Origin: Bacilli bacterium
GTDB lineage: Bacteria; Bacillota_I; Bacilli_A; RFN20; CAG-826
Reading direction: 5' to 3'
Assembly: GCA_017468925.1 (NCBI GenBank)
Contig: JAFUHI010000004.1
Location: forward strand, 1-64,000
DNA length: 64,000 bases
Of the stretch, positions 1-64,000 are shown one piece after another; position 1 is the first letter of the stretch, and every line of letters begins with the position of its first letter. The translations under genes were made by a program, and so were the position numbers. Below the pieces are notes generated by a model. It was not told where the DNA came from. It saw only the letters and a list, made by a program, of their open reading frames with translations, and made no database searches.

Positions 1-141
1 ACCGTAAATATCATAGACTTTCGCCCACATTCTAATTCGGTTATGCATAGTTTCTCTAGAACAGCCTTCAACGGTAGGCGTAAAGCCATTCTTTTTGTAC
101 TCAAGCACCATGTTGAGTTTTTCTTCTTTTGTCCATCTCAT
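1..141 (-). CDS. IS3-type transposase OrfA-like protein, N-terminal part (runs off the window)
   Basis: An open frame of 47 codons starts at ATG 141 on the minus strand and leaves the window at base 1. The peptide starts MRWTKEEKLNMVLEYKKNG, followed by a helix-turn-helix-like stretch (VEGCSRETMHNRIRMW) and VYDIYG at the edge. This matches the N-terminal HTH of IS3/IS150-group OrfA proteins, which bind the element ends. The start is supported by GGAGGGG about 8 nt upstream. An IS-like terminus lies 23-47 bp upstream of the ATG (164-188), as expected for the 5' end of an IS3 element. Whether OrfA is intact and followed by a DDE OrfB cannot be seen. Confidence 0.7.
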   Translation of the reverse strand, partial: MRWTKEEKLNMVLEYKKNGFTPTVEGCSRETMHNRIRMWAKVYDIYG

Positions 142-163
142 GATAAAAACCCCTCCAGTTGGT

Positions 164-188
164 TGTCCAACTTTTGGGGTTCATATCA
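164..188 (-). mobile_element. Terminal inverted repeat of an IS3-family element (transposase-upstream end)
   Basis: Read on the minus strand the segment starts TGATATGAACCCC and continues AAAAGTTGGACA. It resembles IS3/IS150-group ends, which start with TG and carry CCCCAAAAGTTGGAC. Immediately outside (from 189) the sequence becomes CCAGAAGCCGCTTTA, which is the second half of a terminator hairpin found intact twice nearby (583-607, 1293-1317). The IS boundary is therefore set by comparison with paralogous sequence. The other end and the target duplication lie outside the window. Confidence 0.7.
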
Positions 189-207
189 CCAGAAGCCGCT
201 TTATTCT
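189..207 (-). terminator. Remnant of a terminator hairpin cut by the IS
   Basis: CCAGAAGCCGCTTTATT is the proximal half of the AAAGCGGC/GCCGCTTT hairpin that follows the paralogues ending at 626 and 1336. The distal half is replaced by the IS end, so transcription of the gene ending at 217 may read into the IS and transposase. Confidence 0.6.
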
Positions 208-216
208 TTATTGTTT

Positions 217-480
217 TTACCAACCTCTTTCTTTTTTCATTTCTTCGAAGTCAGTTTTCTTTTCAAATTCTTCAATCTCATTTTTGGTTAGAACTCTAAT
301 CTCATTTTCGTGATAAGTGTTTTCCTCGTATGGATAACCACATTCATCAACAAGTTCGACATAATATCCGTTCTGCTTTGAATAAGATGGCGGGAAAATC
401 TCAACAACGACACCATATGTGCCTGAAGGGATGCCATTTTTTTCAACAAGAGTTTGAATCAAGCAATACAACCCTATCAT
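217..480 (-). CDS. Small DUF4926-like protein, paralogue 1
   Basis: An 87-residue protein with no signal peptide or membrane segment. The conserved core is TLVEKNGIPSGTYGVVVEIF, then YYVELVDECGYPY, then ENEIRVLT. The pattern of a G-x-x-G-V-V beta turn, a VEL/VEF strand and a C-terminal E-L/I-x-x-L resembles DUF4926 (a small SH3-like beta-barrel fold); this assignment is from memory of the family. It is the most divergent of four tandem paralogues and has its own C-terminus (ending KKERGW instead of LEMHG). The start is supported by GAGAGGTGAT upstream. No function is established; possible roles are immunity or antitoxin-like or phage-related accessory protein, by analogy only. Confidence 0.6.
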   Translation of the reverse strand: MIGLYCLIQTLVEKNGIPSGTYGVVVEIFPPSYSKQNGYYVELVDECGYPYEENTYHENEIRVLTKNEIEEFEKKTDFEEMKKERGW

Positions 481-487
481 TCAGATC

Positions 488-536
488 ACCTCTCTTTCTA
501 TTTTACATAATTTGTTGTCATGAGTAGCCGATTATC
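488..536 (-). repeat. 49-bp leader repeat, copy A
   Basis: The block upstream of paralogue 1, containing the ribosome binding site (AGAGGT) and the words ACATAATTTG and CATGAGTAGCCGATTATC (plus-strand reading), is nearly identical at 894-942 and 1206-1254. It marks the 5' side of each duplicated cassette. Confidence 0.8.
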
Positions 537-582
537 TTCAAGCGAAAGCTATAAAATCCCCTGAAAAAAGAGAATAAACTTA

Positions 583-607
583 AAAGCGGCCGCCCAGAAG
601 CCGCTTT
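583..607 (-). terminator. Terminator after paralogue 2
   Basis: AAAGCGGC (583-590) pairs with GCCGCTTT (600-607) around a 9-nt loop. On the minus strand it follows the stop of the 626-886 gene and is trailed by a short T-rich stretch. Same structure as at 1293-1317. Confidence 0.65.
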
Positions 608-625
608 ATTGTTTATTGTTGCCGA

Positions 626-886
626 TTATCCGTGCATCTCTAGGATTTTTTTGATGTCAGTCTTGGCTAGAAGTTCTTTTTCCTCTTGTGTAGTCAGAGC
701 ACGTAGTTCGTTTTCCCTGTATATACCATCGTCAAAAGGATAGTTATATTGATCCCATAGTTCGACGTAGTACTCGCCATTTATTTCACTTGGTGGTGAG
801 AATATTTCAACTACAACGCCATATGTACCAGCTGGCGCGTTGCCCTTGTTGATAAGGGTTTGAACCAACCCATATTGTTTGATCAT
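626..886 (-). CDS. Small DUF4926-like protein, paralogue 2
   Basis: An 86-residue paralogue with core APAGTYGVVVEIF, EYYVELWDQYNYPFD, ENELRALT and the tail KTDIKKILEMHG. The last ~25 codons are almost identical in DNA to those of the gene ending at 1336, which suggests recent duplication or gene conversion. AAAGGTAAT precedes the ATG. Only 51 bp separate it from the upstream paralogue 938-1198, with no terminator between, so those two are probably co-transcribed. Function unknown. Confidence 0.6.
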   Translation of the reverse strand: MIKQYGLVQTLINKGNAPAGTYGVVVEIFSPPSEINGEYYVELWDQYNYPFDDGIYRENELRALTTQEEKELLAKTDIKKILEMHG

Positions 887-893
887 TAATATT

Positions 894-942
894 ACCTTTC
901 TTTCTATTCTACATAATTTGTGGTCATGAGTAGCCGATTATC
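894..942 (-). repeat. 49-bp leader repeat, copy B
   Basis: Second copy of the leader block, between paralogues 3 and 2. Its distal end (GCCGATTATC) runs into the stop region of paralogue 3, so here the leader is fused directly to the preceding gene and the terminator block is missing. Confidence 0.8.
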
Positions 943-1198
943 CGTGCATCTCTAGGATTATTTGGATATTTCTTCTTTTCATGAGCTCTTTAATTTCTTC
1001 ATTTGACAAAGATTTAAGTTCGTAGTCATGATAGCCTTTTTCGTCGCATGGGTAATTATATTGATCCCATATCTCGACCTCTACACCCTTGTAAGTTGCA
1101 TTAGGTATCGGAAGCACTTCAACAGCAACGCCGTATGTACCAGCCGGATATTCTCCTTTTGGCACAAGTGTCATGACTATGTCGTACTGTCTAACCAT
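938..1198 (-). CDS. Small DUF4926-like protein, paralogue 3
   Basis: An 86-residue paralogue starting MVRQYDIVMTLVPKGEYPAG and continuing TYGVAVEVLP, VEVEIWDQYNYPCD and YELKSLS, with the shared tail IQIILEMHG. The central part is the most diverged from paralogues 2 and 4 while the tail is conserved, a mosaic that points to recombination among copies. GAGAGGTAAT precedes the ATG. Function unknown. Confidence 0.6.
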   Translation of the reverse strand: MVRQYDIVMTLVPKGEYPAGTYGVAVEVLPIPNATYKGVEVEIWDQYNYPCDEKGYHDYELKSLSNEEIKELMKRRNIQIILEMHG

Positions 1199-1205
1199 AA
1201 CGATT

Positions 1206-1254
1206 ACCTCTCTTTCTATTTTACATAATTTGTCGTCATGAGTAGCCGATTATC
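1206..1254 (-). repeat. 49-bp leader repeat, copy C
   Basis: Third copy of the leader block, upstream of paralogue 3. Similarity to copy A continues for about 20 bp beyond the block (TTCAAGC-AAAAG) toward a conserved terminator. Confidence 0.8.
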
Positions 1255-1292
1255 TTCAAGCAAAAGCATTAAAATCCTCTGAAAAAAATTTA

Positions 1293-1317
1293 AAAGCGGC
1301 CACACAGAAGCCGCTTT
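1293..1317 (-). terminator. Terminator after paralogue 4
   Basis: AAAGCGGC (1293-1300) pairs with GCCGCTTT (1310-1317), followed on the minus strand by TTTTAAATTTTTTTC. It lies 19 bp past the stop of the 1336-1596 gene. Confidence 0.7.
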
Positions 1318-1335
1318 ATTGTTCGTCGTCGCCGA

Positions 1336-1596
1336 TTATCCGTGCATCTCTAGGATTTTTTGGATGTCGGTCTTGGCTAGAAGTTCTTTTTCCTCTTGCG
1401 GAGTGAGGACATGAAGTTCACTTTCAGCGTACGCGTTATCGTCGAACGGATAATTATATTGATCCCATAACTCAACATAATATCCTGTTTCCTTTGTGTA
1501 AGGGGATGACACGATCTCGACAACAACGCCATATGTGCCTGAAGGGACTCCATCTCTCTCAACAAGTGTTTGTACTAATGCGTATAATTTGATCAT
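1336..1596 (-). CDS. Small DUF4926-like protein, paralogue 4
   Basis: An 86-residue paralogue starting MIKLYALVQTLVERDGVPSG, then TYGVVVEIV, GYYVELWDQYNYPFD, ESELHVLT and tail KTDIQKILEMHG. It starts 25 bp after the typA stop on the same strand with AAAGAGGTTAT before the ATG, so it can be transcribed from the typA promoter. Its leader differs from the three repeat copies, so it may be the founder of the array. Function unknown. Confidence 0.6.
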   Translation of the reverse strand: MIKLYALVQTLVERDGVPSGTYGVVVEIVSSPYTKETGYYVELWDQYNYPFDDNAYAESELHVLTPQEEKELLAKTDIQKILEMHG

Positions 1597-1621
1597 CTAG
1601 ATAACCTCTTTATTGTATTCA

Positions 1622-3457
1622 TTATTTATTCGCTTCTTCCAAAGCCTTTTTGTGTGCGTCGAATTTCTTTCTGTCTGCGGTATTGAGTATTCTCTTTCTC
1701 ATTCTGATGCCGCCTGGGGTAACCTCGACCAATTCATCGAGATTGATGTAGTCCAAGCAGGCTTCTAAAGACATTTTCCTAGGCGCTTTAAGAACGATTG
1801 TTTGCTCTCTAGTGGAACTTCTGATGTTATTCATCGGTTTGGTTTGGGTGCAATTGACCACCAAATCGATTGGGTAGCGGTGTTCTCCGACAATCATCCC
1901 TTCATAACAGATGTCGCCAGGGCTGATGAACATCGTCCCATGTCCTTCGACTTTCTCTAAGGCGAAAGAAGTTGCATCACCTTTATCGCTGGAAACGAGG
2001 ACACCGATGTTTCTTTCCCCAACCTCATGGCTGTACATTGGGCGGTATTCTTTGAATTCATGGTTGATGATGCCATATCCTTTGGTCATTGTGAGGAAAT
2101 TGCTGACAAAGCCAAGAAGACCACGGGAAGGTATCACATATGTCAATCTGGTTATCGTCCCATTATCGACCATATCTATGAGTGTGCCGCCTCTCGAACC
2201 TAAAGTGGTCATGATATCGCCTACGAATTCATTCGGGGTATCAATCATCAAATCCTCATAAGGTTCGCATTTGTTTCCATCGATTTCCTTGATGATGACT
2301 TGAGGTTTCGACACTTCTAATTCATATCCTTCTCTTCTCATCATCTCAATCAATACGCCTAGATGCAATTCGCCTCTACCTGAAACAATCCAAGTCTCGG
2401 TGTTTGGGACTCTTGCGAATTTTAGTGAGACGTCTCTCTGCGTTTCTTGAAATAGTCTTTCTTCGATTACTCTAGCGGTCACGAATTTGCCTTCTTTTCC
2501 TCTTAGAGGGGAGCTATTCGTGCCAAATTCCATCTGGAGAGTTGGCTCATCCACCCTAAGAAGAGGGAGAGGATTGTTGTATCCTTTTTCGCACACCGTT
2601 TCTCCGACTCCTATATCGGGAAGGCCTGCAATGCCGGCGATATTACCAGCACTTGCTTCCTCGACTTCGATTTTTTGCATGCCGTAGAATACATATATCT
2701 TCATGACTTTGAAGTCTTTTGTGCTGCCATCTTGCCTAATATCAGTCACAGTTTGCCCAACCTTCACTTTGCCTTGGGTTATGGTGCCGATACCGATTCT
2801 TCCGACGAAATCGTTATAATCAAGCAAAGCCGGTTGCCACTGGAATGGCTTAGAAGGATCCGCTTTCGGTTCTGGGATGTATTTAAGGATGTAATCAAAT
2901 AGACAATCCATCCCTTTTTGTTGTGATGAAGGGTTATCATCCAAAGAAGAAGTACCGTTTAAGGCGGAGACATAGACGATTGGGAAATCGAGGAATTCGT
3001 CTGGTGCCCCTAATTCGATGAAAAGGTTCAACACTTGATCGACCGCTCGTTTGGAATCGGCGTTTTGCCTATCCACTTTATTTATGACCACGATTGGCTT
3101 GACGTGGTTTTCCAATGCATTTTTCAATACGAATCTCGTCTGAGGCATTGGTCCATCATACGCATCAACAAGAAGAAGGCAGCCATCGACCATATGCATA
3201 ATTCTTTCGACTTCGCCTCCGAAATCAGCGTGCCCCGGGGTATCGACGATATTGATGATGTTATCTTTGTAACGGATAGAGGTGGTTTTGGCTAAAATCG
3301 TAATGCCTCTTTCGTGTTCCAAAGGATTGGAATCAAGCATCCTGTCTTTTATTTCTTCATTGTCACGAAAGGTGCCGGAGGCCTCTAACATTGAATTGAC
3401 CAATGTCGTTTTCCCGTGGTCTACGTGAGCGATTATGGCGATGTTCCTGAAACTCAT
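1622..3457 (-). CDS. typA: Ribosome-associated GTPase TypA/BipA
   Basis: Translational GTPase of 611 residues, the usual length. The N-terminus ([20 protein letters not shown]) carries the G1 P-loop HVDHGKTT; then the switch region [11 protein letters not shown]3 [15 protein letters not shown] and G4 NKVD. Domains II, III and V and the BipA C-terminal domain follow (motif [17 protein letters not shown]; end [16 protein letters not shown]). Known family role: 50S subunit biogenesis and stress adaptation through ribosome binding. It is transcribed leftward, divergent from rpsO, with the four small paralogues downstream. Confidence 0.97.
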
Positions 3458-3526
3458 ATTTGCTACCTCGGTTTATTAAACCGGGGTTAATTCTATATTT
3501 CTTGCTTTTCTTATTCAACAAAATAG

Positions 3527-3555
3527 TTGCGAAACTATAGTTTTTCTTCTATACT
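3527..3555 (+). promoter_or_regulatory. rpsO promoter
   Basis: TTGCGA (3527-3532), a 17-bp spacer and TATACT (3550-3555). Predicted transcript start is near 3562, giving a leader of about 75 nt before rpsO. Confidence 0.7.
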
Positions 3556-3561
3556 ACTCGT

Positions 3562-3638
3562 TGCGACCAGCCTTTGGGAAAGCCTATCTCCTTAGACCTC
3601 CCATTGACTAGGTTAAGAATTAAGGAAAGGAGAAACAC
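3562..3638 (+). promoter_or_regulatory. rpsO leader with mutually exclusive pairings (S15 autoregulation candidate)
   Basis: TCTCCTT (3587-3593) is a perfect 7-nt complement of the ribosome binding sequence AAGGAGA (3627-3633). The overlapping CTTAGACC (3591-3598) can instead pair with GGTTAAG (3611-3617) with one bulge, which would free the ribosome site. rpsO leaders in several bacteria bind S15 and control translation; that this one does is inference from the alternative pairing. Confidence 0.55.
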
Positions 3639-3908
3639 ATGGCATTAAACAAAGAAGAGAAGAACGTTTGTGTCCAAAACTTTGGGAAAAACGCTTCGGA
3701 TACTGGCTCCACTCAAGTCCAAGTAGCCCTTCTCACCAAAAGGATTCAAGCCTTGACAGCCCATCTTAAAGCCAATCATGGCGATGCGGTTGCCAAAAGA
3801 AGCCTATCTCTATTAGTCGGCAAAAGACGCAGCCTTCTAGACTATCTTGCTAGAACCGATAGAGACGCTTACATCAAACTCATCGAGAGCCTTGGATTGA
3901 GAAAATAA
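3639..3908 (+). CDS. rpsO: 30S ribosomal protein S15
   Basis: 89 residues, canonical length. It contains the S15 features FGKNASDTGSTQVQVALLT, RIQALTAHLK, HGDAVAKRSLSLLVGKRRSLLDYL and YIKLIESLGLRK. It binds 16S rRNA in the central domain and organises the platform. The start has AAGGAGA 5 nt upstream. In Bacillus rpsO is next to pnp; here a lipoprotein and an opposite-strand gene lie between them. Confidence 0.98.
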   Translation: MALNKEEKNVCVQNFGKNASDTGSTQVQVALLTKRIQALTAHLKANHGDAVAKRSLSLLVGKRRSLLDYLARTDRDAYIKLIESLGLRK

Positions 3909-3923
3909 GCAAAAAAGAGAACA

Positions 3924-3949
3924 AACTCGCCTGTTTTGGCGGGTTTTTT
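3924..3949 (+). terminator. rpsO terminator
   Basis: AACTCGCC (3924-3931) pairs with GGCGGGTT (3938-3945, one G-U), with a run of T at 3944-3949. Confidence 0.85.
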
Positions 3950-4016
3950 CTATTAAGAAACGCTTTTTCGTAAACAATGTTTTGCTTATAATGGAAAAAT
4001 ACAAGGAAAATCAATT

Positions 4017-4991
4017 ATGAAAAAACGCCACATCATAGCCGTTTTGCCGATAACATTGCTTCTTTTTAGCTGCGCGAATGATTCCATCACCCCAATAGAT
4101 GACGATTCTATACATAGCGTCACCAGCGAGAAAAATTCATTTACCGTCACCTTCTTAAATGAAGATGGGACTTTATTGGAAGAAGACACCGACGTAAAGA
4201 AAGGGGAGATGCCTCATTATGATGGGGAGACACCGACAAAAGAAGAAGATTCTATTTTCTCCTATGTCTTTGCTGGATGGAGCCCTGAATTGACCCCAGT
4301 GGTAGATGATGTGACATATACCGCATCGTATGATTCGATACCAAAAGGCGGCTCCGATGATTTCTCTAGCCTAACCATCTCGGAAACTAAACTGTATTTA
4401 AGCGTAGGCGATACATATTCATTATCCTATGAATCAGAGCCATTTGATATTAATCAATTGATTCAACTAAAAACAAACGATTCATCGATTGTTTCTGTTT
4501 CTTCTTCAACGATTGAGGCTAAAGCATATGGCCAAACAAAGGTGTATTTCGAAGCGCCAGGCGGACTTAAATCTTATTGCGATGTCTATGTTTATGAGAT
4601 TGAGCCAAACGTTGCGAGCAAAACATTCACCGAAACTGAATATGTTCCAGAATTGAGCGCCACGATAACGATACAGAAATCAACAATTAGCAATATCGAT
4701 ATCAGTTTTGACACACCGAGTGATGAAGCTCCTGGCATCATCTTCAAGGCGAAATTGACCAAAACCGAAGCGCATATGACAAATGCAAGCGGCGATGAGA
4801 TTCCTTATCCCGTCACTTTCTCATACAGGATATGGGGATACGAAGTTGATAGGATATACGATGGGACTTTTGTAAGCGAGCCATTCTTAAGTGGCGAAGA
4901 CAATGAGATTGATATCTTCATCGCTCTCTCCACCTCGGAATTCTCAAAAACCGCAGGCCCCGACCATTACGTCTTGCAATTCACGAGCTAA
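4017..4991 (+). CDS. Surface lipoprotein with InlB-type repeat and Ig-like domain
   Basis: 324 residues. The signal peptide ends in a lipobox LLFSC with Cys19 (lipidation, membrane anchoring). Residues ~40-95 form a Listeria/InlB B-repeat unit: FTVTFLNEDGTLL, KKGEMPHYDGETPT, YVFAGWSPEL, VTYTASYD. Residues ~115-195 resemble a bacterial Ig-like (Big_2) domain: LTISETKLYLSVGDTYSLSY, LKTNDSSIVSVSSSTIEAKAYG. The C-terminal ~120 residues (from KTFTETEYVPELSATITIQ) look all-beta and are not recognised. A TATAAT (3987-3992) and AAGGAAA support its own promoter and start. It is probably an adhesive or structural surface protein. Its place between rpsO and pnp suggests insertion. Confidence 0.75.
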   Translation: MKKRHIIAVLPITLLLFSCANDSITPIDDDSIHSVTSEKNSFTVTFLNEDGTLLEEDTDVKKGEMPHYDGETPTKEEDSIFSYVFAGWSPELTPVVDDVTYTASYDSIPKGGSDDFSSLTISETKLYLSVGDTYSLSYESEPFDINQLIQLKTNDSSIVSVSSSTIEAKAYGQTKVYFEAPGGLKSYCDVYVYEIEPNVASKTFTETEYVPELSATITIQKSTISNIDISFDTPSDEAPGIIFKAKLTKTEAHMTNASGDEIPYPVTFSYRIWGYEVDRIYDGTFVSEPFLSGEDNEIDIFIALSTSEFSKTAGPDHYVLQFTS

Positions 4992-5000
4992 AAAGAAAAA

Positions 5001-5030
5001 AAGGCAGCCTATCAGGGCTGTCTTTTCGTA
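5001..5030. terminator. Bidirectional terminator between convergent genes
   Basis: AAGGCAGCC (5001-5009) pairs with GGCTGTCTT (5016-5024, one G-U). T-rich sequence follows on the plus strand and an A-rich stretch (4990-5002) precedes it, so it can serve the lipoprotein and the minus-strand gene ending at 5042. Confidence 0.75.
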
Positions 5031-5041
5031 TTTGTTTTCGT

Positions 5042-5407
5042 TTAGGCGGCGATCAAGCCGAATAATCCGCCCAAGAAATAGAAGATGTCTCCGCTGACGA
5101 AGCCCATTACCATAACGAGGATGTGCGGGAATTTCCTTCTGTCGCCTGCTTTGATTTTGCGGTGGGCGTTATTGACTAAAGCGATGGTCAAAATAACTAT
5201 CACCGAGTAAATCAAACCAAAAACAAGCAAGCTTGTTCCTGCAGCAATTACTGCGGCAGCGTCGGCGTATTGCTCTGATTGCTCGGCGACGGATGGGGCG
5301 AAAACTATCATTAAGACGCCTCCAACCACCATGAGCAAAAAGCCAATCAATTCAACGATGCTGAAGATTTTGCCAATCGTATACATTACTCTGGTTGCTA
5401 CTTTCAT
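5042..5407 (-). CDS. Small multi-pass membrane protein, function unknown
   Basis: 121 residues from ATG 5407, chosen because AAGGAG lies 9 nt upstream; an in-frame ATG further out (5446) has no such site. Three or four hydrophobic segments are visible: ~11-40 (FSIVELIGFLLMVVGGVLMI), ~55-80 (AGTSLLVFGLIYSVIVILTI), and two short ones at ~98-120 (ILVMVMGFVSGDIFYFLGGL), with a basic loop NNAHRKIKAGDRRKF between. No family recognised. It runs opposite to its neighbours. Confidence 0.6.
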   Translation of the reverse strand: MKVATRVMYTIGKIFSIVELIGFLLMVVGGVLMIVFAPSVAEQSEQYADAAAVIAAGTSLLVFGLIYSVIVILTIALVNNAHRKIKAGDRRKFPHILVMVMGFVSGDIFYFLGGLFGLIAA

Positions 5408-5529
5408 ATAAATGTCTCCTTTCGATACAAAGAGAATAACACACATTAAAAGAATTATGGCCTAATATTTTGCAAAATAGACAAAAGATTCTCTAAATCG
5501 TGGCTTATGTTTTCGCTTTGTGATAAACT

Positions 5530-5547
5530 CTTATTCGTTTGAATAAG
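5530..5547 (+). promoter_or_regulatory. Small perfect hairpin in the pnp leader
   Basis: CTTATTC, loop GTTT, GAATAAG, ending 23 nt before the pnp ATG. It may be a leader stem or an operator. A GATAAA 4-9 bp upstream could be the -10 box, but no convincing -35 was found. Confidence 0.4.
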
Positions 5548-5570
5548 TAGAAAAGGAAAAAAGAAAGAAA

Positions 5571-7793
5571 ATGAAAAAGACATTCGAACTCGAATTCGAG
5601 GGAAGGACCCTCAGAATCGAGACCGGAGAGATCGCTAAACAAGCTGATGGGGCGGTCTTAGTCCGATTCGGCGACACAGTTGTATTATCAACCGCTTGCT
5701 GCGCCGATGAACCAAAAGGAGGAGATTTCTTCCCTCTTACCGTCGATTATATCGAAAAGCAATACGCTTTAGGCAAAATCCCACAATCCTTCTTAAGAAG
5801 AGAAGGAAGACCAGATGAGCATGGAATTCTTTCCGCTCGTTTGATCGATAGGCCGATTAGACCATTATTCGCTGATGGTTTCAGAAATGAAGTCCAATTA
5901 GTGAACACCGTTATGTCCTGCGACCAAAACAATACTCCAGAGATGAGCGCTATGTTAGGCGCCTCCTTGGCTTTATGCATCTCCGACATTCCATTTGATG
6001 GCCCAGTCGCTGGTGTCTATGTTGGTAGAGTCGATGGTAAACTCATCATCGATCCGACCTTGGAAGAGAAAGAGAAGAGCGATATCGAACTCGCTGTAGC
6101 CGGCACAAAAGACGCCATCATGATGGTTGAAGCTGGCGCAGCCGAAGTCCCTGAAGAAGAGATGTTAGACGCTATAATGTTTGGACATGAAGCCATCAAA
6201 AAGCTCTGCGATTTCCAGGAATCCATCATCAAAGAAATCGGCAAAGAGAAAAGAGAAATCGCTCTCTATGCCCCAGATCCTGCCATCAAAGAAGACATCT
6301 ATAACCGCATCGGCGAGAAGATGAAGAAAGCCATCTCTATCTTTGATAAGTTAGAGAGACAAAATGCGATGGATGAATTAAAAGATGAAATCATCGATGA
6401 TTATGATTCTAGAGCCTACGCTAACGAGAAAGAGCATAATACCGCGATGATGATGGTTGAAGACATCATCGAGAATATGATTGCCGATGAAGTCAGAAGA
6501 CTTATCACCGAAGAAAAGATTAGGCCAGATGGTCGTAAAGTCGATGAGATTCGTCCGCTTGATGCCCAAGTCGATTTGCTTCCGCGCGCCCATGGCTCTG
6601 CTATGTTCACCCGCGGACAGACCCAAGTCATCTCAACCACGACCTTAGGCCCATTAAGCGATGCCCAAATCGTTGATAATTTGACCGCCGAAACCTCAAG
6701 AAGATTCATGCATCAATATAACTTCCCGCCTTATTCCGTCGGCGAAATCGGCCGTATGGGCTCACCTGGCAGAAGAGAGGTTGGTCATGGAAAACTTGGC
6801 GAAAGAGCGCTTAGCTATGTTATTCCTAGCGAAGAAACCTTCCCATATACCATCCGCTGCGTCGCTGATGTAGTTGAAAGCAATGGCAGCAGCTCCCAAG
6901 CTTCTATCTGTGCTTCCTGCATGTCGCTTATGGCCGCCGGCGTTCCTTTGAAAGGAATGGTCTCCGGAATTGCCATGGGATTAATTAGCTCTGGCCCATT
7001 AGATGGAAAGCATCCTTATACGATTTTGACTGATATCCAGGGGTTAGAAGACCATTTCGGCGATATGGACTTCAAATGCGCCGGAACCGAAAAGGGTATC
7101 ACCGCCCTTCAAATGGATATCAAGATCCATGGTGTCACTAGGGAAGTCTTAAGCGAAGCCCTTGCCCAGGCCAATAAAGCTAGAGCGGAAATTAGAGAAG
7201 CGATGAGCAAAGCCATTGCCGCTCCGCGCGAAGAAGTCTCCAAATACGCTCCAAAGATGGTCACCTTCAACATCGACCCAGATAAGATCAGGGAAGTCAT
7301 CGGAACCGGAGGCAAAGTCATCAACGATATCATCGCAAAATGCAACGAAGTCAAGATTGATGTCGAAGACGATGGCAAGATAACAATCTATCATAACGAC
7401 AAGGAGATGATCGAGAAAGCCAAAGGCATGATCGATGATATCGTAAGAGTCGCCAAAGTCGGAGAAATCTACGAAGGCACGGTCAACCGTGTTGAAAGCT
7501 ATGGCTGCTTCGTTAATCTATTCGGCACAACCGATGCTCTATGCCACGTCAAGCAACTTGATTGGAAATACATCGAAAATGTTGCAGATGTCGTCAAAAT
7601 CGGCGATAAATTAAAAGTTGTTGTCACCGAGATCGATGATAAAGGCAAAGTCGCTGTGTCCCACAAAGAATTCGTTGAGAAGCCAGAAGGCTATACCGAA
7701 AGGCCAGAAAGACCTCAAAACGACAGGAAGAAAAACGACTTCCATAAAGGTGGCAAGCCGCAATTCCATAACAATAAAGGCGGACGCAGATAA
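5571..7793 (+). CDS. pnp: Polyribonucleotide nucleotidyltransferase (PNPase)
   Basis: 740 residues. Two RNase PH-like cores (from GRTLRIETGEIAKQADGAVL and from RPDGRKVDEIRPLDAQVDLL), a helical linker, then KH (KIREVIGTGGKVINDIIAKC) and S1 (GEIYEGTVNRVESYGCFVNL) domains. The second core has the phosphorolytic residues in FTRGQTQVISTTTLG and DIQGLEDHFGDMDFK. The tail is rich in Lys, Asn and Gly. It degrades RNA 3' to 5' using phosphate, as a cytoplasmic trimer. AAAGGAAA precedes the ATG and a terminator follows. With RNase J-like and YbeY proteins it is part of the RNA turnover set seen here. Confidence 0.97.
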   Translation: MKKTFELEFEGRTLRIETGEIAKQADGAVLVRFGDTVVLSTACCADEPKGGDFFPLTVDYIEKQYALGKIPQSFLRREGRPDEHGILSARLIDRPIRPLFADGFRNEVQLVNTVMSCDQNNTPEMSAMLGASLALCISDIPFDGPVAGVYVGRVDGKLIIDPTLEEKEKSDIELAVAGTKDAIMMVEAGAAEVPEEEMLDAIMFGHEAIKKLCDFQESIIKEIGKEKREIALYAPDPAIKEDIYNRIGEKMKKAISIFDKLERQNAMDELKDEIIDDYDSRAYANEKEHNTAMMMVEDIIENMIADEVRRLITEEKIRPDGRKVDEIRPLDAQVDLLPRAHGSAMFTRGQTQVISTTTLGPLSDAQIVDNLTAETSRRFMHQYNFPPYSVGEIGRMGSPGRREVGHGKLGERALSYVIPSEETFPYTIRCVADVVESNGSSSQASICASCMSLMAAGVPLKGMVSGIAMGLISSGPLDGKHPYTILTDIQGLEDHFGDMDFKCAGTEKGITALQMDIKIHGVTREVLSEALAQANKARAEIREAMSKAIAAPREEVSKYAPKMVTFNIDPDKIREVIGTGGKVINDIIAKCNEVKIDVEDDGKITIYHNDKEMIEKAKGMIDDIVRVAKVGEIYEGTVNRVESYGCFVNLFGTTDALCHVKQLDWKYIENVADVVKIGDKLKVVVTEIDDKGKVAVSHKEFVEKPEGYTERPERPQNDRKKNDFHKGGKPQFHNNKGGRR

Positions 7794-7805
7794 TAAAAGC
7801 AAATG

Positions 7806-7831
7806 AATCCCTGTGAAAGCAGGGATTTTTT
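7806..7831 (+). terminator. pnp terminator
   Basis: AATCCCTG (7806-7813) and CAGGGATT (7820-7827) with a 6-nt loop, then a T run to 7831. Confidence 0.9.
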
Positions 7832-7863
7832 GCATTTCGCTAACAACGATAACAATTATTCTA

Positions 7864-7869
7864 TATAAT
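7864..7869 (+). promoter_or_regulatory. -10 box very close to a start codon (leaderless-type)
   Basis: TATAAT ends 9 nt before ATG 7879, so the transcript would start within about 3 nt of the codon. No ribosome binding site is visible and the -35 (TAACAA, 7841-7846) is weak. Confidence 0.5.
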
Positions 7870-7878
7870 AGAAAGCAT

Positions 7879-9318
7879 ATGAAAGACGTAGTTATTATAG
7901 GAGCCGGTGCAGTCGGCTCATTCATCGCCAGGAGCTTATCTAAATTTAAGCTCGACGTGATGGTTTTAGAAAAAGAGAATGACGTTGGCAACGTCACCTC
8001 GATGTCAAATTCCGCTATCGCGCATAGTGGATATGACCCAGTGCCCGGGACTAAGAAAGCCTATTTCAATGTCCGTGGCAATAAAATGATGAGCCAAGTA
8101 TGCGAAGAGCTTGATGTCCCTTTTGAGATGGTTGGCTCTATGACAGTAGCGACTGAAGAAAGCCAGCTTAAGCTTCTTGATGAATTAAATGAAAGAAGCG
8201 CCCTCAATGGGGTAGAGGCCAGAATTCTTTCGCCAGAAGAAGTAAAAAAACTTGAGCCAAATATCAATCCTGAAGTCAAAGGCGCACTTTTATGCCCGAC
8301 AGCCGGGGTTGTTAATCCATTCTTATTAACTTGCAATGCGATGGAAAACGCTTGTGATAACGGGGTGGAACTCTCTTTAACAACAGAAGTCAAAGGGATA
8401 AAAAGAGTGGGAGATCACTTTGTTATCGATACAAACAAAGGCGAGATAGAATCGAAAGTCGTCATAAATGCGGCAGGATTATATAGCGATGAAATCGCCA
8501 AAATGATTGAGCCGATAGAATGGAAGATAAATCCGAGAAAAGGCGAATATTATGTCTTGGATCATTATGCGAAAGGGCTGGTTAATCATGTCCTTTTCCC
8601 TCTCCCAAGCGAGAAAGGAAAAGGAATATTGGTCACAATGACCACCTCTGGAAATTATCTTGTTGGCCCTTCAAGCGAATGGGTCGATGATAAGGATGAT
8701 GTATCAACAGACACATTGACTTTAAGAAATGTCAAATCGCAGGCTACAACTTTAGTGCCATCGATCCCATTTAATCAGCAAATCAGGGTGTTTTCTGGCT
8801 GCAGAGCCACCCCAAGCACCCACGATTTCATAATCGAGCCATCAAAGAAATATGACACCTTTATCAATGTGGCAGGGATTGAATCCCCTGGTCTAGTCTC
8901 TTCCCCAGCCATCGGCGAATATGTCGCCAATGAGTTGGTTGGAAAAGTATTGAAGCTTGTTGAAAAAGAAGACTACTCGCCACGCGTAAGGAAACATATA
9001 AGACCACTGGAATTAAGCGTAGAAGATAGAAACGCTTTGATAAAAGAGCATCCTTCTTTTGGCAGAATGGTTTGCCAATGCGAGAAAGTTTCTTTAGGCG
9101 AAATCGAAGATATTTTATCTAGATCAGTGCCAATTAATACAGTAGTCGCGGTTAAAAAGAGAACTAGAGCGGGCTTTGGAAAATGCCAAGGCGGATTCTG
9201 CCAGCCAGTCGTAATCAATCTATTGGCAGAACATCAAAAAGTCGATCCGACAAAAGTTCTTTATAGCAAAGACGGCTCGGAAATCGTTAAATGCAAAGTC
9301 AACAAAGGAGGTAACTAA
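7879..9318 (+). CDS. FAD-dependent glycerol-3-phosphate dehydrogenase-type oxidoreductase with BFD-like [2Fe-2S] domain
   Basis: 479 residues from ATG 7879; the frame is open further upstream but only through the pnp terminator. The N-terminus VVIIGAGAVGSFIARSLSK is a Rossmann FAD-binding motif, followed by a DAO fold (MTVATEES, INAAGLYSDEIAKM). The C-terminus has a BFD-like [2Fe-2S] domain with C399, C401, C436 and C441 (VCQCEKV; GKCQGGFCQ). This three-gene arrangement (GlpA-like, pyridine nucleotide-disulfide-type reductase, DUF1667) matches the oxidative glycerol-3-phosphate system known from Thermotoga and many Firmicutes. Glycerol-3-phosphate is the likely substrate; a 2-hydroxy acid is possible. 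glpK and glpF are not in the window. Confidence 0.85.
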   Translation: MKDVVIIGAGAVGSFIARSLSKFKLDVMVLEKENDVGNVTSMSNSAIAHSGYDPVPGTKKAYFNVRGNKMMSQVCEELDVPFEMVGSMTVATEESQLKLLDELNERSALNGVEARILSPEEVKKLEPNINPEVKGALLCPTAGVVNPFLLTCNAMENACDNGVELSLTTEVKGIKRVGDHFVIDTNKGEIESKVVINAAGLYSDEIAKMIEPIEWKINPRKGEYYVLDHYAKGLVNHVLFPLPSEKGKGILVTMTTSGNYLVGPSSEWVDDKDDVSTDTLTLRNVKSQATTLVPSIPFNQQIRVFSGCRATPSTHDFIIEPSKKYDTFINVAGIESPGLVSSPAIGEYVANELVGKVLKLVEKEDYSPRVRKHIRPLELSVEDRNALIKEHPSFGRMVCQCEKVSLGEIEDILSRSVPINTVVAVKKRTRAGFGKCQGGFCQPVVINLLAEHQKVDPTKVLYSKDGSEIVKCKVNKGGN

Positions 9319-9320
9319 AG

Positions 9321-10577
9321 ATGAAAAACGTAGATTTAGTTATCATCGGCGGGGGTTCTGCTGGGCTTGCTGCCTCAGTCGGGGCTTTCGATAGCGGCAT
9401 AAAAGATATATTGATAATTGAAAGAAACCCATTTTTGGGCGGAATTCTTAACCAATGCATTCACAATGGATTTGGCTTAAGCGAATTCAAAGAGGAATTG
9501 ACAGGTCCAGAATTTGCATCAAGATTCGAAAAGCAAGTCGAAGACAGAAAGATTCCTTATGTTTTGAATACGACCGTCACCTCAATCACAAAAGATAAAG
9601 TCGTTACCTATACAAACGAAAAGGAAGGCGTAGTTGAAGTGCAAGCTAAAGCAATCATCATGGCTGCAGGATGCTACGAAAGAAATGCAGGCGCAATCGG
9701 TATTCCTGGTGATAGGCCTGCCGGTGTTATTACAGCAGGGCAAGCTCAATTATTCCTCAATGAATATGGGTATATGGTCGGAAAGAAGGTATTCATATTA
9801 GGCAGTGGCGATATTGGTCTAATTATGGCTAGAAGATTAACCCTAGAAGGGGCGAAAGTCTTAGGCGTAGCCGAATTATGCGCTTGGTCGAACGGGCTTA
9901 ATAGAAATATGGTCCAATGCTTGTATGACTACGATATTCCTCTATATTTGTCGCATACTGTGACCAGAGTTATCGGAAAAGGCAGAGTCGAGGCAATCGA
10001 AATCAGCCAAGTTGATGAAAGGATGAATCCAATACACGGAACTGAAAAGAGATTTGATGTCGATACCCTTGTTCTTTCGATCGGGTTAGTACCAAATAAT
10101 AACCTCTTAACTGACTTGGGAGTGGAGGTTGGCAGAAGCCGTGGCGCGGCCGTCAACCAAAACTATGAAACTAGCATCGAAGGAATCTTCTCATGCGGCA
10201 ATGTTTTGCATGTCCACGATCTAGTCGATTACGTTGTTGATGAGGCCAGAGAAGCAGGCAGAAGCGCAGCTAGATATCTATTGGAAGGAAAGAAGGAAAC
10301 ATCCAAGAATATACCAGTCAATCCAGGTGAAGGAATCGGGTATGTAGTGCCTAGTAAATTGGATGTGTTGTCGCTTAAAGAGAAGACAGCATTCAAATTC
10401 AGAGTCAGAAAACCAAGCAAGAATGTTTTCATAGATTACATTGTTGATGGAGTTACTGTTAAATCTACATTTAAACCAGTGATAATACCTAGTGAAATGG
10501 AAGTTTTCAATCTTCCTAAGAATCTACTAGAAAACGCCCAACAATCTATCGTTATATCAATGAGGGCAAAGGAGTAA
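9321..10577 (+). CDS. NAD(P)/FAD-dependent oxidoreductase, partner of the GlpA-like protein
   Basis: 418 residues. FAD motif DLVIIGGGSAGLAASVGAF at the N-terminus, GCYERNAGAIGIPGDRPAGV next to the isoalloxazine region, a second dinucleotide site KKVFILGSGDIGLIMARRL, and the C-terminal FAD motif IEGIFSCGNVLHVHDLVDYV. The redox CxxC of thioredoxin reductases is absent at the usual place. In the related Thermotoga complex the homologue takes electrons from the dehydrogenase via Fe-S and passes them to NAD. The start has AAAGGAGG within the end of the previous gene; the 2-bp gap indicates translational coupling. Confidence 0.85.
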   Translation: MKNVDLVIIGGGSAGLAASVGAFDSGIKDILIIERNPFLGGILNQCIHNGFGLSEFKEELTGPEFASRFEKQVEDRKIPYVLNTTVTSITKDKVVTYTNEKEGVVEVQAKAIIMAAGCYERNAGAIGIPGDRPAGVITAGQAQLFLNEYGYMVGKKVFILGSGDIGLIMARRLTLEGAKVLGVAELCAWSNGLNRNMVQCLYDYDIPLYLSHTVTRVIGKGRVEAIEISQVDERMNPIHGTEKRFDVDTLVLSIGLVPNNNLLTDLGVEVGRSRGAAVNQNYETSIEGIFSCGNVLHVHDLVDYVVDEAREAGRSAARYLLEGKKETSKNIPVNPGEGIGYVVPSKLDVLSLKEKTAFKFRVRKPSKNVFIDYIVDGVTVKSTFKPVIIPSEMEVFNLPKNLLENAQQSIVISMRAKE

Positions 10578-10581
10578 AACA

Positions 10582-10932
10582 ATGGAACACGATTTAATTT
10601 GTATTGTCTGCCCACGCGGCTGCCATCTCCATGTTGACGAGAATCTTAAGGTCACTGGCAATTTCTGCCCGCGCGGAGAAGCCTATGGCAAGCAGGAAGT
10701 CACTAACCCAACTAGAGTCGTTACTTCCACGGTTAAGATAAACGGATCTGATTTGGCGATGTGCCCAGTCAAGACTTTCTCTCCAATCCCCAAAGGAAAA
10801 ATATTTGACGTTATGGCGTCAATCAATAAGGTTGAAATTGACGCTCCAGTTCATATCGGCGACGTGATAATTCACGATGTGTGCGGCACTGGTGTTGATA
10901 TCGTTGCCACCCGTGATATGGAAAGAATTTAA
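10582..10932 (+). CDS. DUF1667 iron-sulfur-type small subunit of the glycerol-3-phosphate dehydrogenase set
   Basis: 116 residues with C7, C10, C14 and C29 (CIVCPRGC and NFCPRG), a pattern suited to metal or Fe-S binding. The VTNPTRVVTSTVKI and CPVKTFSPIPKGKIFDVM segments are typical of DUF1667. It follows the oxidoreductase with AAAGGAG before its ATG and probably completes the three-subunit complex. Confidence 0.85.
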   Translation: MEHDLICIVCPRGCHLHVDENLKVTGNFCPRGEAYGKQEVTNPTRVVTSTVKINGSDLAMCPVKTFSPIPKGKIFDVMASINKVEIDAPVHIGDVIIHDVCGTGVDIVATRDMERI

Positions 10933-11472
10933 ATGAAATATCTTATCTGCAGCGACACTCATGGCAGAATTATTTCCACAAAGAAACTGTTGGATGCTAT
11001 AAAGCGGGAAAACCCTGATTTTGTAATCCATCTAGGTGATTTCCTGTATAATGGGCCAAGAAATGGCGTTCCTGATGACTATGATCCTGCATCTGTAGCG
11101 GATATATTTTCTAAATTGAAAGAAAAAATCATAGGAATTAAAGGCAATTGTGACTCCAGGGTTGATGAAATGGTCTTGGGTTTTGCTTTGGAAGATTCCA
11201 AGGCTCTTCCAATCGGAGGGCATATCGTTTGGCTTGTCCATGGCGATAAGCTTGATGAAGTGAAACGTTTGGTAGGTGATAAAGACATAATCCTATATGG
11301 CCACACCCACATTTATGAGATAGCGAAGCTAGATGGAGTGCTTTATGTAAATCCTGGTTCTATTGGTTTCCCTAAGAACGACAATCCATCCACGTATGCC
11401 ATTTTGGGAGATGAAATGATTTCCATAAAAGAACTCGAAAGCGGCAAAACCCTCATTTTCAAAGAGATTTGA
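10933..11472 (+). CDS. yfcE: YfcE-family metallophosphoesterase
   Basis: 179 residues, close to YfcE length. Metal-binding motifs in order: SDTHG (~8-12), HLGDFLYNG, GIKGNCDSRVD, VHGDK and YGHTHIYEI, then NPGSIGFPKN. Family members hydrolyse phosphodiesters with Mn2+ in the cytoplasm; the physiological substrate is unsettled. The ATG directly follows the DUF1667 stop with no good ribosome site, so translation is probably coupled. A second, shorter member is at 33030-33479. Confidence 0.88.
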   Translation: MKYLICSDTHGRIISTKKLLDAIKRENPDFVIHLGDFLYNGPRNGVPDDYDPASVADIFSKLKEKIIGIKGNCDSRVDEMVLGFALEDSKALPIGGHIVWLVHGDKLDEVKRLVGDKDIILYGHTHIYEIAKLDGVLYVNPGSIGFPKNDNPSTYAILGDEMISIKELESGKTLIFKEI

Positions 11473-11534
11473 ATGCGTTTTTATTCAAATAACCATAAAA
11501 ATATGCAAAATAATGCAAATATTTATTAAAACTT

Positions 11535-11563
11535 TTTAGTTTTACCCTTCATTTGGTTATAAT
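11535..11563 (+). promoter_or_regulatory. Promoter of the RNase J-like/ftsK unit
   Basis: TATAAT (11558-11563), with TTTAGT (11535-11540) 17 bp upstream as a weak -35. Leader of about 38 nt with AGGAG before the ATG. Confidence 0.5.
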
Positions 11564-11607
11564 ATTAGCGATGGTTATTTAGCCATATTTTCTAGGAGAC
11601 TATTTTA

Positions 11608-13281
11608 ATGAGTGATAAGGTCAGATTGTTTGCGTTAGGCGGTTTGGACGAAGATGGGAAAAACTGCATTGTTGTTGATATAAATAATGATATTTTCGTA
11701 ATCGGATGCGGTATTAAATTCCCAGACAGGACAATGCCTGGAGTCGATTACGTAATACCCAATTTTGATTGGATAGTAGAAAGAAAAGATCACGTAAAAG
11801 CATATCTTTTATTACATGGCCACGATGATGAAATCGCTGCATTAGTTTATCTATATAAAGATGTCCCCGCCCCGATATATTGCTCATCAGTCACCGCATC
11901 GGAATTGAAGGGTTTTGCAAAGCACGTCGGGATAGATTCAAAGGATTTTGATTTCCATATCATCCCCGCAAGCTGCTCTTTTAATGTCGCTGGCAGAAAA
12001 ATAAGCTTTTTCCAAACATCCCATAATATCGGTCTTTCTAGCGGAGTTGCCATTTCAACTGACAAAGGAAATATCGTTTATACCGGAGATTTCGTTGTTG
12101 AAAACAACGCTGATAAGAATTACTTGCATGATGCTTTAGCCATCTCTTCACTAGGCAAAGAAAACACCCTGGTTTTGATGAGCGAATCGGTCTATGCATC
12201 CAACCAAGGATACACTGCTCCGAATTATAAAATAACAAAACACATAGAAAGAACCTTCAAAGACGCCACAGGTCGTCTGTTCATCGCATTATTCTCAAAC
12301 AATGGCTTCAATATCGATGAAATAATCAAATTGGCGGTGCAAAACAAGAAGAAAATTATCCCTTACGACGAAGAAAGCGCTAGGGTTTTGGAGCAAATGC
12401 AATCATGCGGTCAGCTCATGATCCCGAGAGAAAATTTCGCCAGAAGCAGCGAGATAATTAGAATCAAATCGAGTGAAATAGTCGTGTTGCTTTTAGGATA
12501 CGGGGCGAAACTATATAACAAAATAGCCCTTTTCGCCTCCGGTCAGGCCGAGAATAAGATGATTGTTTTGAACGAAAACGATACGTTTATCTTAGCATGC
12601 CCATCCAATGCCAATACGGAGATAGAGGCGACGGACGCCCATGATGAAGTCTTCAAAAGCGGATGCCATGTATTGAATTTGAACAGAAAGCAGTTGCTTA
12701 AAATGCATGCCAGCGAAGAGGATCTCAAAATGATGATTTCGGTATTGCACCCGAAATATTACATACCGATGAAAGGCTCATTCAAGGACTTGCTTAAAAA
12801 TGCTCAAGTGGCTCTTTCAATGGGCATTAATTTATCGCATCAAAATGTTTTCTTATTGGAAAATGGCCTTTCTTGCCTCATCGAAGGCGGAGAAGCCCAT
12901 CTTTTTGATGAACATATCCCCCATGGAGATATCTTCATTGATGGAATCGGAGTGGGCGATGTTCAAAAAGAAGTTATTGCTGATAGGCAGGCTTTAGCCG
13001 AAGGTGTTTTCATCATGTCAGCGGCTATATCTATTAAAAATAGACGCCTTTTGGCGGGACCTGATGTACAAATTAGAGGTTTAACCGCCATAAACGATCC
13101 TGATGTAATGATCAAAGAGGTATCGAAAGTCTTTGTTGCCGCTTTAAGCGAAGCTTTGGAGGATGAAGCCTCTGACATAGAAGCGATTAGACAGTTCGTT
13201 TATGAAAGAACCTTAAGAGCCATTCGCCGCCAAACTGGAAAATCACCTATGGTGTTGCCTTTAATAATCCCAGTCGATTAA
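11608..13281 (+). CDS. Degenerate RNase J paralogue (RNase J2-like, probably non-catalytic)
   Basis: 557 residues, RNase J length, with the metallo-beta-lactamase/beta-CASP layout and a well conserved C-terminal domain (IFIDGIGVGDVQKEVI, DRQALAEG, GPDVQIRGL, ending KSPMVLPLIIPV). Several active-site residues are changed: the HxHxDH motif reads HGHDDE (residues 70-75, last His to Glu); the distal His of IPVHGEY is Lys389 in IPMKGSFK; and the usual TGSQGEP loop is replaced by ACPSNANTEIE. H139 (TSHNIG) and D161 (YTGDF) remain. B. subtilis RNase J2 is also a weak or inactive partner of J1, so a structural role with a J1 encoded elsewhere is the best guess. Start supported by AGGAG. Confidence 0.8.
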   Translation: MSDKVRLFALGGLDEDGKNCIVVDINNDIFVIGCGIKFPDRTMPGVDYVIPNFDWIVERKDHVKAYLLLHGHDDEIAALVYLYKDVPAPIYCSSVTASELKGFAKHVGIDSKDFDFHIIPASCSFNVAGRKISFFQTSHNIGLSSGVAISTDKGNIVYTGDFVVENNADKNYLHDALAISSLGKENTLVLMSESVYASNQGYTAPNYKITKHIERTFKDATGRLFIALFSNNGFNIDEIIKLAVQNKKKIIPYDEESARVLEQMQSCGQLMIPRENFARSSEIIRIKSSEIVVLLLGYGAKLYNKIALFASGQAENKMIVLNENDTFILACPSNANTEIEATDAHDEVFKSGCHVLNLNRKQLLKMHASEEDLKMMISVLHPKYYIPMKGSFKDLLKNAQVALSMGINLSHQNVFLLENGLSCLIEGGEAHLFDEHIPHGDIFIDGIGVGDVQKEVIADRQALAEGVFIMSAAISIKNRRLLAGPDVQIRGLTAINDPDVMIKEVSKVFVAALSEALEDEASDIEAIRQFVYERTLRAIRRQTGKSPMVLPLIIPVD

Positions 13282-13296
13282 TTTCCGAGGTCAAAT

Positions 13297-16182
13297 ATGG
13301 AACAGGTAAATGAATATAGCACAAGAAAAATCAAGCGCGCTTTAGGCGTTACCATGATTTTGTTTACTATATTGGTCATCCTTTCCCCGTCGTGCGCTTT
13401 CTGGGGTCTTGGCTGGCTTACTATTTTCCTAGGCGGAATCGTAGCTTTTTATGGCTTTGGCATTTTGGTGATTTTCTTTGGCATATTGCTCGCTACTAAA
13501 GGAGATTTTCACAAACCAACATTTGGAGCGCGTTTCTTCCTGGGCGCGATGATATTCCTATTAGGCTTAGGCATCCTTTGGTCGCAAGCGTATTATGCTT
13601 TCGGTCAGGGTGAGACTACCATAGATAATTTCATAACCTTAATGAATGATTACGCCGCAAGCACAAATGGATATTTGACAATAATGCTTTTTTCCTCATA
13701 CGGAACGGGCGGAGGCATTATTTCGACATCAATCGCCTATGGCATGTCCTTGGCTTCACCCGCTTTGACATATTTCATATCAATCCTTTTGATAGTGGGA
13801 GGAATCGTTCTTTCTGCCTTGCCTCAATGGAAGAAATTATTCTCTTTCTTAAATAAGAAAAATCAGATGAACAAAGCCGAAAGGGATGCTAAAAAAGCCA
13901 CAAAAGAAGCAGAAGAATCAATTCAAAGAATCAATGAAGAACAATCTAAGGCAGAAGAACAGGCTCGCAACGATAATTTGGCATTGCCTTATGGCAACAC
14001 CCCTCAGCAATCCGATGATTCGATGATGATGCTAACGTATGATGAGGTGGAAGAAAAACCATTAGAGCAGCCCCAAGAAACCCTTCATAGGTCTCAAAGT
14101 CCTGAAACCATCGTTGGGGTGCCTCTTCCGGACGAAATGCTTTCTACGAATTTATCGAATGAATCCAGCCGTAGGTCCAATGGCGGGCTAAGAGAAGTGG
14201 AATTTGAGGATTTTGATTTTGTTGCCACCCCGCAAAATCAATCTGGTTTGATCACCGAAACATCCAAGCCCCAACCTACGCCAGTTTCTCCTACACCTTC
14301 CTATTATGAAGCTCCAGGCCAAGAACCCGTGAAAGAAGAACCTGTCCCAGAGTCAATAAATATTTATCCAGAGCCTCAATATGAAGAACAAGTCGAGCCA
14401 GCCCCTTCATGCCAAGAAGAAGAGGTGTATGAAGAGCCTTCTCCTTCATATATTCAAGAGGAAGAAAAAATCATTATCCCTGCAAATACCAGCAGAAATG
14501 GTGGAATTGATTCATTTTTGGACGATACTCCATCGATGCCTAGGGTGGTTGATGAGCCAAAAGTTTCAAAACCATCATACATCCCGGAACCAGAACCTGA
14601 GATCGAGGAAGAGCCGCCTGTGCCTGAGCGTGATCCTAATGATCAGCCTCCTGCTAAAGAAAGAGGTCCATATGTCTTGCCTCCTATAACAATGCTCAAT
14701 TCGAAAGACAATTATGCTGACACCATCAAGGAAATGAGCACTTTGTGCGACAATTTGAGATTGAAAATCGATGATGCGATGGCGGAATTTAGAATCGGCG
14801 CTCATGTCGAAGATTACACCATCGGTCCGTCTGTCACTAGGTTTGAGATTGCTTTTGATTCAGGTGTTTCTACAGCCGTCATCGAGAGCAGATTCAATGA
14901 CATAAGAAGGGTTATCGGAGGTCAGACAGCTAGATTCGTTAGGATAATACCTCACACCATTTATTCCGGAATCGAAATAGTTAACGAAAGAAAAGCGACA
15001 GTCACTCTTAAAAAGATGCTAGACTTTATGCCTTTGCAGACCGAAAAAGACCATTTCCTCGTTCCTTTCGGGCTCGATATTCCTGGTAATCCAGTTTACG
15101 CTGATATCAGGAAATTCCCGCACATGCTTGTCGCAGGAACGACCGGCTCAGGTAAATCCGTTTTCGTCAACGGCATCATCTTGTCCCTTATCATGAGAAA
15201 TAGGCCAGAAGATGTGAAGATGGTGATGGTCGATCCCAAATCGGTTGAATTCTCTTTCTATCAAACCATTCCTCATCTTCTTTGCCCAGTCATCACCGAT
15301 ATGAAAGAAGCTAGGAAAGCCTTAGACAAATTAGTCGAAGAAATGGATAGAAGATACAAAGTATTTGCTAAATATAGAGTCAACAATATTGGTCTTTTCA
15401 ATGAAAAGATTGCTCCGAGAGAAAACCTTGAGAAAATGCCATATATCTTCCTTTTCATCGATGAGTTTGCCGAACTTGTCGCGGTCGCTAGAGATGTTGA
15501 GGTGCCAGTGCAAAGAATCGGACAAAAAGCCCGTGCTGCAGGTATTCATATGGTTATCGCCACCCAGAGACCAGAAGTAAAGGTCGTATCTGGCACAATC
15601 AAAGCGAATTTACCTTGCCACGTCGCTTTAAAACTTAAATCTTTCCAAGATTCTAGAACTATTATCGATAAAGGCGGCGCCGAAGCATTGGCGGGTAATG
15701 GCGATATGCTTGTCGATTGCGATCAAATCAGTTCCGGTGGAGAATTGCTCCGTGTCCAAGGCTGCTATATGACAGATGACGAGATGAACGCCATCTGCGA
15801 TTACGTTTCAAATCAGCAACCTCAATCCTTTGATGAAAGATTTATGAATCTAGCAGAAGATGATGACTCATCTTCCTCTGATTTTGAGGATGATGGTCCA
15901 AGCCGCGCTGAACTAAAAGCCGCGGAAGGCGAAGAGAAATACAGGATGATAAGAGATGCTGTATTTGGTAGAGAATATATCTCTAAATCTAGAATCCAGG
16001 CGACCTATGAGGTGGGATTCCCCCGTGCAGGAAAAATCATGGACAGGCTTATAAAAGAAGGAATCGTCGCCCCTGAGCCAGATACCCCATCATCGGCGAA
16101 AGGCAATCGCGTTTTGATCCACTCGATGGAAGAATTCATCGCCTATCAAAAGTCAAAAGGCATCAACGGTGATGGCAATTAA
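13297..16182 (+). CDS. ftsK: DNA translocase FtsK/SpoIIIE
   Basis: 961 residues. About four or five membrane segments in the first ~175 residues (for example GVTMILFTILVILSPSCAFW and FISILLIVGGIVLSAL), a long Pro/Glu-rich linker (~200-450), then the motor with Walker A AGTTGSGKSVFVNG (~613-626) and Walker B YIFLFIDEFAEL, and a C-terminal gamma winged helix (ISKSRIQATYEVGFPRAGKIMDRL). It pumps DNA through the closing septum. It starts 15 bp after the RNase J-like stop with GAGG upstream. Confidence 0.96.
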   Translation: MEQVNEYSTRKIKRALGVTMILFTILVILSPSCAFWGLGWLTIFLGGIVAFYGFGILVIFFGILLATKGDFHKPTFGARFFLGAMIFLLGLGILWSQAYYAFGQGETTIDNFITLMNDYAASTNGYLTIMLFSSYGTGGGIISTSIAYGMSLASPALTYFISILLIVGGIVLSALPQWKKLFSFLNKKNQMNKAERDAKKATKEAEESIQRINEEQSKAEEQARNDNLALPYGNTPQQSDDSMMMLTYDEVEEKPLEQPQETLHRSQSPETIVGVPLPDEMLSTNLSNESSRRSNGGLREVEFEDFDFVATPQNQSGLITETSKPQPTPVSPTPSYYEAPGQEPVKEEPVPESINIYPEPQYEEQVEPAPSCQEEEVYEEPSPSYIQEEEKIIIPANTSRNGGIDSFLDDTPSMPRVVDEPKVSKPSYIPEPEPEIEEEPPVPERDPNDQPPAKERGPYVLPPITMLNSKDNYADTIKEMSTLCDNLRLKIDDAMAEFRIGAHVEDYTIGPSVTRFEIAFDSGVSTAVIESRFNDIRRVIGGQTARFVRIIPHTIYSGIEIVNERKATVTLKKMLDFMPLQTEKDHFLVPFGLDIPGNPVYADIRKFPHMLVAGTTGSGKSVFVNGIILSLIMRNRPEDVKMVMVDPKSVEFSFYQTIPHLLCPVITDMKEARKALDKLVEEMDRRYKVFAKYRVNNIGLFNEKIAPRENLEKMPYIFLFIDEFAELVAVARDVEVPVQRIGQKARAAGIHMVIATQRPEVKVVSGTIKANLPCHVALKLKSFQDSRTIIDKGGAEALAGNGDMLVDCDQISSGGELLRVQGCYMTDDEMNAICDYVSNQQPQSFDERFMNLAEDDDSSSSDFEDDGPSRAELKAAEGEEKYRMIRDAVFGREYISKSRIQATYEVGFPRAGKIMDRLIKEGIVAPEPDTPSSAKGNRVLIHSMEEFIAYQKSKGINGDGN

Positions 16183-16191
16183 AATCCGCGC

Positions 16192-18285
16192 ATGAAAGAT
16201 ACTTTTATTTCCGCTAGACTTATTGGTCCAAAGTTAATCAGAGTCAATGTTTTTTCAATGGTTAGCTTTGAAAAATTAGATGCGTATTTAATTGTCAACC
16301 ATAAAGAGAAAATCAAACTTATCCCAACTGCGGTGAAATCACTTCAGTCAAATGTTCTAGTGGACTTTGCTTTAGATAAGGAACTGCCTCTAGGAAATTC
16401 TTATATTTTAGATTGCGTTGACTATGGATTCGCCCCGCTAGATGTATCTGAAGCAACGACTTTCGAAGGCTTTGATGAGAAATATTTTTATGAAAGCGAG
16501 CTTGGTATCAAATACAAGAAAGAAGAAACTCTTTTTAGCTTGTGGGCGCCATTATCTAGCAAAGTCGTTCTAAAAATCGCCAAAAAAGGCGAAGATGCCT
16601 ACTCTTTGCATCAAATGAAAAGAGGAGATCATGGGGTGTTTTCGTTAACGCTAAAAGGCGATTATGATGAAGCGAAATACCTTTTTTTAGTCACAAATTC
16701 TGAATGCGAAAGAGAATGCCTTGATCCATACGCCTATAGCGGCGGGCCAAATATGTCTTATTCTTCCGTCATCGATTTTGAAAAGTTGATAAAACCATGC
16801 CCGCTTGAAGAAAACATCGATCTTTCCTCTGGAATCATCTATGAGGCAAATGTGAGAGATATGAGCATGAATAAACATTCCTCCATTAAAAACCGAGGGA
16901 AGTTTGTGGGACTTATCGAAAAAGACGCAAAAACCAAAAAAGGCTTGCCGGTCGGGCTCAATTACATCAAAAAACTTGGAGTTACCCATATACAACTAAT
17001 GCCTATATATGATTTCGCCACGATTGATGAATTGAACATCGAAAAGAAATATAACTGGGGATATGACCCATGCCAATATTTTATTCCAGAAGGTGGTTAT
17101 TGCACCGATCCATATGATTCATATAAACGCGTCAATGAATGCATTGAAATGATTAACGAAATCCATCGTGATGGAATGGCGGTTTCTATGGATGTTGTCT
17201 ATAACCACGTTTACGAATATGTGACATCAAATTTCGAGAAAATCGTCCCTAATTATTTTTTCCGCAGAAGGAATAATGGCAAGATTACGAATTGCTCAGG
17301 GTGCGGAAATGACTTTGCTTCCGAAAAACCGATGGTGGAGAGATTCTTTGTTGATGTGTCGAAATATTGGGTAAAAACATTCGGGATTGATTGCTTCCGC
17401 ATGGACTTGATGGGTTTGATAAAAATTACAGTCGTTAAAAAAATCGAGGAAGAATGCAAGGAAATCAATAAATCATTCAGGATTTACGGCGAAGGATGGA
17501 ATATGGCTGGTGACACAATTTTAGAGCCTGCAACCATCGAAAACGCCGCAAAATGCAAGGATATTGGATTTTTCAATGACACGTTTAGAGAGTCTTGCAA
17601 AAGATTTTTAGCAGGGGATATGGGTGTCTTCCCCCTGTTAAGATTTGCTTACTGCGGCTCTATGTTTGATATGGATGGATTCAAGGCAAAATTCGATAGC
17701 CAATCACAATCAATTAATTACGTCGAATGCCATGATGACAAAACGTTTTTCGATTACATATCAGATAAATCTGATATTTCCACCAAAGACAAATTGATGA
17801 TATGCAAGTTAGCGGGAGCCATAACACTGACTTCTTTTGGTATACCTTTTATCCATGCTGGACAAGAAATCGGGGCGAGCAAATTCGGGAAAAATAACAC
17901 CTACAATTTATCGGATGTCTACAATCAATTCCCTTACGATTTGCTAGATGAAAGAGAAAGGATGTATCGTTATTACCAAGGCTTGAATCATTATAGAAGG
18001 AGGTTTGCCCCGTTATATCTACTAAATAAAGAGAAAATCGCAGAGATAATGGATATGGATCTCATCAACTCGCTTGTGGTGGTCAAATTCAAAAAAGACG
18101 AATCTATATCGCCTTATAAGAGACTGATCCTTCTATTTAATCCCACCAACCAGACCAAGACATTCTCTTTCGACGAAGACATGACCATATTATTTGATGG
18201 ATATGATTATGTAGAAGAGGCCTCCTCATTGGTCAAAAACGCTGTGATTGGAAAATATTCTGTTCTCTTTGTCGGGGAAAAATGA
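16192..18285 (+). CDS. pulA: Type I pullulanase (alpha-glucan debranching enzyme, GH13)
   Basis: 697 residues without a signal peptide, so intracellular. The N-terminal beta domain includes a CBM48-like region (EETLFSLWAPLSSKVVLKI). The type I signature YNWGYDP is at 287-293. Catalytic residues: Asp405 (GIDCFRMDLMG), Glu434 (YGEGWN), Asp515 (VECHDDKT); the DVVYNHVY motif is present. It cleaves alpha-1,6 branches in glycogen- or pullulan-like glucans. No ribosome binding site is obvious ahead of the ATG, 9 bp after ftsK, so expression may depend on read-through. Confidence 0.95.
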   Translation: MKDTFISARLIGPKLIRVNVFSMVSFEKLDAYLIVNHKEKIKLIPTAVKSLQSNVLVDFALDKELPLGNSYILDCVDYGFAPLDVSEATTFEGFDEKYFYESELGIKYKKEETLFSLWAPLSSKVVLKIAKKGEDAYSLHQMKRGDHGVFSLTLKGDYDEAKYLFLVTNSECERECLDPYAYSGGPNMSYSSVIDFEKLIKPCPLEENIDLSSGIIYEANVRDMSMNKHSSIKNRGKFVGLIEKDAKTKKGLPVGLNYIKKLGVTHIQLMPIYDFATIDELNIEKKYNWGYDPCQYFIPEGGYCTDPYDSYKRVNECIEMINEIHRDGMAVSMDVVYNHVYEYVTSNFEKIVPNYFFRRRNNGKITNCSGCGNDFASEKPMVERFFVDVSKYWVKTFGIDCFRMDLMGLIKITVVKKIEEECKEINKSFRIYGEGWNMAGDTILEPATIENAAKCKDIGFFNDTFRESCKRFLAGDMGVFPLLRFAYCGSMFDMDGFKAKFDSQSQSINYVECHDDKTFFDYISDKSDISTKDKLMICKLAGAITLTSFGIPFIHAGQEIGASKFGKNNTYNLSDVYNQFPYDLLDERERMYRYYQGLNHYRRRFAPLYLLNKEKIAEIMDMDLINSLVVVKFKKDESISPYKRLILLFNPTNQTKTFSFDEDMTILFDGYDYVEEASSLVKNAVIGKYSVLFVGEK

Positions 18286-18315
18286 TGATTAAGCCTCCGG
18301 AAAGGAGGTAATACA

Positions 18316-18588
18316 ATGATTAGCTCGGTGTATCTATCCGGCACTTTGGGCGAACGCGTTGACGACCAATATCGTTATGTCGAAATCAAACGTTGTGTCC
18401 CTGGCCCAACCGGCAAATTTGAGACCGATCGTTTTCTCGTGAAAAGCATGCTTTCTCCCAAAGGGCCTTTCATGAGCGAACCAAAAGGTGTCCATATATG
18501 CCTAAAAGGAAGAATCGAAATGGATAAGCGATATGGTTTGGTCATCGTCGATGAGATTGATGAGATAAGCCACATCACGATGTATTAG
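18316..18588 (+). CDS. Small OB-fold-like protein, possibly SSB-related
   Basis: 90 residues. The order of segments (VYLSGTLGERV, YRYVEIKRCVPG, ETDRFLVKSMLSPKGPF, GVHICLKGRIEM, LVIVDEIDEI) resembles the beta strands of single-stranded DNA-binding OB folds, with the typical G-x-I-x-x-K-G-R-I-E element. It is too short for a full SSB and has no acidic C-terminal tip. GAAAGGAGG before the ATG predicts strong translation. The link to SSB is inference from pattern; otherwise a hypothetical protein. Confidence 0.5.
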   Translation: MISSVYLSGTLGERVDDQYRYVEIKRCVPGPTGKFETDRFLVKSMLSPKGPFMSEPKGVHICLKGRIEMDKRYGLVIVDEIDEISHITMY

Positions 18589-18688
18589 CCTTTTCAAAGG
18601 AAGGGGGGTTGGGGCTTTAATTTTTAAATCCGTTTCCTCCCTTCTTTAGAACTATGACAAAAATCTTGATTTGTTATAGACTATAGTT

Positions 18689-19522
18689 ATGTGCAAATAC
18701 GTTCGTTGGATTTCTAAAGTTGGGCCTCGCATTATAAAGGATCACTTTAGATATATAAAACCTTTTTATAAACATAAAGATAAGCATTCCTTAGAAGAAA
18801 GATATTCGCGTTTGAGGGAGCTTTTCATAACCGTTCTCAATGTCATGAGGCTCGATATAAAAATACATGGCATAGAAAACCTAAGGAAGTTAGAAGAAGA
18901 GGGCAAGACTTTTTTCCTCGTATCCAATCACATAAGCGATATGGATCCGCTTCCGCTTGTCTATTTATCGGAAAAGCCTCTAACATTCATCGCTAAAAAA
19001 GAAACCGCGAAATACCCTATCGTTAACAAAGCTATCGTGGATTTGGATGGTTTTTTCCTAGATAGAGAAGATTTAAAGCAATCGCTCAGGGTTATGAAAG
19101 ATGTTAAGGATAGGCTTGGACATAATGATCTTTCGATTGGAATTTTCCCTGAAGGAAAAAGAAACAAAGAGCCAGATGGCCCGATAAAGGAGTTCCACCC
19201 AGGCTCGTTTAGGCCTGCGATAAATTCGAATAGCTATATTCTCCCTGTCGCGATTTTTGGAACCCACAGGGTCCTTCAATCGAAATATAATTTCAAAAGA
19301 TTCCCGATAGAGATAACTATCCTTCCGCCTCTAGGACTAGAATTCTATTCCGGGAAGAAATCCCAGGATATTGCCCCAGAAATCAACAAGATGATCAATG
19401 ATGAAGTTGATAAAATGAAGATGATTGATAAAGAATTCATCGAAAAAGGATATCACAAAATTCCTCTCAAGAAGGGGCAAATCCCAGGTAGAGATAGTGT
19501 TCTTATGATCAAAAATAAATAG
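18689..19522 (+). CDS. plsC: 1-acyl-sn-glycerol-3-phosphate acyltransferase (PlsC family)
   Basis: 277 residues. Acyltransferase motif I NHISDMD (His-x4-Asp catalytic pair), motif II near FLDREDLKQS, motif III FPEGKRN and motif IV LPVAIFGTHRV. It makes phosphatidic acid from lysophosphatidic acid at the inner face of the membrane. The N-terminal ~60 residues are basic and longer than in minimal PlsC. It starts with a TATAGA (18675-18680) 8 nt before the ATG and no clear ribosome site. Confidence 0.88.
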   Translation: MCKYVRWISKVGPRIIKDHFRYIKPFYKHKDKHSLEERYSRLRELFITVLNVMRLDIKIHGIENLRKLEEEGKTFFLVSNHISDMDPLPLVYLSEKPLTFIAKKETAKYPIVNKAIVDLDGFFLDREDLKQSLRVMKDVKDRLGHNDLSIGIFPEGKRNKEPDGPIKEFHPGSFRPAINSNSYILPVAIFGTHRVLQSKYNFKRFPIEITILPPLGLEFYSGKKSQDIAPEINKMINDEVDKMKMIDKEFIEKGYHKIPLKKGQIPGRDSVLMIKNK

Positions 19523-19542
19523 GGCCAGCGCCCTATTTGTTT
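19517..19542. terminator. Bidirectional terminator between plsC and the rRNA methyltransferase gene
   Basis: Perfect 9-bp stem AAATAGGGC (19517-19525) / GCCCTATTT (19530-19538), loop CAGC, T-rich on the plus side and A-rich (T-rich on minus) on the other. Confidence 0.88.
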
Positions 19543-19546
19543 TCTA

Positions 19547-20845
19547 TTAATCCTTCCATTCTCGCCTTAGCCCTTTTGGGTAATGGTTTTTGGCGATTCC
19601 TTGGGTTGCTTTAATATATCCAAGGTTGAAGTTGTCATACGAGACTATATAGAATCCGTCCGCCAAAGCGGTTGGGAATGTATCTCCATGGACATAATGC
19701 ATCGCATCTTCCTTGCTGATCTTCACCGAATAGCTGGGGTTGAGGAAGTGGCAAAGATGATGATCTGGGATATAAATCAAACTGTCTCTTATTTCGAATA
19801 ATTTGACGCCGTATCTTAATATATTAAGATGTCTGGTATCGAAATATTGCGATAATGAATAGAATTTTCCTCTCATTATTTCGTTTGACCTATCGCTTAA
19901 ACCATATTGGGCCAAGAAATCCTCATATCTTTTGTTCGGTACGACTGTCTTTGGGGTTTTGATAAGCTCGCCAGGTTTTTTGAACAAGCAAATGAATTGT
20001 CCTTCGCCTTCGAAACGGCTGGGGAAGAGATGCACGGCTTCTTTTAGTTGCTCAGAACGATAGAAAGCGTCGGACTGAGGCAGATCCACCAATTCAATCT
20101 CTGGATGCCTTTCCTTGAAATCAAGGATTGTGGCTTCGTTTTCTTCGTAGTTGAAGGAGCAGGTGCTATAGGAGATGGTGCCGCCTTCTTTTAGCATATC
20201 GTAGGCTAGTTCGAGGATTTCCAACTGTTTTCTATGGTTGGATCTAGCTTTTTCTATTTTCCAATCTTCTCTGGCTTTTTGATCTTTTCTCATCATAGCC
20301 GAGCCAGAGCAAGGGGCATCCACGATGATTTTATCGAAAGTGTTTTTGAAATAGACATGCGAGAAAACAAAATCGTTTGATGCCACGATCATATTTCCAC
20401 GTCCCATCCTTTCAACGTTTTGGCTCATGGCTTTGGCGCGAGGATAGGAGATGTCGTTGGAAATTACGATGCCTTGATCTTGCATGGCAAGGGAGGCGCC
20501 TATAGATTTATTTCCTGGAGCGGCGCAGATATCTAGAACGATATCGTCTTTTTCCGGGGCTAAAAAATAGACCGCCATCATGGCTGAGGCATCTTGGATT
20601 GAATATACTCCATTTTGATAGAGCATCGACTGACCGAATTCGTATTCGTCCTTGTCGTATAGATACGCATGTTCGACAAAAGGATGTTTCCTTACATTGG
20701 GGTAGCGACGAATGAATTCGATGTCGCTCATTTTCTTCGTGTTTAAAAGCAAAGCATGGGTTGGTTTCCCATTATCTATTGCGTTAATTAGAGCATCGGC
20801 TTCGCTTTCTGGTAAATATTCAAGAAGTGATTCTCTGAAATCCAT
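19547..20845 (-). CDS. rsmF: RsmF-like 16S rRNA m5C methyltransferase (NOL1/NOP2/Sun family)
   Basis: 432 residues. N-terminal FGQSMLYQNGVYSIQDASAM and SAM motif VLDICAAPGNKSIGAS, then DAPCSGSAMMRKD and the second cysteine motif YSTCSFNYEENE (catalytic and release cysteines). A C-terminal ~130-residue PUA-like extension (ILRYGVKLFEIRDSLIYIP, LADGFYIVSYDNFNLGYIKA) fits the RsmF/YebU type rather than RsmB. Methylates cytosine in 16S rRNA. On its strand TATAAT ends 6 nt before the ATG with no ribosome site, a leaderless-type start. Confidence 0.88.
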   Translation of the reverse strand: MDFRESLLEYLPESEADALINAIDNGKPTHALLLNTKKMSDIEFIRRYPNVRKHPFVEHAYLYDKDEYEFGQSMLYQNGVYSIQDASAMMAVYFLAPEKDDIVLDICAAPGNKSIGASLAMQDQGIVISNDISYPRAKAMSQNVERMGRGNMIVASNDFVFSHVYFKNTFDKIIVDAPCSGSAMMRKDQKAREDWKIEKARSNHRKQLEILELAYDMLKEGGTISYSTCSFNYEENEATILDFKERHPEIELVDLPQSDAFYRSEQLKEAVHLFPSRFEGEGQFICLFKKPGELIKTPKTVVPNKRYEDFLAQYGLSDRSNEIMRGKFYSLSQYFDTRHLNILRYGVKLFEIRDSLIYIPDHHLCHFLNPSYSVKISKEDAMHYVHGDTFPTALADGFYIVSYDNFNLGYIKATQGIAKNHYPKGLRREWKD

Positions 20846-20847
20846 AT

Positions 20848-20863
20848 ATCAATTATAATTGAT
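20848..20863. promoter_or_regulatory. 16-bp perfect palindrome holding divergent -10 boxes
   Basis: ATCAATTATAATTGAT is its own reverse complement. It contains TATAAT on the plus strand (20854-20859, toward deoA) and on the minus strand (20857-20852, toward the rsmF-like gene), overlapping by 4 bp. It may be just overlapping promoters or also an operator. Confidence 0.5.
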
Positions 20864-20898
20864 TTGTGAAAAATAAAAAATACCCGAGGTAAAGATTT

Positions 20899-22203
20899 AT
20901 GAGAATGGTGGATATTATTGAACACAAAAGGGACGGTTTGGAATTAAGCGAGGAAGAGATAAGGTTTTTCATTAAAGGTTACACCGATGGATCTATCCCC
21001 GATTACCAAGCAAGCGCTTTGACTATGGCGATACTATTTAGGGGGATGAATAAAAACGAAACATCCATCCTAACGGATGCGATGGAGCATTCCGGAGACA
21101 CGGTCGATTTATCCTCTATAAAAGGTATCGTTGTTGATAAGCATTCTACGGGTGGAGTTGGCGATAAGACGTCTTTGGCTGTTGGCCCATTGGTGGCGGC
21201 ATGTGGAGCGAAAGTCGCTAAAATGAGCGGAAGAGGTCTTGGTCATACCGGCGGGACTCTAGATAAAATGGAATCAGTCCCTGGAATGAAAATACAGATC
21301 TCCAGCGATGATTTCATAAAACAAGTCAACGAAATCGGTATCGCCATCATCGGTCAAACAAAGGCAGTGGACCCAGCGGATAAAAAATTATATGCGTTGC
21401 GTGATGTTACTGGCACAGTAGAATCAATTCCTTTAATCGCCTCCTCGATCATGAGCAAGAAGCTTGCTTCTGGGTCGGATGCAATACTACTCGACGTTAA
21501 ATTCGGAAGCGGCGCTTTTATGAAAACATTTGATAGCGCCGTCGCTTTGGCAACTACAATGGTTGAAATAGGTGATCAGCTTGGTAGAGACACTAGAGCA
21601 ATCATCACCGATATGGACGAGCCTTTAGGAAAAGCCGTAGGTAATAGTTTGGAAGTGATAGAGGCTATTGAAACGCTTCAAGGAAGAGGGCCAAAGGATT
21701 TCGTTGAGCTTGTCATCCAAGCCGGCGGAATCATGCTTGAGCAAGCCAAGATTGCCAAAACACGCGAAGAAGGCGAGAAAATGATTCAAAAAGCTATAGA
21801 TGATCGCAGCGGATTCAAAAAACTCAAGGAATTATTTAAAGCCCAAGGCGGGGATATTTCCTATCTAGAAGACACATCTAAATTCCCTGTGTCCAAGCAT
21901 ATCCACGAAATCGTAAGCGATAAAGATGGATACGTGGAGAGAATCGACTCTTTGGAAATCGGTGTCTCCGCGATGAAATTAGGGGCAGGCAGAGCGACGA
22001 TGGATGATGTAATCGATCCAAGCGCTGGCATCGTGCTCAACAAAAAGGTCGGTGACTATGTCAAAAAGGGCGAATTGCTTGCAAAAGCTTACACAAACAA
22101 ATTAAATATTGAAGAAGTGCTCAATGAGATAAAAGGAGCCTTCACCTTATCCACAAAGCACGTCATCAAGCAACCGATGATACACAAATACATAAGCATA
22201 TGA
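20899..22203 (+). CDS. deoA: Pyrimidine-nucleoside (thymidine) phosphorylase
   Basis: 434 residues, family length. The signature VDKHSTGGVGDKTSL and SGRGLGHTGGTLDKMESVPG form the phosphate/nucleoside site, with ASSIMSKKLASGSDAILLDV at the active-site Lys region. It splits thymidine, uridine or deoxyuridine into base and (deoxy)ribose-1-phosphate. It starts a tightly packed unit: its stop overlaps the dtd start by 4 bp. deoC (52926) and cdd (57570) complete the salvage route elsewhere. Confidence 0.96.
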   Translation: MRMVDIIEHKRDGLELSEEEIRFFIKGYTDGSIPDYQASALTMAILFRGMNKNETSILTDAMEHSGDTVDLSSIKGIVVDKHSTGGVGDKTSLAVGPLVAACGAKVAKMSGRGLGHTGGTLDKMESVPGMKIQISSDDFIKQVNEIGIAIIGQTKAVDPADKKLYALRDVTGTVESIPLIASSIMSKKLASGSDAILLDVKFGSGAFMKTFDSAVALATTMVEIGDQLGRDTRAIITDMDEPLGKAVGNSLEVIEAIETLQGRGPKDFVELVIQAGGIMLEQAKIAKTREEGEKMIQKAIDDRSGFKKLKELFKAQGGDISYLEDTSKFPVSKHIHEIVSDKDGYVERIDSLEIGVSAMKLGAGRATMDDVIDPSAGIVLNKKVGDYVKKGELLAKAYTNKLNIEEVLNEIKGAFTLSTKHVIKQPMIHKYISI

Positions 22204-22652
22204 GAATTTTGGTCCAAGAAGTTAAAAAAGCAGAAGTATGGATTGATGGGAAAGTATTCTCCTCAATCAATAGAGGTTTTTGCTTATTCGTCGGATTCAC
22301 GCATGGCGATGATCAAAAAATCATAGAGAAGATGGCGGATAAAGTCTCTAAACTCAGGATATTCCCTGACGAGAATGGAAAAACAAACCTTTCTCTATTC
22401 GATGTCGGAGGAGAGATTTTATCAGTCTCCCAATTCACTTTATATGGCTCGGTCAAGGAGGGGAATAGGCCTTCTTTTGTCGAATCATTAAGACCAGATG
22501 AAGCCAGAACTCTTTTCGCTTTATGGAACAATATTCTTTCTAGCAAGGTGCCATCCTTGAAAACTGGAGTTTTCCAGGCTGATATGGATATTCATTTAAT
22601 AAATGAAGGGCCTTTTACTTTATTGCTCGATAGCAAGGAATTAGTGAAATGA
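22200..22652 (+). CDS. dtd: D-aminoacyl-tRNA deacylase
   Basis: 150 residues. Catalytic-pocket motifs SVSQFTLYG and the Gly-cisPro-type motif NEGPFT (canonical NxGPVT, with Phe for Val). Removes D-amino acids (and Gly from tRNA-Ala) from charged tRNA. ATGA overlaps at both ends (with deoA and with mnmA) show strict operon packing. Confidence 0.94.
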   Translation: MRILVQEVKKAEVWIDGKVFSSINRGFCLFVGFTHGDDQKIIEKMADKVSKLRIFPDENGKTNLSLFDVGGEILSVSQFTLYGSVKEGNRPSFVESLRPDEARTLFALWNNILSSKVPSLKTGVFQADMDIHLINEGPFTLLLDSKELVK

Positions 22653-23782
22653 AGAAGGTGATGTTGGGTCTATCTGGTGGCGTCGATAGCGCTATCGCTG
22701 CCTATCTTTTGAAAAAGGAAGGACACGATGTCACTGGGGCTTTTATGCGCAACTGGGACGCTATGCTCAATAACGATTATTTGGGCAATCCAACCGCAGG
22801 GAATGACCAATGTCCTCAGGAAGCTGACTATGATGACGCCAAATCTGTGGCGAAAAAACTAGATATCCCTTTGGAAAGAATCGATTTTGTTAAAGAATAC
22901 TGGGACAATGTCTTTTCGTATTTCTTAAGGGAATATGAAAAGGGGAGAACCCCGAACCCCGATATCTTGTGCAACAAAGACATCAAATTCGATTCATTTT
23001 TGGAATTTGCCAAAAAGAAGGGATTCGATACCATTGCGATGGGCCACTATGCTAGAAAAGTTGAAAAAGATGGCCATACATATTTAGCCAAACCCAAAGA
23101 TTTGAACAAAGATCAAACATATTTTCTCTGCGCTTTAAATGAAGAGCAAATAAAGTCGTGCCTTTTTCCTATGGAAAATATTACCAAGGTAGAGGCCAGA
23201 AAGATTGCAGATGAGCTCGGCCTAGATGAAGTTGCTTCTAAGCATGGATCGACTGGAATTTGTTTTATCGGCGAAAGAAGATTCAAGGAATTCCTCCAGA
23301 ATTATTTTCCATCGCACAAAGGAGATATTATCGACATCAACACCGGGAGAAAAGTCGGTGAGCATATCGGCGTCCTTTATTACACGATAGGCCAAAGAAA
23401 AGGGCTTGGCATCGGGGGAATAAAAGGCGAGGAAAGCAATGGTTGGTTCGTCTGCAAGAAAGATGTGAAAAACAACGTTCTTTTGGTGTCGAATGGCGAT
23501 GAAGATGAGCATTTATTGAGCGATAAGTGCTTGGTGACCGATGTTAATTTCATCGCTCCAAAAGACTTCAAAACCCTCCATGTTGGAGTCAAATTCAGAT
23601 ATAGGCAGGCCGATAATGGCTGCGCTTTGCGTTTTGAAGGTGATAACGTAATCCTAGAATATGATAGACCCGTCAAAGCCGTGACTCCTGGTCAATGGGC
23701 CGCCTTCTATTTGGATGATGTTCTTTTGGGCGGCGGAATAATTGATCAAACATTCTATAAAGGCAAAAGAAATGACATTTAG
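22649..23782 (+). CDS. mnmA: tRNA-specific 2-thiouridylase MnmA
   Basis: 377 residues. PP-loop GLSGGVDSAIAAYLLK, first catalytic Cys in NPDILCNKDIKF, second in GSTGICFIGERRF, and TIGQRKGLGIGG. Forms s2U34 in tRNA Lys, Glu and Gln. AAGGAA precedes the ATG, which overlaps the dtd stop. The 3' end overlaps the next gene by 11 bp. Confidence 0.97.
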   Translation: MKKVMLGLSGGVDSAIAAYLLKKEGHDVTGAFMRNWDAMLNNDYLGNPTAGNDQCPQEADYDDAKSVAKKLDIPLERIDFVKEYWDNVFSYFLREYEKGRTPNPDILCNKDIKFDSFLEFAKKKGFDTIAMGHYARKVEKDGHTYLAKPKDLNKDQTYFLCALNEEQIKSCLFPMENITKVEARKIADELGLDEVASKHGSTGICFIGERRFKEFLQNYFPSHKGDIIDINTGRKVGEHIGVLYYTIGQRKGLGIGGIKGEESNGWFVCKKDVKNNVLLVSNGDEDEHLLSDKCLVTDVNFIAPKDFKTLHVGVKFRYRQADNGCALRFEGDNVILEYDRPVKAVTPGQWAAFYLDDVLLGGGIIDQTFYKGKRNDI

Positions 23783-25637
23783 CGGCAAAAGAAAATCGTT
23801 GATATTTTTCCTTTTCTCCATTTTTTGCGTATCTACATTGATGGCGGTTGGTTCTTCGCCCAGGAAAAGCGCGAAAGCCGATGCCTTAAGCGAGTATTAT
23901 TCTTCGATTGATTGGACCAAAAGAGGAAGCAGTCTAAAAAGCGATTTAAATGGCCTAATCAAAGATTTTACTAACGTTAGCTATAAGGCTTTATATGATG
24001 TCTATGAGACTACGGATAACAAAAATGGCTATATCTGGGATATGTATTCCAATGAGAATTATCCTCTCGATTCCCTTAGATGCGGCAATTATAGCGCGGA
24101 AGGGGATTGCTACAATCGCGAACACACCATCCCTCAATCAGTCTTTAATGAGAATTCTCCGATGGTTTCTGATGCATTCCACGTTTATCCGACGGATGGC
24201 TACGTCAATAATAGAAGAAGCAATTATCCGCATGGGGAAGTGGGTTCGGCAACCTACACATCCAACAATGGGTCTAAATTAGGAAGCGCTTCAAGCGGCG
24301 GTGGAAGTGGGACGGTTTTTGAGCCGATCGATGAATACAAAGGCGATTTCGCTAGAACATATTTCTATTTCGTCACTTGCTATGAGGACAAAATGGGCAG
24401 TGACACGACTTGGAAAAATTACGCTCCATTTTCCTATGGAAGTGGCTTGGGGCTTTCCTCCACATATTTATCCTTATATTTAAAGTGGGCAAGGCAAGAT
24501 CCTGTCTCCCAGAAAGAAATAGATAGGAATAACGCGGTTTACGCCGTTCAGAATAACCGCAACCCATATATTGATTATCCTGGGGCGGTGGCAGCCGTAT
24601 TCAATGGAGGGAATGACATTTCTTCTTATGGCCATTACCCAGATGGAGGCTCTTCAAGTTCATCTAGCCAAGCTTCCTCCTCATCCTCTTCACAAAGTAG
24701 TTCATCATATTCTTCATCCTCAAGTTCATCCATGGTTTCTTCATCCTCAATTTCATCCTCCAGCCAAGCGAGTTATGGAGATGGAACCTACACTTTGATA
24801 ACAAAAACATCCGATTTGGAGACTGGGAAAAAATATCTTATCGCTTCGGGGATGAGCGGTTCTGTCAAAGTGTTTGCTGGCGTGAATGGAACAAATGGAA
24901 GCGCGGTCAATGCATCCATATCTTCCTCGACGATCACCTTGACTTCGTCGATGCATCCTATTCGCATAGACTCGGGATACACTCTGTATGATACGGTCAA
25001 TGAAAGCTACGTCATTTGCGGAGCGAATAGTAATAGGATCGCTTCTTCATCAAGCGGTGAAGCGATGACCATAAGCTTTTCTTCCTCTGCGGCAACCATT
25101 AAGCCGAATTCGTATACAAGAACTTTGCAATGGAATAGCAGCGCAAGCATATTCAGGTTTTATAGCTCGTCGCAGGGCAGTATCTATCTTTTCAAAGAAA
25201 ATGAAAGCGATCCTGTGGATTCCTATGCATCAAAATTCCTAGAGATTGTCGGGGCCAAATGCGTTTCCTCCGCTTCGAGCACTCCCTCATCAGCCTTGCT
25301 TCAAGCTTGGGCTAATGCCTATACGCAAGGAGGGTATGATAATTTATCTTCCTCCGCTAAAGCAAGCTTTAAAAACGCGACTCATTCGACTAACTCGAAT
25401 TTAGGAAAATGCGTCACTTTGTATGATTATATTTTGAATAAATATGGCAACGAGGCTTTCTCATCTTATTATGGCGATTACATGGGAAGAAATTCGAATT
25501 CTTTTGGCAAAATTAGGGTAAATGCCATTGAAAATGAGTCGTCTTCCCCTTTTTATCATATAAGCATAGCTATTTCAGCCATCTCGTTTACCATTTTGGT
25601 TGGGGTGATTGTCTATTCGAGAAAGAAAGCTAGGTAA
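23772..25637 (+). CDS. Membrane-anchored secreted endonuclease I with Ser-rich linker
   Basis: 621 residues from ATG 23772 (AAAGG 9 nt upstream; a longer in-frame start at 23742 would precede the basic signal region). N-terminal signal KRKSLIFFLFSIFCVSTLMA. Endonuclease I domain (~45-285): GYIWDMYS, NREHTIPQSVF with His118, DGYVNNRRSNYPHGEV with metal-binding Asn146/147, and FEPIDEYKGDFARTYFYFVT. Then a ~40-residue Ser-rich linker (~293-333), an all-beta domain (~338-485, YTLITKTSDLETGKKYLIAS), an ~80-residue helical C-domain and a TM anchor (FYHISIAISAISFTILVGVI) with the basic tail YSRKKAR. Likely degrades DNA outside the cell for nucleotide scavenging, which fits deoA upstream. Confidence 0.85.
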   Translation: MTFSGKRKSLIFFLFSIFCVSTLMAVGSSPRKSAKADALSEYYSSIDWTKRGSSLKSDLNGLIKDFTNVSYKALYDVYETTDNKNGYIWDMYSNENYPLDSLRCGNYSAEGDCYNREHTIPQSVFNENSPMVSDAFHVYPTDGYVNNRRSNYPHGEVGSATYTSNNGSKLGSASSGGGSGTVFEPIDEYKGDFARTYFYFVTCYEDKMGSDTTWKNYAPFSYGSGLGLSSTYLSLYLKWARQDPVSQKEIDRNNAVYAVQNNRNPYIDYPGAVAAVFNGGNDISSYGHYPDGGSSSSSSQASSSSSSQSSSSYSSSSSSSMVSSSSISSSSQASYGDGTYTLITKTSDLETGKKYLIASGMSGSVKVFAGVNGTNGSAVNASISSSTITLTSSMHPIRIDSGYTLYDTVNESYVICGANSNRIASSSSGEAMTISFSSSAATIKPNSYTRTLQWNSSASIFRFYSSSQGSIYLFKENESDPVDSYASKFLEIVGAKCVSSASSTPSSALLQAWANAYTQGGYDNLSSSAKASFKNATHSTNSNLGKCVTLYDYILNKYGNEAFSSYYGDYMGRNSNSFGKIRVNAIENESSSPFYHISIAISAISFTILVGVIVYSRKKAR

Positions 25638-25680
25638 GATAAAAGAAAATATATATTTTCAAAAAAGTATGTTATCATCT

Positions 25681-25870
25681 ATTCGCTAGGGAAATAAGCG
25701 TCTTTATAGAGAGGGCCTCATGATGGAAAAGCCTAAGATGCGCGCCACTCCCTTTCTAAGCGGGTAATGCCGCCGTATGATCGCGTTAAGACAAAATCAA
25801 GTGCACCTATCGTGAAGAAGGATGGTACCGCGCAAATGCGTTCCTTCGTTGCGGGGTGTTTTATTTTTTA
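25681..25870 (+). promoter_or_regulatory. T-box riboswitch (tRNA-Ala sensing) before alaS
   Basis: T-box core GATGGTACCGCG (25821-25832) with the antiterminator, then a terminator (CGCAA...TTGCG and a T run at 25858-25869). The stem I base pairs AGAGAGGG (~25708-25715) with CCCTTTCT (~25750-25757). Just inside, GCC (25744-25746) followed by A is in the specifier position and is an alanine codon. Uncharged tRNA-Ala should favour read-through. Confidence 0.92.
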
Positions 25871-25881
25871 AGGAGAGTTTT

Positions 25882-28482
25882 ATGAAAAAACTGACTGGAG
25901 AAGAAATCAGAAGGACTTGGGTAAAGTTTTTTGAAAGCAAAGGCCATAAGTGGATGCCGGGAGTGGGGCTTATTCCTCAAGGTGATAAATCGCTTCTATG
26001 GGTCAACGCTGGAGTAACTGGATTGAAGAAATATTTCGATGGCAGCGAAGTTCCACCCTGTCGACGCATCGTCAATGTTCAAAAATCAATCAGGACCAAT
26101 GATATCGATAATGTTGGAAGAACGGCTAGGCATCATACCTTTTTCGAGATGCTTGGAAATTTCTCAATCGGAGATTATTTCAGGAAAGAAGTAATCGCGT
26201 GGGCGGTGGAGATATTGACCGATCCAGTCAATGGTTTCGGTATGCCACTAGACAAGCTTTATATGACCTACAATCCTGATGATAAGGAATCATTTGTCTA
26301 TTGGCAGGATAATGGTGTCAAGCCAGATCATCTAATTCCTTTGGAAGGCAATTACTGGCAAATAGGAGAAGGACCGTGCGGGCCAAACACCGAGGTTTTC
26401 TTCGATAGAGGTGAGAAATACGACCCGAATCATCTTGGGGTAAAAATGCTTCAAGAAGATATGGAAAACGATAGATATATCGAAATATGGGGCATAGTCT
26501 TCAGCCAATTCAACGCGGTCAATGGGGTTGAAAGAAAAGACTACAAAGAATTGCCAAGCAAAAACATCGACACCGGAGCGGGATTAGAAAGAATTGCTTG
26601 CATATTGCAGGAAACAGAAACGAATTTTGAGACCGATTTATTCATGCCAATAATCAAAAAAGTTGAGGAATTATCTGGAAAGAAATACGAAACAACCGAG
26701 AGAATGCCTTTCAAAGTCATCGCTGATCACGCTAGATGTTTGACCTTTGCTTTGGGCGATGGAGCATCTTTTTCCAATGAAGGTAGAGGATATGTTCTTC
26801 GTCGCATAGTCAGAAGAGCCCTCCGTTATGGACAGAAATTAGGCATCGAAGGCTCGTTTATGCATAAATTAGTTGATGTGGTAGTCTCATCTTATAGCAA
26901 TTTCTATCCGGAATTGGTAGACAAAGCCGAAAGAATTTCCAAAACCATTGAGAAAGAAGAAATCAAATTCCTCAAGGTTCTGGATAATGGCGAAGTCATG
27001 CTTAAAGAAATGATAAAAGGCAAGAAGGAACTCGATGGAGAATCGATCTTCAAATTGGCGGACACATATGGCTTCCCTGCTGATATCACTAGAGATATTT
27101 GTTTAGAAGAAGGAATAACCCCAGATATGGATGGTTATAGCAAGCTTATGGATGAGCAAAAGGAAAGGGCGAGATCCGCTAGAGGGGAGATTCAATCATT
27201 CCATCGTCAAAGCGCCGATATATTATCCTTCAAAGAGAACAGTGAATTTACTTACGAAGAAGATGAGCTTTCTAGTGAAGTCATCGGATTGTTCGTTGAT
27301 GGCGAAAGGGTCGATACTTTATCCGAAGAAGGGGAGATAATTGTTAGAAAAACCCCATTCTATGCCGAAATGGGCGGACAGATTAGCGATACGGGTTTTG
27401 TTTGTGGAGAGGGGTTTGAAGCAAAAGTCACTGCGGTCAGCAAAGCCACAAACGGCCAGCACCTCCACCATGTTGATGTTATAAAAGGCAGCTTGAAAGA
27501 GGGAGACAAGGTAAGGCTTGTAGTCGATAAACGCAGAAGACGCCTAATTGAGCGCAACCATAGCGCAACCCATTTGCTCCACGCTGCCATATCAAATGTC
27601 TTGGGGTATCATGTTGAACAAAAAGGCAGCTATGTATCCGATGATTATCTCAGATTTGATTTCTCTTCTGATAGGAAATTAAGTGAGGAGGAGATTGCTA
27701 AGATTGAAAAGGAAGTGAATAGCCTTATCGTCGATGCCTTGAACGAGAAAACTCTGGAACTTCCTATCGAAGAAGCCAAGAAACTTGACGCCGAGATGGA
27801 ATTCCTAGACAAATATGGCGAAACGGTAAGGGTAGTCACATTCGGTGATTATTCTAAGGAATTCTGCGGAGGAACCCATGTCAAAAATGCAGGAGAAATC
27901 GGATTATTCGTCATCGAAAGCGAAGAGGCGATAAGCTCAGGCATCAGAAGAATACAGGCCAGAACCTCCTTGAAGGCCATTGAGTATTTGCAGGAAAAGG
28001 CCTCACTCCTCAAAGAAAGCGAGAAACTATTATCTTCAACCGATAAGGATATAATCGGAAAGATATCTTCTCAAAATTCTTTGATCTCGTCTTTAAATAA
28101 AGAATTGGGAAGCGCGAAAGACAAAATCGCTTCATATGAGGCCAAATCCATTGAGTGTGAAGATGTTAACGGGGTTTCATTCCTTGCATTATGCAAAGAA
28201 GGCGCCTCTAAAAATGAATTGCTAAGCCTATGCGATTCCCTCAAATCGAAACACAAAGACTATTTATTGATATTGCTTGGGGGCGAAGAGGGGATGAGGC
28301 CAGTGGTTATCATGTCAGGTGGAAAAGCGTTAGAAGTCGCTAAAGCCGGGATGATAATCAAATCGCTAGCCAAAACTCTATTAGGAGGAGGCGGTGGCCG
28401 CGATGAGATGGCCTCAGGCCAATTCAAGACAAGAAAAGGATTCGAAGAAGCCACTAAACTAGTGAAAGATTCGCTTCTTTAA
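25882..28482 (+). CDS. alaS: Alanyl-tRNA synthetase
   Basis: 866 residues from ATG 25882 with AAGGAGAG upstream; the frame is open further upstream, but that lies in the T-box. Class II catalytic core (RRTWVKFFESKGHKWMPG; NVGRTARHHTFFEMLGNFS), editing domain with RNHSATHLLHAA and CGGTHVKNAGEIG zinc/editing motifs, and a C-Ala domain ending GGGGGRDEMASGQFK. Charges tRNA-Ala and edits Ser/Gly. Controlled by the T-box. Confidence 0.98.
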   Translation: MKKLTGEEIRRTWVKFFESKGHKWMPGVGLIPQGDKSLLWVNAGVTGLKKYFDGSEVPPCRRIVNVQKSIRTNDIDNVGRTARHHTFFEMLGNFSIGDYFRKEVIAWAVEILTDPVNGFGMPLDKLYMTYNPDDKESFVYWQDNGVKPDHLIPLEGNYWQIGEGPCGPNTEVFFDRGEKYDPNHLGVKMLQEDMENDRYIEIWGIVFSQFNAVNGVERKDYKELPSKNIDTGAGLERIACILQETETNFETDLFMPIIKKVEELSGKKYETTERMPFKVIADHARCLTFALGDGASFSNEGRGYVLRRIVRRALRYGQKLGIEGSFMHKLVDVVVSSYSNFYPELVDKAERISKTIEKEEIKFLKVLDNGEVMLKEMIKGKKELDGESIFKLADTYGFPADITRDICLEEGITPDMDGYSKLMDEQKERARSARGEIQSFHRQSADILSFKENSEFTYEEDELSSEVIGLFVDGERVDTLSEEGEIIVRKTPFYAEMGGQISDTGFVCGEGFEAKVTAVSKATNGQHLHHVDVIKGSLKEGDKVRLVVDKRRRRLIERNHSATHLLHAAISNVLGYHVEQKGSYVSDDYLRFDFSSDRKLSEEEIAKIEKEVNSLIVDALNEKTLELPIEEAKKLDAEMEFLDKYGETVRVVTFGDYSKEFCGGTHVKNAGEIGLFVIESEEAISSGIRRIQARTSLKAIEYLQEKASLLKESEKLLSSTDKDIIGKISSQNSLISSLNKELGSAKDKIASYEAKSIECEDVNGVSFLALCKEGASKNELLSLCDSLKSKHKDYLLILLGGEEGMRPVVIMSGGKALEVAKAGMIIKSLAKTLLGGGGGRDEMASGQFKTRKGFEEATKLVKDSLL

Positions 28483-28499
28483 GGTATATTATTGTTAAT

Positions 28500-28763
28500 A
28501 TGATTGATATTAAAGACAATACGATAGCCATAATGGATGATGATGGCAATGAAGATTTATGGAAGATTCTCTTCTTTTACACGAATGAAGAAAGAGGGAA
28601 AACCTTTTATTTCATCTTCAAAGATGAGTCTCCAGACGAGATTGTCGTCATGGCTTCCAAGGATGGAGAAAGCCTAGAAACCCCGACCGAAGAGGAATAC
28701 GCCGAGGCGGAAGAAGTCTTCGCAGCCTACGAGGAAGACCCGAAAATTCAAGAAATTAAATAA
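28500..28763 (+). CDS. yrzB: DUF1292 protein (YrzB-like)
   Basis: 87 residues, acidic, with the DUF1292 pattern: short strands NTIAIMDDDGNEDLWKILF, FYFIFKDESPDEIVVMAS, acidic tail EEEYAEAEEVFAAYEE. Lies between alaS and greA as in Bacillus, where ruvX is also in the cluster; ruvX is absent here. A TATATT ends 9 nt before the ATG and no ribosome site is close. Function unknown. Confidence 0.8.
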   Translation: MIDIKDNTIAIMDDDGNEDLWKILFFYTNEERGKTFYFIFKDESPDEIVVMASKDGESLETPTEEEYAEAEEVFAAYEEDPKIQEIK

Positions 28764-28769
28764 CTTTTC

Positions 28770-28799
28770 TTGTAGAAAAGGATAAAAGAAATATATAAT
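28770..28799 (+). promoter_or_regulatory. greA promoter
   Basis: TTGTAG (28770-28775), 18-bp spacer, TATAAT (28794-28799). Leader of about 25 nt with GAGGTAA before the ATG. Confidence 0.7.
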
Positions 28800-28830
28800 C
28801 ATATCCGATTTAAAAAAGAGGTAAGCAAAA

Positions 28831-29316
28831 ATGGTAGAAGAAAAAGTCAAATTAACCAAAGAAGGAGTTGCTCAGCTCCTAGAAGAATACCGTCACCTTA
28901 TTGATGTTGAGAGACCTGATGTCATCGAACAGTTGCAAGCTGCTCGTGCGCAGGGCGACTTAAGTGAAAACGCCGACTATGACGCCGCTAGAAACCGCCA
29001 AGCCGCAATCGAAGCTAGAATCGCTGAAATCGAGCATACGCTAGACGCCCACGAAGTCATTGAAGAAAACAAAGACAAAAACTACATCGGCATCGGAAAC
29101 GAAATCCGTTTGAGAAGAGTGGCTGATGGAAGCGAAGTCGTCGTAAGAATGGTTGGCTCAATCGAGACCGATGTAAGCGGCGAAGTCAAATTCATCTCTG
29201 AAGAAAGCGCGATTGGTAAGGCCATAAAAGGGAAAACCAAAGGCCAGAAGGTCTTGGTGGAGTCAGTCCGCCCATATGAAGTTGAAATTCTCGACTTCTA
29301 TATCCCAGAAAGATAA
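28831..29316 (+). CDS. greA: Transcription elongation factor GreA
   Basis: 161 residues. Coiled-coil N-domain (EYRHLIDVERPDVIEQLQAA, GDLSENADYDAAR with the tip acidic residues that stimulate cleavage) and C-terminal FKBP-like domain (NYIGIGNEIRLRRV, ISEESAIGKAIKGKTKGQKV). Rescues backtracked RNA polymerase. Own promoter and terminator. Confidence 0.97.
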   Translation: MVEEKVKLTKEGVAQLLEEYRHLIDVERPDVIEQLQAARAQGDLSENADYDAARNRQAAIEARIAEIEHTLDAHEVIEENKDKNYIGIGNEIRLRRVADGSEVVVRMVGSIETDVSGEVKFISEESAIGKAIKGKTKGQKVLVESVRPYEVEILDFYIPER

Positions 29317-29332
29317 AAAAATTTTCATCGAT

Positions 29333-29359
29333 AAAGCCTGATTAAATTCAGGCTTTTTT
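29333..29359 (+). terminator. greA terminator
   Basis: AAAGCCTGA (29333-29341) / TCAGGCTTT (29348-29356), loop of 6, T run to 29359. Confidence 0.92.
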
Positions 29360-29427
29360 AATTTTCTTTTTAAAAAAGTGGATAAAAAAGAGAAAAAACG
29401 TGTATTAGAGTTAGGAGGCAACAAATT

Positions 29428-29973
29428 ATGATGAAAGTAATTGTTATTGTTCTTGTGGCAACTGTGATATGCGTTGTGGCATTTGCCGTTGTTGATCGTG
29501 TCAGTTCGGATATAGTTGATCCGAGCACGAATGTCAATGTGAGCGCCAATTATGCCAATTCAATCACCGTAAGCATTGAAGGTGAAGTGAAGCATGAAGG
29601 CACATACACAGTCCCTTTATCGAGTGTTCTCGAAACTCTAATTGAAGCGAGTGGAGGGATCACAAGTAATGCGGATGAGTCGGCATTTGAAGTGTCTTAT
29701 GCCTTAAAAGATGGGGCGAGCTATTATATAGCTCCGCTTTATGACAACTCAAATGCTTGCGCTGTCACGCCGATTGATAAAATCAACATCAATTCGGCGG
29801 ATAAGGCTGGGCTTATGGGATTGTCATCAATTGGCGAGACCGTGGCATCCTCGATTGTGAGTTATCGTTCTACTAATGGGACTTTCCATGCGATCGAGGA
29901 ACTTATGAATGTCAGTGGCATTGGCCTGGCGACATTCCAAAAAGTTAAGAATTACGTTAAGTTACGCGGGTGA
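29428..29973 (+). CDS. comEA: Competence protein ComEA-like DNA receptor
   Basis: 181 residues. One N-terminal TM (VIVIVLVATVICVVAFAVV), an SLBB-like region (VSIEGEVKHEGTYTVPLSS) and a C-terminal double helix-hairpin-helix (ININSADKAGLMGLSSIG, VSGIGLATFQKVKNYV) that binds DNA. GGAGG precedes the ATG. Overlaps comEC by 4 bp. Confidence 0.9.
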   Translation: MMKVIVIVLVATVICVVAFAVVDRVSSDIVDPSTNVNVSANYANSITVSIEGEVKHEGTYTVPLSSVLETLIEASGGITSNADESAFEVSYALKDGASYYIAPLYDNSNACAVTPIDKININSADKAGLMGLSSIGETVASSIVSYRSTNGTFHAIEELMNVSGIGLATFQKVKNYVKLRG

Positions 29974-32117
29974 AAGGCTTCTACGCGTTCTTTGGATGCA
30001 TTGGATTCATCCTTGGTTGCGCATTCTTTAAATATCTCCATAGCATCAACATCGTAGGAATAATCATCCTATTTGTAGTGTTTCTCATCATTTCTTTCAA
30101 GAAGAGTCCCAGGATTGGCGTTTATTTTCTCCTAATCTTTGTATTCGTCTTCTCTATTATGTCTTTGCGGATTCCTCTTGAAGTTGGGGAAATGAGAACA
30201 TACACCGGGGTGATCATCGAGAAAAAAGAAAACTATTATGTGTTCTTATCCTCGTTCAATCGTTTCTACGTGTATGAGAAAGGGAGTGTTAGAGAAGTGG
30301 GTGATTTCCTTTCAATCCAAGGAAAAGCGAATGAATTGTCTTTCTATAGTGAGCAAAGCCAGTTTAATTTTGGAGAATATTTGAATGATAGGGGAGTTTA
30401 TTATGAATTAGTACCAACAGAAACAATCAAAAAATTTTTAAGACCAATTCGTTTGGAAGCGAATATAAAAGAATTTCTAACTGGCTTTAGCGTTGAGACC
30501 AGATCGCTATTGAACGCAATCTGTTTCTCGAAGGTGGATTATTCTTCTCCGGTAATCAGTGACTCTCAGTCTATGTCGCTACTTTTCGTTATTTCAGGAG
30601 GAGGTTTTCTGTATGGAGGCCTCCTCCGTTTTTTTGAGAAAATAATTGGAAAAAAGCTAGATGTAATCAAAACAAAATCTATTGTGTTCGCTATTGGAGT
30701 CGTGCTTCTATTGCCATTAGGAAATAAGGCTGGAATATACCGAGTCATATTAATCAGAGGGATAGAATTATATTCTTTAATAAGAAATAAAGATTTCACA
30801 AGATTCCAAATAATCTCCTATGCCGCCGCTATAATGCTTTTGCTAAATAGATTCTATGCCTTCGACCAGGGGTTTTTGATAGGTTTTGCCTGCTCATTTG
30901 CTTCCGCCTTGACTTCGCCATTATTCCTTGGGATGAAAAAGATCAAAAGGAAGATGGCAGCCAGATCTCTACAACTATTAATTATTTTTCCGTTGGCATC
31001 TAGCGAAGGCGAATATCATGTATTCAACTTCATTTATCTAATATTTTTCTCACCTTTAGTTATCGGGTTTGCAATATCTGGCTATCTTTCCTTCATCGGA
31101 TTGCCAATAAGAGGTTTTGTGGAGGGCTATGCTTTATTCATTCAAAACGTAATCAGCTTTTTAAAAACAATAGATTTTTCCTTGCCAATCTCTCTTAATG
31201 GGTTTTATCAGTCTTTGGGATATTATTCTTCAATCGTCGCTTTCTTGTTTCTATATGAGATAGGCTTTAAAAGGGCTGCGAAATATATCGCTTTGTTGTC
31301 ATCTCTTTCAATTATTCTATTATCATCGCCCTTGGGGAATGGAATAAGCCAGGAAGTGACTTTTATAAATGTTGGGCAAGGGGATGCGATATTGATTCGG
31401 GACGGATATAGAGCCGCGATGATAGATACAGGCGGAATATATGGCAAAGATATTGCAAAAGAAGTGGATATACCATTGCTCAAGAAACACAAAGTCTATT
31501 CTTTAGATTATTTAATAGCGAGCCATGGCGATTTTGACCATATAGGTGGCAAAGATAGCTTGATTGCAAATTTCAATGTCAAAAAATATATTGATGATAA
31601 GAGCTTTTTCCCGTTAAAAATGGGAGGCATTACTTTTGTAAATCACAATATATTCGATGGCAAGGATGAGAATGATAATTCATTAGTTCTCGAAGCGAAA
31701 ATCATGGGAAAGGTGTTTTTGTTTACGGGCGATGCCTCGATAGAAATAGAAAAGAAAATCATATCCAGGAATCCGGGTTTGGACGTGGATGTTTTAAAAG
31801 CAGGGCATCACGGATCAAAAACGAGTTCCTGCAAAGAGTTTCTGGAATGTATTACGCCCGAGGTGGCGATAATATCGTGCGGAAAAAACAACAGATACGG
31901 CCATCCACACAAAGAAGTCATCGAAAGAATGGAATCCATGGGAATAAAAATAAGAAGAACCGATTTGGAGGGGACAATTACATACAAAAAAACGATTTTC
32001 GAAAAAACATTGAATCTATATGAAGGGGGCTTCGTGTATAATAATCATTGGAATGATTACAGTTATTTATACCGAACAGCTCAGAATGGCCGAAAGCGCA
32101 GCAAAAGGCTTAATTAA
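29970..32117 (+). CDS. comEC: DNA uptake channel ComEC/Rec2
   Basis: 715 residues from a GTG that overlaps the comEA stop. Three N-terminal TMs, an OB-like extracellular domain (YTGVIIEKKENYYVFLSSFN), the competence membrane core (~170-460; degenerate around GGGFLYGGLLRFF), and a C-terminal metallo-beta-lactamase domain with SHGDFDHIGG, LFTGD and KAGHHGSKTSS. Takes single-stranded DNA across the membrane. No type IV pilus genes lie in the window. Confidence 0.92.
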   Translation: MKGFYAFFGCIGFILGCAFFKYLHSINIVGIIILFVVFLIISFKKSPRIGVYFLLIFVFVFSIMSLRIPLEVGEMRTYTGVIIEKKENYYVFLSSFNRFYVYEKGSVREVGDFLSIQGKANELSFYSEQSQFNFGEYLNDRGVYYELVPTETIKKFLRPIRLEANIKEFLTGFSVETRSLLNAICFSKVDYSSPVISDSQSMSLLFVISGGGFLYGGLLRFFEKIIGKKLDVIKTKSIVFAIGVVLLLPLGNKAGIYRVILIRGIELYSLIRNKDFTRFQIISYAAAIMLLLNRFYAFDQGFLIGFACSFASALTSPLFLGMKKIKRKMAARSLQLLIIFPLASSEGEYHVFNFIYLIFFSPLVIGFAISGYLSFIGLPIRGFVEGYALFIQNVISFLKTIDFSLPISLNGFYQSLGYYSSIVAFLFLYEIGFKRAAKYIALLSSLSIILLSSPLGNGISQEVTFINVGQGDAILIRDGYRAAMIDTGGIYGKDIAKEVDIPLLKKHKVYSLDYLIASHGDFDHIGGKDSLIANFNVKKYIDDKSFFPLKMGGITFVNHNIFDGKDENDNSLVLEAKIMGKVFLFTGDASIEIEKKIISRNPGLDVDVLKAGHHGSKTSSCKEFLECITPEVAIISCGKNNRYGHPHKEVIERMESMGIKIRRTDLEGTITYKKTIFEKTLNLYEGGFVYNNHWNDYSYLYRTAQNGRKRSKRLN

Positions 32118-33033
32118 AACAATCCTTCCCGAAAGGAATTCTTTTAATTACGTAAAGCTAGACATGGCTACCGCTACGCTCAAAGAACTCGGCGATGAAT
32201 TATCCTTTTTGCCTCTAGGGGAAGAAAAGAAGGTCGTTGTTGCGGCGAATTTCTTCTATCTCAATAAATCCAGAAGTGATCTTAAGCCAAAAAAAGGTGA
32301 TGATGACTCTGAATTCTTTAGATACGTAAAAGATCCAGATCCTTCAATCGATTTATTCATATTGGTGTTAGATAATGCGATAGACGCGACTAAGAACAAC
32401 AAATATTACGATGCTTTGCTAAAAGCAAACGCCAAGATGAAAGAAGTAACACCTCTTTCTCCTCAAGACTGGCTCCGCCGCTTGGAGACTGCTTTCGCAA
32501 AAAGAGGCATCGAAATAGAAACGAAAGCACTATATGAATTAAACAACAGGATTCAAGGCGATTATTCCGCATTTTTAAGCGAAACTCAGAAATTATTCGC
32601 TTATAGCAATGGCAATAAGATAACCAAGGATGACGTTGAAAAACTAGTCACAAAACCTCTTGAAGATGACAATTTCGCCTTAAGTAAAGCACTGATTAAA
32701 GGTGATATATCCAAAGCTTTATCGATTTATAAGGACTTTAAGATAGCTGGCTATGAACCAATCATGCTTGCTAGAGGATTAGCGAACCAATTCAGATTTT
32801 TGAATCAAGTCTCTTTCCTCTCAAACCAAGGCTATGAAAAAGAGAAAATCGCTTCAATCCTTTTATCAAAACCAATCAGGGTGGAAATCGCCTTATCAAA
32901 TCTTGATAAAATGCACATTGATACCTGCCAGAAAGCTTTGGAGAGTTTATATGAATATGAATATGGCGTTCTTTCTGGGAAAATGGACCCTGATATCGGA
33001 TTTTCCTTATTTTTAAGCACTTTTGAATTATGA
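32053..33033 (+). CDS. holA: DNA polymerase III delta subunit
   Basis: 326 residues from ATG 32053, overlapping the comEC 3' end; an in-frame ATG at 32020 adds an uncharacteristic hydrophobic piece. Clamp-loader features: MITVIYTEQLRMAESAAKGL at the N-terminus, LDMATATLKELGDELSFLP, KVVVAANFFYL, and the helical C-terminal domain (ALSKALIKGDISKALSIYKD, GYEPIMLARGLANQFRFL). Opens the beta clamp. TATAAT (32037-32042) ends 10 nt before the ATG. comEC-holA order is common in Firmicutes. Confidence 0.88.
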   Translation: MITVIYTEQLRMAESAAKGLIKTILPERNSFNYVKLDMATATLKELGDELSFLPLGEEKKVVVAANFFYLNKSRSDLKPKKGDDDSEFFRYVKDPDPSIDLFILVLDNAIDATKNNKYYDALLKANAKMKEVTPLSPQDWLRRLETAFAKRGIEIETKALYELNNRIQGDYSAFLSETQKLFAYSNGNKITKDDVEKLVTKPLEDDNFALSKALIKGDISKALSIYKDFKIAGYEPIMLARGLANQFRFLNQVSFLSNQGYEKEKIASILLSKPIRVEIALSNLDKMHIDTCQKALESLYEYEYGVLSGKMDPDIGFSLFLSTFEL

Positions 33034-33479
33034 GAGTGCTCGTCATATCTGACATCCATGGCGATATAAGTGCAATAAACGATTTGCTTTTGAAAGAAGG
33101 GTATTGCGATGCGTATTTAAACGCAGGCGATAGTTGTTGCTCAAAGAATATGCTGAATCCTTTTTTGACAGTTAAAGGAAACTGCGATCAATTCTATGGT
33201 CGTGAATATCCTTTATCAGCCTCCGTCGATTCGCCTTATGGAAAAATCTATATAAGGCACTTTCCTTACACAAGGGAAGAAGTCAAGCGATTATCGAATG
33301 ACGGATATAAGATACTGATCCATGGGCATACCCATAAAGAATTTGCTGAAAAGATAGGCGATTCATATGTTTTCTGTCCAGGCTCTTTATCTTTTCCGCG
33401 CAATTCGGATAAAGGGACATATTTAATAATTAATATAGATAATAAAGTGGTGGAGTGGGCATTTAAAAAACTCTCCTAA
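33030..33479 (+). CDS. Short YfcE-family metallophosphoesterase
   Basis: 149 residues, shorter than the member at 10933. Motifs SDIHGD, LNAGDSC, VKGNCD, RHFPYT (the His that usually reads HG), HGHTHKEF and CPGSLSFPRN. ATGA overlap with holA. Its last codons lie within the rpsT terminator on the opposite strand. Confidence 0.82.
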   Translation: MRVLVISDIHGDISAINDLLLKEGYCDAYLNAGDSCCSKNMLNPFLTVKGNCDQFYGREYPLSASVDSPYGKIYIRHFPYTREEVKRLSNDGYKILIHGHTHKEFAEKIGDSYVFCPGSLSFPRNSDKGTYLIINIDNKVVEWAFKKLS

Positions 33480-33486
33480 TGGAGAG
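33465..33486 (-). terminator. rpsT terminator, embedded in the end of the convergent gene
   Basis: On the minus strand CTCTCC, loop ATTA, GGAGAG, then six T. The stem (33471-33476 / 33481-33486) and the T tract (33465-33470) cover the last codons and stop of the 33030-33479 gene. Confidence 0.88.
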
Positions 33487-33509
33487 CTTAATAAAACCAA
33501 ATATTTTGA

Positions 33510-33770
33510 TTAAAGAGCGGCTACAGCTTTTTGCAATGAGGCTTTTTTGCGGTTGGCTGAATTGACGGATATGACGCCTTCGCCGGCTAATTTGTCCAAT
33601 TTTGATGTAGCGACTTTCAATGCGGCAAGAGCTTCGTCTTTTTTGCCCTCTTTGACTAAGGCTTCGAATTTCTTGATTGAAGTTCTTAAATCGTTTTTCT
33701 TTGAGCTATTAGCCTTGTTCTGTGCCTTGCTTGTTTCGTCTCTTTTGATTTGGGATTTGATATTTGCCAT
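33510..33770 (-). CDS. rpsT: 30S ribosomal protein S20
   Basis: 86 residues, canonical. MANIKSQIKRDETSKAQN, KNDLRTSIKKFEALVKEG, AALKVATSKLDKLAGEGVIS and NRKKASLQKAVAAL are the typical S20 helices. Binds 16S rRNA 5' and 3' minor domains. AAGGTG before the ATG. Confidence 0.97.
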   Translation of the reverse strand: MANIKSQIKRDETSKAQNKANSSKKNDLRTSIKKFEALVKEGKKDEALAALKVATSKLDKLAGEGVISVNSANRKKASLQKAVAAL

Positions 33771-33804
33771 AAAAATGCACCTTCACTTTCCTTATGCGTG
33801 TTAG

Positions 33805-33833
33805 ATTTTATCTTTATAAATAAGATAAGACAA
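33805..33833 (-). promoter_or_regulatory. rpsT promoter
   Basis: Minus strand: TTGTCT (33833-33828), 17-bp spacer, TAAAAT (33810-33805). Lies just after the end of the AMP-ligase gene. Confidence 0.7.
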
Positions 33834-33848
33834 CTATTTTCTATAATT

Positions 33849-35855
33849 TTAGAGGTTTTTTTGTTCTTTTTTAATGTTTAAGACCTCTTCGGCGAAATCA
33901 TTGACGGTCGCCAACGAGCCATATTTTTCCACCGGTATCGCTATTTTGAATTGGTCATTAATATCATCGACTAGAACAATGTATGACATAGAATCTCCAC
34001 CGAGATTATTGATCCAATGGTCGTCGTCTCCAATCTTAATAGGTGGAAGAGCAAGGGTTTTTGCAAAGCAGTTTTTGATTATCTCTATTGTTGCTTTAAC
34101 CTCGACTGGATTGAAATCTTTAAATCTCTCTTCCGATGTTTTTGGTTTTTCGTCGAAGTCAATGAAATCTGTTGGGGTGTCAGTGATAGCTTTCTTCAAT
34201 GCCTGACGCTTCACTTTCATCGCGGAAGAAAGAGGAAATTTATGCTTGTAAATTAAGAATTTCTCTATCTTTTTTTCATTTGGCAAGCTGTTGTTAATGG
34301 CTTTTAGCTCATCCTTGATTTCCTTGATGCCCAATTGATCGACTTCATTATCCAATTCGATAATCAAAGTGATTATTTGACTCAATCCGCCATTCTCAAC
34401 GCCGACCACACATTGATTGGTGACGTGTTTTATGTCTTTAAAATAGGTCTCTATCTCATCTGGATAAACATTTTCGCCGTTGGCGTTGATTATCGTATCT
34501 TTTATTCTGCCTTTGATGTAATATCCTTCTTCGTCTTTACAAGCGATATCGCCAGAACGGAAGAAGCCATCTTCTAAAGATGTTTCCTCAACTTTTCCGC
34601 CAATTATCTCTTTTTTGTGGACGGTTTTTGATTTGATTAGCAATTCGCCTTCGCCTTCATGGCATCCTGGCAAATGGTCCAATTTATATTCAAAACCATA
34701 AAATGGTTTGCCGATTGATGTTTTTAATCTCACATTAACATCATCAGATAAATCAACAGAGGAAACTCCTATCTCGGTCATGCCGAATCCATTGTGCAGT
34801 GGATATCCGATTCCGTTGATTATAGAAGTGGTATCCTCATTCAACGCTCCGCCGCCCGAGATGCAATATTCGATGTATTTGCCTAAGATTTGCTTTTTAA
34901 ATTTCTTTTGAATTCCTTTAGAGGCGGCTAGTCCGGCTTCTGACTTAGAGATTCTTTTGTTGTTATATTCAACCATTTTATAGAATAATTCCTCGGTTTT
35001 TCCGCCTTTCATCTCCATAGTTCTCGTTACCTTTGTGGCAAGAGAATCCCAGAAAAGAGGAACGCTATAGACGTGAGAGACTTTTCCGGCCTTTATGGCG
35101 TTGATCACATCGGTTGTTGATATTGTTGTCGGATAAACCAAGCAGTGCCCATAGAATGTATACCAAAGGAACACGGCGACAAAACCGAATATATGATGGA
35201 ATGGAATCATCGCCAAAATCCTAATTGGCTTCGGATGGATGATGTGCAATGTTGAGTTTGGAAGTTCATGTGAGGCAGCAATCTGATTGCAGATATTCTC
35301 CCCATCCATCACCATCAATTTAGCATCGCCAGTGGTGCCGCTTGAGCAGAAAATGACTTCATTTCCCCACTCACAATCGATTGTTTCGACCTCTTCGGCG
35401 GCATTTATTTCATTTAGTCTGAAACTCGGTATCGAATATTCTTCGACTTCATTTGCGATTATGGCTTTGGCGGAGGCCTGTTTTAGAAGATTCTCGGTGT
35501 TCTCATGGGCCAATCTAGCGTCAATCAATAAAATATTGTATCCAGATGCAAGAATGGCAAAAAAGAAGTGGGACCAGTTTTGAGAATTCTTGAGCTTTAA
35601 TGCTATTACCGATCCCTTCTCTATATCTTTTAACGCTCCGGCGAGATGATATGTAAGGTTTTTGGTCCTATCGTCATATTCCTCGTATGTATATGATTTT
35701 GAGCGCCCTTGCTCATCGAAGTATATGACCGCTTGTCTTTTTGCGTTGTTTTTTATTATTGCTTGATATAAGTCTTTAAATGTTTGTTTTGTTTTGAGTA
35801 ATTCCAAGGCCGTATCGACATAATCTTGGATTTTGGATTTTGAATAATTGCTCAT
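33849..35855 (-). CDS. AMP-forming acyl/aminoacyl ligase fused to an acyl carrier domain
   Basis: 668 residues. ANL adenylation domain (~20-565): P-loop SSGTTGDAKLMVM, IPFHHIFGFVAV, NGFGMTEIGVSS, DGFFRSGDIACKDEEGYYI, KDTIINANGENVYPDEIE, and the catalytic Lys region SAMKVKRQAL. After a short linker a carrier domain (~595-665) has NNLGGDSMSYIVLVDDIN, where the Ser takes phosphopantetheine. It therefore activates an acid and can load it onto its own carrier. No condensation, reductase or thioesterase domain follows. A fatty acid for lipid or glycolipid synthesis is plausible; an NRPS-like substrate is possible. AAAGGA precedes the ATG; single-gene unit. Confidence 0.8.
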   Translation of the reverse strand: MSNYSKSKIQDYVDTALELLKTKQTFKDLYQAIIKNNAKRQAVIYFDEQGRSKSYTYEEYDDRTKNLTYHLAGALKDIEKGSVIALKLKNSQNWSHFFFAILASGYNILLIDARLAHENTENLLKQASAKAIIANEVEEYSIPSFRLNEINAAEEVETIDCEWGNEVIFCSSGTTGDAKLMVMDGENICNQIAASHELPNSTLHIIHPKPIRILAMIPFHHIFGFVAVFLWYTFYGHCLVYPTTISTTDVINAIKAGKVSHVYSVPLFWDSLATKVTRTMEMKGGKTEELFYKMVEYNNKRISKSEAGLAASKGIQKKFKKQILGKYIEYCISGGGALNEDTTSIINGIGYPLHNGFGMTEIGVSSVDLSDDVNVRLKTSIGKPFYGFEYKLDHLPGCHEGEGELLIKSKTVHKKEIIGGKVEETSLEDGFFRSGDIACKDEEGYYIKGRIKDTIINANGENVYPDEIETYFKDIKHVTNQCVVGVENGGLSQIITLIIELDNEVDQLGIKEIKDELKAINNSLPNEKKIEKFLIYKHKFPLSSAMKVKRQALKKAITDTPTDFIDFDEKPKTSEERFKDFNPVEVKATIEIIKNCFAKTLALPPIKIGDDDHWINNLGGDSMSYIVLVDDINDQFKIAIPVEKYGSLATVNDFAEEVLNIKKEQKNL

Positions 35856-35978
35856 TTTAATATCCTTTTCGTTTAGCCTACGCCATAAGATTATATAATA
35901 ATATAAAAACTAATTCTTCTATTTTTTATTTTAGCCAATTGTCAGTGACGCCGTGATACAATATTCGAGGTGATAAAA

Positions 35979-36926
35979 ATGAAAAGATTTTTGAAAGAAA
36001 CCGATGTGAAAATTCTATATATGGGCACCCCAGAAATGTCTGCCACAGTGTTATCCGCCTTGATAGAAAGCGGTTTTGATGTCGTGGGTGTCGTCTGCCA
36101 AGAGGATAAAGAAGTGGGGAGAAAACGCATTTTGACACCTCCTCCGACCAAAATCGTCGCGATGGAACATAATATCCCTGTTTTTCAGCCACATAGAATA
36201 AGAGAGGATTATTCCTTCGCCCGTGAATTGAACTTTGATGTGATTGTTACCATGGCATATGGCCAAATAATTCCTTCTGGATTGCTTTCCCTATCAAAGA
36301 TAGGAAACGTCAATTTGCATGGCTCCATTTTGCCTAAATATCGCGGTGCCGCCCCGATACAAAGAGCCATAATAGATGGTGAAAAAGAAACTGGCATAAC
36401 CTTGATGGAGATGGTGGAAGCCATGGATGCTGGTGATATGTACGACATTAAGAAAGTCACAATAGAAGACGATGATAATTACACCACTTTATCATCCAAA
36501 ATGGCCAAAGCAGCATCAGAACTAATCTGCAAAGATTTACTTGCTTATTGCAATGGTGAAATCAAAGGTATTAAACAAGATGAAAACCAAGTCACAATCG
36601 CGAAAAAGATAAAGCCTGAAACAGAAAAACTCTCGCTTGGATATTCGTGCAAAGACTTTGTCAATATGGTGAGGGGCTTATCGGAAACCCCAGGTGGATA
36701 TCTATTCATCGAAGGAAAGAAACTAAAGGTTTATTCCGCCAAAATCTATTCGGATCAAAAAATAAGCGAAGTCGGTTGCGTTGTGCCCGATAAGAAAAAA
36801 TTGCTAATTCAATTAAGCGATGGAATCGTTAGGCTGACTAGCATCCAAGCCGAAGGGAAAAAGAGGATGGATGACACATCATTCTTGCAAGGATTCCATT
36901 TATACGAAGGGATAAAGATGGAATAA
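35979..36926 (+). CDS. fmt: Methionyl-tRNA formyltransferase
   Basis: 315 residues from ATG 35979, 8 nt after GAGG; a GTG at 35970 is too close to that site. Motifs ILYMGTPEMSATVLSALIES, TMAYGQIIPSGLL, NLHGSILPKYRGAAPIQRAI (formyl-THF and catalytic region) and MDAGDMYDIKK, then a C-terminal OB-like domain (LKVYSAKIY). Formylates initiator tRNA. Followed by a helicase gene with an ATG overlapping its stop. Confidence 0.95.
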   Translation: MKRFLKETDVKILYMGTPEMSATVLSALIESGFDVVGVVCQEDKEVGRKRILTPPPTKIVAMEHNIPVFQPHRIREDYSFARELNFDVIVTMAYGQIIPSGLLSLSKIGNVNLHGSILPKYRGAAPIQRAIIDGEKETGITLMEMVEAMDAGDMYDIKKVTIEDDDNYTTLSSKMAKAASELICKDLLAYCNGEIKGIKQDENQVTIAKKIKPETEKLSLGYSCKDFVNMVRGLSETPGGYLFIEGKKLKVYSAKIYSDQKISEVGCVVPDKKKLLIQLSDGIVRLTSIQAEGKKRMDDTSFLQGFHLYEGIKME

Positions 36927-39253
36927 TGCCTCAATATTTATCTTTATCTGTCCACGGCCTCGTCGATTTTCTATTAAGAAAAGGTGACATCGATAATCGA
37001 ATATACAATGTTGACACGATGCTTTTGGGCACGAAAATTCACGCCCAATACCAAAAAAGCCAAGGCAAAACATATTTAGCCGAACATTTTATGTTCGAGA
37101 AATTCGTGCGCCCTTTAGGCGTGGTTGAACTCGATGGAAGGGCTGATGGAATTATACTCGATGGCAAAATGCCGATAATTGATGAGATAAAATCCACCGT
37201 GGATGAATTGAATAATTTCTATTCTCTACAAAAAGAATGGCATCTTGGACAGGCAAAATGTTATGCCCTTATGTATGCTCACGAAACCAAACAAGAAGTC
37301 ATTGGCGTGCGTTTGACTTATATCTCCCAGATAAACAGCGATAGGATGGTAAAGAATTTTACCTTCAGAACAGAAGAACTCGAAGAATATGTCAATAACT
37401 TAATCGACCAATATCTTTCGTTTTTCGAGAAAGAACGGGTTAGAAAAGGGGAAAGAAACACAAGCTCCGCCAATTTGCCATTTCCATACGGTGACTTTAG
37501 GCCTGGTCAAAGAAAAATGGCGAAGTGTGTCTATTCAACTGCGAAAAACGGAGGGCTATATTTTTTGGAAGCGCCCACTGGAATTGGCAAAACAATGTCT
37601 GCTTTGTATCCCTCCATCCTTTCCTTCGGGGAAGGGAATATAGACAAGGTTTTTTACCTTACCGCCAAGACAACCGGTAGAGAGAGCGCCTTTAAGGCGA
37701 TGGGCGATCTATATGATGCTGGATTTAGTGGCAGAGATTCCTTGCTTGTCGCTAAGGATAAGATTTGTTTTAAACAAGGTGCGTCTTGCAATCCAGACGA
37801 ATGTCCATTCGCCAAATCTTATTACGAAAAGATAAGGAAAGTCATAGAAGAGGCGACGAGCAGTGGGGAACGCTTTTCTCAAGAATACGTCACCGCGTTG
37901 GCTAAACATCATGCAATGTGTCCATTTGAATTGCAGCTAGATTTATCGCTTTATAGCGATGTCATTATATGCGATTACAATTATCTGTTTGATCCGATGG
38001 TTTATTTGGAGAGATTTTTTGATGATGCGGTTGATTCTTCAAAATATTTCGCCCTTGTCGACGAGGCTCATAACCTTCTTGAAAGAGGCAGAGACATGTA
38101 TTCGGCCACGGTGTCAAAAATAGAGTTGCTGGATGTTAAAAAATCGTTATCGAAAATCAAATGCAATTCAATCAAAAGAGCGTTGACCAAAATAGAGAAA
38201 GCGATAGATGAAGCGACGGATCTGGACGATGGGGAGCTTAATCTTCCGTTTTTGCCAGATTCATTGCTTTCATCAATTGAATCATTGGATAGAGCGTACA
38301 AAAAACATACAAAAGACGAGGGTCCGAAATTAGGTACTAAATTTAAGAATTTCAGAAGAGAATTGAATCGTTTCTCATTTTTAAATGAGAATTATAAGGA
38401 CAACTCTGAGATATTCTTAAGCGATGAGGGATCGATTGTCCTATATTGTTTGGACCCAAGCGAATACTTAAGAGCTTCGGTAGAGAAATTAAAAGGGGCG
38501 GTTTTATTTTCCGCGACTCTCTCTCCATTTGAATATTTTGAAGAATCAATCCTAGGAAAGACTGATGTGTCTTCTTTGGCTTTGCCATCCCCATTTCCTA
38601 AGGAAAACTTCTGTTTGATGATCGCGCCGATATCTACAAGATACAGGCATAGAGAAAATACAATGCAAAAGATAGCTGGGTGTTTGGAAACATATGTTTC
38701 AGCTAAAAAAGGCAATTATTTCATATATTTCCCTTCCTATGAATATATGTATAAAATGCGGCCATATCTAGAATTTCCAGATTGTGACGTCATAATGCAA
38801 AACAAGGAAATGGATGATGTAGAAAGAGAAGGCTTCTTGCTGAAATTCAAGCCAAATCCAGAAAAAACAACAGTAGGGCTGGTGGTCATCGGCGGTTCGT
38901 TTTCAGAAGGCATCGACCTCCAGGCGGATAGGCTTATTGGGGTTGCAGTAGTTGGCATTGGATTGCCAAAGGTATGCAAAGAAAAGGAAATAATCAGGCG
39001 ATATTACGACGAAAAGAACGGCAAAGGATTCCTATATTCGTATTTGAATCCGGGGATGAATAAAATCATGCAAGCGGTTGGGAGATTGATAAGAAGTGAA
39101 TACGATATCGGATCAGCTTTGCTGATTGATGATAGATATCTCCAGAACGATTATCGCACTTTATTCAGGAATTCATGGGACAATTATGAGGTCGTTCTTT
39201 CGGAAGATGATATAACTTCGACTTTGCAATCTTTTTTCGCCGCTAAAGATTGA
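36926..39253 (+). CDS. DinG/XPD-type Fe-S helicase with N-terminal PD-(D/E)XK nuclease
   Basis: 775 residues. The N-terminal ~170 residues form a RecB/Cas4-type nuclease: Asp74 (RADG), Asp86-Glu87-x-Lys89 (IDEIKST) and Gln109...Tyr113 (QAKCYAL). The superfamily 2 helicase has Walker A APTGIGKT (~216-223), Fe-S cysteines C281, C288, C293 and C332, DEAH at 379-382, SATLSPF, and the C-terminal helicase motifs GSFSEGIDLQADRL and QAVGRLIRSEYD. Predicted 5'-3' DNA helicase for repair or resolution of structures. This nuclease-helicase fusion occurs in Firmicutes; its exact role is unsettled. ATGA overlap with fmt. Confidence 0.88.
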   Translation: MPQYLSLSVHGLVDFLLRKGDIDNRIYNVDTMLLGTKIHAQYQKSQGKTYLAEHFMFEKFVRPLGVVELDGRADGIILDGKMPIIDEIKSTVDELNNFYSLQKEWHLGQAKCYALMYAHETKQEVIGVRLTYISQINSDRMVKNFTFRTEELEEYVNNLIDQYLSFFEKERVRKGERNTSSANLPFPYGDFRPGQRKMAKCVYSTAKNGGLYFLEAPTGIGKTMSALYPSILSFGEGNIDKVFYLTAKTTGRESAFKAMGDLYDAGFSGRDSLLVAKDKICFKQGASCNPDECPFAKSYYEKIRKVIEEATSSGERFSQEYVTALAKHHAMCPFELQLDLSLYSDVIICDYNYLFDPMVYLERFFDDAVDSSKYFALVDEAHNLLERGRDMYSATVSKIELLDVKKSLSKIKCNSIKRALTKIEKAIDEATDLDDGELNLPFLPDSLLSSIESLDRAYKKHTKDEGPKLGTKFKNFRRELNRFSFLNENYKDNSEIFLSDEGSIVLYCLDPSEYLRASVEKLKGAVLFSATLSPFEYFEESILGKTDVSSLALPSPFPKENFCLMIAPISTRYRHRENTMQKIAGCLETYVSAKKGNYFIYFPSYEYMYKMRPYLEFPDCDVIMQNKEMDDVEREGFLLKFKPNPEKTTVGLVVIGGSFSEGIDLQADRLIGVAVVGIGLPKVCKEKEIIRRYYDEKNGKGFLYSYLNPGMNKIMQAVGRLIRSEYDIGSALLIDDRYLQNDYRTLFRNSWDNYEVVLSEDDITSTLQSFFAAKD

Positions 39254-39270
39254 TATAATCATTTAGGTTT

Positions 39271-41088
39271 ATGAAATACGCCCAAGATCACATAAGAAAC
39301 TTCTCGGTAATCGCTCACATTGACCATGGAAAATCAACATTATGCGATAGGATTTTGGAATTGACTGGTGCGGTTGAGCAAAGAAATCTCCAAGCCCAGA
39401 TGCTTGATGATATGGATCTTGAAAGAGAAAGAGGCATAACTATCAAGCTAAACGCTGTCACGGTCACATATAAAGCAAACAATGGTGAAGATTATATCTT
39501 CAATTTGATCGATACCCCGGGACATGTCGACTTCACATATGAGGTTTCTAGGTCTCTAGCCGCCTGCGAAGGAGCGCTTTTGGTAGTGGATGCAACGCAA
39601 GGAGTGCAAGCCCAGACGCTCGCAAACGTTTATCTAGCAATCGACAATGATCTTATGATCATACCAGTCATCAATAAGATTGATTTGCCTTCCGCCAATG
39701 TAGAATTCGCTAAGAAGGAAATCCGCGAAAGAATCGGTTTATCCACCGTAGATTCGTGCCTTGTTTCGGCAAAAACAGGAGAGGGCATCAAGGATATTTT
39801 GGAGAAAATAGTTGAACTTGTTCCACCTCCTAGCGGAGATCCTTCCGCCCCGCTCCAAGCTTTAATATTCGATAGCTACTATGACTCATATAGAGGCGTT
39901 ATAGTCATGGTTAGAATAAAGAACGGAAGCGTCAAGGTTGGCGATAGAATAAAGCTGATGGCGTCTAATAAAACCTACACAATCACTGAAGTGGGAATTC
40001 GCACGCCAAAGGAAATGAGAACGGAAAGACTTGATTGTGGTGATGTAGGGTATATAGCCGCGACAATCAAAGACATTAAAGACGTGGTCCCTGGAGAAAC
40101 CATAACCTACGCCGATAAACCCGCAAGTGAAGCTTTACCAGGTTATAGAAAAATAAACCCAATGGTTTATTGCGGTCTTTATCCTGTCGATTCTGATGAC
40201 TATGAGAATCTAAAAGATGCTCTTGCTAAGCTGGTTTTGAACGATTCCTCGCTTGTATATGAGCCAGAAACCTCGAAAGCTCTTGGCTTTGGGTTTAGAG
40301 TTGGCTTCCTCGGATTGCTTCACATGGATGTGATTCAAGAAAGGCTCGAAAGAGAATATGGGCTGAATCTGATTTTGACGGCTCCATCGGTCAAATATCA
40401 AGTAAATATCAATGGCGGAGGAATGGTGGTGGTTGACAACCCATCAATGATGCCAGAACCTAGCAAGATAAAATCGATTATGGAGCCGTATGTGAATGCT
40501 TCAATCATGACACCGAAAGAATATGTCGGTCCTATTATGGAATTATGTCAAGAAAAGCGAGGCATATTCGAGGATATGATATATTTCGATGACACTAGGG
40601 TCACAGTTAAATATAAGCTGCCGCTAAGTGAAATCATATATTCTTTCTTTGATAGGCTCAAATCAGCCACAAAAGGCTATGCCTCTTTGGATTATGAAAT
40701 ATCCGAATATAGAGAAAGCGATCTTGCAAAGATGGATATCTTGCTAAATGGAGATATCATCGATGCTTTATCGACAATTGTATATAGACCAAGTGCTTAT
40801 AATAGAGGGCTTGCAATCGTCTCTAAATTAAAGCAAATAATCCCTAAGCAGCAATTCCAAGTACCTGTGCAGGCTGCAATAAATGGAAAGATTATCGCTA
40901 GAGCCGACATAAAATCGGTAAGAAAAGATGTATTGGCGAAATGCTACGGCGGCGATATCTCCAGGAAAAAGAAACTTCTCGAGAAACAGAAAGAGGGAAA
41001 GAAGCGCATGAAGGCAATTGGAACAGTGGATGTCCCGCAGGAAGCTTTCATGAGCGTACTTTCGCTTGAAGACGAGAACGAAAAATAA
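39271..41088 (+). CDS. lepA: Elongation factor 4 (LepA), back-translocating GTPase
   Basis: 605 residues, usual length. G1 [46 protein letters not shown]; LepA-specific C-terminal domain ([38 protein letters not shown]). Acts on the ribosome. TATAAT (39254-39259) lies 11 nt before the ATG and only a weak AGG sits between, so the mRNA may be nearly leaderless. Confidence 0.97.
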
Positions 41089-41115
41089 TTTGTTAAAATA
41101 TTAGTAGATTTTTAG

Positions 41116-41143
41116 TGGACTATTATAAATTTTATTTTATAAT
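41116..41143 (+). promoter_or_regulatory. Promoter giving a probable leaderless mRNA (Fic-fold gene)
   Basis: TGGACT (41116-41121), 16-bp spacer, TATAAT (41138-41143). The ATG starts at 41150, 6 nt after the -10 box, so the predicted +1 coincides with the start codon. The element closely resembles the rpmF promoter (52607-52634). Confidence 0.65.
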
Positions 41144-41149
41144 TTAGAT

Positions 41150-42661
41150 ATGAGTGAGAAAAATATAATACGTTACACAGACGAAGAATACGTCACAAAA
41201 GACGAATTGAAGCAGTCGATGAAAATCATTGATGTCGAGCCGTATTGGCGCGATATATTATCATATCGACATGACCACAGTGTCGAATTGCAGATCAACA
41301 CCATCGCAAAGAAGCCTTTATGGTATACAAATTCTTTTGGAGTCAAAAGCTCATTTGATACTTTTGTCTCTTTGTGCAATTCCTACATTTCCAATTTGAA
41401 AGCAATAGTCGCCCGCGAGCAATACAACGTCGGAGAGAAAGATGCTTTCAGAGCCGTCCTTAGGGGTATGGCTAGATTCTCCAACATTGAAGTCAGTGAC
41501 AATGTGTTAAACGCCATTCTAATGGGGACTTATATAGACGCCGATCCAAAGCATAATATTATTCAAAAATATTACTCCTTGATGCATAAACTATTCCGCG
41601 GCGAAAAAGTAAATTTAGACGAACAAACCGCTAAGAATATTTATAAATTATTCGATGAAACCGAGACAAATCCTCAATATAGGGAAAGAGATTACAACAA
41701 CAGTGCGAGAATCACTCAGGAAAGAGCGGGGCTGGTTTATCCATACGCCCCTTCAAGCAGAATCTCCGGATTAATGTCTGAATTGCCAATAATGTTTAGG
41801 GATAGCGAGTCCAGTCCAATGGCCAAAGCTTTGGCGGTCATCTATTTTATAGATTTAGTGAAACCGTTTGAGAGCCATAACGATATAATCGGCTGCGCTT
41901 TGGCAAAAATCATTCTATCTCAGACATCTTTTGGCCAAGAAGCTTTCCTCCTTCCTTTGGAAGAAGCCATCTCCGGCGTAGATAATTTCAGCGTCGTATC
42001 TTCTCTTGTCCAAAGCATGGGCGACATGACGTATTATTTCAAATACGCTTTCAAGGTCGTCGGCCCATACTTGACGACGATGACAGGCAAATTCAAAGAC
42101 CTCAATATCGATTACATAAGGTCAGAAAATAGATCTTTGTCATTGGATGAGAAGAGATATTTAGCCTCGCAAAATAAACAAAAATACGAACAAATCAATA
42201 TTTTCACTGCCTCCACCGCGGAAGAAAAGAAACCACTAGAGGAAAAGCAAGAACAGGTTGAAGAAAAAGTTGCAGAAAGCGAAGAAGAGCCAATCGAAGA
42301 AGAGGCGCCGCAGAAAAAGATTGAGACCATCACCAAAGAGGAATTCAACAAACAACAAGCCTCTTCGGAACTCTCTATAGAGATGGAAGGCAATCCGCTT
42401 TCGCCAAAAGACATCAAGGATTTTATAAAATACCTTCTTGAAATCGACCCAAATCTAAATAAAAATCAGGCATCGTTCCTAGCAAATCATTGCCAAATGG
42501 GCCGTTATTACACCATTCAACAATTCAAGAAATTCACCAAATGCGCATATGAAACCGCAAGAACTTCTATGGATAAATTGGCCGAATCGAATTACTATAA
42601 GAAGATGCAGGTCAAAAACAAATTTGTTTATACGCCTGTGAAAAATAAAGGAGAAAAATAA
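41150..42661 (+). CDS. Fic-fold protein with degenerate active-site motif (pseudo-Fic)
   Basis: 503 residues. Residues ~185-265 match the Fic core: the flap and helix region YPYAPSSRISGLMSELPIMF and the helix FIDLVKPF. The catalytic HPFx(D/E)GNGRxxR reads KPFESHNDIIGC (238-249): the catalytic His is Lys, and the acidic residue, the GNG loop and both Arg are gone. AMP transfer is therefore unlikely. A Glu-rich linker (~360-395) leads to a C-terminal winged helix (~425-495, HCQMGRYYTIQQFKKFTKCA), common in Fic proteins. It may act as a binding or DNA-contact protein. The Fic assignment rests on pattern matching. Not seen in the usual lepA-hemW neighbourhood. Confidence 0.6.
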   Translation: MSEKNIIRYTDEEYVTKDELKQSMKIIDVEPYWRDILSYRHDHSVELQINTIAKKPLWYTNSFGVKSSFDTFVSLCNSYISNLKAIVAREQYNVGEKDAFRAVLRGMARFSNIEVSDNVLNAILMGTYIDADPKHNIIQKYYSLMHKLFRGEKVNLDEQTAKNIYKLFDETETNPQYRERDYNNSARITQERAGLVYPYAPSSRISGLMSELPIMFRDSESSPMAKALAVIYFIDLVKPFESHNDIIGCALAKIILSQTSFGQEAFLLPLEEAISGVDNFSVVSSLVQSMGDMTYYFKYAFKVVGPYLTTMTGKFKDLNIDYIRSENRSLSLDEKRYLASQNKQKYEQINIFTASTAEEKKPLEEKQEQVEEKVAESEEEPIEEEAPQKKIETITKEEFNKQQASSELSIEMEGNPLSPKDIKDFIKYLLEIDPNLNKNQASFLANHCQMGRYYTIQQFKKFTKCAYETARTSMDKLAESNYYKKMQVKNKFVYTPVKNKGEK

Positions 42662-42969
42662 TGTCCACATTCGCAAGCATTCTAGAAAATCCTCTATTTA
42701 TTATTTTGATGTTGGTGGTGTTTTTCGGCATCATCGTGCTCGCCGTTATTTTGATAAAGAAATATTCGCCTCACTTTAAATCCGAAGAAAAGCCAAAGGA
42801 TGACAAACAAATCGCCGAAGAAGAGATTAAGCGTCTTTTGGTCGAAGTTGAAGAAGAGAGCAAAAAAGAAGAACATGAGGATGATACGCTCGATAGGATG
42901 TTAAGTCCGGTTGAAGATGAGCAAACGGCCAAAGCCATCGAGGAATACGAAGAAAAAAATGAGAAATAA
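42661..42969 (+). CDS. Small single-pass membrane protein with acidic tail
   Basis: 102 residues. One N-terminal TM (FIILMLVVFFGIIVLAVILI), then a charged, Glu/Lys-rich, probably helical cytoplasmic region (KQIAEEEIKRLLVEVEEESK). Its ATG shares a base with the stop of the Fic-fold gene and its end overlaps hemW by 11 bp, so it is translationally coupled to both. No family recognised. Confidence 0.65.
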   Translation: MSTFASILENPLFIILMLVVFFGIIVLAVILIKKYSPHFKSEEKPKDDKQIAEEEIKRLLVEVEEESKKEEHEDDTLDRMLSPVEDEQTAKAIEEYEEKNEK

Positions 42970-44050
42970 GGACGCAGATTCCTTATATATCCACATTCCA
43001 TTTTGCACAAAATTGTGCGGTTATTGTGATTTCCCCAAACTATTAGGAAGCGAGAAATGGGGAGAAGCCTACATAACCGCGCTTTTTTTAGAAATCGATT
43101 CGTATAACATAGGAAAAATGAGCACCGTCTATATAGGAGGCGGAACCCCAACATCATTGAATGATGACTTATTCGAAAAATTGATTAGGAAATCAAAAGA
43201 GCATTTGAAAGATGGTGGCGAATTCACAATCGAGGCGAATCCAGATAGTCTTAGTGAAAAAAAGATACGCATCATGGCGGAATATAGCGTTAATCGCGTT
43301 TCTTTGGGCGTGCAAAGCTCCCATGAATATAGGCTAAGGGAAATGGGAAGAAGCCATTCTTTTGAAGAAGCGAGAAACGCCGTCGAGCTTCTTAGGAAAA
43401 ATGGGATATTCAATATCAATATCGATCTGATTTACGGCCTGAAAGGAGAGACATTGGAAGAATTGAAGGAAGATTTATCCGCGTTTATAGAACTTGATAC
43501 GCCTCATATTTCCACATATTGCCTAAGTGTTTCGCCAGGGACCTTGTTTTATAACAAGAAATATAATGAGCCGGGAGAAGAGGAGTCGGCAGATCAATAC
43601 GAATTGATTCTCTCCACATTAAGGGGCGTAGGCTATAGAAGATATGAGGTAAGCAATTTTGCAAAAGATGGTTGTTTTTCAAAGCATAACCTAACGTATT
43701 GGAAGGATAATCGTTATTATGGTGTCGGTTTGGGTGCGTCTGGATATCTAAAAGACACTAGATATGACAACACAAGGAATTTAGATAAATATCTTAGAGG
43801 CCAATACATAGAGAAAAAAGAAGAAATAGATCCAAAAAGCGAATACGAATATTATTTGCTGACCAATCTAAGGTTAGAAGAAGGCATTGATTTAGAAGAA
43901 TTCGAGAAAGAGTTCTCTTATACCTTATTAAATAAAAAAGAAATAAAAGAAATGATAGAATCAAACCTCCTTAAAATAGAGAACAATAGATTGAGTGCGA
44001 CCGATAAAGGGATGATGATATTGGATAGGATTCTCCTCAATTTGTTCTAA
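42959..44050 (+). CDS. hemW: Radical SAM heme chaperone HemW
   Basis: 363 residues from ATG 42959; the frame is open upstream but the conserved start is SLYIHIPFCTKLCGYCD. The Cx3Cx2C cluster binds [4Fe-4S]. STVYIGGGTPTSL, VNRVSLGVQSSHEYRLREMG, NINIDLIYGLKGETLEEL and YEVSNFAKDGCFSKHNLTYW follow the HemW pattern; it has the short CxxxCxxC without the extra Cys of coproporphyrinogen dehydrogenase HemN. Often precedes hrcA in Bacilli, as here. Confidence 0.92.
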   Translation: MRNKDADSLYIHIPFCTKLCGYCDFPKLLGSEKWGEAYITALFLEIDSYNIGKMSTVYIGGGTPTSLNDDLFEKLIRKSKEHLKDGGEFTIEANPDSLSEKKIRIMAEYSVNRVSLGVQSSHEYRLREMGRSHSFEEARNAVELLRKNGIFNINIDLIYGLKGETLEELKEDLSAFIELDTPHISTYCLSVSPGTLFYNKKYNEPGEEESADQYELILSTLRGVGYRRYEVSNFAKDGCFSKHNLTYWKDNRYYGVGLGASGYLKDTRYDNTRNLDKYLRGQYIEKKEEIDPKSEYEYYLLTNLRLEEGIDLEEFEKEFSYTLLNKKEIKEMIESNLLKIENNRLSATDKGMMILDRILLNLF

Positions 44051-44081
44051 AAATTGCGGCTTTTGTAAAATATAAAAAAAT

Positions 44082-44123
44082 TTAGCACTAGAGTATTGAC
44101 AGTGCTAATGCTTTCTCTATAAT
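44082..44123 (+). promoter_or_regulatory. CIRCE operator and promoter of the heat-shock operon
   Basis: CIRCE at 44082-44108: TTAGCACTA, 9 nt, CAGTGCTAA. The -35 box TTGACA (44096-44101) lies inside it; 16 bp later TATAAT (44118-44123). HrcA binding here would block RNA polymerase. Confidence 0.95.
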
Positions 44124-44128
44124 TAGGG

Positions 44129-44155
44129 TTAGCACCCAGGAGGTGCGACTGCTAA
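44129..44155 (+). promoter_or_regulatory. Second, imperfect CIRCE-like element in the hrcA leader
   Basis: TTAGCACCC, 9 nt, GACTGCTAA has CIRCE spacing with two mismatches between arms. It lies in the transcript and ends at the hrcA ribosome site (AAAGGAGG). Confidence 0.75.
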
Positions 44156-44166
44156 AGGAGGGCACA

Positions 44167-45249
44167 ATGACTAGACGCGATCAAATTCTTAAGCTAATAG
44201 TTGAGCACTTTGTCAAAACTGCGGAGCCGGTTGGCAGCAAAACTTTGCTTGAGACATATAATCTCAAAGTATCTAGCGCTACCATCCGCAACGAGATGAA
44301 TTCGTTAGAAAACGATGGTTTGTTGGAAAAGACTCATACTTCAAGCGGACGTGTTCCTAGCGAAGCTGGTTATGCATATTATGTCGAGCACCTTCGCGAT
44401 GAAAAAGTCGAAGACAATGTCAAATATGCATTGCAAGGAGTCTTGGAAGACAAAGCCAAATCGGTAGAAGAAGTCATTAAAGAAAGCTGCGAGATTCTCT
44501 CTCATATGACAAACCTAGCCTCTGTGGTCTTGGGGCCTGGAAGCGATGAAGAGAAATTAGCATCGATCCAATTGATTCCTTTATCCGGCAATATGGCTAC
44601 CGCCGTATTCGTTACCGATAAAGGCTATGTCGAGAACAAGACATTTGTCTTGAGCGACGAAAGGATAAACGTCAGCGATTTGCAGAAGATGGTCTCGACC
44701 TTAAATGACCGACTATCCGGAACCCCAATCTCGAAATTGGTATCGAAGATGGAAGCGATGAAGCCGATATTGAAGGATTGGCTCGTGGGTCGTGAGGTTA
44801 TGTTCCAAATGCTTATGCAAGCCCTTGTCAAATTCCAGGGCGAAAGGATGTCGCTATATGGCAAAGAAGCCTTGTATGACGTCCCAGAATTCGCCAAAGA
44901 TGGCGAGAAATTGCGCAAGGTCCTGGAATTATTAGATAATCCTAAAATTCTTAGAGAAGCCGTCAAAAACGCCAAGCCAACAAGCGGAGGCGTCAATGTC
45001 AAAATTGGTGACAAGAACAGCAACCTTGAAGATATGGCCATCGTCTCAACGGACTTGAATCTTCCTGGCGATGCAAGCACTTGCCTAACGATATTAGGAC
45101 CTCAAAGAATGGATTATGACAAAGTCGTCGCGACGCTTAAATATGTTGCAGGGGCTTTGGAGGATTATTTTGCAAATCAGTCGAATGGAGGCAATAAAAC
45201 GGAATGCGAAAAGAAAAAGACGAACAGCTCCAAGAAGAGCAAGAAATGA
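44167..45249 (+). CDS. hrcA: Heat-inducible transcription repressor HrcA
   Basis: 360 residues from ATG 44167 (AAAGGAGG upstream; an upstream in-frame GTG lies within the operator). Winged helix LKLIVEHFVKTAEPVGSKTL, YNLKVSSATIRNEMNSLE and HTSSGRVPSEAGYAYYVEHL, then the GAF-like domain and IVSTDLNL...LGPQRMDYDKVVATLKYV near the C-terminus. Represses its own operon through CIRCE, with GroEL needed for activity in known systems. Confidence 0.97.
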   Translation: MTRRDQILKLIVEHFVKTAEPVGSKTLLETYNLKVSSATIRNEMNSLENDGLLEKTHTSSGRVPSEAGYAYYVEHLRDEKVEDNVKYALQGVLEDKAKSVEEVIKESCEILSHMTNLASVVLGPGSDEEKLASIQLIPLSGNMATAVFVTDKGYVENKTFVLSDERINVSDLQKMVSTLNDRLSGTPISKLVSKMEAMKPILKDWLVGREVMFQMLMQALVKFQGERMSLYGKEALYDVPEFAKDGEKLRKVLELLDNPKILREAVKNAKPTSGGVNVKIGDKNSNLEDMAIVSTDLNLPGDASTCLTILGPQRMDYDKVVATLKYVAGALEDYFANQSNGGNKTECEKKKTNSSKKSKK

Positions 45250-45773
45250 GCAAAGAGGAAAAGGAAATCCTAGAACTCAAAGAGAAACTAGAATTATCTG
45301 AAACTGAGCTCAGCAACTGGAAAAATAAATACTATTCGGTTTATGCGGATATGGATAATCTCCGCAAGCAACTGGAAAGAGATCACGCTGATGCAATCCG
45401 TTATAGAGCAGAAGGATTCATAGAAAATCTCTTACCGGCCTTAGATGCCTTCCACATTGCTCTAGGCAGTGAGCCGAATGGCGAGGAAGCCAAAAACTAC
45501 CAGAAAGGCTTCCAATACATCTACAATCAATTGATCTCGGTGCTAGCCGAAGAAGGCGTGGTCGAGATTATACCGAATGTAGGTGATCACTTCGATTCAA
45601 CCTTCATGCACGCTATCGAAACAGTAGAAAGCGATGGACCTGAAGGATTGGTCGTCAAAGTGTTATCCAAAGGATACAAGCTAAAAGATAGGCTGATTAG
45701 GCCCGTCATCGTCAGCGTATCCACTTCCAAGAAGGAAGACAAAAAAGAGAATGAAGAGGCTAGCAAAGCCTAA
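45204..45773 (+). CDS. grpE: Nucleotide exchange factor GrpE
   Basis: 189 residues from ATG 45204 (GGAGG 12 nt upstream), overlapping hrcA; a second start at 45246 would form an ATGA overlap and remove 14 residues. Long N-terminal coiled coil (EKEILELKEKLELSETELSN), YADMDNLRKQLERD and the beta domain VVEIIPNVGDHFDSTFMHAI, KVLSKGYKLKDRLIRPVIVS. Cofactor of DnaK. Confidence 0.95.
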   Translation: MRKEKDEQLQEEQEMSKEEKEILELKEKLELSETELSNWKNKYYSVYADMDNLRKQLERDHADAIRYRAEGFIENLLPALDAFHIALGSEPNGEEAKNYQKGFQYIYNQLISVLAEEGVVEIIPNVGDHFDSTFMHAIETVESDGPEGLVVKVLSKGYKLKDRLIRPVIVSVSTSKKEDKKENEEASKA

Positions 45774-45787
45774 AGGAGAAATAAATT

Positions 45788-47614
45788 ATGGCAAAAGAAA
45801 TCATTGTAGGTATCGATTTAGGTACCACCAACTCAGTCATCTCATATATGCAGGAAGATGGCCAGGTTAAGGTTATCCCTAACCCAGAAGGCACAAACAC
45901 AACACCATCAATCGTTGCTTTCAAAGGAAGCGGCGAAGAAATCGTCGGCAATTCAGCCAAGCGCCAGATGATAACCAACCCAGACACCGTGAAATCGGCC
46001 AAACGTTATATGGGCAAGGATCACAAATTCCACATTGGCTGCCTCAATAAGGACTACACTCCTCAAGAGATTTCCGCCAAAGTCTTGGCCTATATGAAAT
46101 CATATGCTGAAAAGAGCATCGGCAAAGAAGTCAAAAAAGCGGTCATCACCGTTCCAGCCTACTTCAACGACGCCGAAAGGCAAGCCACAAAAGATGCAGG
46201 AACCATCGCTGGTTTGGAAGTCGTTAGAATCATCAATGAGCCAACCGCTAGCTGCTTAGCATACGGATTAGATACAAACAAGAGCGAAAAAGTCTTGGTC
46301 TTCGATTTGGGCGGTGGAACATTTGATGTCTCCATCCTTGATATCGGAGATGGAACGTTCCAAGTTCTATCAACCAGCGGCGACACCAAATTAGGTGGAG
46401 ATGACTGGGATAAAGTCTTGGCTGATTGGATCAAGGCCCAAATCAAAATCGAAACTGGAGTTGAACTCAACGACAAGATGGCGCAACAACGTTTCATCGA
46501 CGCGGCCGAAAAAGCCAAAATCGAGCTCTCAGGAAACCTCGAAACCACGATTTCCTTGCCATTTATCGGCATGGGAAGCGCTGGTCCTATCAACTATGAA
46601 GGCACATTAACCCGCGCTAAATTCCAAGAATTAACCAAACCATTGCTTGAAAGATGCGCAGCCCCTATGGAAAAAGCTATGAGGGATGCAGGACTAAATT
46701 ACAATGAGTTGGGCAGCATTCTTATGATCGGTGGTTCAACCAGAATGCCTGCAGTTCAGGAATTCGTTAAGAGGGTGACCGGTAGAGACATCAATCTCTC
46801 AGTCAACCCAGATGAAGCTGTTTCTAGAGGCGCAGCCATCCAAGGCGGCATTATTGCCGGAGACGTCAAAGATGTCGTTCTTCTCGATGTTACCCCATTA
46901 ACCTTAGGAATCGAAACCCTCGGCGGTGTCATGACAACATTGATCCCGAGGAACACGACCATTCCTACCACCAAGAGCCAAATCTTCTCGACAGCAGAAG
47001 ACAATCAGCCTGCGGTTGACATTATGGTATATCAAGGTGAAAGACCAATGGCTCATGACAACAAATTGCTTGGCCATTTCTCATTGACTGGCATCAAACC
47101 AGCTAGAAGAGGCCAGCCACGTATCGAAGTCACTTTCTCAATTGACGTTAACGGAATTGTCAAAGTCAGCGCCAAAGATCTCGACACCCAGCAAGAGCAA
47201 AACATCACCATTTCTGGCAGCAATGGCTTAAGCAAGAGCGATATCGACCGCATGGTTAGAGAAGCTGAAGAAAACCGTGAAGCCGACCAGAAGAGAAAAG
47301 ATGACATCGAAGTCAAGAACAAAGCCCAAAGCTATGTAAGTGAAATCAACAATACTTTGCAAGAGCAAGGCGATAAGCTTAGCGATCAGCAAAAGCAAGA
47401 ACTCACTAAATTGCGTGATGACGCCCAAGGTGCGCTTCAAGCTGATGATATCGAGAAATTGCGTGAGATTGTTGGAAAACTGGAAGATGCTGCAAAGGCT
47501 GCTCAATCTGGCCAATATTATCAACAGCAAAACGCTGGTCAATCTCAAGGCAATGATTCATCTTCAACTTCAGCGGATGATGTTGTCGATGCCGATTATA
47601 CCGACAAAGCTTAA
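45788..47614 (+). CDS. dnaK: Chaperone DnaK (Hsp70)
   Basis: 608 residues. N-terminal [84 protein letters not shown]; interdomain [19 protein letters not shown]; Gln-rich C-terminal tail ending DADYTDKA. The central nucleotide-binding domain lacks the long insertion of Gram-negative DnaK, as in other Gram-positives. AAAGGAG before the ATG. Confidence 0.98.
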
Positions 47615-47630
47615 TTAAACGAATCAAATA

Positions 47631-47658
47631 TGGCGTCTCCTCTTTCGAGGAGGCGTCA
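47631..47658 (+). other. Stable hairpin between dnaK and dnaJ
   Basis: TGGCGTCTCCTC (47631-47642) pairs with GAGGAGGCGTCA (47647-47658) around TTTC, with G-U pairs, and no T run follows. More likely an mRNA stability or partial-attenuation element than a full terminator. Confidence 0.6.
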
Positions 47659-47685
47659 TTTGTAGACTAAGAAAGGAGGATCCAT

Positions 47686-48828
47686 ATGGCAAAACGTGAT
47701 TATTATGAAGTGCTTGGTGTAAACAAAAGCGCATCTAAAGATGAAATCAAAAGCGCTTATCGAAAATTAGCCAAGCAATATCATCCAGATATAAACAAAT
47801 CCCCTGATGCCCCGAAGAAATTCGAGGAAATCCAGGAAGCATATGACATCCTTTACGACGATAACAAAAGAAAGACCTATGACCAATTTGGCATGGCGGC
47901 CTTCGAGCAGGGCGCTTCAACCGGAGGAGCCGGCAATCCATTCAGCGGTGGCGGCTTCCAAGGGGCTGGATTTGGCGATATCGATTTAGGCGATATTTTC
48001 TCATCATTCTTTGGCGGAGGAGGTTCTAGATCAGGAACCCATGGCCCACAAAAAGGAGAGGATAGAATCCAAAGAGTCAGAATCAATTTCATGGATTCTA
48101 TCACCGGCAGGAAAGTCGTTATCCCCGTCAATTACGAAGAAGAATGTCCGCATTGCCATGGAAGCGGCGCAGAATCTCCTAGCGATGTTGTGACCTGTCC
48201 AAAATGCCGTGGAACCGGAACGGTTCGTGTCCAAACAAGGACTATTTTCGGCGTGATGCAACAAGAAAGCACGTGCCCCGATTGCGGAGGAAGCGGAAAA
48301 TCCATCAAGAATAGGTGCCATCAATGTGGTGGAAGCGGTTATACCAAAATCCACAAGGACCTTGAGGTCAACATCCCTGCAGGCATAAGCAACGGTCAGC
48401 AGATTAGATTATCTGGCAAAGGGGGGAGGGGATATTCAGGCGGCCCCAATGGGGATTTATACGTTGAAATCCTCGTCAAAGAGCATGAATTCTTCAAACG
48501 TGACGGCAACGATATACATATTGATATACCGCTTAGTTTCATCGATTGCGCCTTAGGAACTGAGATTGATGTCCCTACCGTCTATGGTGATGTGAAGGTG
48601 GTGGTGCCAGAAGGAACGCAACCTGAACAAATTCTCAAACTAAAAGATAGAGGCGTGAAAGATTTAAGAAGCGGAAGGCCAGGAAGCGAATTCATCCATA
48701 TCAAGGTGAAAACTCCCACCTCCTTAAGCAAAGAGCAGAAGCAACTGCTTAAGAGCTTCCAAGGCATAGAAGACGCTAAAAAAGAGAACATCTTTAGGAA
48801 ATGGAAAAAGAAATTTGAGGGCAAATGA
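47686..48828 (+). CDS. dnaJ: Chaperone DnaJ
   Basis: 380 residues. J domain with YHPDIN, Gly/Phe-rich region ([20 protein letters not shown]), four zinc repeats ([32 protein letters not shown]), then C-terminal substrate-binding domains. Works with DnaK and GrpE. AAAGGAGG before the ATG. Confidence 0.98.
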
Positions 48829-48829
48829 T

Positions 48830-49288
48830 ATGAATAGATTCATGAAAGCGGCGATTAATGAAGCAAGGAAAGGCATAAACGCAGGACATGGGGGACCATT
48901 TGGCGCGATTATCGTGAAAGATGGGAAAATAGTGGGGAGAGGCCACAACCAGGTTTTGAAAAGAAACGATCCAACATGCCATGGTGAGATTATGGCGATC
49001 CATTCCGCTTGCAAAAAGCTAGGAACTTTCGATTTATCAGGCTCCGTCATTTACACGACAGGATATCCTTGCCCGATGTGTTTCGGGGCGATTCTTTGGG
49101 CCAATATCTCAAAGATTTATTATGGCTGCAATGTGATTGACACTGAAAAAATAGGCTTCAGAGACAATAAATTCTACGAGATGAGTGAGAACAAAGATTC
49201 ATCTTCCTTCATCGAAGAATTGAACCGAGATGAATGTCTCCGCCTATATGACGAATATATGGCGAAAGAAAATCGCACCAATTACTAA
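48830..49288 (+). CDS. Nucleoside/guanine deaminase (CDA fold, GuaD-like)
   Basis: 152 residues from ATG 48830 just after the dnaJ stop. Zinc motifs CHGEIMAI (His ligand and proton-shuttle Glu) and PCPMCFGAI. The start MNRFMKAAINEARKGINAGH and GGPFGAIIVKDGKIVGRGHN closely resemble B. subtilis guanine deaminase, so guanine to xanthine is the first guess; tRNA adenosine deaminase is less likely given the GGPFG start and short length. Confidence 0.8.
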   Translation: MNRFMKAAINEARKGINAGHGGPFGAIIVKDGKIVGRGHNQVLKRNDPTCHGEIMAIHSACKKLGTFDLSGSVIYTTGYPCPMCFGAILWANISKIYYGCNVIDTEKIGFRDNKFYEMSENKDSSSFIEELNRDECLRLYDEYMAKENRTNY

Positions 49289-49331
49289 AAATATCATTTC
49301 ATATAATCGATATTTATCGTAAGATAAAATT

Positions 49332-49772
49332 ATGGCTAAGTGTAGAGAATGCAACAAAGAAATATCTCGTGTGGAAGATGAGGATATCTGTCCTTATTGC
49401 GGATGTACCCATCCAATCGACCCTTCTTATGAGACGAAGGATATAACATCTTTGACGCTTGATAAAGCCGGTGAAGGCTACACCTTGTACAGAAGCAAAG
49501 AAAAGAAAAAAGCTTTCATCCTTTGCTTATTGCTTGGTTTTACGGGCGCCCACAATTTCTATTTGGGATTCTTATCAAAAGGCATAATAGATGCGGTCAT
49601 CACCTTGGTTTTCGTTTTGGGAGTCGGCCTTCCTTTGTTCTTCACCGTTTGGCCTTCTTTCCTCGCGTTCCTGATTCCGTTTTTCGTATGTTTCGCCGTA
49701 TTCGCGGCAATCTCCTTCAAATACATCTTTAATGACACGCTAAAAGATGCAAAAGGAGAATTCCTCCGTTAG
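49332..49772 (+). CDS. TM2-domain membrane protein with N-terminal zinc ribbon
   Basis: 146 residues. Zinc ribbon C4-x2-C7 ... C21-x2-C24 (CRECNKE, ICPYCGC), then a TM2 domain with GFTGAHNFYLGFLSKG and two or three membrane segments. Function of TM2 proteins in bacteria is unclear. TATAAT at 49302-49307; no strong ribosome site. Confidence 0.75.
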   Translation: MAKCRECNKEISRVEDEDICPYCGCTHPIDPSYETKDITSLTLDKAGEGYTLYRSKEKKKAFILCLLLGFTGAHNFYLGFLSKGIIDAVITLVFVLGVGLPLFFTVWPSFLAFLIPFFVCFAVFAAISFKYIFNDTLKDAKGEFLR

Positions 49773-49773
49773 T

Positions 49774-50496
49774 ATGCAACGTTATTTCGTTACGATAAAT
49801 GATGGTTTTGCTTCTTTTTCCAAGGAAGACTCCCATCATTTTTTAAATGTCATGAGAGGAAAAAAAGGAGACATCATCGAAGTGATTAATGAAGGCAAAG
49901 TCTATAAAGCCATAATAGAATGTGTTGATCCGCTTCAAGCGAAAATTGTTTCGGAGATAGAAGAGGAGAGGGAAAATCCTTTTAAATTGATTCTTGCTTT
50001 TAGCTTGCTTAAAAAAGGGAATGATGAACTCGTGATGCAGAAATGCACGGAACTAGGCGCTTATTCATTCATCCCTTTCGTTTCTTCCAGGACCATAATA
50101 AGAGTGGATGAATCTGATAAAAAGAAAAAGAACGAAAGATTCTCCAAAATAATCAAAGAAGCGGCCATGCAATCAAAAAGGGCGATGATTCCTGCTATTT
50201 CATCGATTCTTTCCTTCGGAGAATTATTGAATGTCGAAGCCGACATCAAATTAATTGCCTACGAAGATGAGGCGCTTAACGGAAAGCATCTATCTGAACA
50301 CATTAAAAACATGGATGAAAGCAAAACATGTTTGGTTATAGTGGGCCCAGAAGGCGGATTCAGCAAAGAGGAAGTTGATAAAGCAATCGCTTGCGGCTTC
50401 AAGCCCATAAGCTTAGGCAAAAGGATTTTGAGAGCGGAAACCGCCTCGATTTATGTCTCAACCATATTCTCTATGAAGGAGTGCGGAGTCATATGA
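49774..50496 (+). CDS. rsmE: 16S rRNA m3U1498 methyltransferase RsmE
   Basis: 240 residues from ATG 49774; the frame is open into the previous gene. N-terminal PUA-like domain (MQRYFVTINDG, HHFLNVMRGKKGDIIEVINE), SPOUT knot motifs VGPEGGFSKEEVDKAI and LGKRILRAETASIYVSTI. In Bacillus it lies in the dnaK locus before mtaB, the same order as here, with prmA missing. Confidence 0.93.
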   Translation: MQRYFVTINDGFASFSKEDSHHFLNVMRGKKGDIIEVINEGKVYKAIIECVDPLQAKIVSEIEEERENPFKLILAFSLLKKGNDELVMQKCTELGAYSFIPFVSSRTIIRVDESDKKKKNERFSKIIKEAAMQSKRAMIPAISSILSFGELLNVEADIKLIAYEDEALNGKHLSEHIKNMDESKTCLVIVGPEGGFSKEEVDKAIACGFKPISLGKRILRAETASIYVSTIFSMKECGVI

Positions 50497-51281
50497 ATAT
50501 CCTCGATGAACTAGAGAGAAATCAGGCTCCAACCGGTTTTTATAAAACCGAAGAATATTATTATTATAGAGACAACGCCTCGATTCTTTCTTCGATTGAT
50601 TTATATTCGAGCCTAAATTCCGCCTCGACTACGTTCGATGTGGTGAGAGCCAATATTTTAATTAAGGCTTTAGAAAACAAAAGATATATAGAGCTAGAAT
50701 ATATCTCCGCCATAAAGGGGCTTGGGACAAGCGAAGAAGATAACGAGAAATTGAAGAAGATTTTACAAGAAAGCATCGAAGAATTGCCCTATCTTTCGTT
50801 CAAAGGTAAAAAGTTATTCGTGCCAGTGTTTCCTTTTTCTTTGAATAGGATATATAACACTGATTTTTATCGACTTGGCTATGATCCATATAGGAGATTA
50901 GTATTGAATTATGAAGCCGCGGTCATCGATCAGTTTGATTATTATGGGCAGACAATATATTTATCGTCATTCACAAACCTAGTGCCCATTATGGAAAACG
51001 ATAAGTCTTTGGCCTGCTATCATGACGAAGCGAACGCCATATACATCATCAATGATGAAGGCAGGCTCGATGCAAAAATATCGTTATTCGACTCGGAGAT
51101 GAAAACAATAGATAAGAGCAATATCATCGAAAGAATCAAGCCAATCGCGGAAGCATATCTTTCATTTGATAAAAATGGTTTCCTCAAAGCTTTGGCGGAT
51201 TCAAAATGCTTTAGCGACACTTTCATCGCAAAAATAAACAAAAAGGAAGCCAAAAGAAAAGAGAAAGAGGTAGATAAATGA
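50493..51281 (+). CDS. Conserved-looking hypothetical protein between rsmE and mtaB
   Basis: 262 residues from ATG 50493 (ATGA overlap with rsmE; the frame is open further upstream). Soluble, no signal or TM. Notable stretches: a Tyr-rich start (GFYKTEEYYYYRDNASILSS), LFVPVFPFSLNRIYNTDFYR, YDPYRRLVLNYEAAVIDQFD, and a Lys-rich end. The 3' end also overlaps mtaB by 4 bp. No family recognised; the tight coupling suggests it is expressed with rRNA/tRNA modification genes. Confidence 0.65.
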   Translation: MNILDELERNQAPTGFYKTEEYYYYRDNASILSSIDLYSSLNSASTTFDVVRANILIKALENKRYIELEYISAIKGLGTSEEDNEKLKKILQESIEELPYLSFKGKKLFVPVFPFSLNRIYNTDFYRLGYDPYRRLVLNYEAAVIDQFDYYGQTIYLSSFTNLVPIMENDKSLACYHDEANAIYIINDEGRLDAKISLFDSEMKTIDKSNIIERIKPIAEAYLSFDKNGFLKALADSKCFSDTFIAKINKKEAKRKEKEVDK

Positions 51282-52558
51282 GATTCTTCCTCGTAGCGTT
51301 GGGCTGCAAAGTCAATGCATATGAAATATCCTCGCTTAGAGAATCTTTTGTCTTGCGCGGATACGAGGAAACGAAAGATGAGACTAACGCTGATTTGATT
51401 GTGATAAATACTTGCTCCGTCACCGCGGTAGCCGACCAGAAAAGCAGGCAGCACATAAGACGATATCGAAGGAATAACGAAAAAGCCATAATCCTTGTCA
51501 TGGGCTGCTATAGCCAAAAACACGCTGAAGAATGTCTGTCTTTTGGCGCATCGATTGTTTTAGGCACAACAAATAGAAAAACCGCTTTAGAATCGATTGA
51601 TGAATTTTTGAAAACCAAAACACCATTTATCAAAGTTGACCCTAATCTTAAAGGTGAATATGAGGAATTCGGCGTAATACCTTTTGCTGACACGACTAGA
51701 GCATATTTAAAAATCCAAGATGGCTGCAATAATTTTTGCTCGTATTGCCTGATCCCTTTTTTGCGTGGCACCTCCCGTTCCAGAACCAAAGAGAAAGCGC
51801 TAGAGGAATGCAAGAGAATCATCGAAGAAGGCTATAAGGAAATAGTTTTGACCGGAATCCATATCGGTGGTTATGGAAGAGACATCTATGGTAATGAATA
51901 TTTATTTGCTGATTTGGTGGAGGATATTTTAAAAAACAGCCCATCATTATATAGGTTGCGAATATCCTCGATTGAAGAAAGCGAGATTACCCCGAAATTC
52001 CTGAGATTGCTCGAGAAATATGACAATATCGCTGACCACATGCATATCCCTTTGCAAAGTGGCTCAAGCTCGGTTCTTAAGAGGATGCATAGAAAATACG
52101 ACACTGAGTCGTTTTTAAACAAAATCGAAGAATTGAGAAAAATCAGGCCGAATATGGCCATCACAACCGATGTCATAGTCGGTTTCCCTGGTGAAAGTGA
52201 AGAAGAGTGGCAAGAAACAAAAGATTTCTGCATGAAAGCGCGCTTTTCTTCCATTCATGTCTTTCCTTTTTCCGCAAGAGAAGGAACTTTGGCGTTTACT
52301 ATGCCAAATCAAATCGACCCCAAAACCAAAGATAGACGTGTGCATGAATTGTTAGAAATCTCCAAGAAACTTCACGAGGAATACAAAAAGAAATTTTACG
52401 GCACAAAAATGGAAGTTTTGATCGAAGGCAAAAACAAAGAAAACAAGATGCATTATGGTAGAGCATCCAATCACTTATACGTAAAAACGCCTAATGCTAA
52501 TTGCGTCGAAGGCGACGTTGTTACGGTATTGTATAATAAAGATTCGGCTGCAGACTAG
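51278..52558 (+). CDS. mtaB: tRNA t6A37 methylthiotransferase MtaB
   Basis: 426 residues. N-terminal UPF0004 domain (LGCKVNAYEISSLRESF, VINTCSVTAVADQKSRQ, MGCYSQKHAEE) with three Cys for one Fe-S cluster, radical SAM motif CNNFCSYCLIPFLRG, C-terminal TRAM-like domain (MEVLIEGKNKENKMHYGRA). Adds ms2 to t6A in tRNA. RGTSRSR and the gene context with rsmE favour MtaB over MiaB. Confidence 0.94.
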   Translation: MRFFLVALGCKVNAYEISSLRESFVLRGYEETKDETNADLIVINTCSVTAVADQKSRQHIRRYRRNNEKAIILVMGCYSQKHAEECLSFGASIVLGTTNRKTALESIDEFLKTKTPFIKVDPNLKGEYEEFGVIPFADTTRAYLKIQDGCNNFCSYCLIPFLRGTSRSRTKEKALEECKRIIEEGYKEIVLTGIHIGGYGRDIYGNEYLFADLVEDILKNSPSLYRLRISSIEESEITPKFLRLLEKYDNIADHMHIPLQSGSSSVLKRMHRKYDTESFLNKIEELRKIRPNMAITTDVIVGFPGESEEEWQETKDFCMKARFSSIHVFPFSAREGTLAFTMPNQIDPKTKDRRVHELLEISKKLHEEYKKKFYGTKMEVLIEGKNKENKMHYGRASNHLYVKTPNANCVEGDVVTVLYNKDSAAD

Positions 52559-52606
52559 GATTTATCGCTATTTTTCTTCTTTTTTGATACTATGTATAAA
52601 TTTTCG

Positions 52607-52634
52607 TTGACTACTATAAGTATTTACTTATAAT
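52607..52634 (+). promoter_or_regulatory. rpmF promoter
   Basis: TTGACT (52607-52612), 16-bp spacer, TATAAT (52629-52634); then a leader with GGAGGA 12 nt before the ATG. Confidence 0.82.
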
Positions 52635-52663
52635 TACCTAGTCAACAACGGAGGATTTCGAAA

Positions 52664-52852
52664 ATGGCAGTACCACAGAGAAGAACAAGCAAAACTCGCA
52701 AGAGAATGCGTAGAACACATTATAAGCTAGCAGTTACAGGTTTAGTTGCCTGCTCACACTGCGGAGCCTTGATCAGAAGCCATCGCGTTTGCCCAGAATG
52801 CGGCTATTACGATGGAAAAGACGTTCTTCATTTGAAAAAAGAAGAAAAATAA
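52664..52852 (+). CDS. rpmF: 50S ribosomal protein L32
   Basis: 62 residues. [20 protein letters not shown] start and zinc-type CSHCG ... [10 protein letters not shown], so the C+ form of L32. Own promoter and terminator. Confidence 0.97.
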
Positions 52853-52858
52853 TCTTTT

Positions 52859-52882
52859 AGAGGCCTTAATTGGCTTCTTTTT
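52859..52882 (+). terminator. rpmF terminator
   Basis: AGAGGCC (52859-52865) / GGCTTCT (52872-52878) with one G-U pair, then T-rich sequence. Confidence 0.75.
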
Positions 52883-52925
52883 CTTTTTATGAAATGAGTA
52901 TATATTAATATATAAGGAGTAAATT

Positions 52926-53606
52926 ATGGAATACAATAAACTTTTCGACCATACTAACCTCAATCCATGGGCATCTTTGCAAGATATCAGGAAGCTTTGC
53001 GATGAGGCGAGGGAATTCGGGTTCTACAGCGTCTGCGTAAACCCATATTACGTTCCAGCCGCTAAAAAATTGTTGGAAGGAACTGGGGTTAAAATAACCG
53101 CAGTCGTCGGTTTCCCTCTTGGATCATGCAATCCAAAAGCCATGGCCTTTGAAGCCAAACAAGCCGTTAAAGATGGTGCTGATGAAATCGATATGGTTCA
53201 AAACATTTCGATGGCAAGAGCACATAACTATGAATTCAACGTCAGGACTGTTGCGATGGTCAGAAAAGCTATCGGCAAGAACATCGTCTTGAAAGTCATT
53301 CTCGAGAATTGCTATCTAACAAGCGAAGAAATCAAAAATTCCTGCATTGCCGCGGTGCAAGGCGGCGCTGATTTCGTCAAGACTTCAACCGGATTTGGCT
53401 CATATGGCGCCAAAGCAGATGATGTCAAATTGATGAGAGACACTGTTGGCCCAGACTTTGGTGTTAAAGCCGCTGGAGGTATCCATACGCTTCAAGATGC
53501 CATGTCAATGGTGGCGGCAGGGGCCAATCGTATTGGCTGCAGCCGCTCAGTTGCCATCATGAATGAAGTCAACGGCAATAAGTCGAAGAAGAAAAAGAAA
53601 AAATAA
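52926..53606 (+). CDS. deoC: Deoxyribose-phosphate aldolase
   Basis: 226 residues. Schiff-base Lys in GADFVKTSTGF, second active-site Lys in FGVKAAGGI, and DGADEIDMVQNIS. Splits deoxyribose-5-phosphate into glyceraldehyde-3-phosphate and acetaldehyde, continuing the deoA/cdd route. The C-terminus ends in a run of six Lys, encoded by AAG/AAA after a short linker, unusual for DeoC. TATATT and AAGGAG lie upstream. Confidence 0.96.
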   Translation: MEYNKLFDHTNLNPWASLQDIRKLCDEAREFGFYSVCVNPYYVPAAKKLLEGTGVKITAVVGFPLGSCNPKAMAFEAKQAVKDGADEIDMVQNISMARAHNYEFNVRTVAMVRKAIGKNIVLKVILENCYLTSEEIKNSCIAAVQGGADFVKTSTGFGSYGAKADDVKLMRDTVGPDFGVKAAGGIHTLQDAMSMVAAGANRIGCSRSVAIMNEVNGNKSKKKKKK

Positions 53607-54619
53607 TGAAAGCCCTCATTTATTTCGAAGGCGAAAAAGCGATTAAGAAAAGCGGCATAGGCCGTGCGATGTCTCATCAATTAAGGGCTTTAAAAAGTGC
53701 CGGTGTTTCAACTTGCATATGCCCGAAAGAAGATGAATACGATCTCGCGCACATAAACACAGTTTATGCAGCTTCCAAAAAACTACTAAAAAACTGCAAA
53801 AAGAAGGGGATTCCTGTCATCGTCCATGGTCATAGCACCTATGAGGATTTCAGGAATTCTTTTTCATGCTGGCAACTCATTGAGCCGTTCTTCGATAGAA
53901 TGCTCACCTATATGTATAGCCGCGCTGATTTGATAATCACCCCGACACCATATTCGAAAAGATTGATCGAGGGTTATGGATTGGGTCCAAAAGTTATCGA
54001 TATATCCAACGGTATAGATTTATCTGAATACGCACCAGATCCAGAAGGGGTCAAGATGTTTAGGGAAAGGTTTTCCCTCAAAGATGATGAAAAACCGGTT
54101 ATTGGCATCGGGTTTCCTTTTGAAAGAAAAGGAATCATCGACTTTTTCGAAGTGGCAAGAAGCATGCCCGATACAAAATTCATTTGGTTTGGGCATTTAG
54201 CGAAGATCGCTACGAACGCAAAAATCAGAAGAGCCATAAGAAAGAGGCCGAAAAACGCTATAATGGCCGGATATTGTGCTGGAAAGATAATCCATGGGGC
54301 ACTTCAAAGCTCTCTTTGCCTTTTCTTCCCATCTCATGAAGAGACCGAAGGGATTGTCGTTTTGGAGGCTTTGGCGAGCCATTGCCCTCTAATCGTGAGA
54401 GATATCGGAGTCTATGAAGATTGGCTTCATGACGGAATCGATTGCCATAAAGGCAAAACGAATGATGATTTCATTAGATTGATTAATGAATTGAAAGCCA
54501 ATGGAGAGAAACAAGAAATTCTTGATAACGGCTATGCTTTAGCAAAAGAAAGAACGCTTGATAAAGTGGGTCTTCAATTGAAAAAGGCCTACGAAGAACT
54601 GCTTGCTTCTAAAAAATAA
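53606..54619 (+). CDS. LafB/CpoA-like glycolipid glycosyltransferase (GT4)
   Basis: 337 residues, GT-B fold. MKALIYFEGEKAIKKSGIGR, LAHINTVYAASKKLL, VIVHGHSTYEDFRNSF, ADLIITPTPYSKRLI, ISNGIDLSEY, and the nucleotide-sugar motif EETEGIVVLEALA. The N-terminal half strongly recalls pneumococcal CpoA / Listeria LafB, which add galactose to glucosyl-diacylglycerol. The donor and acceptor are inferred. It shares one base with the deoC stop. Confidence 0.78.
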   Translation: MKALIYFEGEKAIKKSGIGRAMSHQLRALKSAGVSTCICPKEDEYDLAHINTVYAASKKLLKNCKKKGIPVIVHGHSTYEDFRNSFSCWQLIEPFFDRMLTYMYSRADLIITPTPYSKRLIEGYGLGPKVIDISNGIDLSEYAPDPEGVKMFRERFSLKDDEKPVIGIGFPFERKGIIDFFEVARSMPDTKFIWFGHLAKIATNAKIRRAIRKRPKNAIMAGYCAGKIIHGALQSSLCLFFPSHEETEGIVVLEALASHCPLIVRDIGVYEDWLHDGIDCHKGKTNDDFIRLINELKANGEKQEILDNGYALAKERTLDKVGLQLKKAYEELLASKK

Positions 54620-55550
54620 AGTATTTATTGGATTTATTTGAATCGATAGAATGCTCGCTTTTGTATTCTTTTGCCCATTGTTTAATTTTGCGTTTGGCTT
54701 CTTTATAAGGCATTCCGCCGAATGATGCGTCTTTTTTGGCGTCGAATTTCAAAGATAAAACATTTCTCCAGGTGAATTTGATGCTTGTTTTCATCGCTAT
54801 AGAGTCATTCACGCTGCATGCGAAATATTTTTCAAGGTCAAAACATAAAATATGTTTATCAAGTCTATCAATTCTTTTAACAGTCGTGCCAGAAAGCGAA
54901 TTGTCTTCTCGGTAAACATAATAACGATTTCTTGAGAGGACGATATTATTTGAATGCTCGATAAGAGAAAATACTAAACAATTATCTTCGAACATCGCAT
55001 TTTTTTCGGAAATGAAGAGAAGTGGCCTTTTTTCAAATAACGATCTCTTGAAGATTTTCTGCCAAAGAAAACCTCTGAATGAAATATCGCTTTGCAAATA
55101 AGCAAACGCTTTGTCTTTGCTGATTATTTTGTTTTTCGCAAAAGGATATTTCCTTATTTTGTTGTTTTTTAAGGTATAGAAAGAAAACGAGGCGATATCA
55201 GGTTTTTCCTTATTGATGACCTTAGATATTTCTTCAAATGCGTTAGGCAAGAAGTAATCATCAGAATCTAAGAATGTGACATATTCTCCTATCGATATTT
55301 TGATCGCTTCGGTTCTGGCGATAAGAATCCCAAGCCGTTCTTTGTTTTTAAGAAGCTTTATATTTGGATTCGTTTCCATATGCTTTTCGATTATCGAAAG
55401 TGAATCATCTTCGCTTAGATCATATGAAACAATCGCTTCATAATTAATTGAAGCAGTTTGCTTTTCTAAAGAAGAAAGGCATTCATCTAAAAAACGCGAT
55501 GAATTATATACCGGGATGATTATGCTCAACGTGATAGCTTCATTTTCCAT
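54609..55550 (-). CDS. Family 2 glycosyltransferase
   Basis: 313 residues from ATG 55550 (a TTG at 55580 is possible). GT-A core: LSIIIPVYNSSRFLDECLSS, YEAIVSYDLSEDDSLSII, GEYVTFLDSDDYFLPNAF (DxD), and MFEDNCLVFSLIEHS; it lacks membrane segments. Resembles capsule/wall polysaccharide or glycolipid GT2 enzymes; acceptor unknown. On its strand TAAAAT lies 10 nt before the ATG with no ribosome site. Its stop overlaps the convergent GT4 gene by 11 bp. Confidence 0.82.
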   Translation of the reverse strand: MENEAITLSIIIPVYNSSRFLDECLSSLEKQTASINYEAIVSYDLSEDDSLSIIEKHMETNPNIKLLKNKERLGILIARTEAIKISIGEYVTFLDSDDYFLPNAFEEISKVINKEKPDIASFSFYTLKNNKIRKYPFAKNKIISKDKAFAYLQSDISFRGFLWQKIFKRSLFEKRPLLFISEKNAMFEDNCLVFSLIEHSNNIVLSRNRYYVYREDNSLSGTTVKRIDRLDKHILCFDLEKYFACSVNDSIAMKTSIKFTWRNVLSLKFDAKKDASFGGMPYKEAKRKIKQWAKEYKSEHSIDSNKSNKYFIF

Positions 55551-55631
55551 CTTTTGTATTATTTTATATTGTTTTAACAATAATTTAATGTAAAATATTG
55601 AAGCGCTTAAGCGGAAAGAAGGTGATAATGC

Positions 55632-55808
55632 ATGCCAGTAAAGACAGTCGTCAAAGAGAACGAATCATTGGATGAAGCTTTACGTCGCTTCAAAAGAAGC
55701 GTCAACAAGAGTGGTGTCCTTCTAGAATGCCGCAAAAGAGAAGCCTTCTTAAAAACCGGATTGAAGAGAAAACAAAAATCCGAGTTGGCTCGCCGCAAAA
55801 AGTGGTAA
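55632..55808 (+). CDS. rpsU: 30S ribosomal protein S21
   Basis: 58 residues, starting [20 protein letters not shown], then [19 protein letters not shown] and ending SELARRKKW; classic bS21. AAGGTGAT sits 8 nt before the ATG and a strong terminator follows. A single-gene unit, divergent from the GT2 gene. Confidence 0.95.
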
Positions 55809-55818
55809 TTCACCAATT

Positions 55819-55846
55819 AATCCTGGCCTAGCCGGGATTTTTTTTT
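55819..55846 (+). terminator. rpsU terminator
   Basis: AATCCTGGC (55819-55827) / GCCGGGATT (55831-55839), one G-U pair, then a long T run to 55846. Confidence 0.9.
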
Positions 55847-55899
55847 ATTTTCTTGTCAAAACTATGCATTTTTCGTGTATAAGAGGCATGAGACAAGAA

Positions 55900-57060
55900 A
55901 TGATTTATCAAAGCCAGGACAACACTTGTTCGCTCGCTGTCCTGAAAATGCTTATGGTCGATGCGAGCGGAGACAAAAGGTTTAAGTTCTATAAACCGAG
56001 GAAAGGCGGTCCGTATTCGTTGAAGGACGTAGAGACCATCGCAAAAGAAGAAGGGTTCCGCGTAACATTCAAAAAGGTAGAGGATAAGGAGGAAATAAAA
56101 AACAATACCGAATACCCTTTGTTTGTTACTTTCGAGGAAAATGGACTAGTTCACGCGGTAAAAGTGATCTCAGAGCGACTTGGCTATTTTCATATCGCCG
56201 ATCCTTCAAAAGGCAGATACAGCCTAAGCAAAAAGCAATTCATAAGCAAATGGACTGGAGTTTATGGCACGATAGTTAGAGAAAAAGAAATTGCTCCATC
56301 AAAAGACAAACTTGATTTGGTGCCAAAAAAGAATATTGCAGTTTTGCTTTTCGTGGAGCTTATTGCCATATCTTCTTTATTGGCTGGGATGTATTTCGTT
56401 GATGAAAATGGTAATTATTTAGTGCCAGTCATATGTTTTTCGGTTTTTGCCATAATGGAGATATTCAGAAGATCTCTATCGATTCGGTTCATGAAGAAGT
56501 TCGATGAAAAATGGCTTGAATACGTTTTTAATGGCAAAAACAAAAAGGACGCATGGGCTCGATATCATTCTCTTGAGAAAAACATATTCGCCTCTCCGAT
56601 GAATCTACTATCTTCAATAATCTCGTCGGTGTCGATTGTTTTGATCGGAGGGTTAAATGAACCATCGTTTTTCCTTTCCGCTGCATTAACAATAGGCGCG
56701 GTCGCTATAAAACAGGCATTTGATTCCTTCACAAAGGATAAACTAAAAGTCGTTTCGACATCAAAAGAGCAGGAATTATTCTCTAAAGGCGGAGGGATTG
56801 AGGAAGCTAAAGAAGTTAAAGCATACGGCTACAAATATGGTTCATATTTTTCATATGGCCAAATAATCACCGTGTTTTTGGTTCTTTGCTTTGCAATTAT
56901 CCCTCTCCTCCATAGTGGCCACATTTCCTTGAATTATTATTTGTTCCAATTCTTTGGCTTATTTGTTTTATCCTCGCTGCTAGAAAAGATTTTTGCCTTC
57001 GAAGAGGAATATATCGCTAGAGAAAAAGATTTGATGTATTTTTACGAATATTTGTCTTAA
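55900..57060 (+). CDS. C39 peptidase fused to a six-TM exporter-like domain, lacking an ATPase domain
   Basis: 386 residues from ATG 55900; ATG 55888 and 55864 are alternatives. A TTGTCA (55853-55858) / TATAAG (55878-55883) promoter, spacer 19, would start the RNA near 55890. Residues 1-130 are a C39 peptidase with Gln4, Cys10 (YQSQDNTCSLAVLKML), His85 (GLVHAVKVI) and Asp101 (FHIADPSKG). Residues ~140-370 hold six hydrophobic segments like an ABC exporter membrane domain. The protein stops where the nucleotide-binding domain should begin; no Walker A or ABC signature is present, and none lies in the bases after the stop. Bacteriocin exporters cleave GG leaders with this domain. Here the partner ATPase and substrate are unknown. 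Confidence 0.7.
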   Translation: MIYQSQDNTCSLAVLKMLMVDASGDKRFKFYKPRKGGPYSLKDVETIAKEEGFRVTFKKVEDKEEIKNNTEYPLFVTFEENGLVHAVKVISERLGYFHIADPSKGRYSLSKKQFISKWTGVYGTIVREKEIAPSKDKLDLVPKKNIAVLLFVELIAISSLLAGMYFVDENGNYLVPVICFSVFAIMEIFRRSLSIRFMKKFDEKWLEYVFNGKNKKDAWARYHSLEKNIFASPMNLLSSIISSVSIVLIGGLNEPSFFLSAALTIGAVAIKQAFDSFTKDKLKVVSTSKEQELFSKGGGIEEAKEVKAYGYKYGSYFSYGQIITVFLVLCFAIIPLLHSGHISLNYYLFQFFGLFVLSSLLEKIFAFEEEYIAREKDLMYFYEYLS

Positions 57061-57083
57061 AGCAACTTGAATATGTAAAAAGA

Positions 57084-57098
57084 TAGCACTTTGTGCTA
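57084..57098 (+). other. Short perfect inverted repeat before ybeY
   Basis: TAGCAC, TTT, GTGCTA, 12 nt before the ybeY ATG, between a possible -35 (TGTAAA) and -10 (TAGATT). Could be an operator; it shares AGCAC with CIRCE half-sites but not the spacing. Confidence 0.35.
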
Positions 57099-57109
57099 GA
57101 TTATTAGCG

Positions 57110-57592
57110 ATGGAAATAGTTTTTTCTAACGAGATTGACGCCAAATACGACTTCTTGGAAGATTGTTACGAATCTCTGGCTAAGGTTACCGAAGAGGTTT
57201 TGTCGATCAAAAGTCTCTATGAAGTTGATGTGTCGTTGGTTGATGATGAAACTATTCATTCCATTAATCGTGATTATCGCGGAGTTGATCGAATCACTGA
57301 CGTCATATCTTTCGCCTTCAACGATGGAGTTGAGGAAAAAGATGCGATCAAGCCTCAGCCAGGCATGCCAATCATGTTGGGTGAGATATTGATTTGTTTG
57401 CCCCAGGCTTTAAGGCAAGCGAAAGAGATCGGCAACACCGAGAATCGTGAATTATTCTTCTTATTCATTCATGGCCTGCTTCATTTGCTCGGCTATGATC
57501 ATATGAAAAAAGAAGATGAGGAAATAATGTTTCCGTTGCAAGAGAAAATATTGCAGAAAGCGAGCCAAAATGGAAGTTTACGAACTGATTGA
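57110..57592 (+). CDS. ybeY: rRNA maturation endoribonuclease YbeY
   Basis: 160 residues. Zinc motif HGLLHLLGYDH with three His, plus YRGVDRITDVISFAF and GEILICLPQAL. Processes 16S rRNA 3' end and takes part in ribosome quality control. First gene of the ybeY-cdd-era-recO unit; overlaps cdd by 23 bp. Confidence 0.94.
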   Translation: MEIVFSNEIDAKYDFLEDCYESLAKVTEEVLSIKSLYEVDVSLVDDETIHSINRDYRGVDRITDVISFAFNDGVEEKDAIKPQPGMPIMLGEILICLPQALRQAKEIGNTENRELFFLFIHGLLHLLGYDHMKKEDEEIMFPLQEKILQKASQNGSLRTD

Positions 57593-57968
57593 AGATGCTA
57601 AAGAAGCCAGAAGCCTATCTTATTCGCCATATTCGCATTTCGCTGTTGGCGCCGCCGTTATTTTAAAAGATGGTAGGATTTTTCTTGGAGCCAATATAGA
57701 GAATGCCTCTTATCCTTTATGCATGTGCGCGGAAAGAAACGCCATATACAACGCCATGATGAATGGTGCCACAAGCGACGACTTTATGGCGTTAGCTGTA
57801 GTTGCGGATACTGAATATCCTTGCTCGCCCTGCGGAGCGTGCAGGCAAGTCTTGAGTGAATTATTCCCTCATCAAGCTCCGATTTATATGGCTAATCTCA
57901 AAGGAGATGTCCAAGAGACAAATATGGATGAACTCTTGCCATTTGCTTTTTCTGGTGACGATATATGA
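57570..57968 (+). CDS. cdd: Cytidine deaminase
   Basis: 132 residues, homotetrameric type. YSPYSHFAVGAAV, CAERNAIYNAM (catalytic Glu and zinc Cys) and PCSPCGACRQVLSE. Converts cytidine/deoxycytidine to uridine forms, feeding deoA. ATGA overlap with era. Confidence 0.96.
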   Translation: MEVYELIEDAKEARSLSYSPYSHFAVGAAVILKDGRIFLGANIENASYPLCMCAERNAIYNAMMNGATSDDFMALAVVADTEYPCSPCGACRQVLSELFPHQAPIYMANLKGDVQETNMDELLPFAFSGDDI

Positions 57969-58846
57969 AAAGTGGATTTGTAGCTATTTTAGGAAGACCA
58001 AACGTTGGCAAAAGCACTTTGCTTAACGCTATTTTGAGCAAGAAAGTTTCGATTGTGACTTCTAGAGCCCAGACAACAAGAGACTCCATAATGGGTATAT
58101 ATAACACAAAAGGTGTTCAGATTGTTTTCATCGATACGCCTGGGTTATTCGAAGGGAAATCCGCTTTGGATTCGACAATAGATAAAGCCGCTAGAAATGC
58201 ATCTAGAGGTGTGGAATGTGCGCTTTTCCTAATCGATTGCTCTCAATCAAACATGGAATTGGAGCAAAAGACGATTGAATCACTTAAACTAGAATGCCCG
58301 CTTATCATTGTTTTGAACAAAATCGATTTGGTGAGGGTTGATAAAGCAGAGGAAATTAGAGCGTTCTTCTTAGAAAAAAACCCGAATGCGAAAATCATGC
58401 TTATGAGCGCGTTGAAGAACTTTGGCATCAAAGAGGTGAAAGATGAGATTTTGACGCATTTGCCGGAAGGTCCGCAATATTATCCACTCGACGCTTTGAC
58501 CGATAAAGACAAAAGATTCGAAGCCAAGGAGGAGATAAGGCGAGAGATATTGCGTTTCGTTAAAGATGAGGTTCCGCATCAATCCGCTGTCACCATCGAA
58601 AGATTTGAGGAGAAAAAAGGAAATAACATAATCGAAGCGTCCATCTACGTAGAAAAAGAGAGTCAGGTCGCGATAATTGTCGGCAAAAAAGGGTCGATGA
58701 TAAAAAAGATATCGATGACAGCGAGAAGAGAATTGGAAAGAATGTGGCAAGAACATGTCACTTTAGAAGTCGAAGTAAAAGTCGCGAAGGACTGGAGAAA
58801 TAGGGCTTCAAAACTAGCCCAATTCGGCTATTCAGATAACAATTAG
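57965..58846 (+). CDS. era: GTPase Era
   Basis: 293 residues. GRPNVGKSTLLNAIL (G1), TTRDSIMG, DTPGLFEGK (G3), NKIDLV (G4), and C-terminal KH domain with IVGKKGSMIKKISMTAR. Binds the 3' end of 16S rRNA during 30S maturation. Followed 1 bp later by recO. Confidence 0.97.
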   Translation: MKSGFVAILGRPNVGKSTLLNAILSKKVSIVTSRAQTTRDSIMGIYNTKGVQIVFIDTPGLFEGKSALDSTIDKAARNASRGVECALFLIDCSQSNMELEQKTIESLKLECPLIIVLNKIDLVRVDKAEEIRAFFLEKNPNAKIMLMSALKNFGIKEVKDEILTHLPEGPQYYPLDALTDKDKRFEAKEEIRREILRFVKDEVPHQSAVTIERFEEKKGNNIIEASIYVEKESQVAIIVGKKGSMIKKISMTARRELERMWQEHVTLEVEVKVAKDWRNRASKLAQFGYSDNN

Positions 58847-58847
58847 G

Positions 58848-59579
58848 ATGAAAGAAACAAAAAACATAAAAGGATACGTCATAAGGGTGTCGCCGTACAA
58901 AGAATACGATGCGATGGTGACGATACTTTCTGAAGAAGGGCTTTTTTCTTTTTCCGGAAGAGGGATCAAGAAAAACACAAGCAAGAATTTCGCGAGTTGT
59001 CAGCCTTTATGCTTTTCTTCTTTTCAACTAACATCCACAGGAACAAGCTATTCATTAAAAGAATCTAAACTTCTTTCTTCAAGCCCTGACTATAGTTCGT
59101 TTGAGAAAGCAATCAGCTTATCTATTATTGAGGAATTATCTGGCAAAATCATCAAAGATGATGATTGTGAAGTGGCATATGAATGGCTTGGATCCATTTT
59201 GAATTCTTTGAATTCAGGTTTGGACGCTTTGTCTATGACGCTTATATATTTTGCTCAGCTCATTAAGATAAATGGATATGGGCTTAATGTATCATCCTGC
59301 ATTCATTGTGGCGGGAAGAAGAACATCGTCGGGGTTGATTATATAAATGGCGGATTTGTCTGCGAAAGGTGCGCCGATAAGAACACCGTTATATATAATC
59401 CTGAGACTTTGAAAACAGTGAGATATATATTTATGTGCGGCTTAACTAATTACAAACAAGCCAAATTTGACACAGAAATTTGTTATAAACTCATTATTGA
59501 CTTGTCAATTTTCCTCGAAGATACCTTAGGTTTTAAGCTAAAAAGCGTTGAAACAATAAAAACCATGTTAAAATATTGA
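58848..59579 (+). CDS. recO: DNA repair protein RecO
   Basis: 243 residues. N-terminal OB fold (KGYVIRVSPYKEYDAMVTIL, LFSFSGRGIKKNTSK), helical domain, zinc finger CIHCGG ... CERC. Loads RecA with RecR. The gene follows era as in most Firmicutes. Confidence 0.93.
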   Translation: MKETKNIKGYVIRVSPYKEYDAMVTILSEEGLFSFSGRGIKKNTSKNFASCQPLCFSSFQLTSTGTSYSLKESKLLSSSPDYSSFEKAISLSIIEELSGKIIKDDDCEVAYEWLGSILNSLNSGLDALSMTLIYFAQLIKINGYGLNVSSCIHCGGKKNIVGVDYINGGFVCERCADKNTVIYNPETLKTVRYIFMCGLTNYKQAKFDTEICYKLIIDLSIFLEDTLGFKLKSVETIKTMLKY

Positions 59580-59596
59580 AATTCACTTATATAGGG

Positions 59597-59624
59597 TTGC
59601 ATTGTTAATTATTGTTACTATAAT
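59597..59624 (+). promoter_or_regulatory. glyQS promoter
   Basis: TTGCAT (59597-59602), 16-bp spacer, TATAAT (59619-59624); leader about 27 nt with GGAG 13 nt before the ATG. No T-box is visible in this short leader. Confidence 0.65.
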
Positions 59625-59657
59625 TTCCAAAGATAAATAAATGGAGTTTTTTATTTT

Positions 59658-61064
59658 ATGTCAAATAAGTTCGAATTCGAAAAAATTGTAAGCCATCTGC
59701 AGACTAGCGGATATGTTTTCGCCGGCAGTTCAATATACGGTGGATTATCCAATACATGGGATTACGGTCCTTTAGGCGCTGAATTAAAGCGCAATATCAA
59801 AGATTTGTGGTGGAAACGCTTTGTGCAGGAATCTGCCACAAACGTCGGCCTAGATTCTGCTATTTTGATGAATCCAAAAGTCTGGCAGGCCACAGGGCAC
59901 GTTTCAACATTCAATGACCCGATGATCGATTGCAAATCTTGCAAAGCAAGATTAAGAGCCGATGAAATCATCAAAAAGCAATTCCCAGAAGTCGATGTTG
60001 AGGGGATGAGCGCTGGAGAGATGGATTCATTTATTTCCGGCCATAAATTGGTGTGTCCAGTCTGCGGCAAAAGCGATTTTACTCCGATTAGACAATTTAA
60101 TTTGATGTTCAAAACGCATATAGGTGTTTTCGAAGATGACAAAAACATCGTTTATCTAAGACCAGAAACAGCACAGGGCGTTTTCGTAAATTTCAAAAAC
60201 GTTCAAAGAGCCTGCAGAAAAAAAATTCCATTTGGCATTTGCAACGCCGGAAAAAGCTTCAGAAACGAGATAACTCCTGGAAATTTTATCTTCAGAACAA
60301 GAGAATTTGAACAATTAGAGATGGAATTCTTCTGCAAACCAGGAACGGACCTTGAATGGTTTGAACACTGGAAAAAGCATTGTCTATCATTCGTTGAAGA
60401 ACTTGGTGTGAAGGAGGATAATCTCCGCTTTAGAGATCATGAGCCGGCGGAGCTTGCCTTCTATAGCAAAGCAACAACTGATGTAGAATATGATTTTCCA
60501 AGTTTGGGCTGGGGCGAAATATTAGGAATCGCCGACAGAACAGACTATGACTTGAAGAGACATAGCGAATTCTCTGGTGAAGATATGACATATTTAGATA
60601 GCGATGATAATTCTCGCTATATCCCATATGTTATCGAGCCTTCCATGGGATTGGACAGATTGATGCTCATGGTGATGGTGGATTCATATGACGAAGAAAC
60701 GTTGGAAAATAATGAAACCCGTATTGTTATGCATTTGAAACCTTCGATTGCTCCTTATAAAATTGCAGTTTTACCTCTATCTAAGAAATTGGAAGACAAA
60801 GCAGGAGAGGTCATGGAAATGCTAAGCAAGAGATATATGTGTATTTTCGACACCACCGGATCGATTGGCAAACGTTATCGTAGAGAAGATGCGATAGGAA
60901 CACCATATTGCGTTACGATTGATTTCGATACGGCTGGCATTGGCGATGACGTTGATGCGTCTCTTTTGAACACTGTTACTATCAGAGATAGAGACAACAT
61001 GACTCAAGATAGAGTTCCTCTAGATAAGCTTATTGAATATTTTGATGAGAGGTTGAATAAGTAA
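59658..61064 (+). CDS. glyQS: Glycyl-tRNA synthetase, dimeric type
   Basis: 468 residues, eukaryotic/Gram-positive homodimeric GlyRS. GSSIYGGLSNTWDYGPLGAE at the N-terminus, zinc-type cysteines (CKSCKARL ... CPVCGKS), class II motif 2 FRNEITPGNFIFRTREFEQ, motif 3 EPSMGLDRLMLM, and the C-terminal anticodon domain (PYKIAVLPLSKK). Gram-positive glyQS often has a T-box; none is seen here. Confidence 0.97.
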   Translation: MSNKFEFEKIVSHLQTSGYVFAGSSIYGGLSNTWDYGPLGAELKRNIKDLWWKRFVQESATNVGLDSAILMNPKVWQATGHVSTFNDPMIDCKSCKARLRADEIIKKQFPEVDVEGMSAGEMDSFISGHKLVCPVCGKSDFTPIRQFNLMFKTHIGVFEDDKNIVYLRPETAQGVFVNFKNVQRACRKKIPFGICNAGKSFRNEITPGNFIFRTREFEQLEMEFFCKPGTDLEWFEHWKKHCLSFVEELGVKEDNLRFRDHEPAELAFYSKATTDVEYDFPSLGWGEILGIADRTDYDLKRHSEFSGEDMTYLDSDDNSRYIPYVIEPSMGLDRLMLMVMVDSYDEETLENNETRIVMHLKPSIAPYKIAVLPLSKKLEDKAGEVMEMLSKRYMCIFDTTGSIGKRYRREDAIGTPYCVTIDFDTAGIGDDVDASLLNTVTIRDRDNMTQDRVPLDKLIEYFDERLNK

Positions 61065-61110
61065 TATTAAAGTATTAAATTAGTACATTTATATTATAAA
61101 TAATATAGTT

Positions 61111-62928
61111 ATGATTGATAATGATTTGATTAAGGAAATAATCGATAGGGCTGATATAGTTCAGGTCATTTCGTCATACATAAATGTCATAAAGAAAGGC
61201 AAAAGCTACGTTGCCATTTGCCCATTCCACGATGATTCAAACCCATCTTTGCACATATCTCCTGAAAAAAGGATCTTTAAATGTTTTGTTTGTGGGACCG
61301 GCGGTAACGTGATCCAATTTGTCCAGAAATACGAGAACATTCCATTTATGGAAGCAGCCAGAAAAGTCGCCCAGATGTCAAATTTTAGCGACCCAAGGCT
61401 TGATAGATTGAATTTCAAAAAGACAGTCGACCCAAAGAAAGATGCTTTATATTCATGCATTGATGATTTGGCTAAGTACTATCAGTCCGCCTTAAACTCA
61501 GAAGAAGGACAGGAAGCAATGAAATATCTTTCTTCTAGAAACATTTCATCCGAAGACATCAGGAAATATCGAATTGGCTACGCCCCGAAAAACGGAAAAG
61601 CCACAATAGCCTTTTTGAATGCCAAAGGTCACTCGCTTAAAAGCATAGAGGATATCGGAATTGCCTTCGCTAAAGCGGATAATGCCACAAGCGATACAAA
61701 TGCTGGAAGAGTTATCTTCCCTCTATCTTCTCCAGATGGACAAATAATTGGTTTTTCAGCCAGAAGAATAGTGGATGATGGCTCATCAAAATACGTTAAT
61801 TCGCCAGAAACTTTGATTTTCAACAAAAGCAAAACTCTTTATAACTATCACAATGCAAGGGAATCTGCCCCACATGACAAATATGTATATGTCCTGGAGG
61901 GGTTTATGGATGTTATTGCGCTTGGGAAGGCCGGTATTTCGTCTTCTGTCGCTCTTATGGGGACTGCCTTGACCAAGGAGCAAATCGAGCTTCTAAGGCG
62001 CTTTAATTGCGAAATAAGGCTATGTCTAGATGGTGATGAGGCCGGGCAAAGAGCCATGATGAAGATGGTTGGCCTATTAAACAAAGCGGGAATTAGGGTG
62101 AGAATCGTCGATTACGGTGGTGATCTTAGAGACCCGGACGATATATTGCAAGAAGAAGGCAAAGAAGCCTTGGTGAATAAAATGAGCAAACTTATCGATA
62201 CGTTCGATTTCCAGGTAAGCTACTACGAGAACACCAAGAAGCTATCCGATCCACAGGAACGCAATAAGGTGATGAATTACTTTATTCCTTTTATAAGGAA
62301 TATTAAACCTGGAATCGATAGAGATAATTACATCGTAAGGCTAAGCAAAGCCACTGGGTATGAAGTCGAGGCCATTAGGCATCAAATCAATCTCGCTCCA
62401 GCCGGCAAGAAAACAAGCGAAGAATACGATAATGACGATGTAGTTTCATTTGAATGGAATGATTACGCCAAAACAACAACAAGGTTGGTTGGTGCAGAAA
62501 GAGCAATCATCTATTACATGCTAAATAATTACGATGCGATTAGTTACTACGAAAAAAACATCGCGAATATGTACGATAAAGTCTATGAGGAAATAGCTTC
62601 ATATATCCAAGAAGTGGCTTCTAACGTCAAAGCAGTGCCAGATGTCGCAACCCTGATGGCAACAATTGCTGGTGATGAAAACGCCAACTCTGATGAGCTA
62701 TGCGGGAAAATCGCTGCCATCATAGATGATAATTTCCACCCACCTTATTCAAAATCAACCATGGATGAGGCTTTTGCCGTGATGAACGAAGAGAAAGACA
62801 GAATATATCAAGCGAATAGGTTCAAAGAAGAGCTGGAAGGCAAGACTCAAGACGAAAAAGCAAAGCTTTTGACAGAACGTTCTAAAAACGTTTGGAATAA
62901 ACTCAAAAGGAAAAAGGGAGGAATTTAA
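61111..62928 (+). CDS. dnaG: DNA primase
   Basis: 605 residues. CHC2 zinc site ([25 protein letters not shown]), TOPRIM core ([31 protein letters not shown]) and a helical C-terminal region for the DnaB helicase. A TATAAA (61095-61100) ends 10 nt before the ATG, and no ribosome site is visible. Starts the dnaG-rpoD unit. Confidence 0.97.
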
Positions 62929-62929
62929 A

Positions 62930-64000
62930 ATGCCTGCAGAGAAAAAGAAAGCGGACGCCAAGAAGACAAAAGCCGCCGAGAAAAAGGTGAAAAAAGAAAA
63001 GAATCTAAGCGAGGAAGAATTAATAGCTGATGAGAGCTTTGATGAGAATGATGAAGAAAGCATTCTTATCGAGAAATTCAAAGAAATAGAGAAAATCGTC
63101 GCTAAAAAAAGCAAAAAAGTTGATGGTTCTAAGGAATTGAGCCAAGACGATATTTTCGACGCTTCGAAAAAATATGATTTCACAGATGATGACTCCGAAA
63201 AACTCTTAAATTATCTTCAGGAGCACGGCTATTCGGTCTTAAGCGATGAAGAGGAAGAATTCGATGACATGGATTTCGATGAGAGTGACATGTTGAAAGC
63301 CGAGAAAGAAGCCGAAGAGGAAGAACTCGAAGACGTTGATGACGATGATGTCGACAAGGAAGAGATATCTGGAATCGATGATTTTTCGAAAATACAGTCT
63401 GGCGAGGTCAAGGTAAATGACTCTGTTAAGATGTATCTTAAAGAGATAGGCAAAGTCGATCTTTTGACAGCGAAACAGGAGACAGAGTTAGCACAAAGGA
63501 TAGTAAAAGGCGAGGAAGCATCGAAAGAACTTCAGAAAAGATACGAGAAATATTGCTCTGAAGTTGATGAAGCAATCAAAGCCTTTGAAGCTAATCCGCC
63601 CAGCGAAGAAACTGCAGCGCCAACAAAACTTGAATACAAAGATTGGTTCAAGCAGATTACGTTTAGAAACCCAGACAAAGAATTGTTCTCTTTGAAAGTT
63701 ATCGCTAACGATGGCAGACAGGCAAAAGACAATTTGATAACGGCCAACCTTAGGCTTGTTATCGCAATTGCAAAGCATTATGTCGGGCGCGGAATGCATT
63801 TCCTTGATTTGATTCAAGAAGGAAACATGGGTTTGATTAAAGCCGTAGAAAAATTCGATTACACCAAAGGTTTTAAATTCTCAACCTATGCGACCTGGTG
63901 GATCCGCCAAGCCATCACTAGAGCCATCGCCGACCAAGCCAGGACCATCAGAATTCCGGTTCATATGGTTGAAACAATCAACAAGATGACTAGAGTCCAA
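62930..64000 (+). CDS. rpoD: Primary sigma factor RpoD/SigA, 5' part (runs off the window)
   Basis: 357 codons from ATG 62930 (GGGAGG upstream) to the window end. A Lys-rich start then a very acidic region 1.1 (for example [18 protein letters not shown]), region 1.2 [20 protein letters not shown] (from ~164), then ~60 extra residues (~198-262, including [20 protein letters not shown]) before region 2 ([52 protein letters not shown]) and the start of region 3. The extra segment lies where proteobacterial sigma factors have their non-conserved region and is absent from B. subtilis SigA. Confidence 0.96.

Follow-up and report, generated by a model that had tools for sequence, protein, structure and literature searches.

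The DNA analysed here, which we call the window, is a 64,000-nucleotide stretch from a Bacilli bacterium (assembly GCA_017468925.1, contig JAFUHI010000004.1, forward strand). It includes a gene, called C39M here, that encodes a 390-aa protein with a C39 peptidase domain followed by a six-TM exporter-type membrane domain and no nucleotide-binding domain (NBD). The gene is placed at 55888..57060; like all the features described within and around it, it is on the + strand. The first ATG of the open reading frame is at 55864, and the alignment of relatives puts the start at the ATG at 55888 or at the alternative start at 55900. Residues are numbered from 55888. An earlier note on this DNA, counting from 55900, had described the catalytic residues Cys10, His85 and Asp101 and the oxyanion Gln4 as intact; these residues are indeed present, as Cys14, His89, Asp105 and Gln8 once the start is moved.

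The upstream neighbor is rpsU (S21, 55632..55808). An intrinsic terminator (55819..55839; nine pairs, then a T-run) separates it from C39M, with a good match in the window and a form that can be recognized by eye across the genus. Beside the C39M start is a putative -10 element, TATAAG (55878..55883), which falls below the pass level of the sigma-70 scan. The suggestion that C39M has its own promoter is therefore plausible but weak: several relatives share a TATA-type box directly ahead of the start, but no site passed the sigma-70-like scan. Downstream, ybeY (57110..57592), the neighbor of C39M throughout the order, is followed by cdd and era, and no ATPase gene comes next, as previously described. 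The placement between rpsU and ybeY with no bacteriocin-like gene alongside also holds, a small double-glycine ORF being absent from the window. As a side observation, 15 housekeeping genes of the window leave the CGG codon nearly unused (1 codon versus 81 AGG and 197 AGA); an altered genetic code at AGG was considered and rejected, because AGG aligns mostly with Arg.

The peptidase domain (Pfam PF03412, 55897..56265) scores 39 bits against a Pfam cut-off of 22, and it is the sole C39 domain detected in the 80%-complete host assembly. In an alignment of 64 stand-alone C39M proteins, the catalytic Cys14 (codon TGT, 55927..55929) and His89 (CAC, 56152..56154) are kept in 64/64 and Asp105 (GAT, 56200..56202) in 62/64, the two exceptions being members of family f5. 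The oxyanion Gln is present in 60 of 63 aligned relatives. The earlier note had named absence of triad conservation as evidence against its reading; these counts show the reverse. Most of the sequence has diverged to 18-34% identity (about 20% among relatives) while the active site was kept, and dN/dS in close pairs is about 0.03-0.15, resembling that of the neighboring recO. Judged from the sequences, then, the peptidase is intact and under selection rather than decaying. Given the conserved active site and the low dN/dS, C39M can be regarded neither as a relic nor as the product of a recent truncation.

A search for relatives finds stand-alone C39M in 35/61 genomes. With a profile built from 26 orthologues, the same C39-TMD arrangement without an NBD, which the earlier note had proposed looking for, is found in 253/279 genomes and 48/56 genera of the host's order, probably GTDB RFN20. 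The open frame is mostly about 390-450 aa among the matches listed (about 370-450 aa in the main clade), and the gene is normally single-copy in the order. Within its own genus, C39M is flanked by the rpsU and ybeY regions, with an extra gene inserted on one side in a few species. In other genera rpsU is sometimes absent, and ybeY-cdd-era-recO-glyQS-dnaG is nearly always found downstream. C39M is thus a near-universal core gene of the host's order. Relatives in phage or plasmid records were sought with no match, and an origin from such elements was rejected on that basis. It is extremely improbable that C39M is a relic or an annotation artefact, a decaying truncated exporter. The NBD has been lost, and in a few copies (L054/L184, L052) a frameshift or an assembly gap splits the gene, but the locus is fixed across the order, the active site is kept and dN/dS is low.

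Two observations concern other genes in these genomes. The genes that some relatives have between rpsU and C39M were considered as possible substrates and rejected, since they vary among species, encoding surface, lipoprotein-like or DnaB/DnaI-like proteins. In two cases (L058:4108-7182 and L059:3849-6986) the encoded proteins are large and of surface type, their C-terminal domain resembles Hint/intein (the Pfam match in L058 is weak, below the cut-off), and the small protein next to them bears a SipW-like signal. Separately, an ordinary 720-730-aa C39 exporter with an ATPase is present in some members of the same family as well (L163:4484-6655 in G262); the second matches in G269, G251 and G139 are likewise separate exporters of this kind.

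The membrane domain of C39M (56344..56994) is homologous to the transmembrane domain (TMD) of PCATs. Family-averaged hydropathy gives TM windows at residues 153-171, 175-193, 238-256, 261-279, 326-344 and 351-369. In hhalign, the C39M family matches PCATs over 397 columns, covering C39 and six TMs, with 99.8% probability, and the match stops at the TMD-NBD boundary. PCAT1 (4ry2) is matched at 3.7e-14. The NBD is absent from the window protein and from the aligned stand-alone members. The description of a C39 peptidase with an exporter-like membrane domain and no ATPase is thus borne out. A comparison of folds with PCAT1 is only partly informative: the best Foldseek matches are PCAT1 and C39 domains, but the underlying structure model, made from a three-row alignment, is poor (mean pLDDT 50.5, mostly 47-86 in the C39 region).

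Parts that would engage a motor are reduced as well. Relative to PCATs, the TM2-TM3 cytoplasmic loop (ICL1, 56467..56598), the usual site of coupling helix 1, lacks about 12 residues, and the TM4-TM5 loop (ICL2, 56725..56862), the usual site of coupling helix 2 and home to the conserved Glu294, lacks about 24. We take the shortened stretches to coincide with the positions of coupling helices 1 and 2 in type I exporters. The ICL1 span from D206 to E230 has 22-30 residues in families f1, f3 and f5, versus 34-37 in full-length and degenerate-NBD proteins; the ICL2-TM5 span from E294 to L352 has 53-63 versus 82-85. Among stand-alone members, full-length coupling-helix loops are seen only in family f8, whose proteins (429-433 aa) lack the NBD but have loops near full length (ICL1 37, ICL2-TM5 76-77).

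These loops bear most directly on whether C39M could be half of a split exporter, working with an ABC ATPase encoded elsewhere to drive ATP-dependent export of its substrate. The retention of a six-TM domain homologous to exporter TMDs speaks for this, as do the f8 loops. It is mainly the loss of residues from the two NBD-docking loops in the main clade (f1, f3, f5) that argues against an ATPase acting in trans; in addition, other families are down to one TM or none, and no ATPase gene steadily adjoins C39M. We consider a split exporter unlikely. Neighbors of roughly 550-585 aa in f2, f6 and f8 were examined as candidate ABC ATPases and rejected, being Na/Pi cotransporters or an aminopeptidase.

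Full-length C39-TMD-NBD proteins of about 650-690 aa are encoded in the slot ahead of ybeY elsewhere in the class, in orders other than the host's. Such proteins occur in Mycoplasma-like genomes (L154-L158, L180, L181), which read TGA as Trp, and in family f20 (L151-L153, L182); in family f17, the full-length exporter gene is often near rpsU rather than before ybeY. Two tested Mycoplasma-like proteins exceed the cut-off of the NCBIfam model NF045998 (744.9 and 554.9 bits versus 500). The same model also scores best for the L154, f20 and f17 proteins (260-330 bits) and, among NCBIfam models, for the window protein (28.8 bits, versus the cut-off of 500), f3 (36.6) and f8 (112.5). The criterion of orthology used here is the shared slot upstream of ybeY, not that of the NF045998 model. 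In a tree of C39 plus TMD, the f1, f3, f5 and f4 proteins form one set (SH-aLRT 99); a wider and weaker set (82) adds f2, f6, f8 and the Mycoplasma proteins, with many long branches and unsure deep joins.

Relatives with an in-frame ATPase, which the earlier note had regarded as a sign of recent truncation, do exist, but outside the order, pointing to an ancient truncation. C39M is best read, from these sequence comparisons, as an ancient motor-less positional counterpart or descendant of an Mbov_0121-type PCAT. Reduction goes further in other occupants of the same slot: the f2 proteins, at 167-170 aa, comprise C39 and one TM, the only f4 protein, at 120 aa, is C39 alone, and both keep Cys-His-Asp. 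C39M suggests that evolution retains the peptidase rather than transport.

Outside the order, a 565-aa C39 exporter (L149:6145-7842, in G442 of f17) has an NBD without a Walker A motif that Pfam does not recognize, apparently an independent loss of the motor. A small gene lies between the full-length exporter and ybeY in Mycoplasma-like genomes (L154:8153-8509; L156:5567-5950, - strand; L157:8526-9029; L158:8792-9232). It encodes 118-167 aa with one N-terminal TM and belongs to no Pfam family, and is possibly a shortened accessory (membrane-fusion-like) subunit.

What C39M would cleave can be approached from its surroundings and its binding groove. A search for double-glycine precursors, as the earlier note had recommended, finds none near C39M in the window, and none of the 18 motif matches in the 80%-complete host assembly is credible. 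Two positions of the PCAT1 leader-binding groove were mapped onto C39M by our own alignment: the equivalent of A55 is always a large hydrophobic residue, and the equivalent of I59 is variable in both groups. With this pattern a leader-like substrate is plausible, although its motif may differ, and the substrate of C39M probably lacks a canonical double-glycine leader. A role as a substitute prepilin peptidase was rejected: ComGB/T2SSF is found in 7/117 genomes and prepilin peptidase A24 in 6/117, yet C39M is near-universal. The window itself contains ComEA- and ComEC-like genes (29428-32117), though the order is mostly without ComGB and prepilin peptidase.

CtaG is a C39-like amide-forming enzyme, and the C39 fold of C39M might similarly perform other acyl-transfer chemistry, as a ligase or transamidase. 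Weak Foldseek matches to CtaG (E 4e-3, from the low-confidence model) point in this direction. So does a proposal for protein 0401 of JCVI-syn3A, a C39 protein: Breuer et al. suggested lipoyl-lysine import and transamidation, and reconstruction and transposon data have led to a proposal to remove 0401 (PMC6609329). Mycoplasmas, moreover, have no double-glycine precursor (PMC6609329), which fits with the searches of the window and host assembly described above. On the other side, the closest matches of C39M are true peptidase domains, and import machinery is absent from its TMD. Acyl transfer is in our view quite unlikely.

PCAT1 offers a guide to how a peptidase of this kind might work with no motor. 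Without ATP, PCAT1 is inward-facing with the peptidase docked, and ATP-driven closure of the NBDs undocks the peptidase from the core, blocking uncoupled cleavage (PMC8794836). NBD closure cannot occur in a protein that has no NBDs, and C39M would therefore be expected to stay inward-facing, peptidase-docked and competent for cleavage. We favor, with some confidence, the reading that C39M is a motor-less descendant of an exporter and acts as a leader peptidase that is anchored in the membrane, independent of ATP and locked in the cleavage-competent state. It would be a cysteine peptidase, probably dimeric, whose C39 domain works at the cytoplasmic face without ATP and, at the membrane, clips the leader off a protein or peptide that is conserved in the cell; the clipped product would then leave by another route, or stay. 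Of the possibilities raised by the earlier note, a membrane-embedded leader peptidase fits best, and an ATPase encoded elsewhere is disfavored by the shortened docking loops and the lack of a steady ATPase neighbor; C39M could also be a new regulated-proteolysis device.

The retained six-TM domain and the charged residues conserved in its loops (D206, position 230 and E294) exceed the needs of an anchor, and so the membrane domain may do something more, such as serving as a conduit or delivering substrate. Another reading would make C39M an ATP-independent exporter, whose TMD passively conducts the cleaved product under the drive of folding, binding outside or membrane potential. The TMDs of PCAT1 do form a conduit that is large and lacks a specific site for cargo, the leader being held by the C39 domain (PMC6959990), and most of the order retains six TMs. 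However, the same slot can be filled by C39 with one TM or by C39 alone, and it is not evident how an inward-facing exporter could open outward without NBDs; export of this sort seems improbable. If instead C39M is the anchored leader peptidase that we favor, it might belong to a new class of C39 proteases that are embedded in the membrane and independent of ATP, derived from an exporter by stepwise stripping of the motor and acting in a conserved housekeeping pathway, in keeping with its place in the core of the order and a probable orthologue among the genes of the minimal cell. This broader proposition is tentative, and we would give it somewhat less than an even chance. Either way, C39M is a natural experiment on the type I ABC exporter fold without its ATPase.

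Among the known systems closest to C39M is the Mbov_0121 family (NF045998). Both have homologous C39 and TMD regions and, in Mycoplasma-like genomes, the same locus upstream of ybeY-era, and a precursor peptide is known for neither. The Mbov_0121 proteins (about 650-680 aa) have an NBD and full coupling loops, whereas C39M has neither, and the small one-TM gene that follows the Mycoplasma copies is absent in the window. The family probably takes in JCVI-syn3A 0401; in that cell 0405 is glycyl-tRNA synthetase (PMC6609329), and the numbering of the C39 protein and the synthetase is consistent with the C39M gene order. C39M thereby links 0401, an uncharacterised protein kept in a minimal cell, with a gene from the core set of a large order of uncultured gut bacteria. 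FapD-type stand-alone C39 endopeptidases (NF058616) are also C39 peptidases without an ATPase, but C39M scores 14.9 bits against that model's cut-off of 330, has a six-TM exporter domain and lies near no Fap genes. With PCAT1 and ComA, C39M has in common the N-terminal C39 domain, the triad, the oxyanion Gln and the six-TM exporter domain; it differs in its missing NBD, shortened coupling loops, lack of an adjacent double-glycine precursor and status as an order-wide, single-copy core gene. The peptidase of C39M would be PCAT-like in its working, yet with no NBD and no docking loops the protein falls outside PCAT membership.
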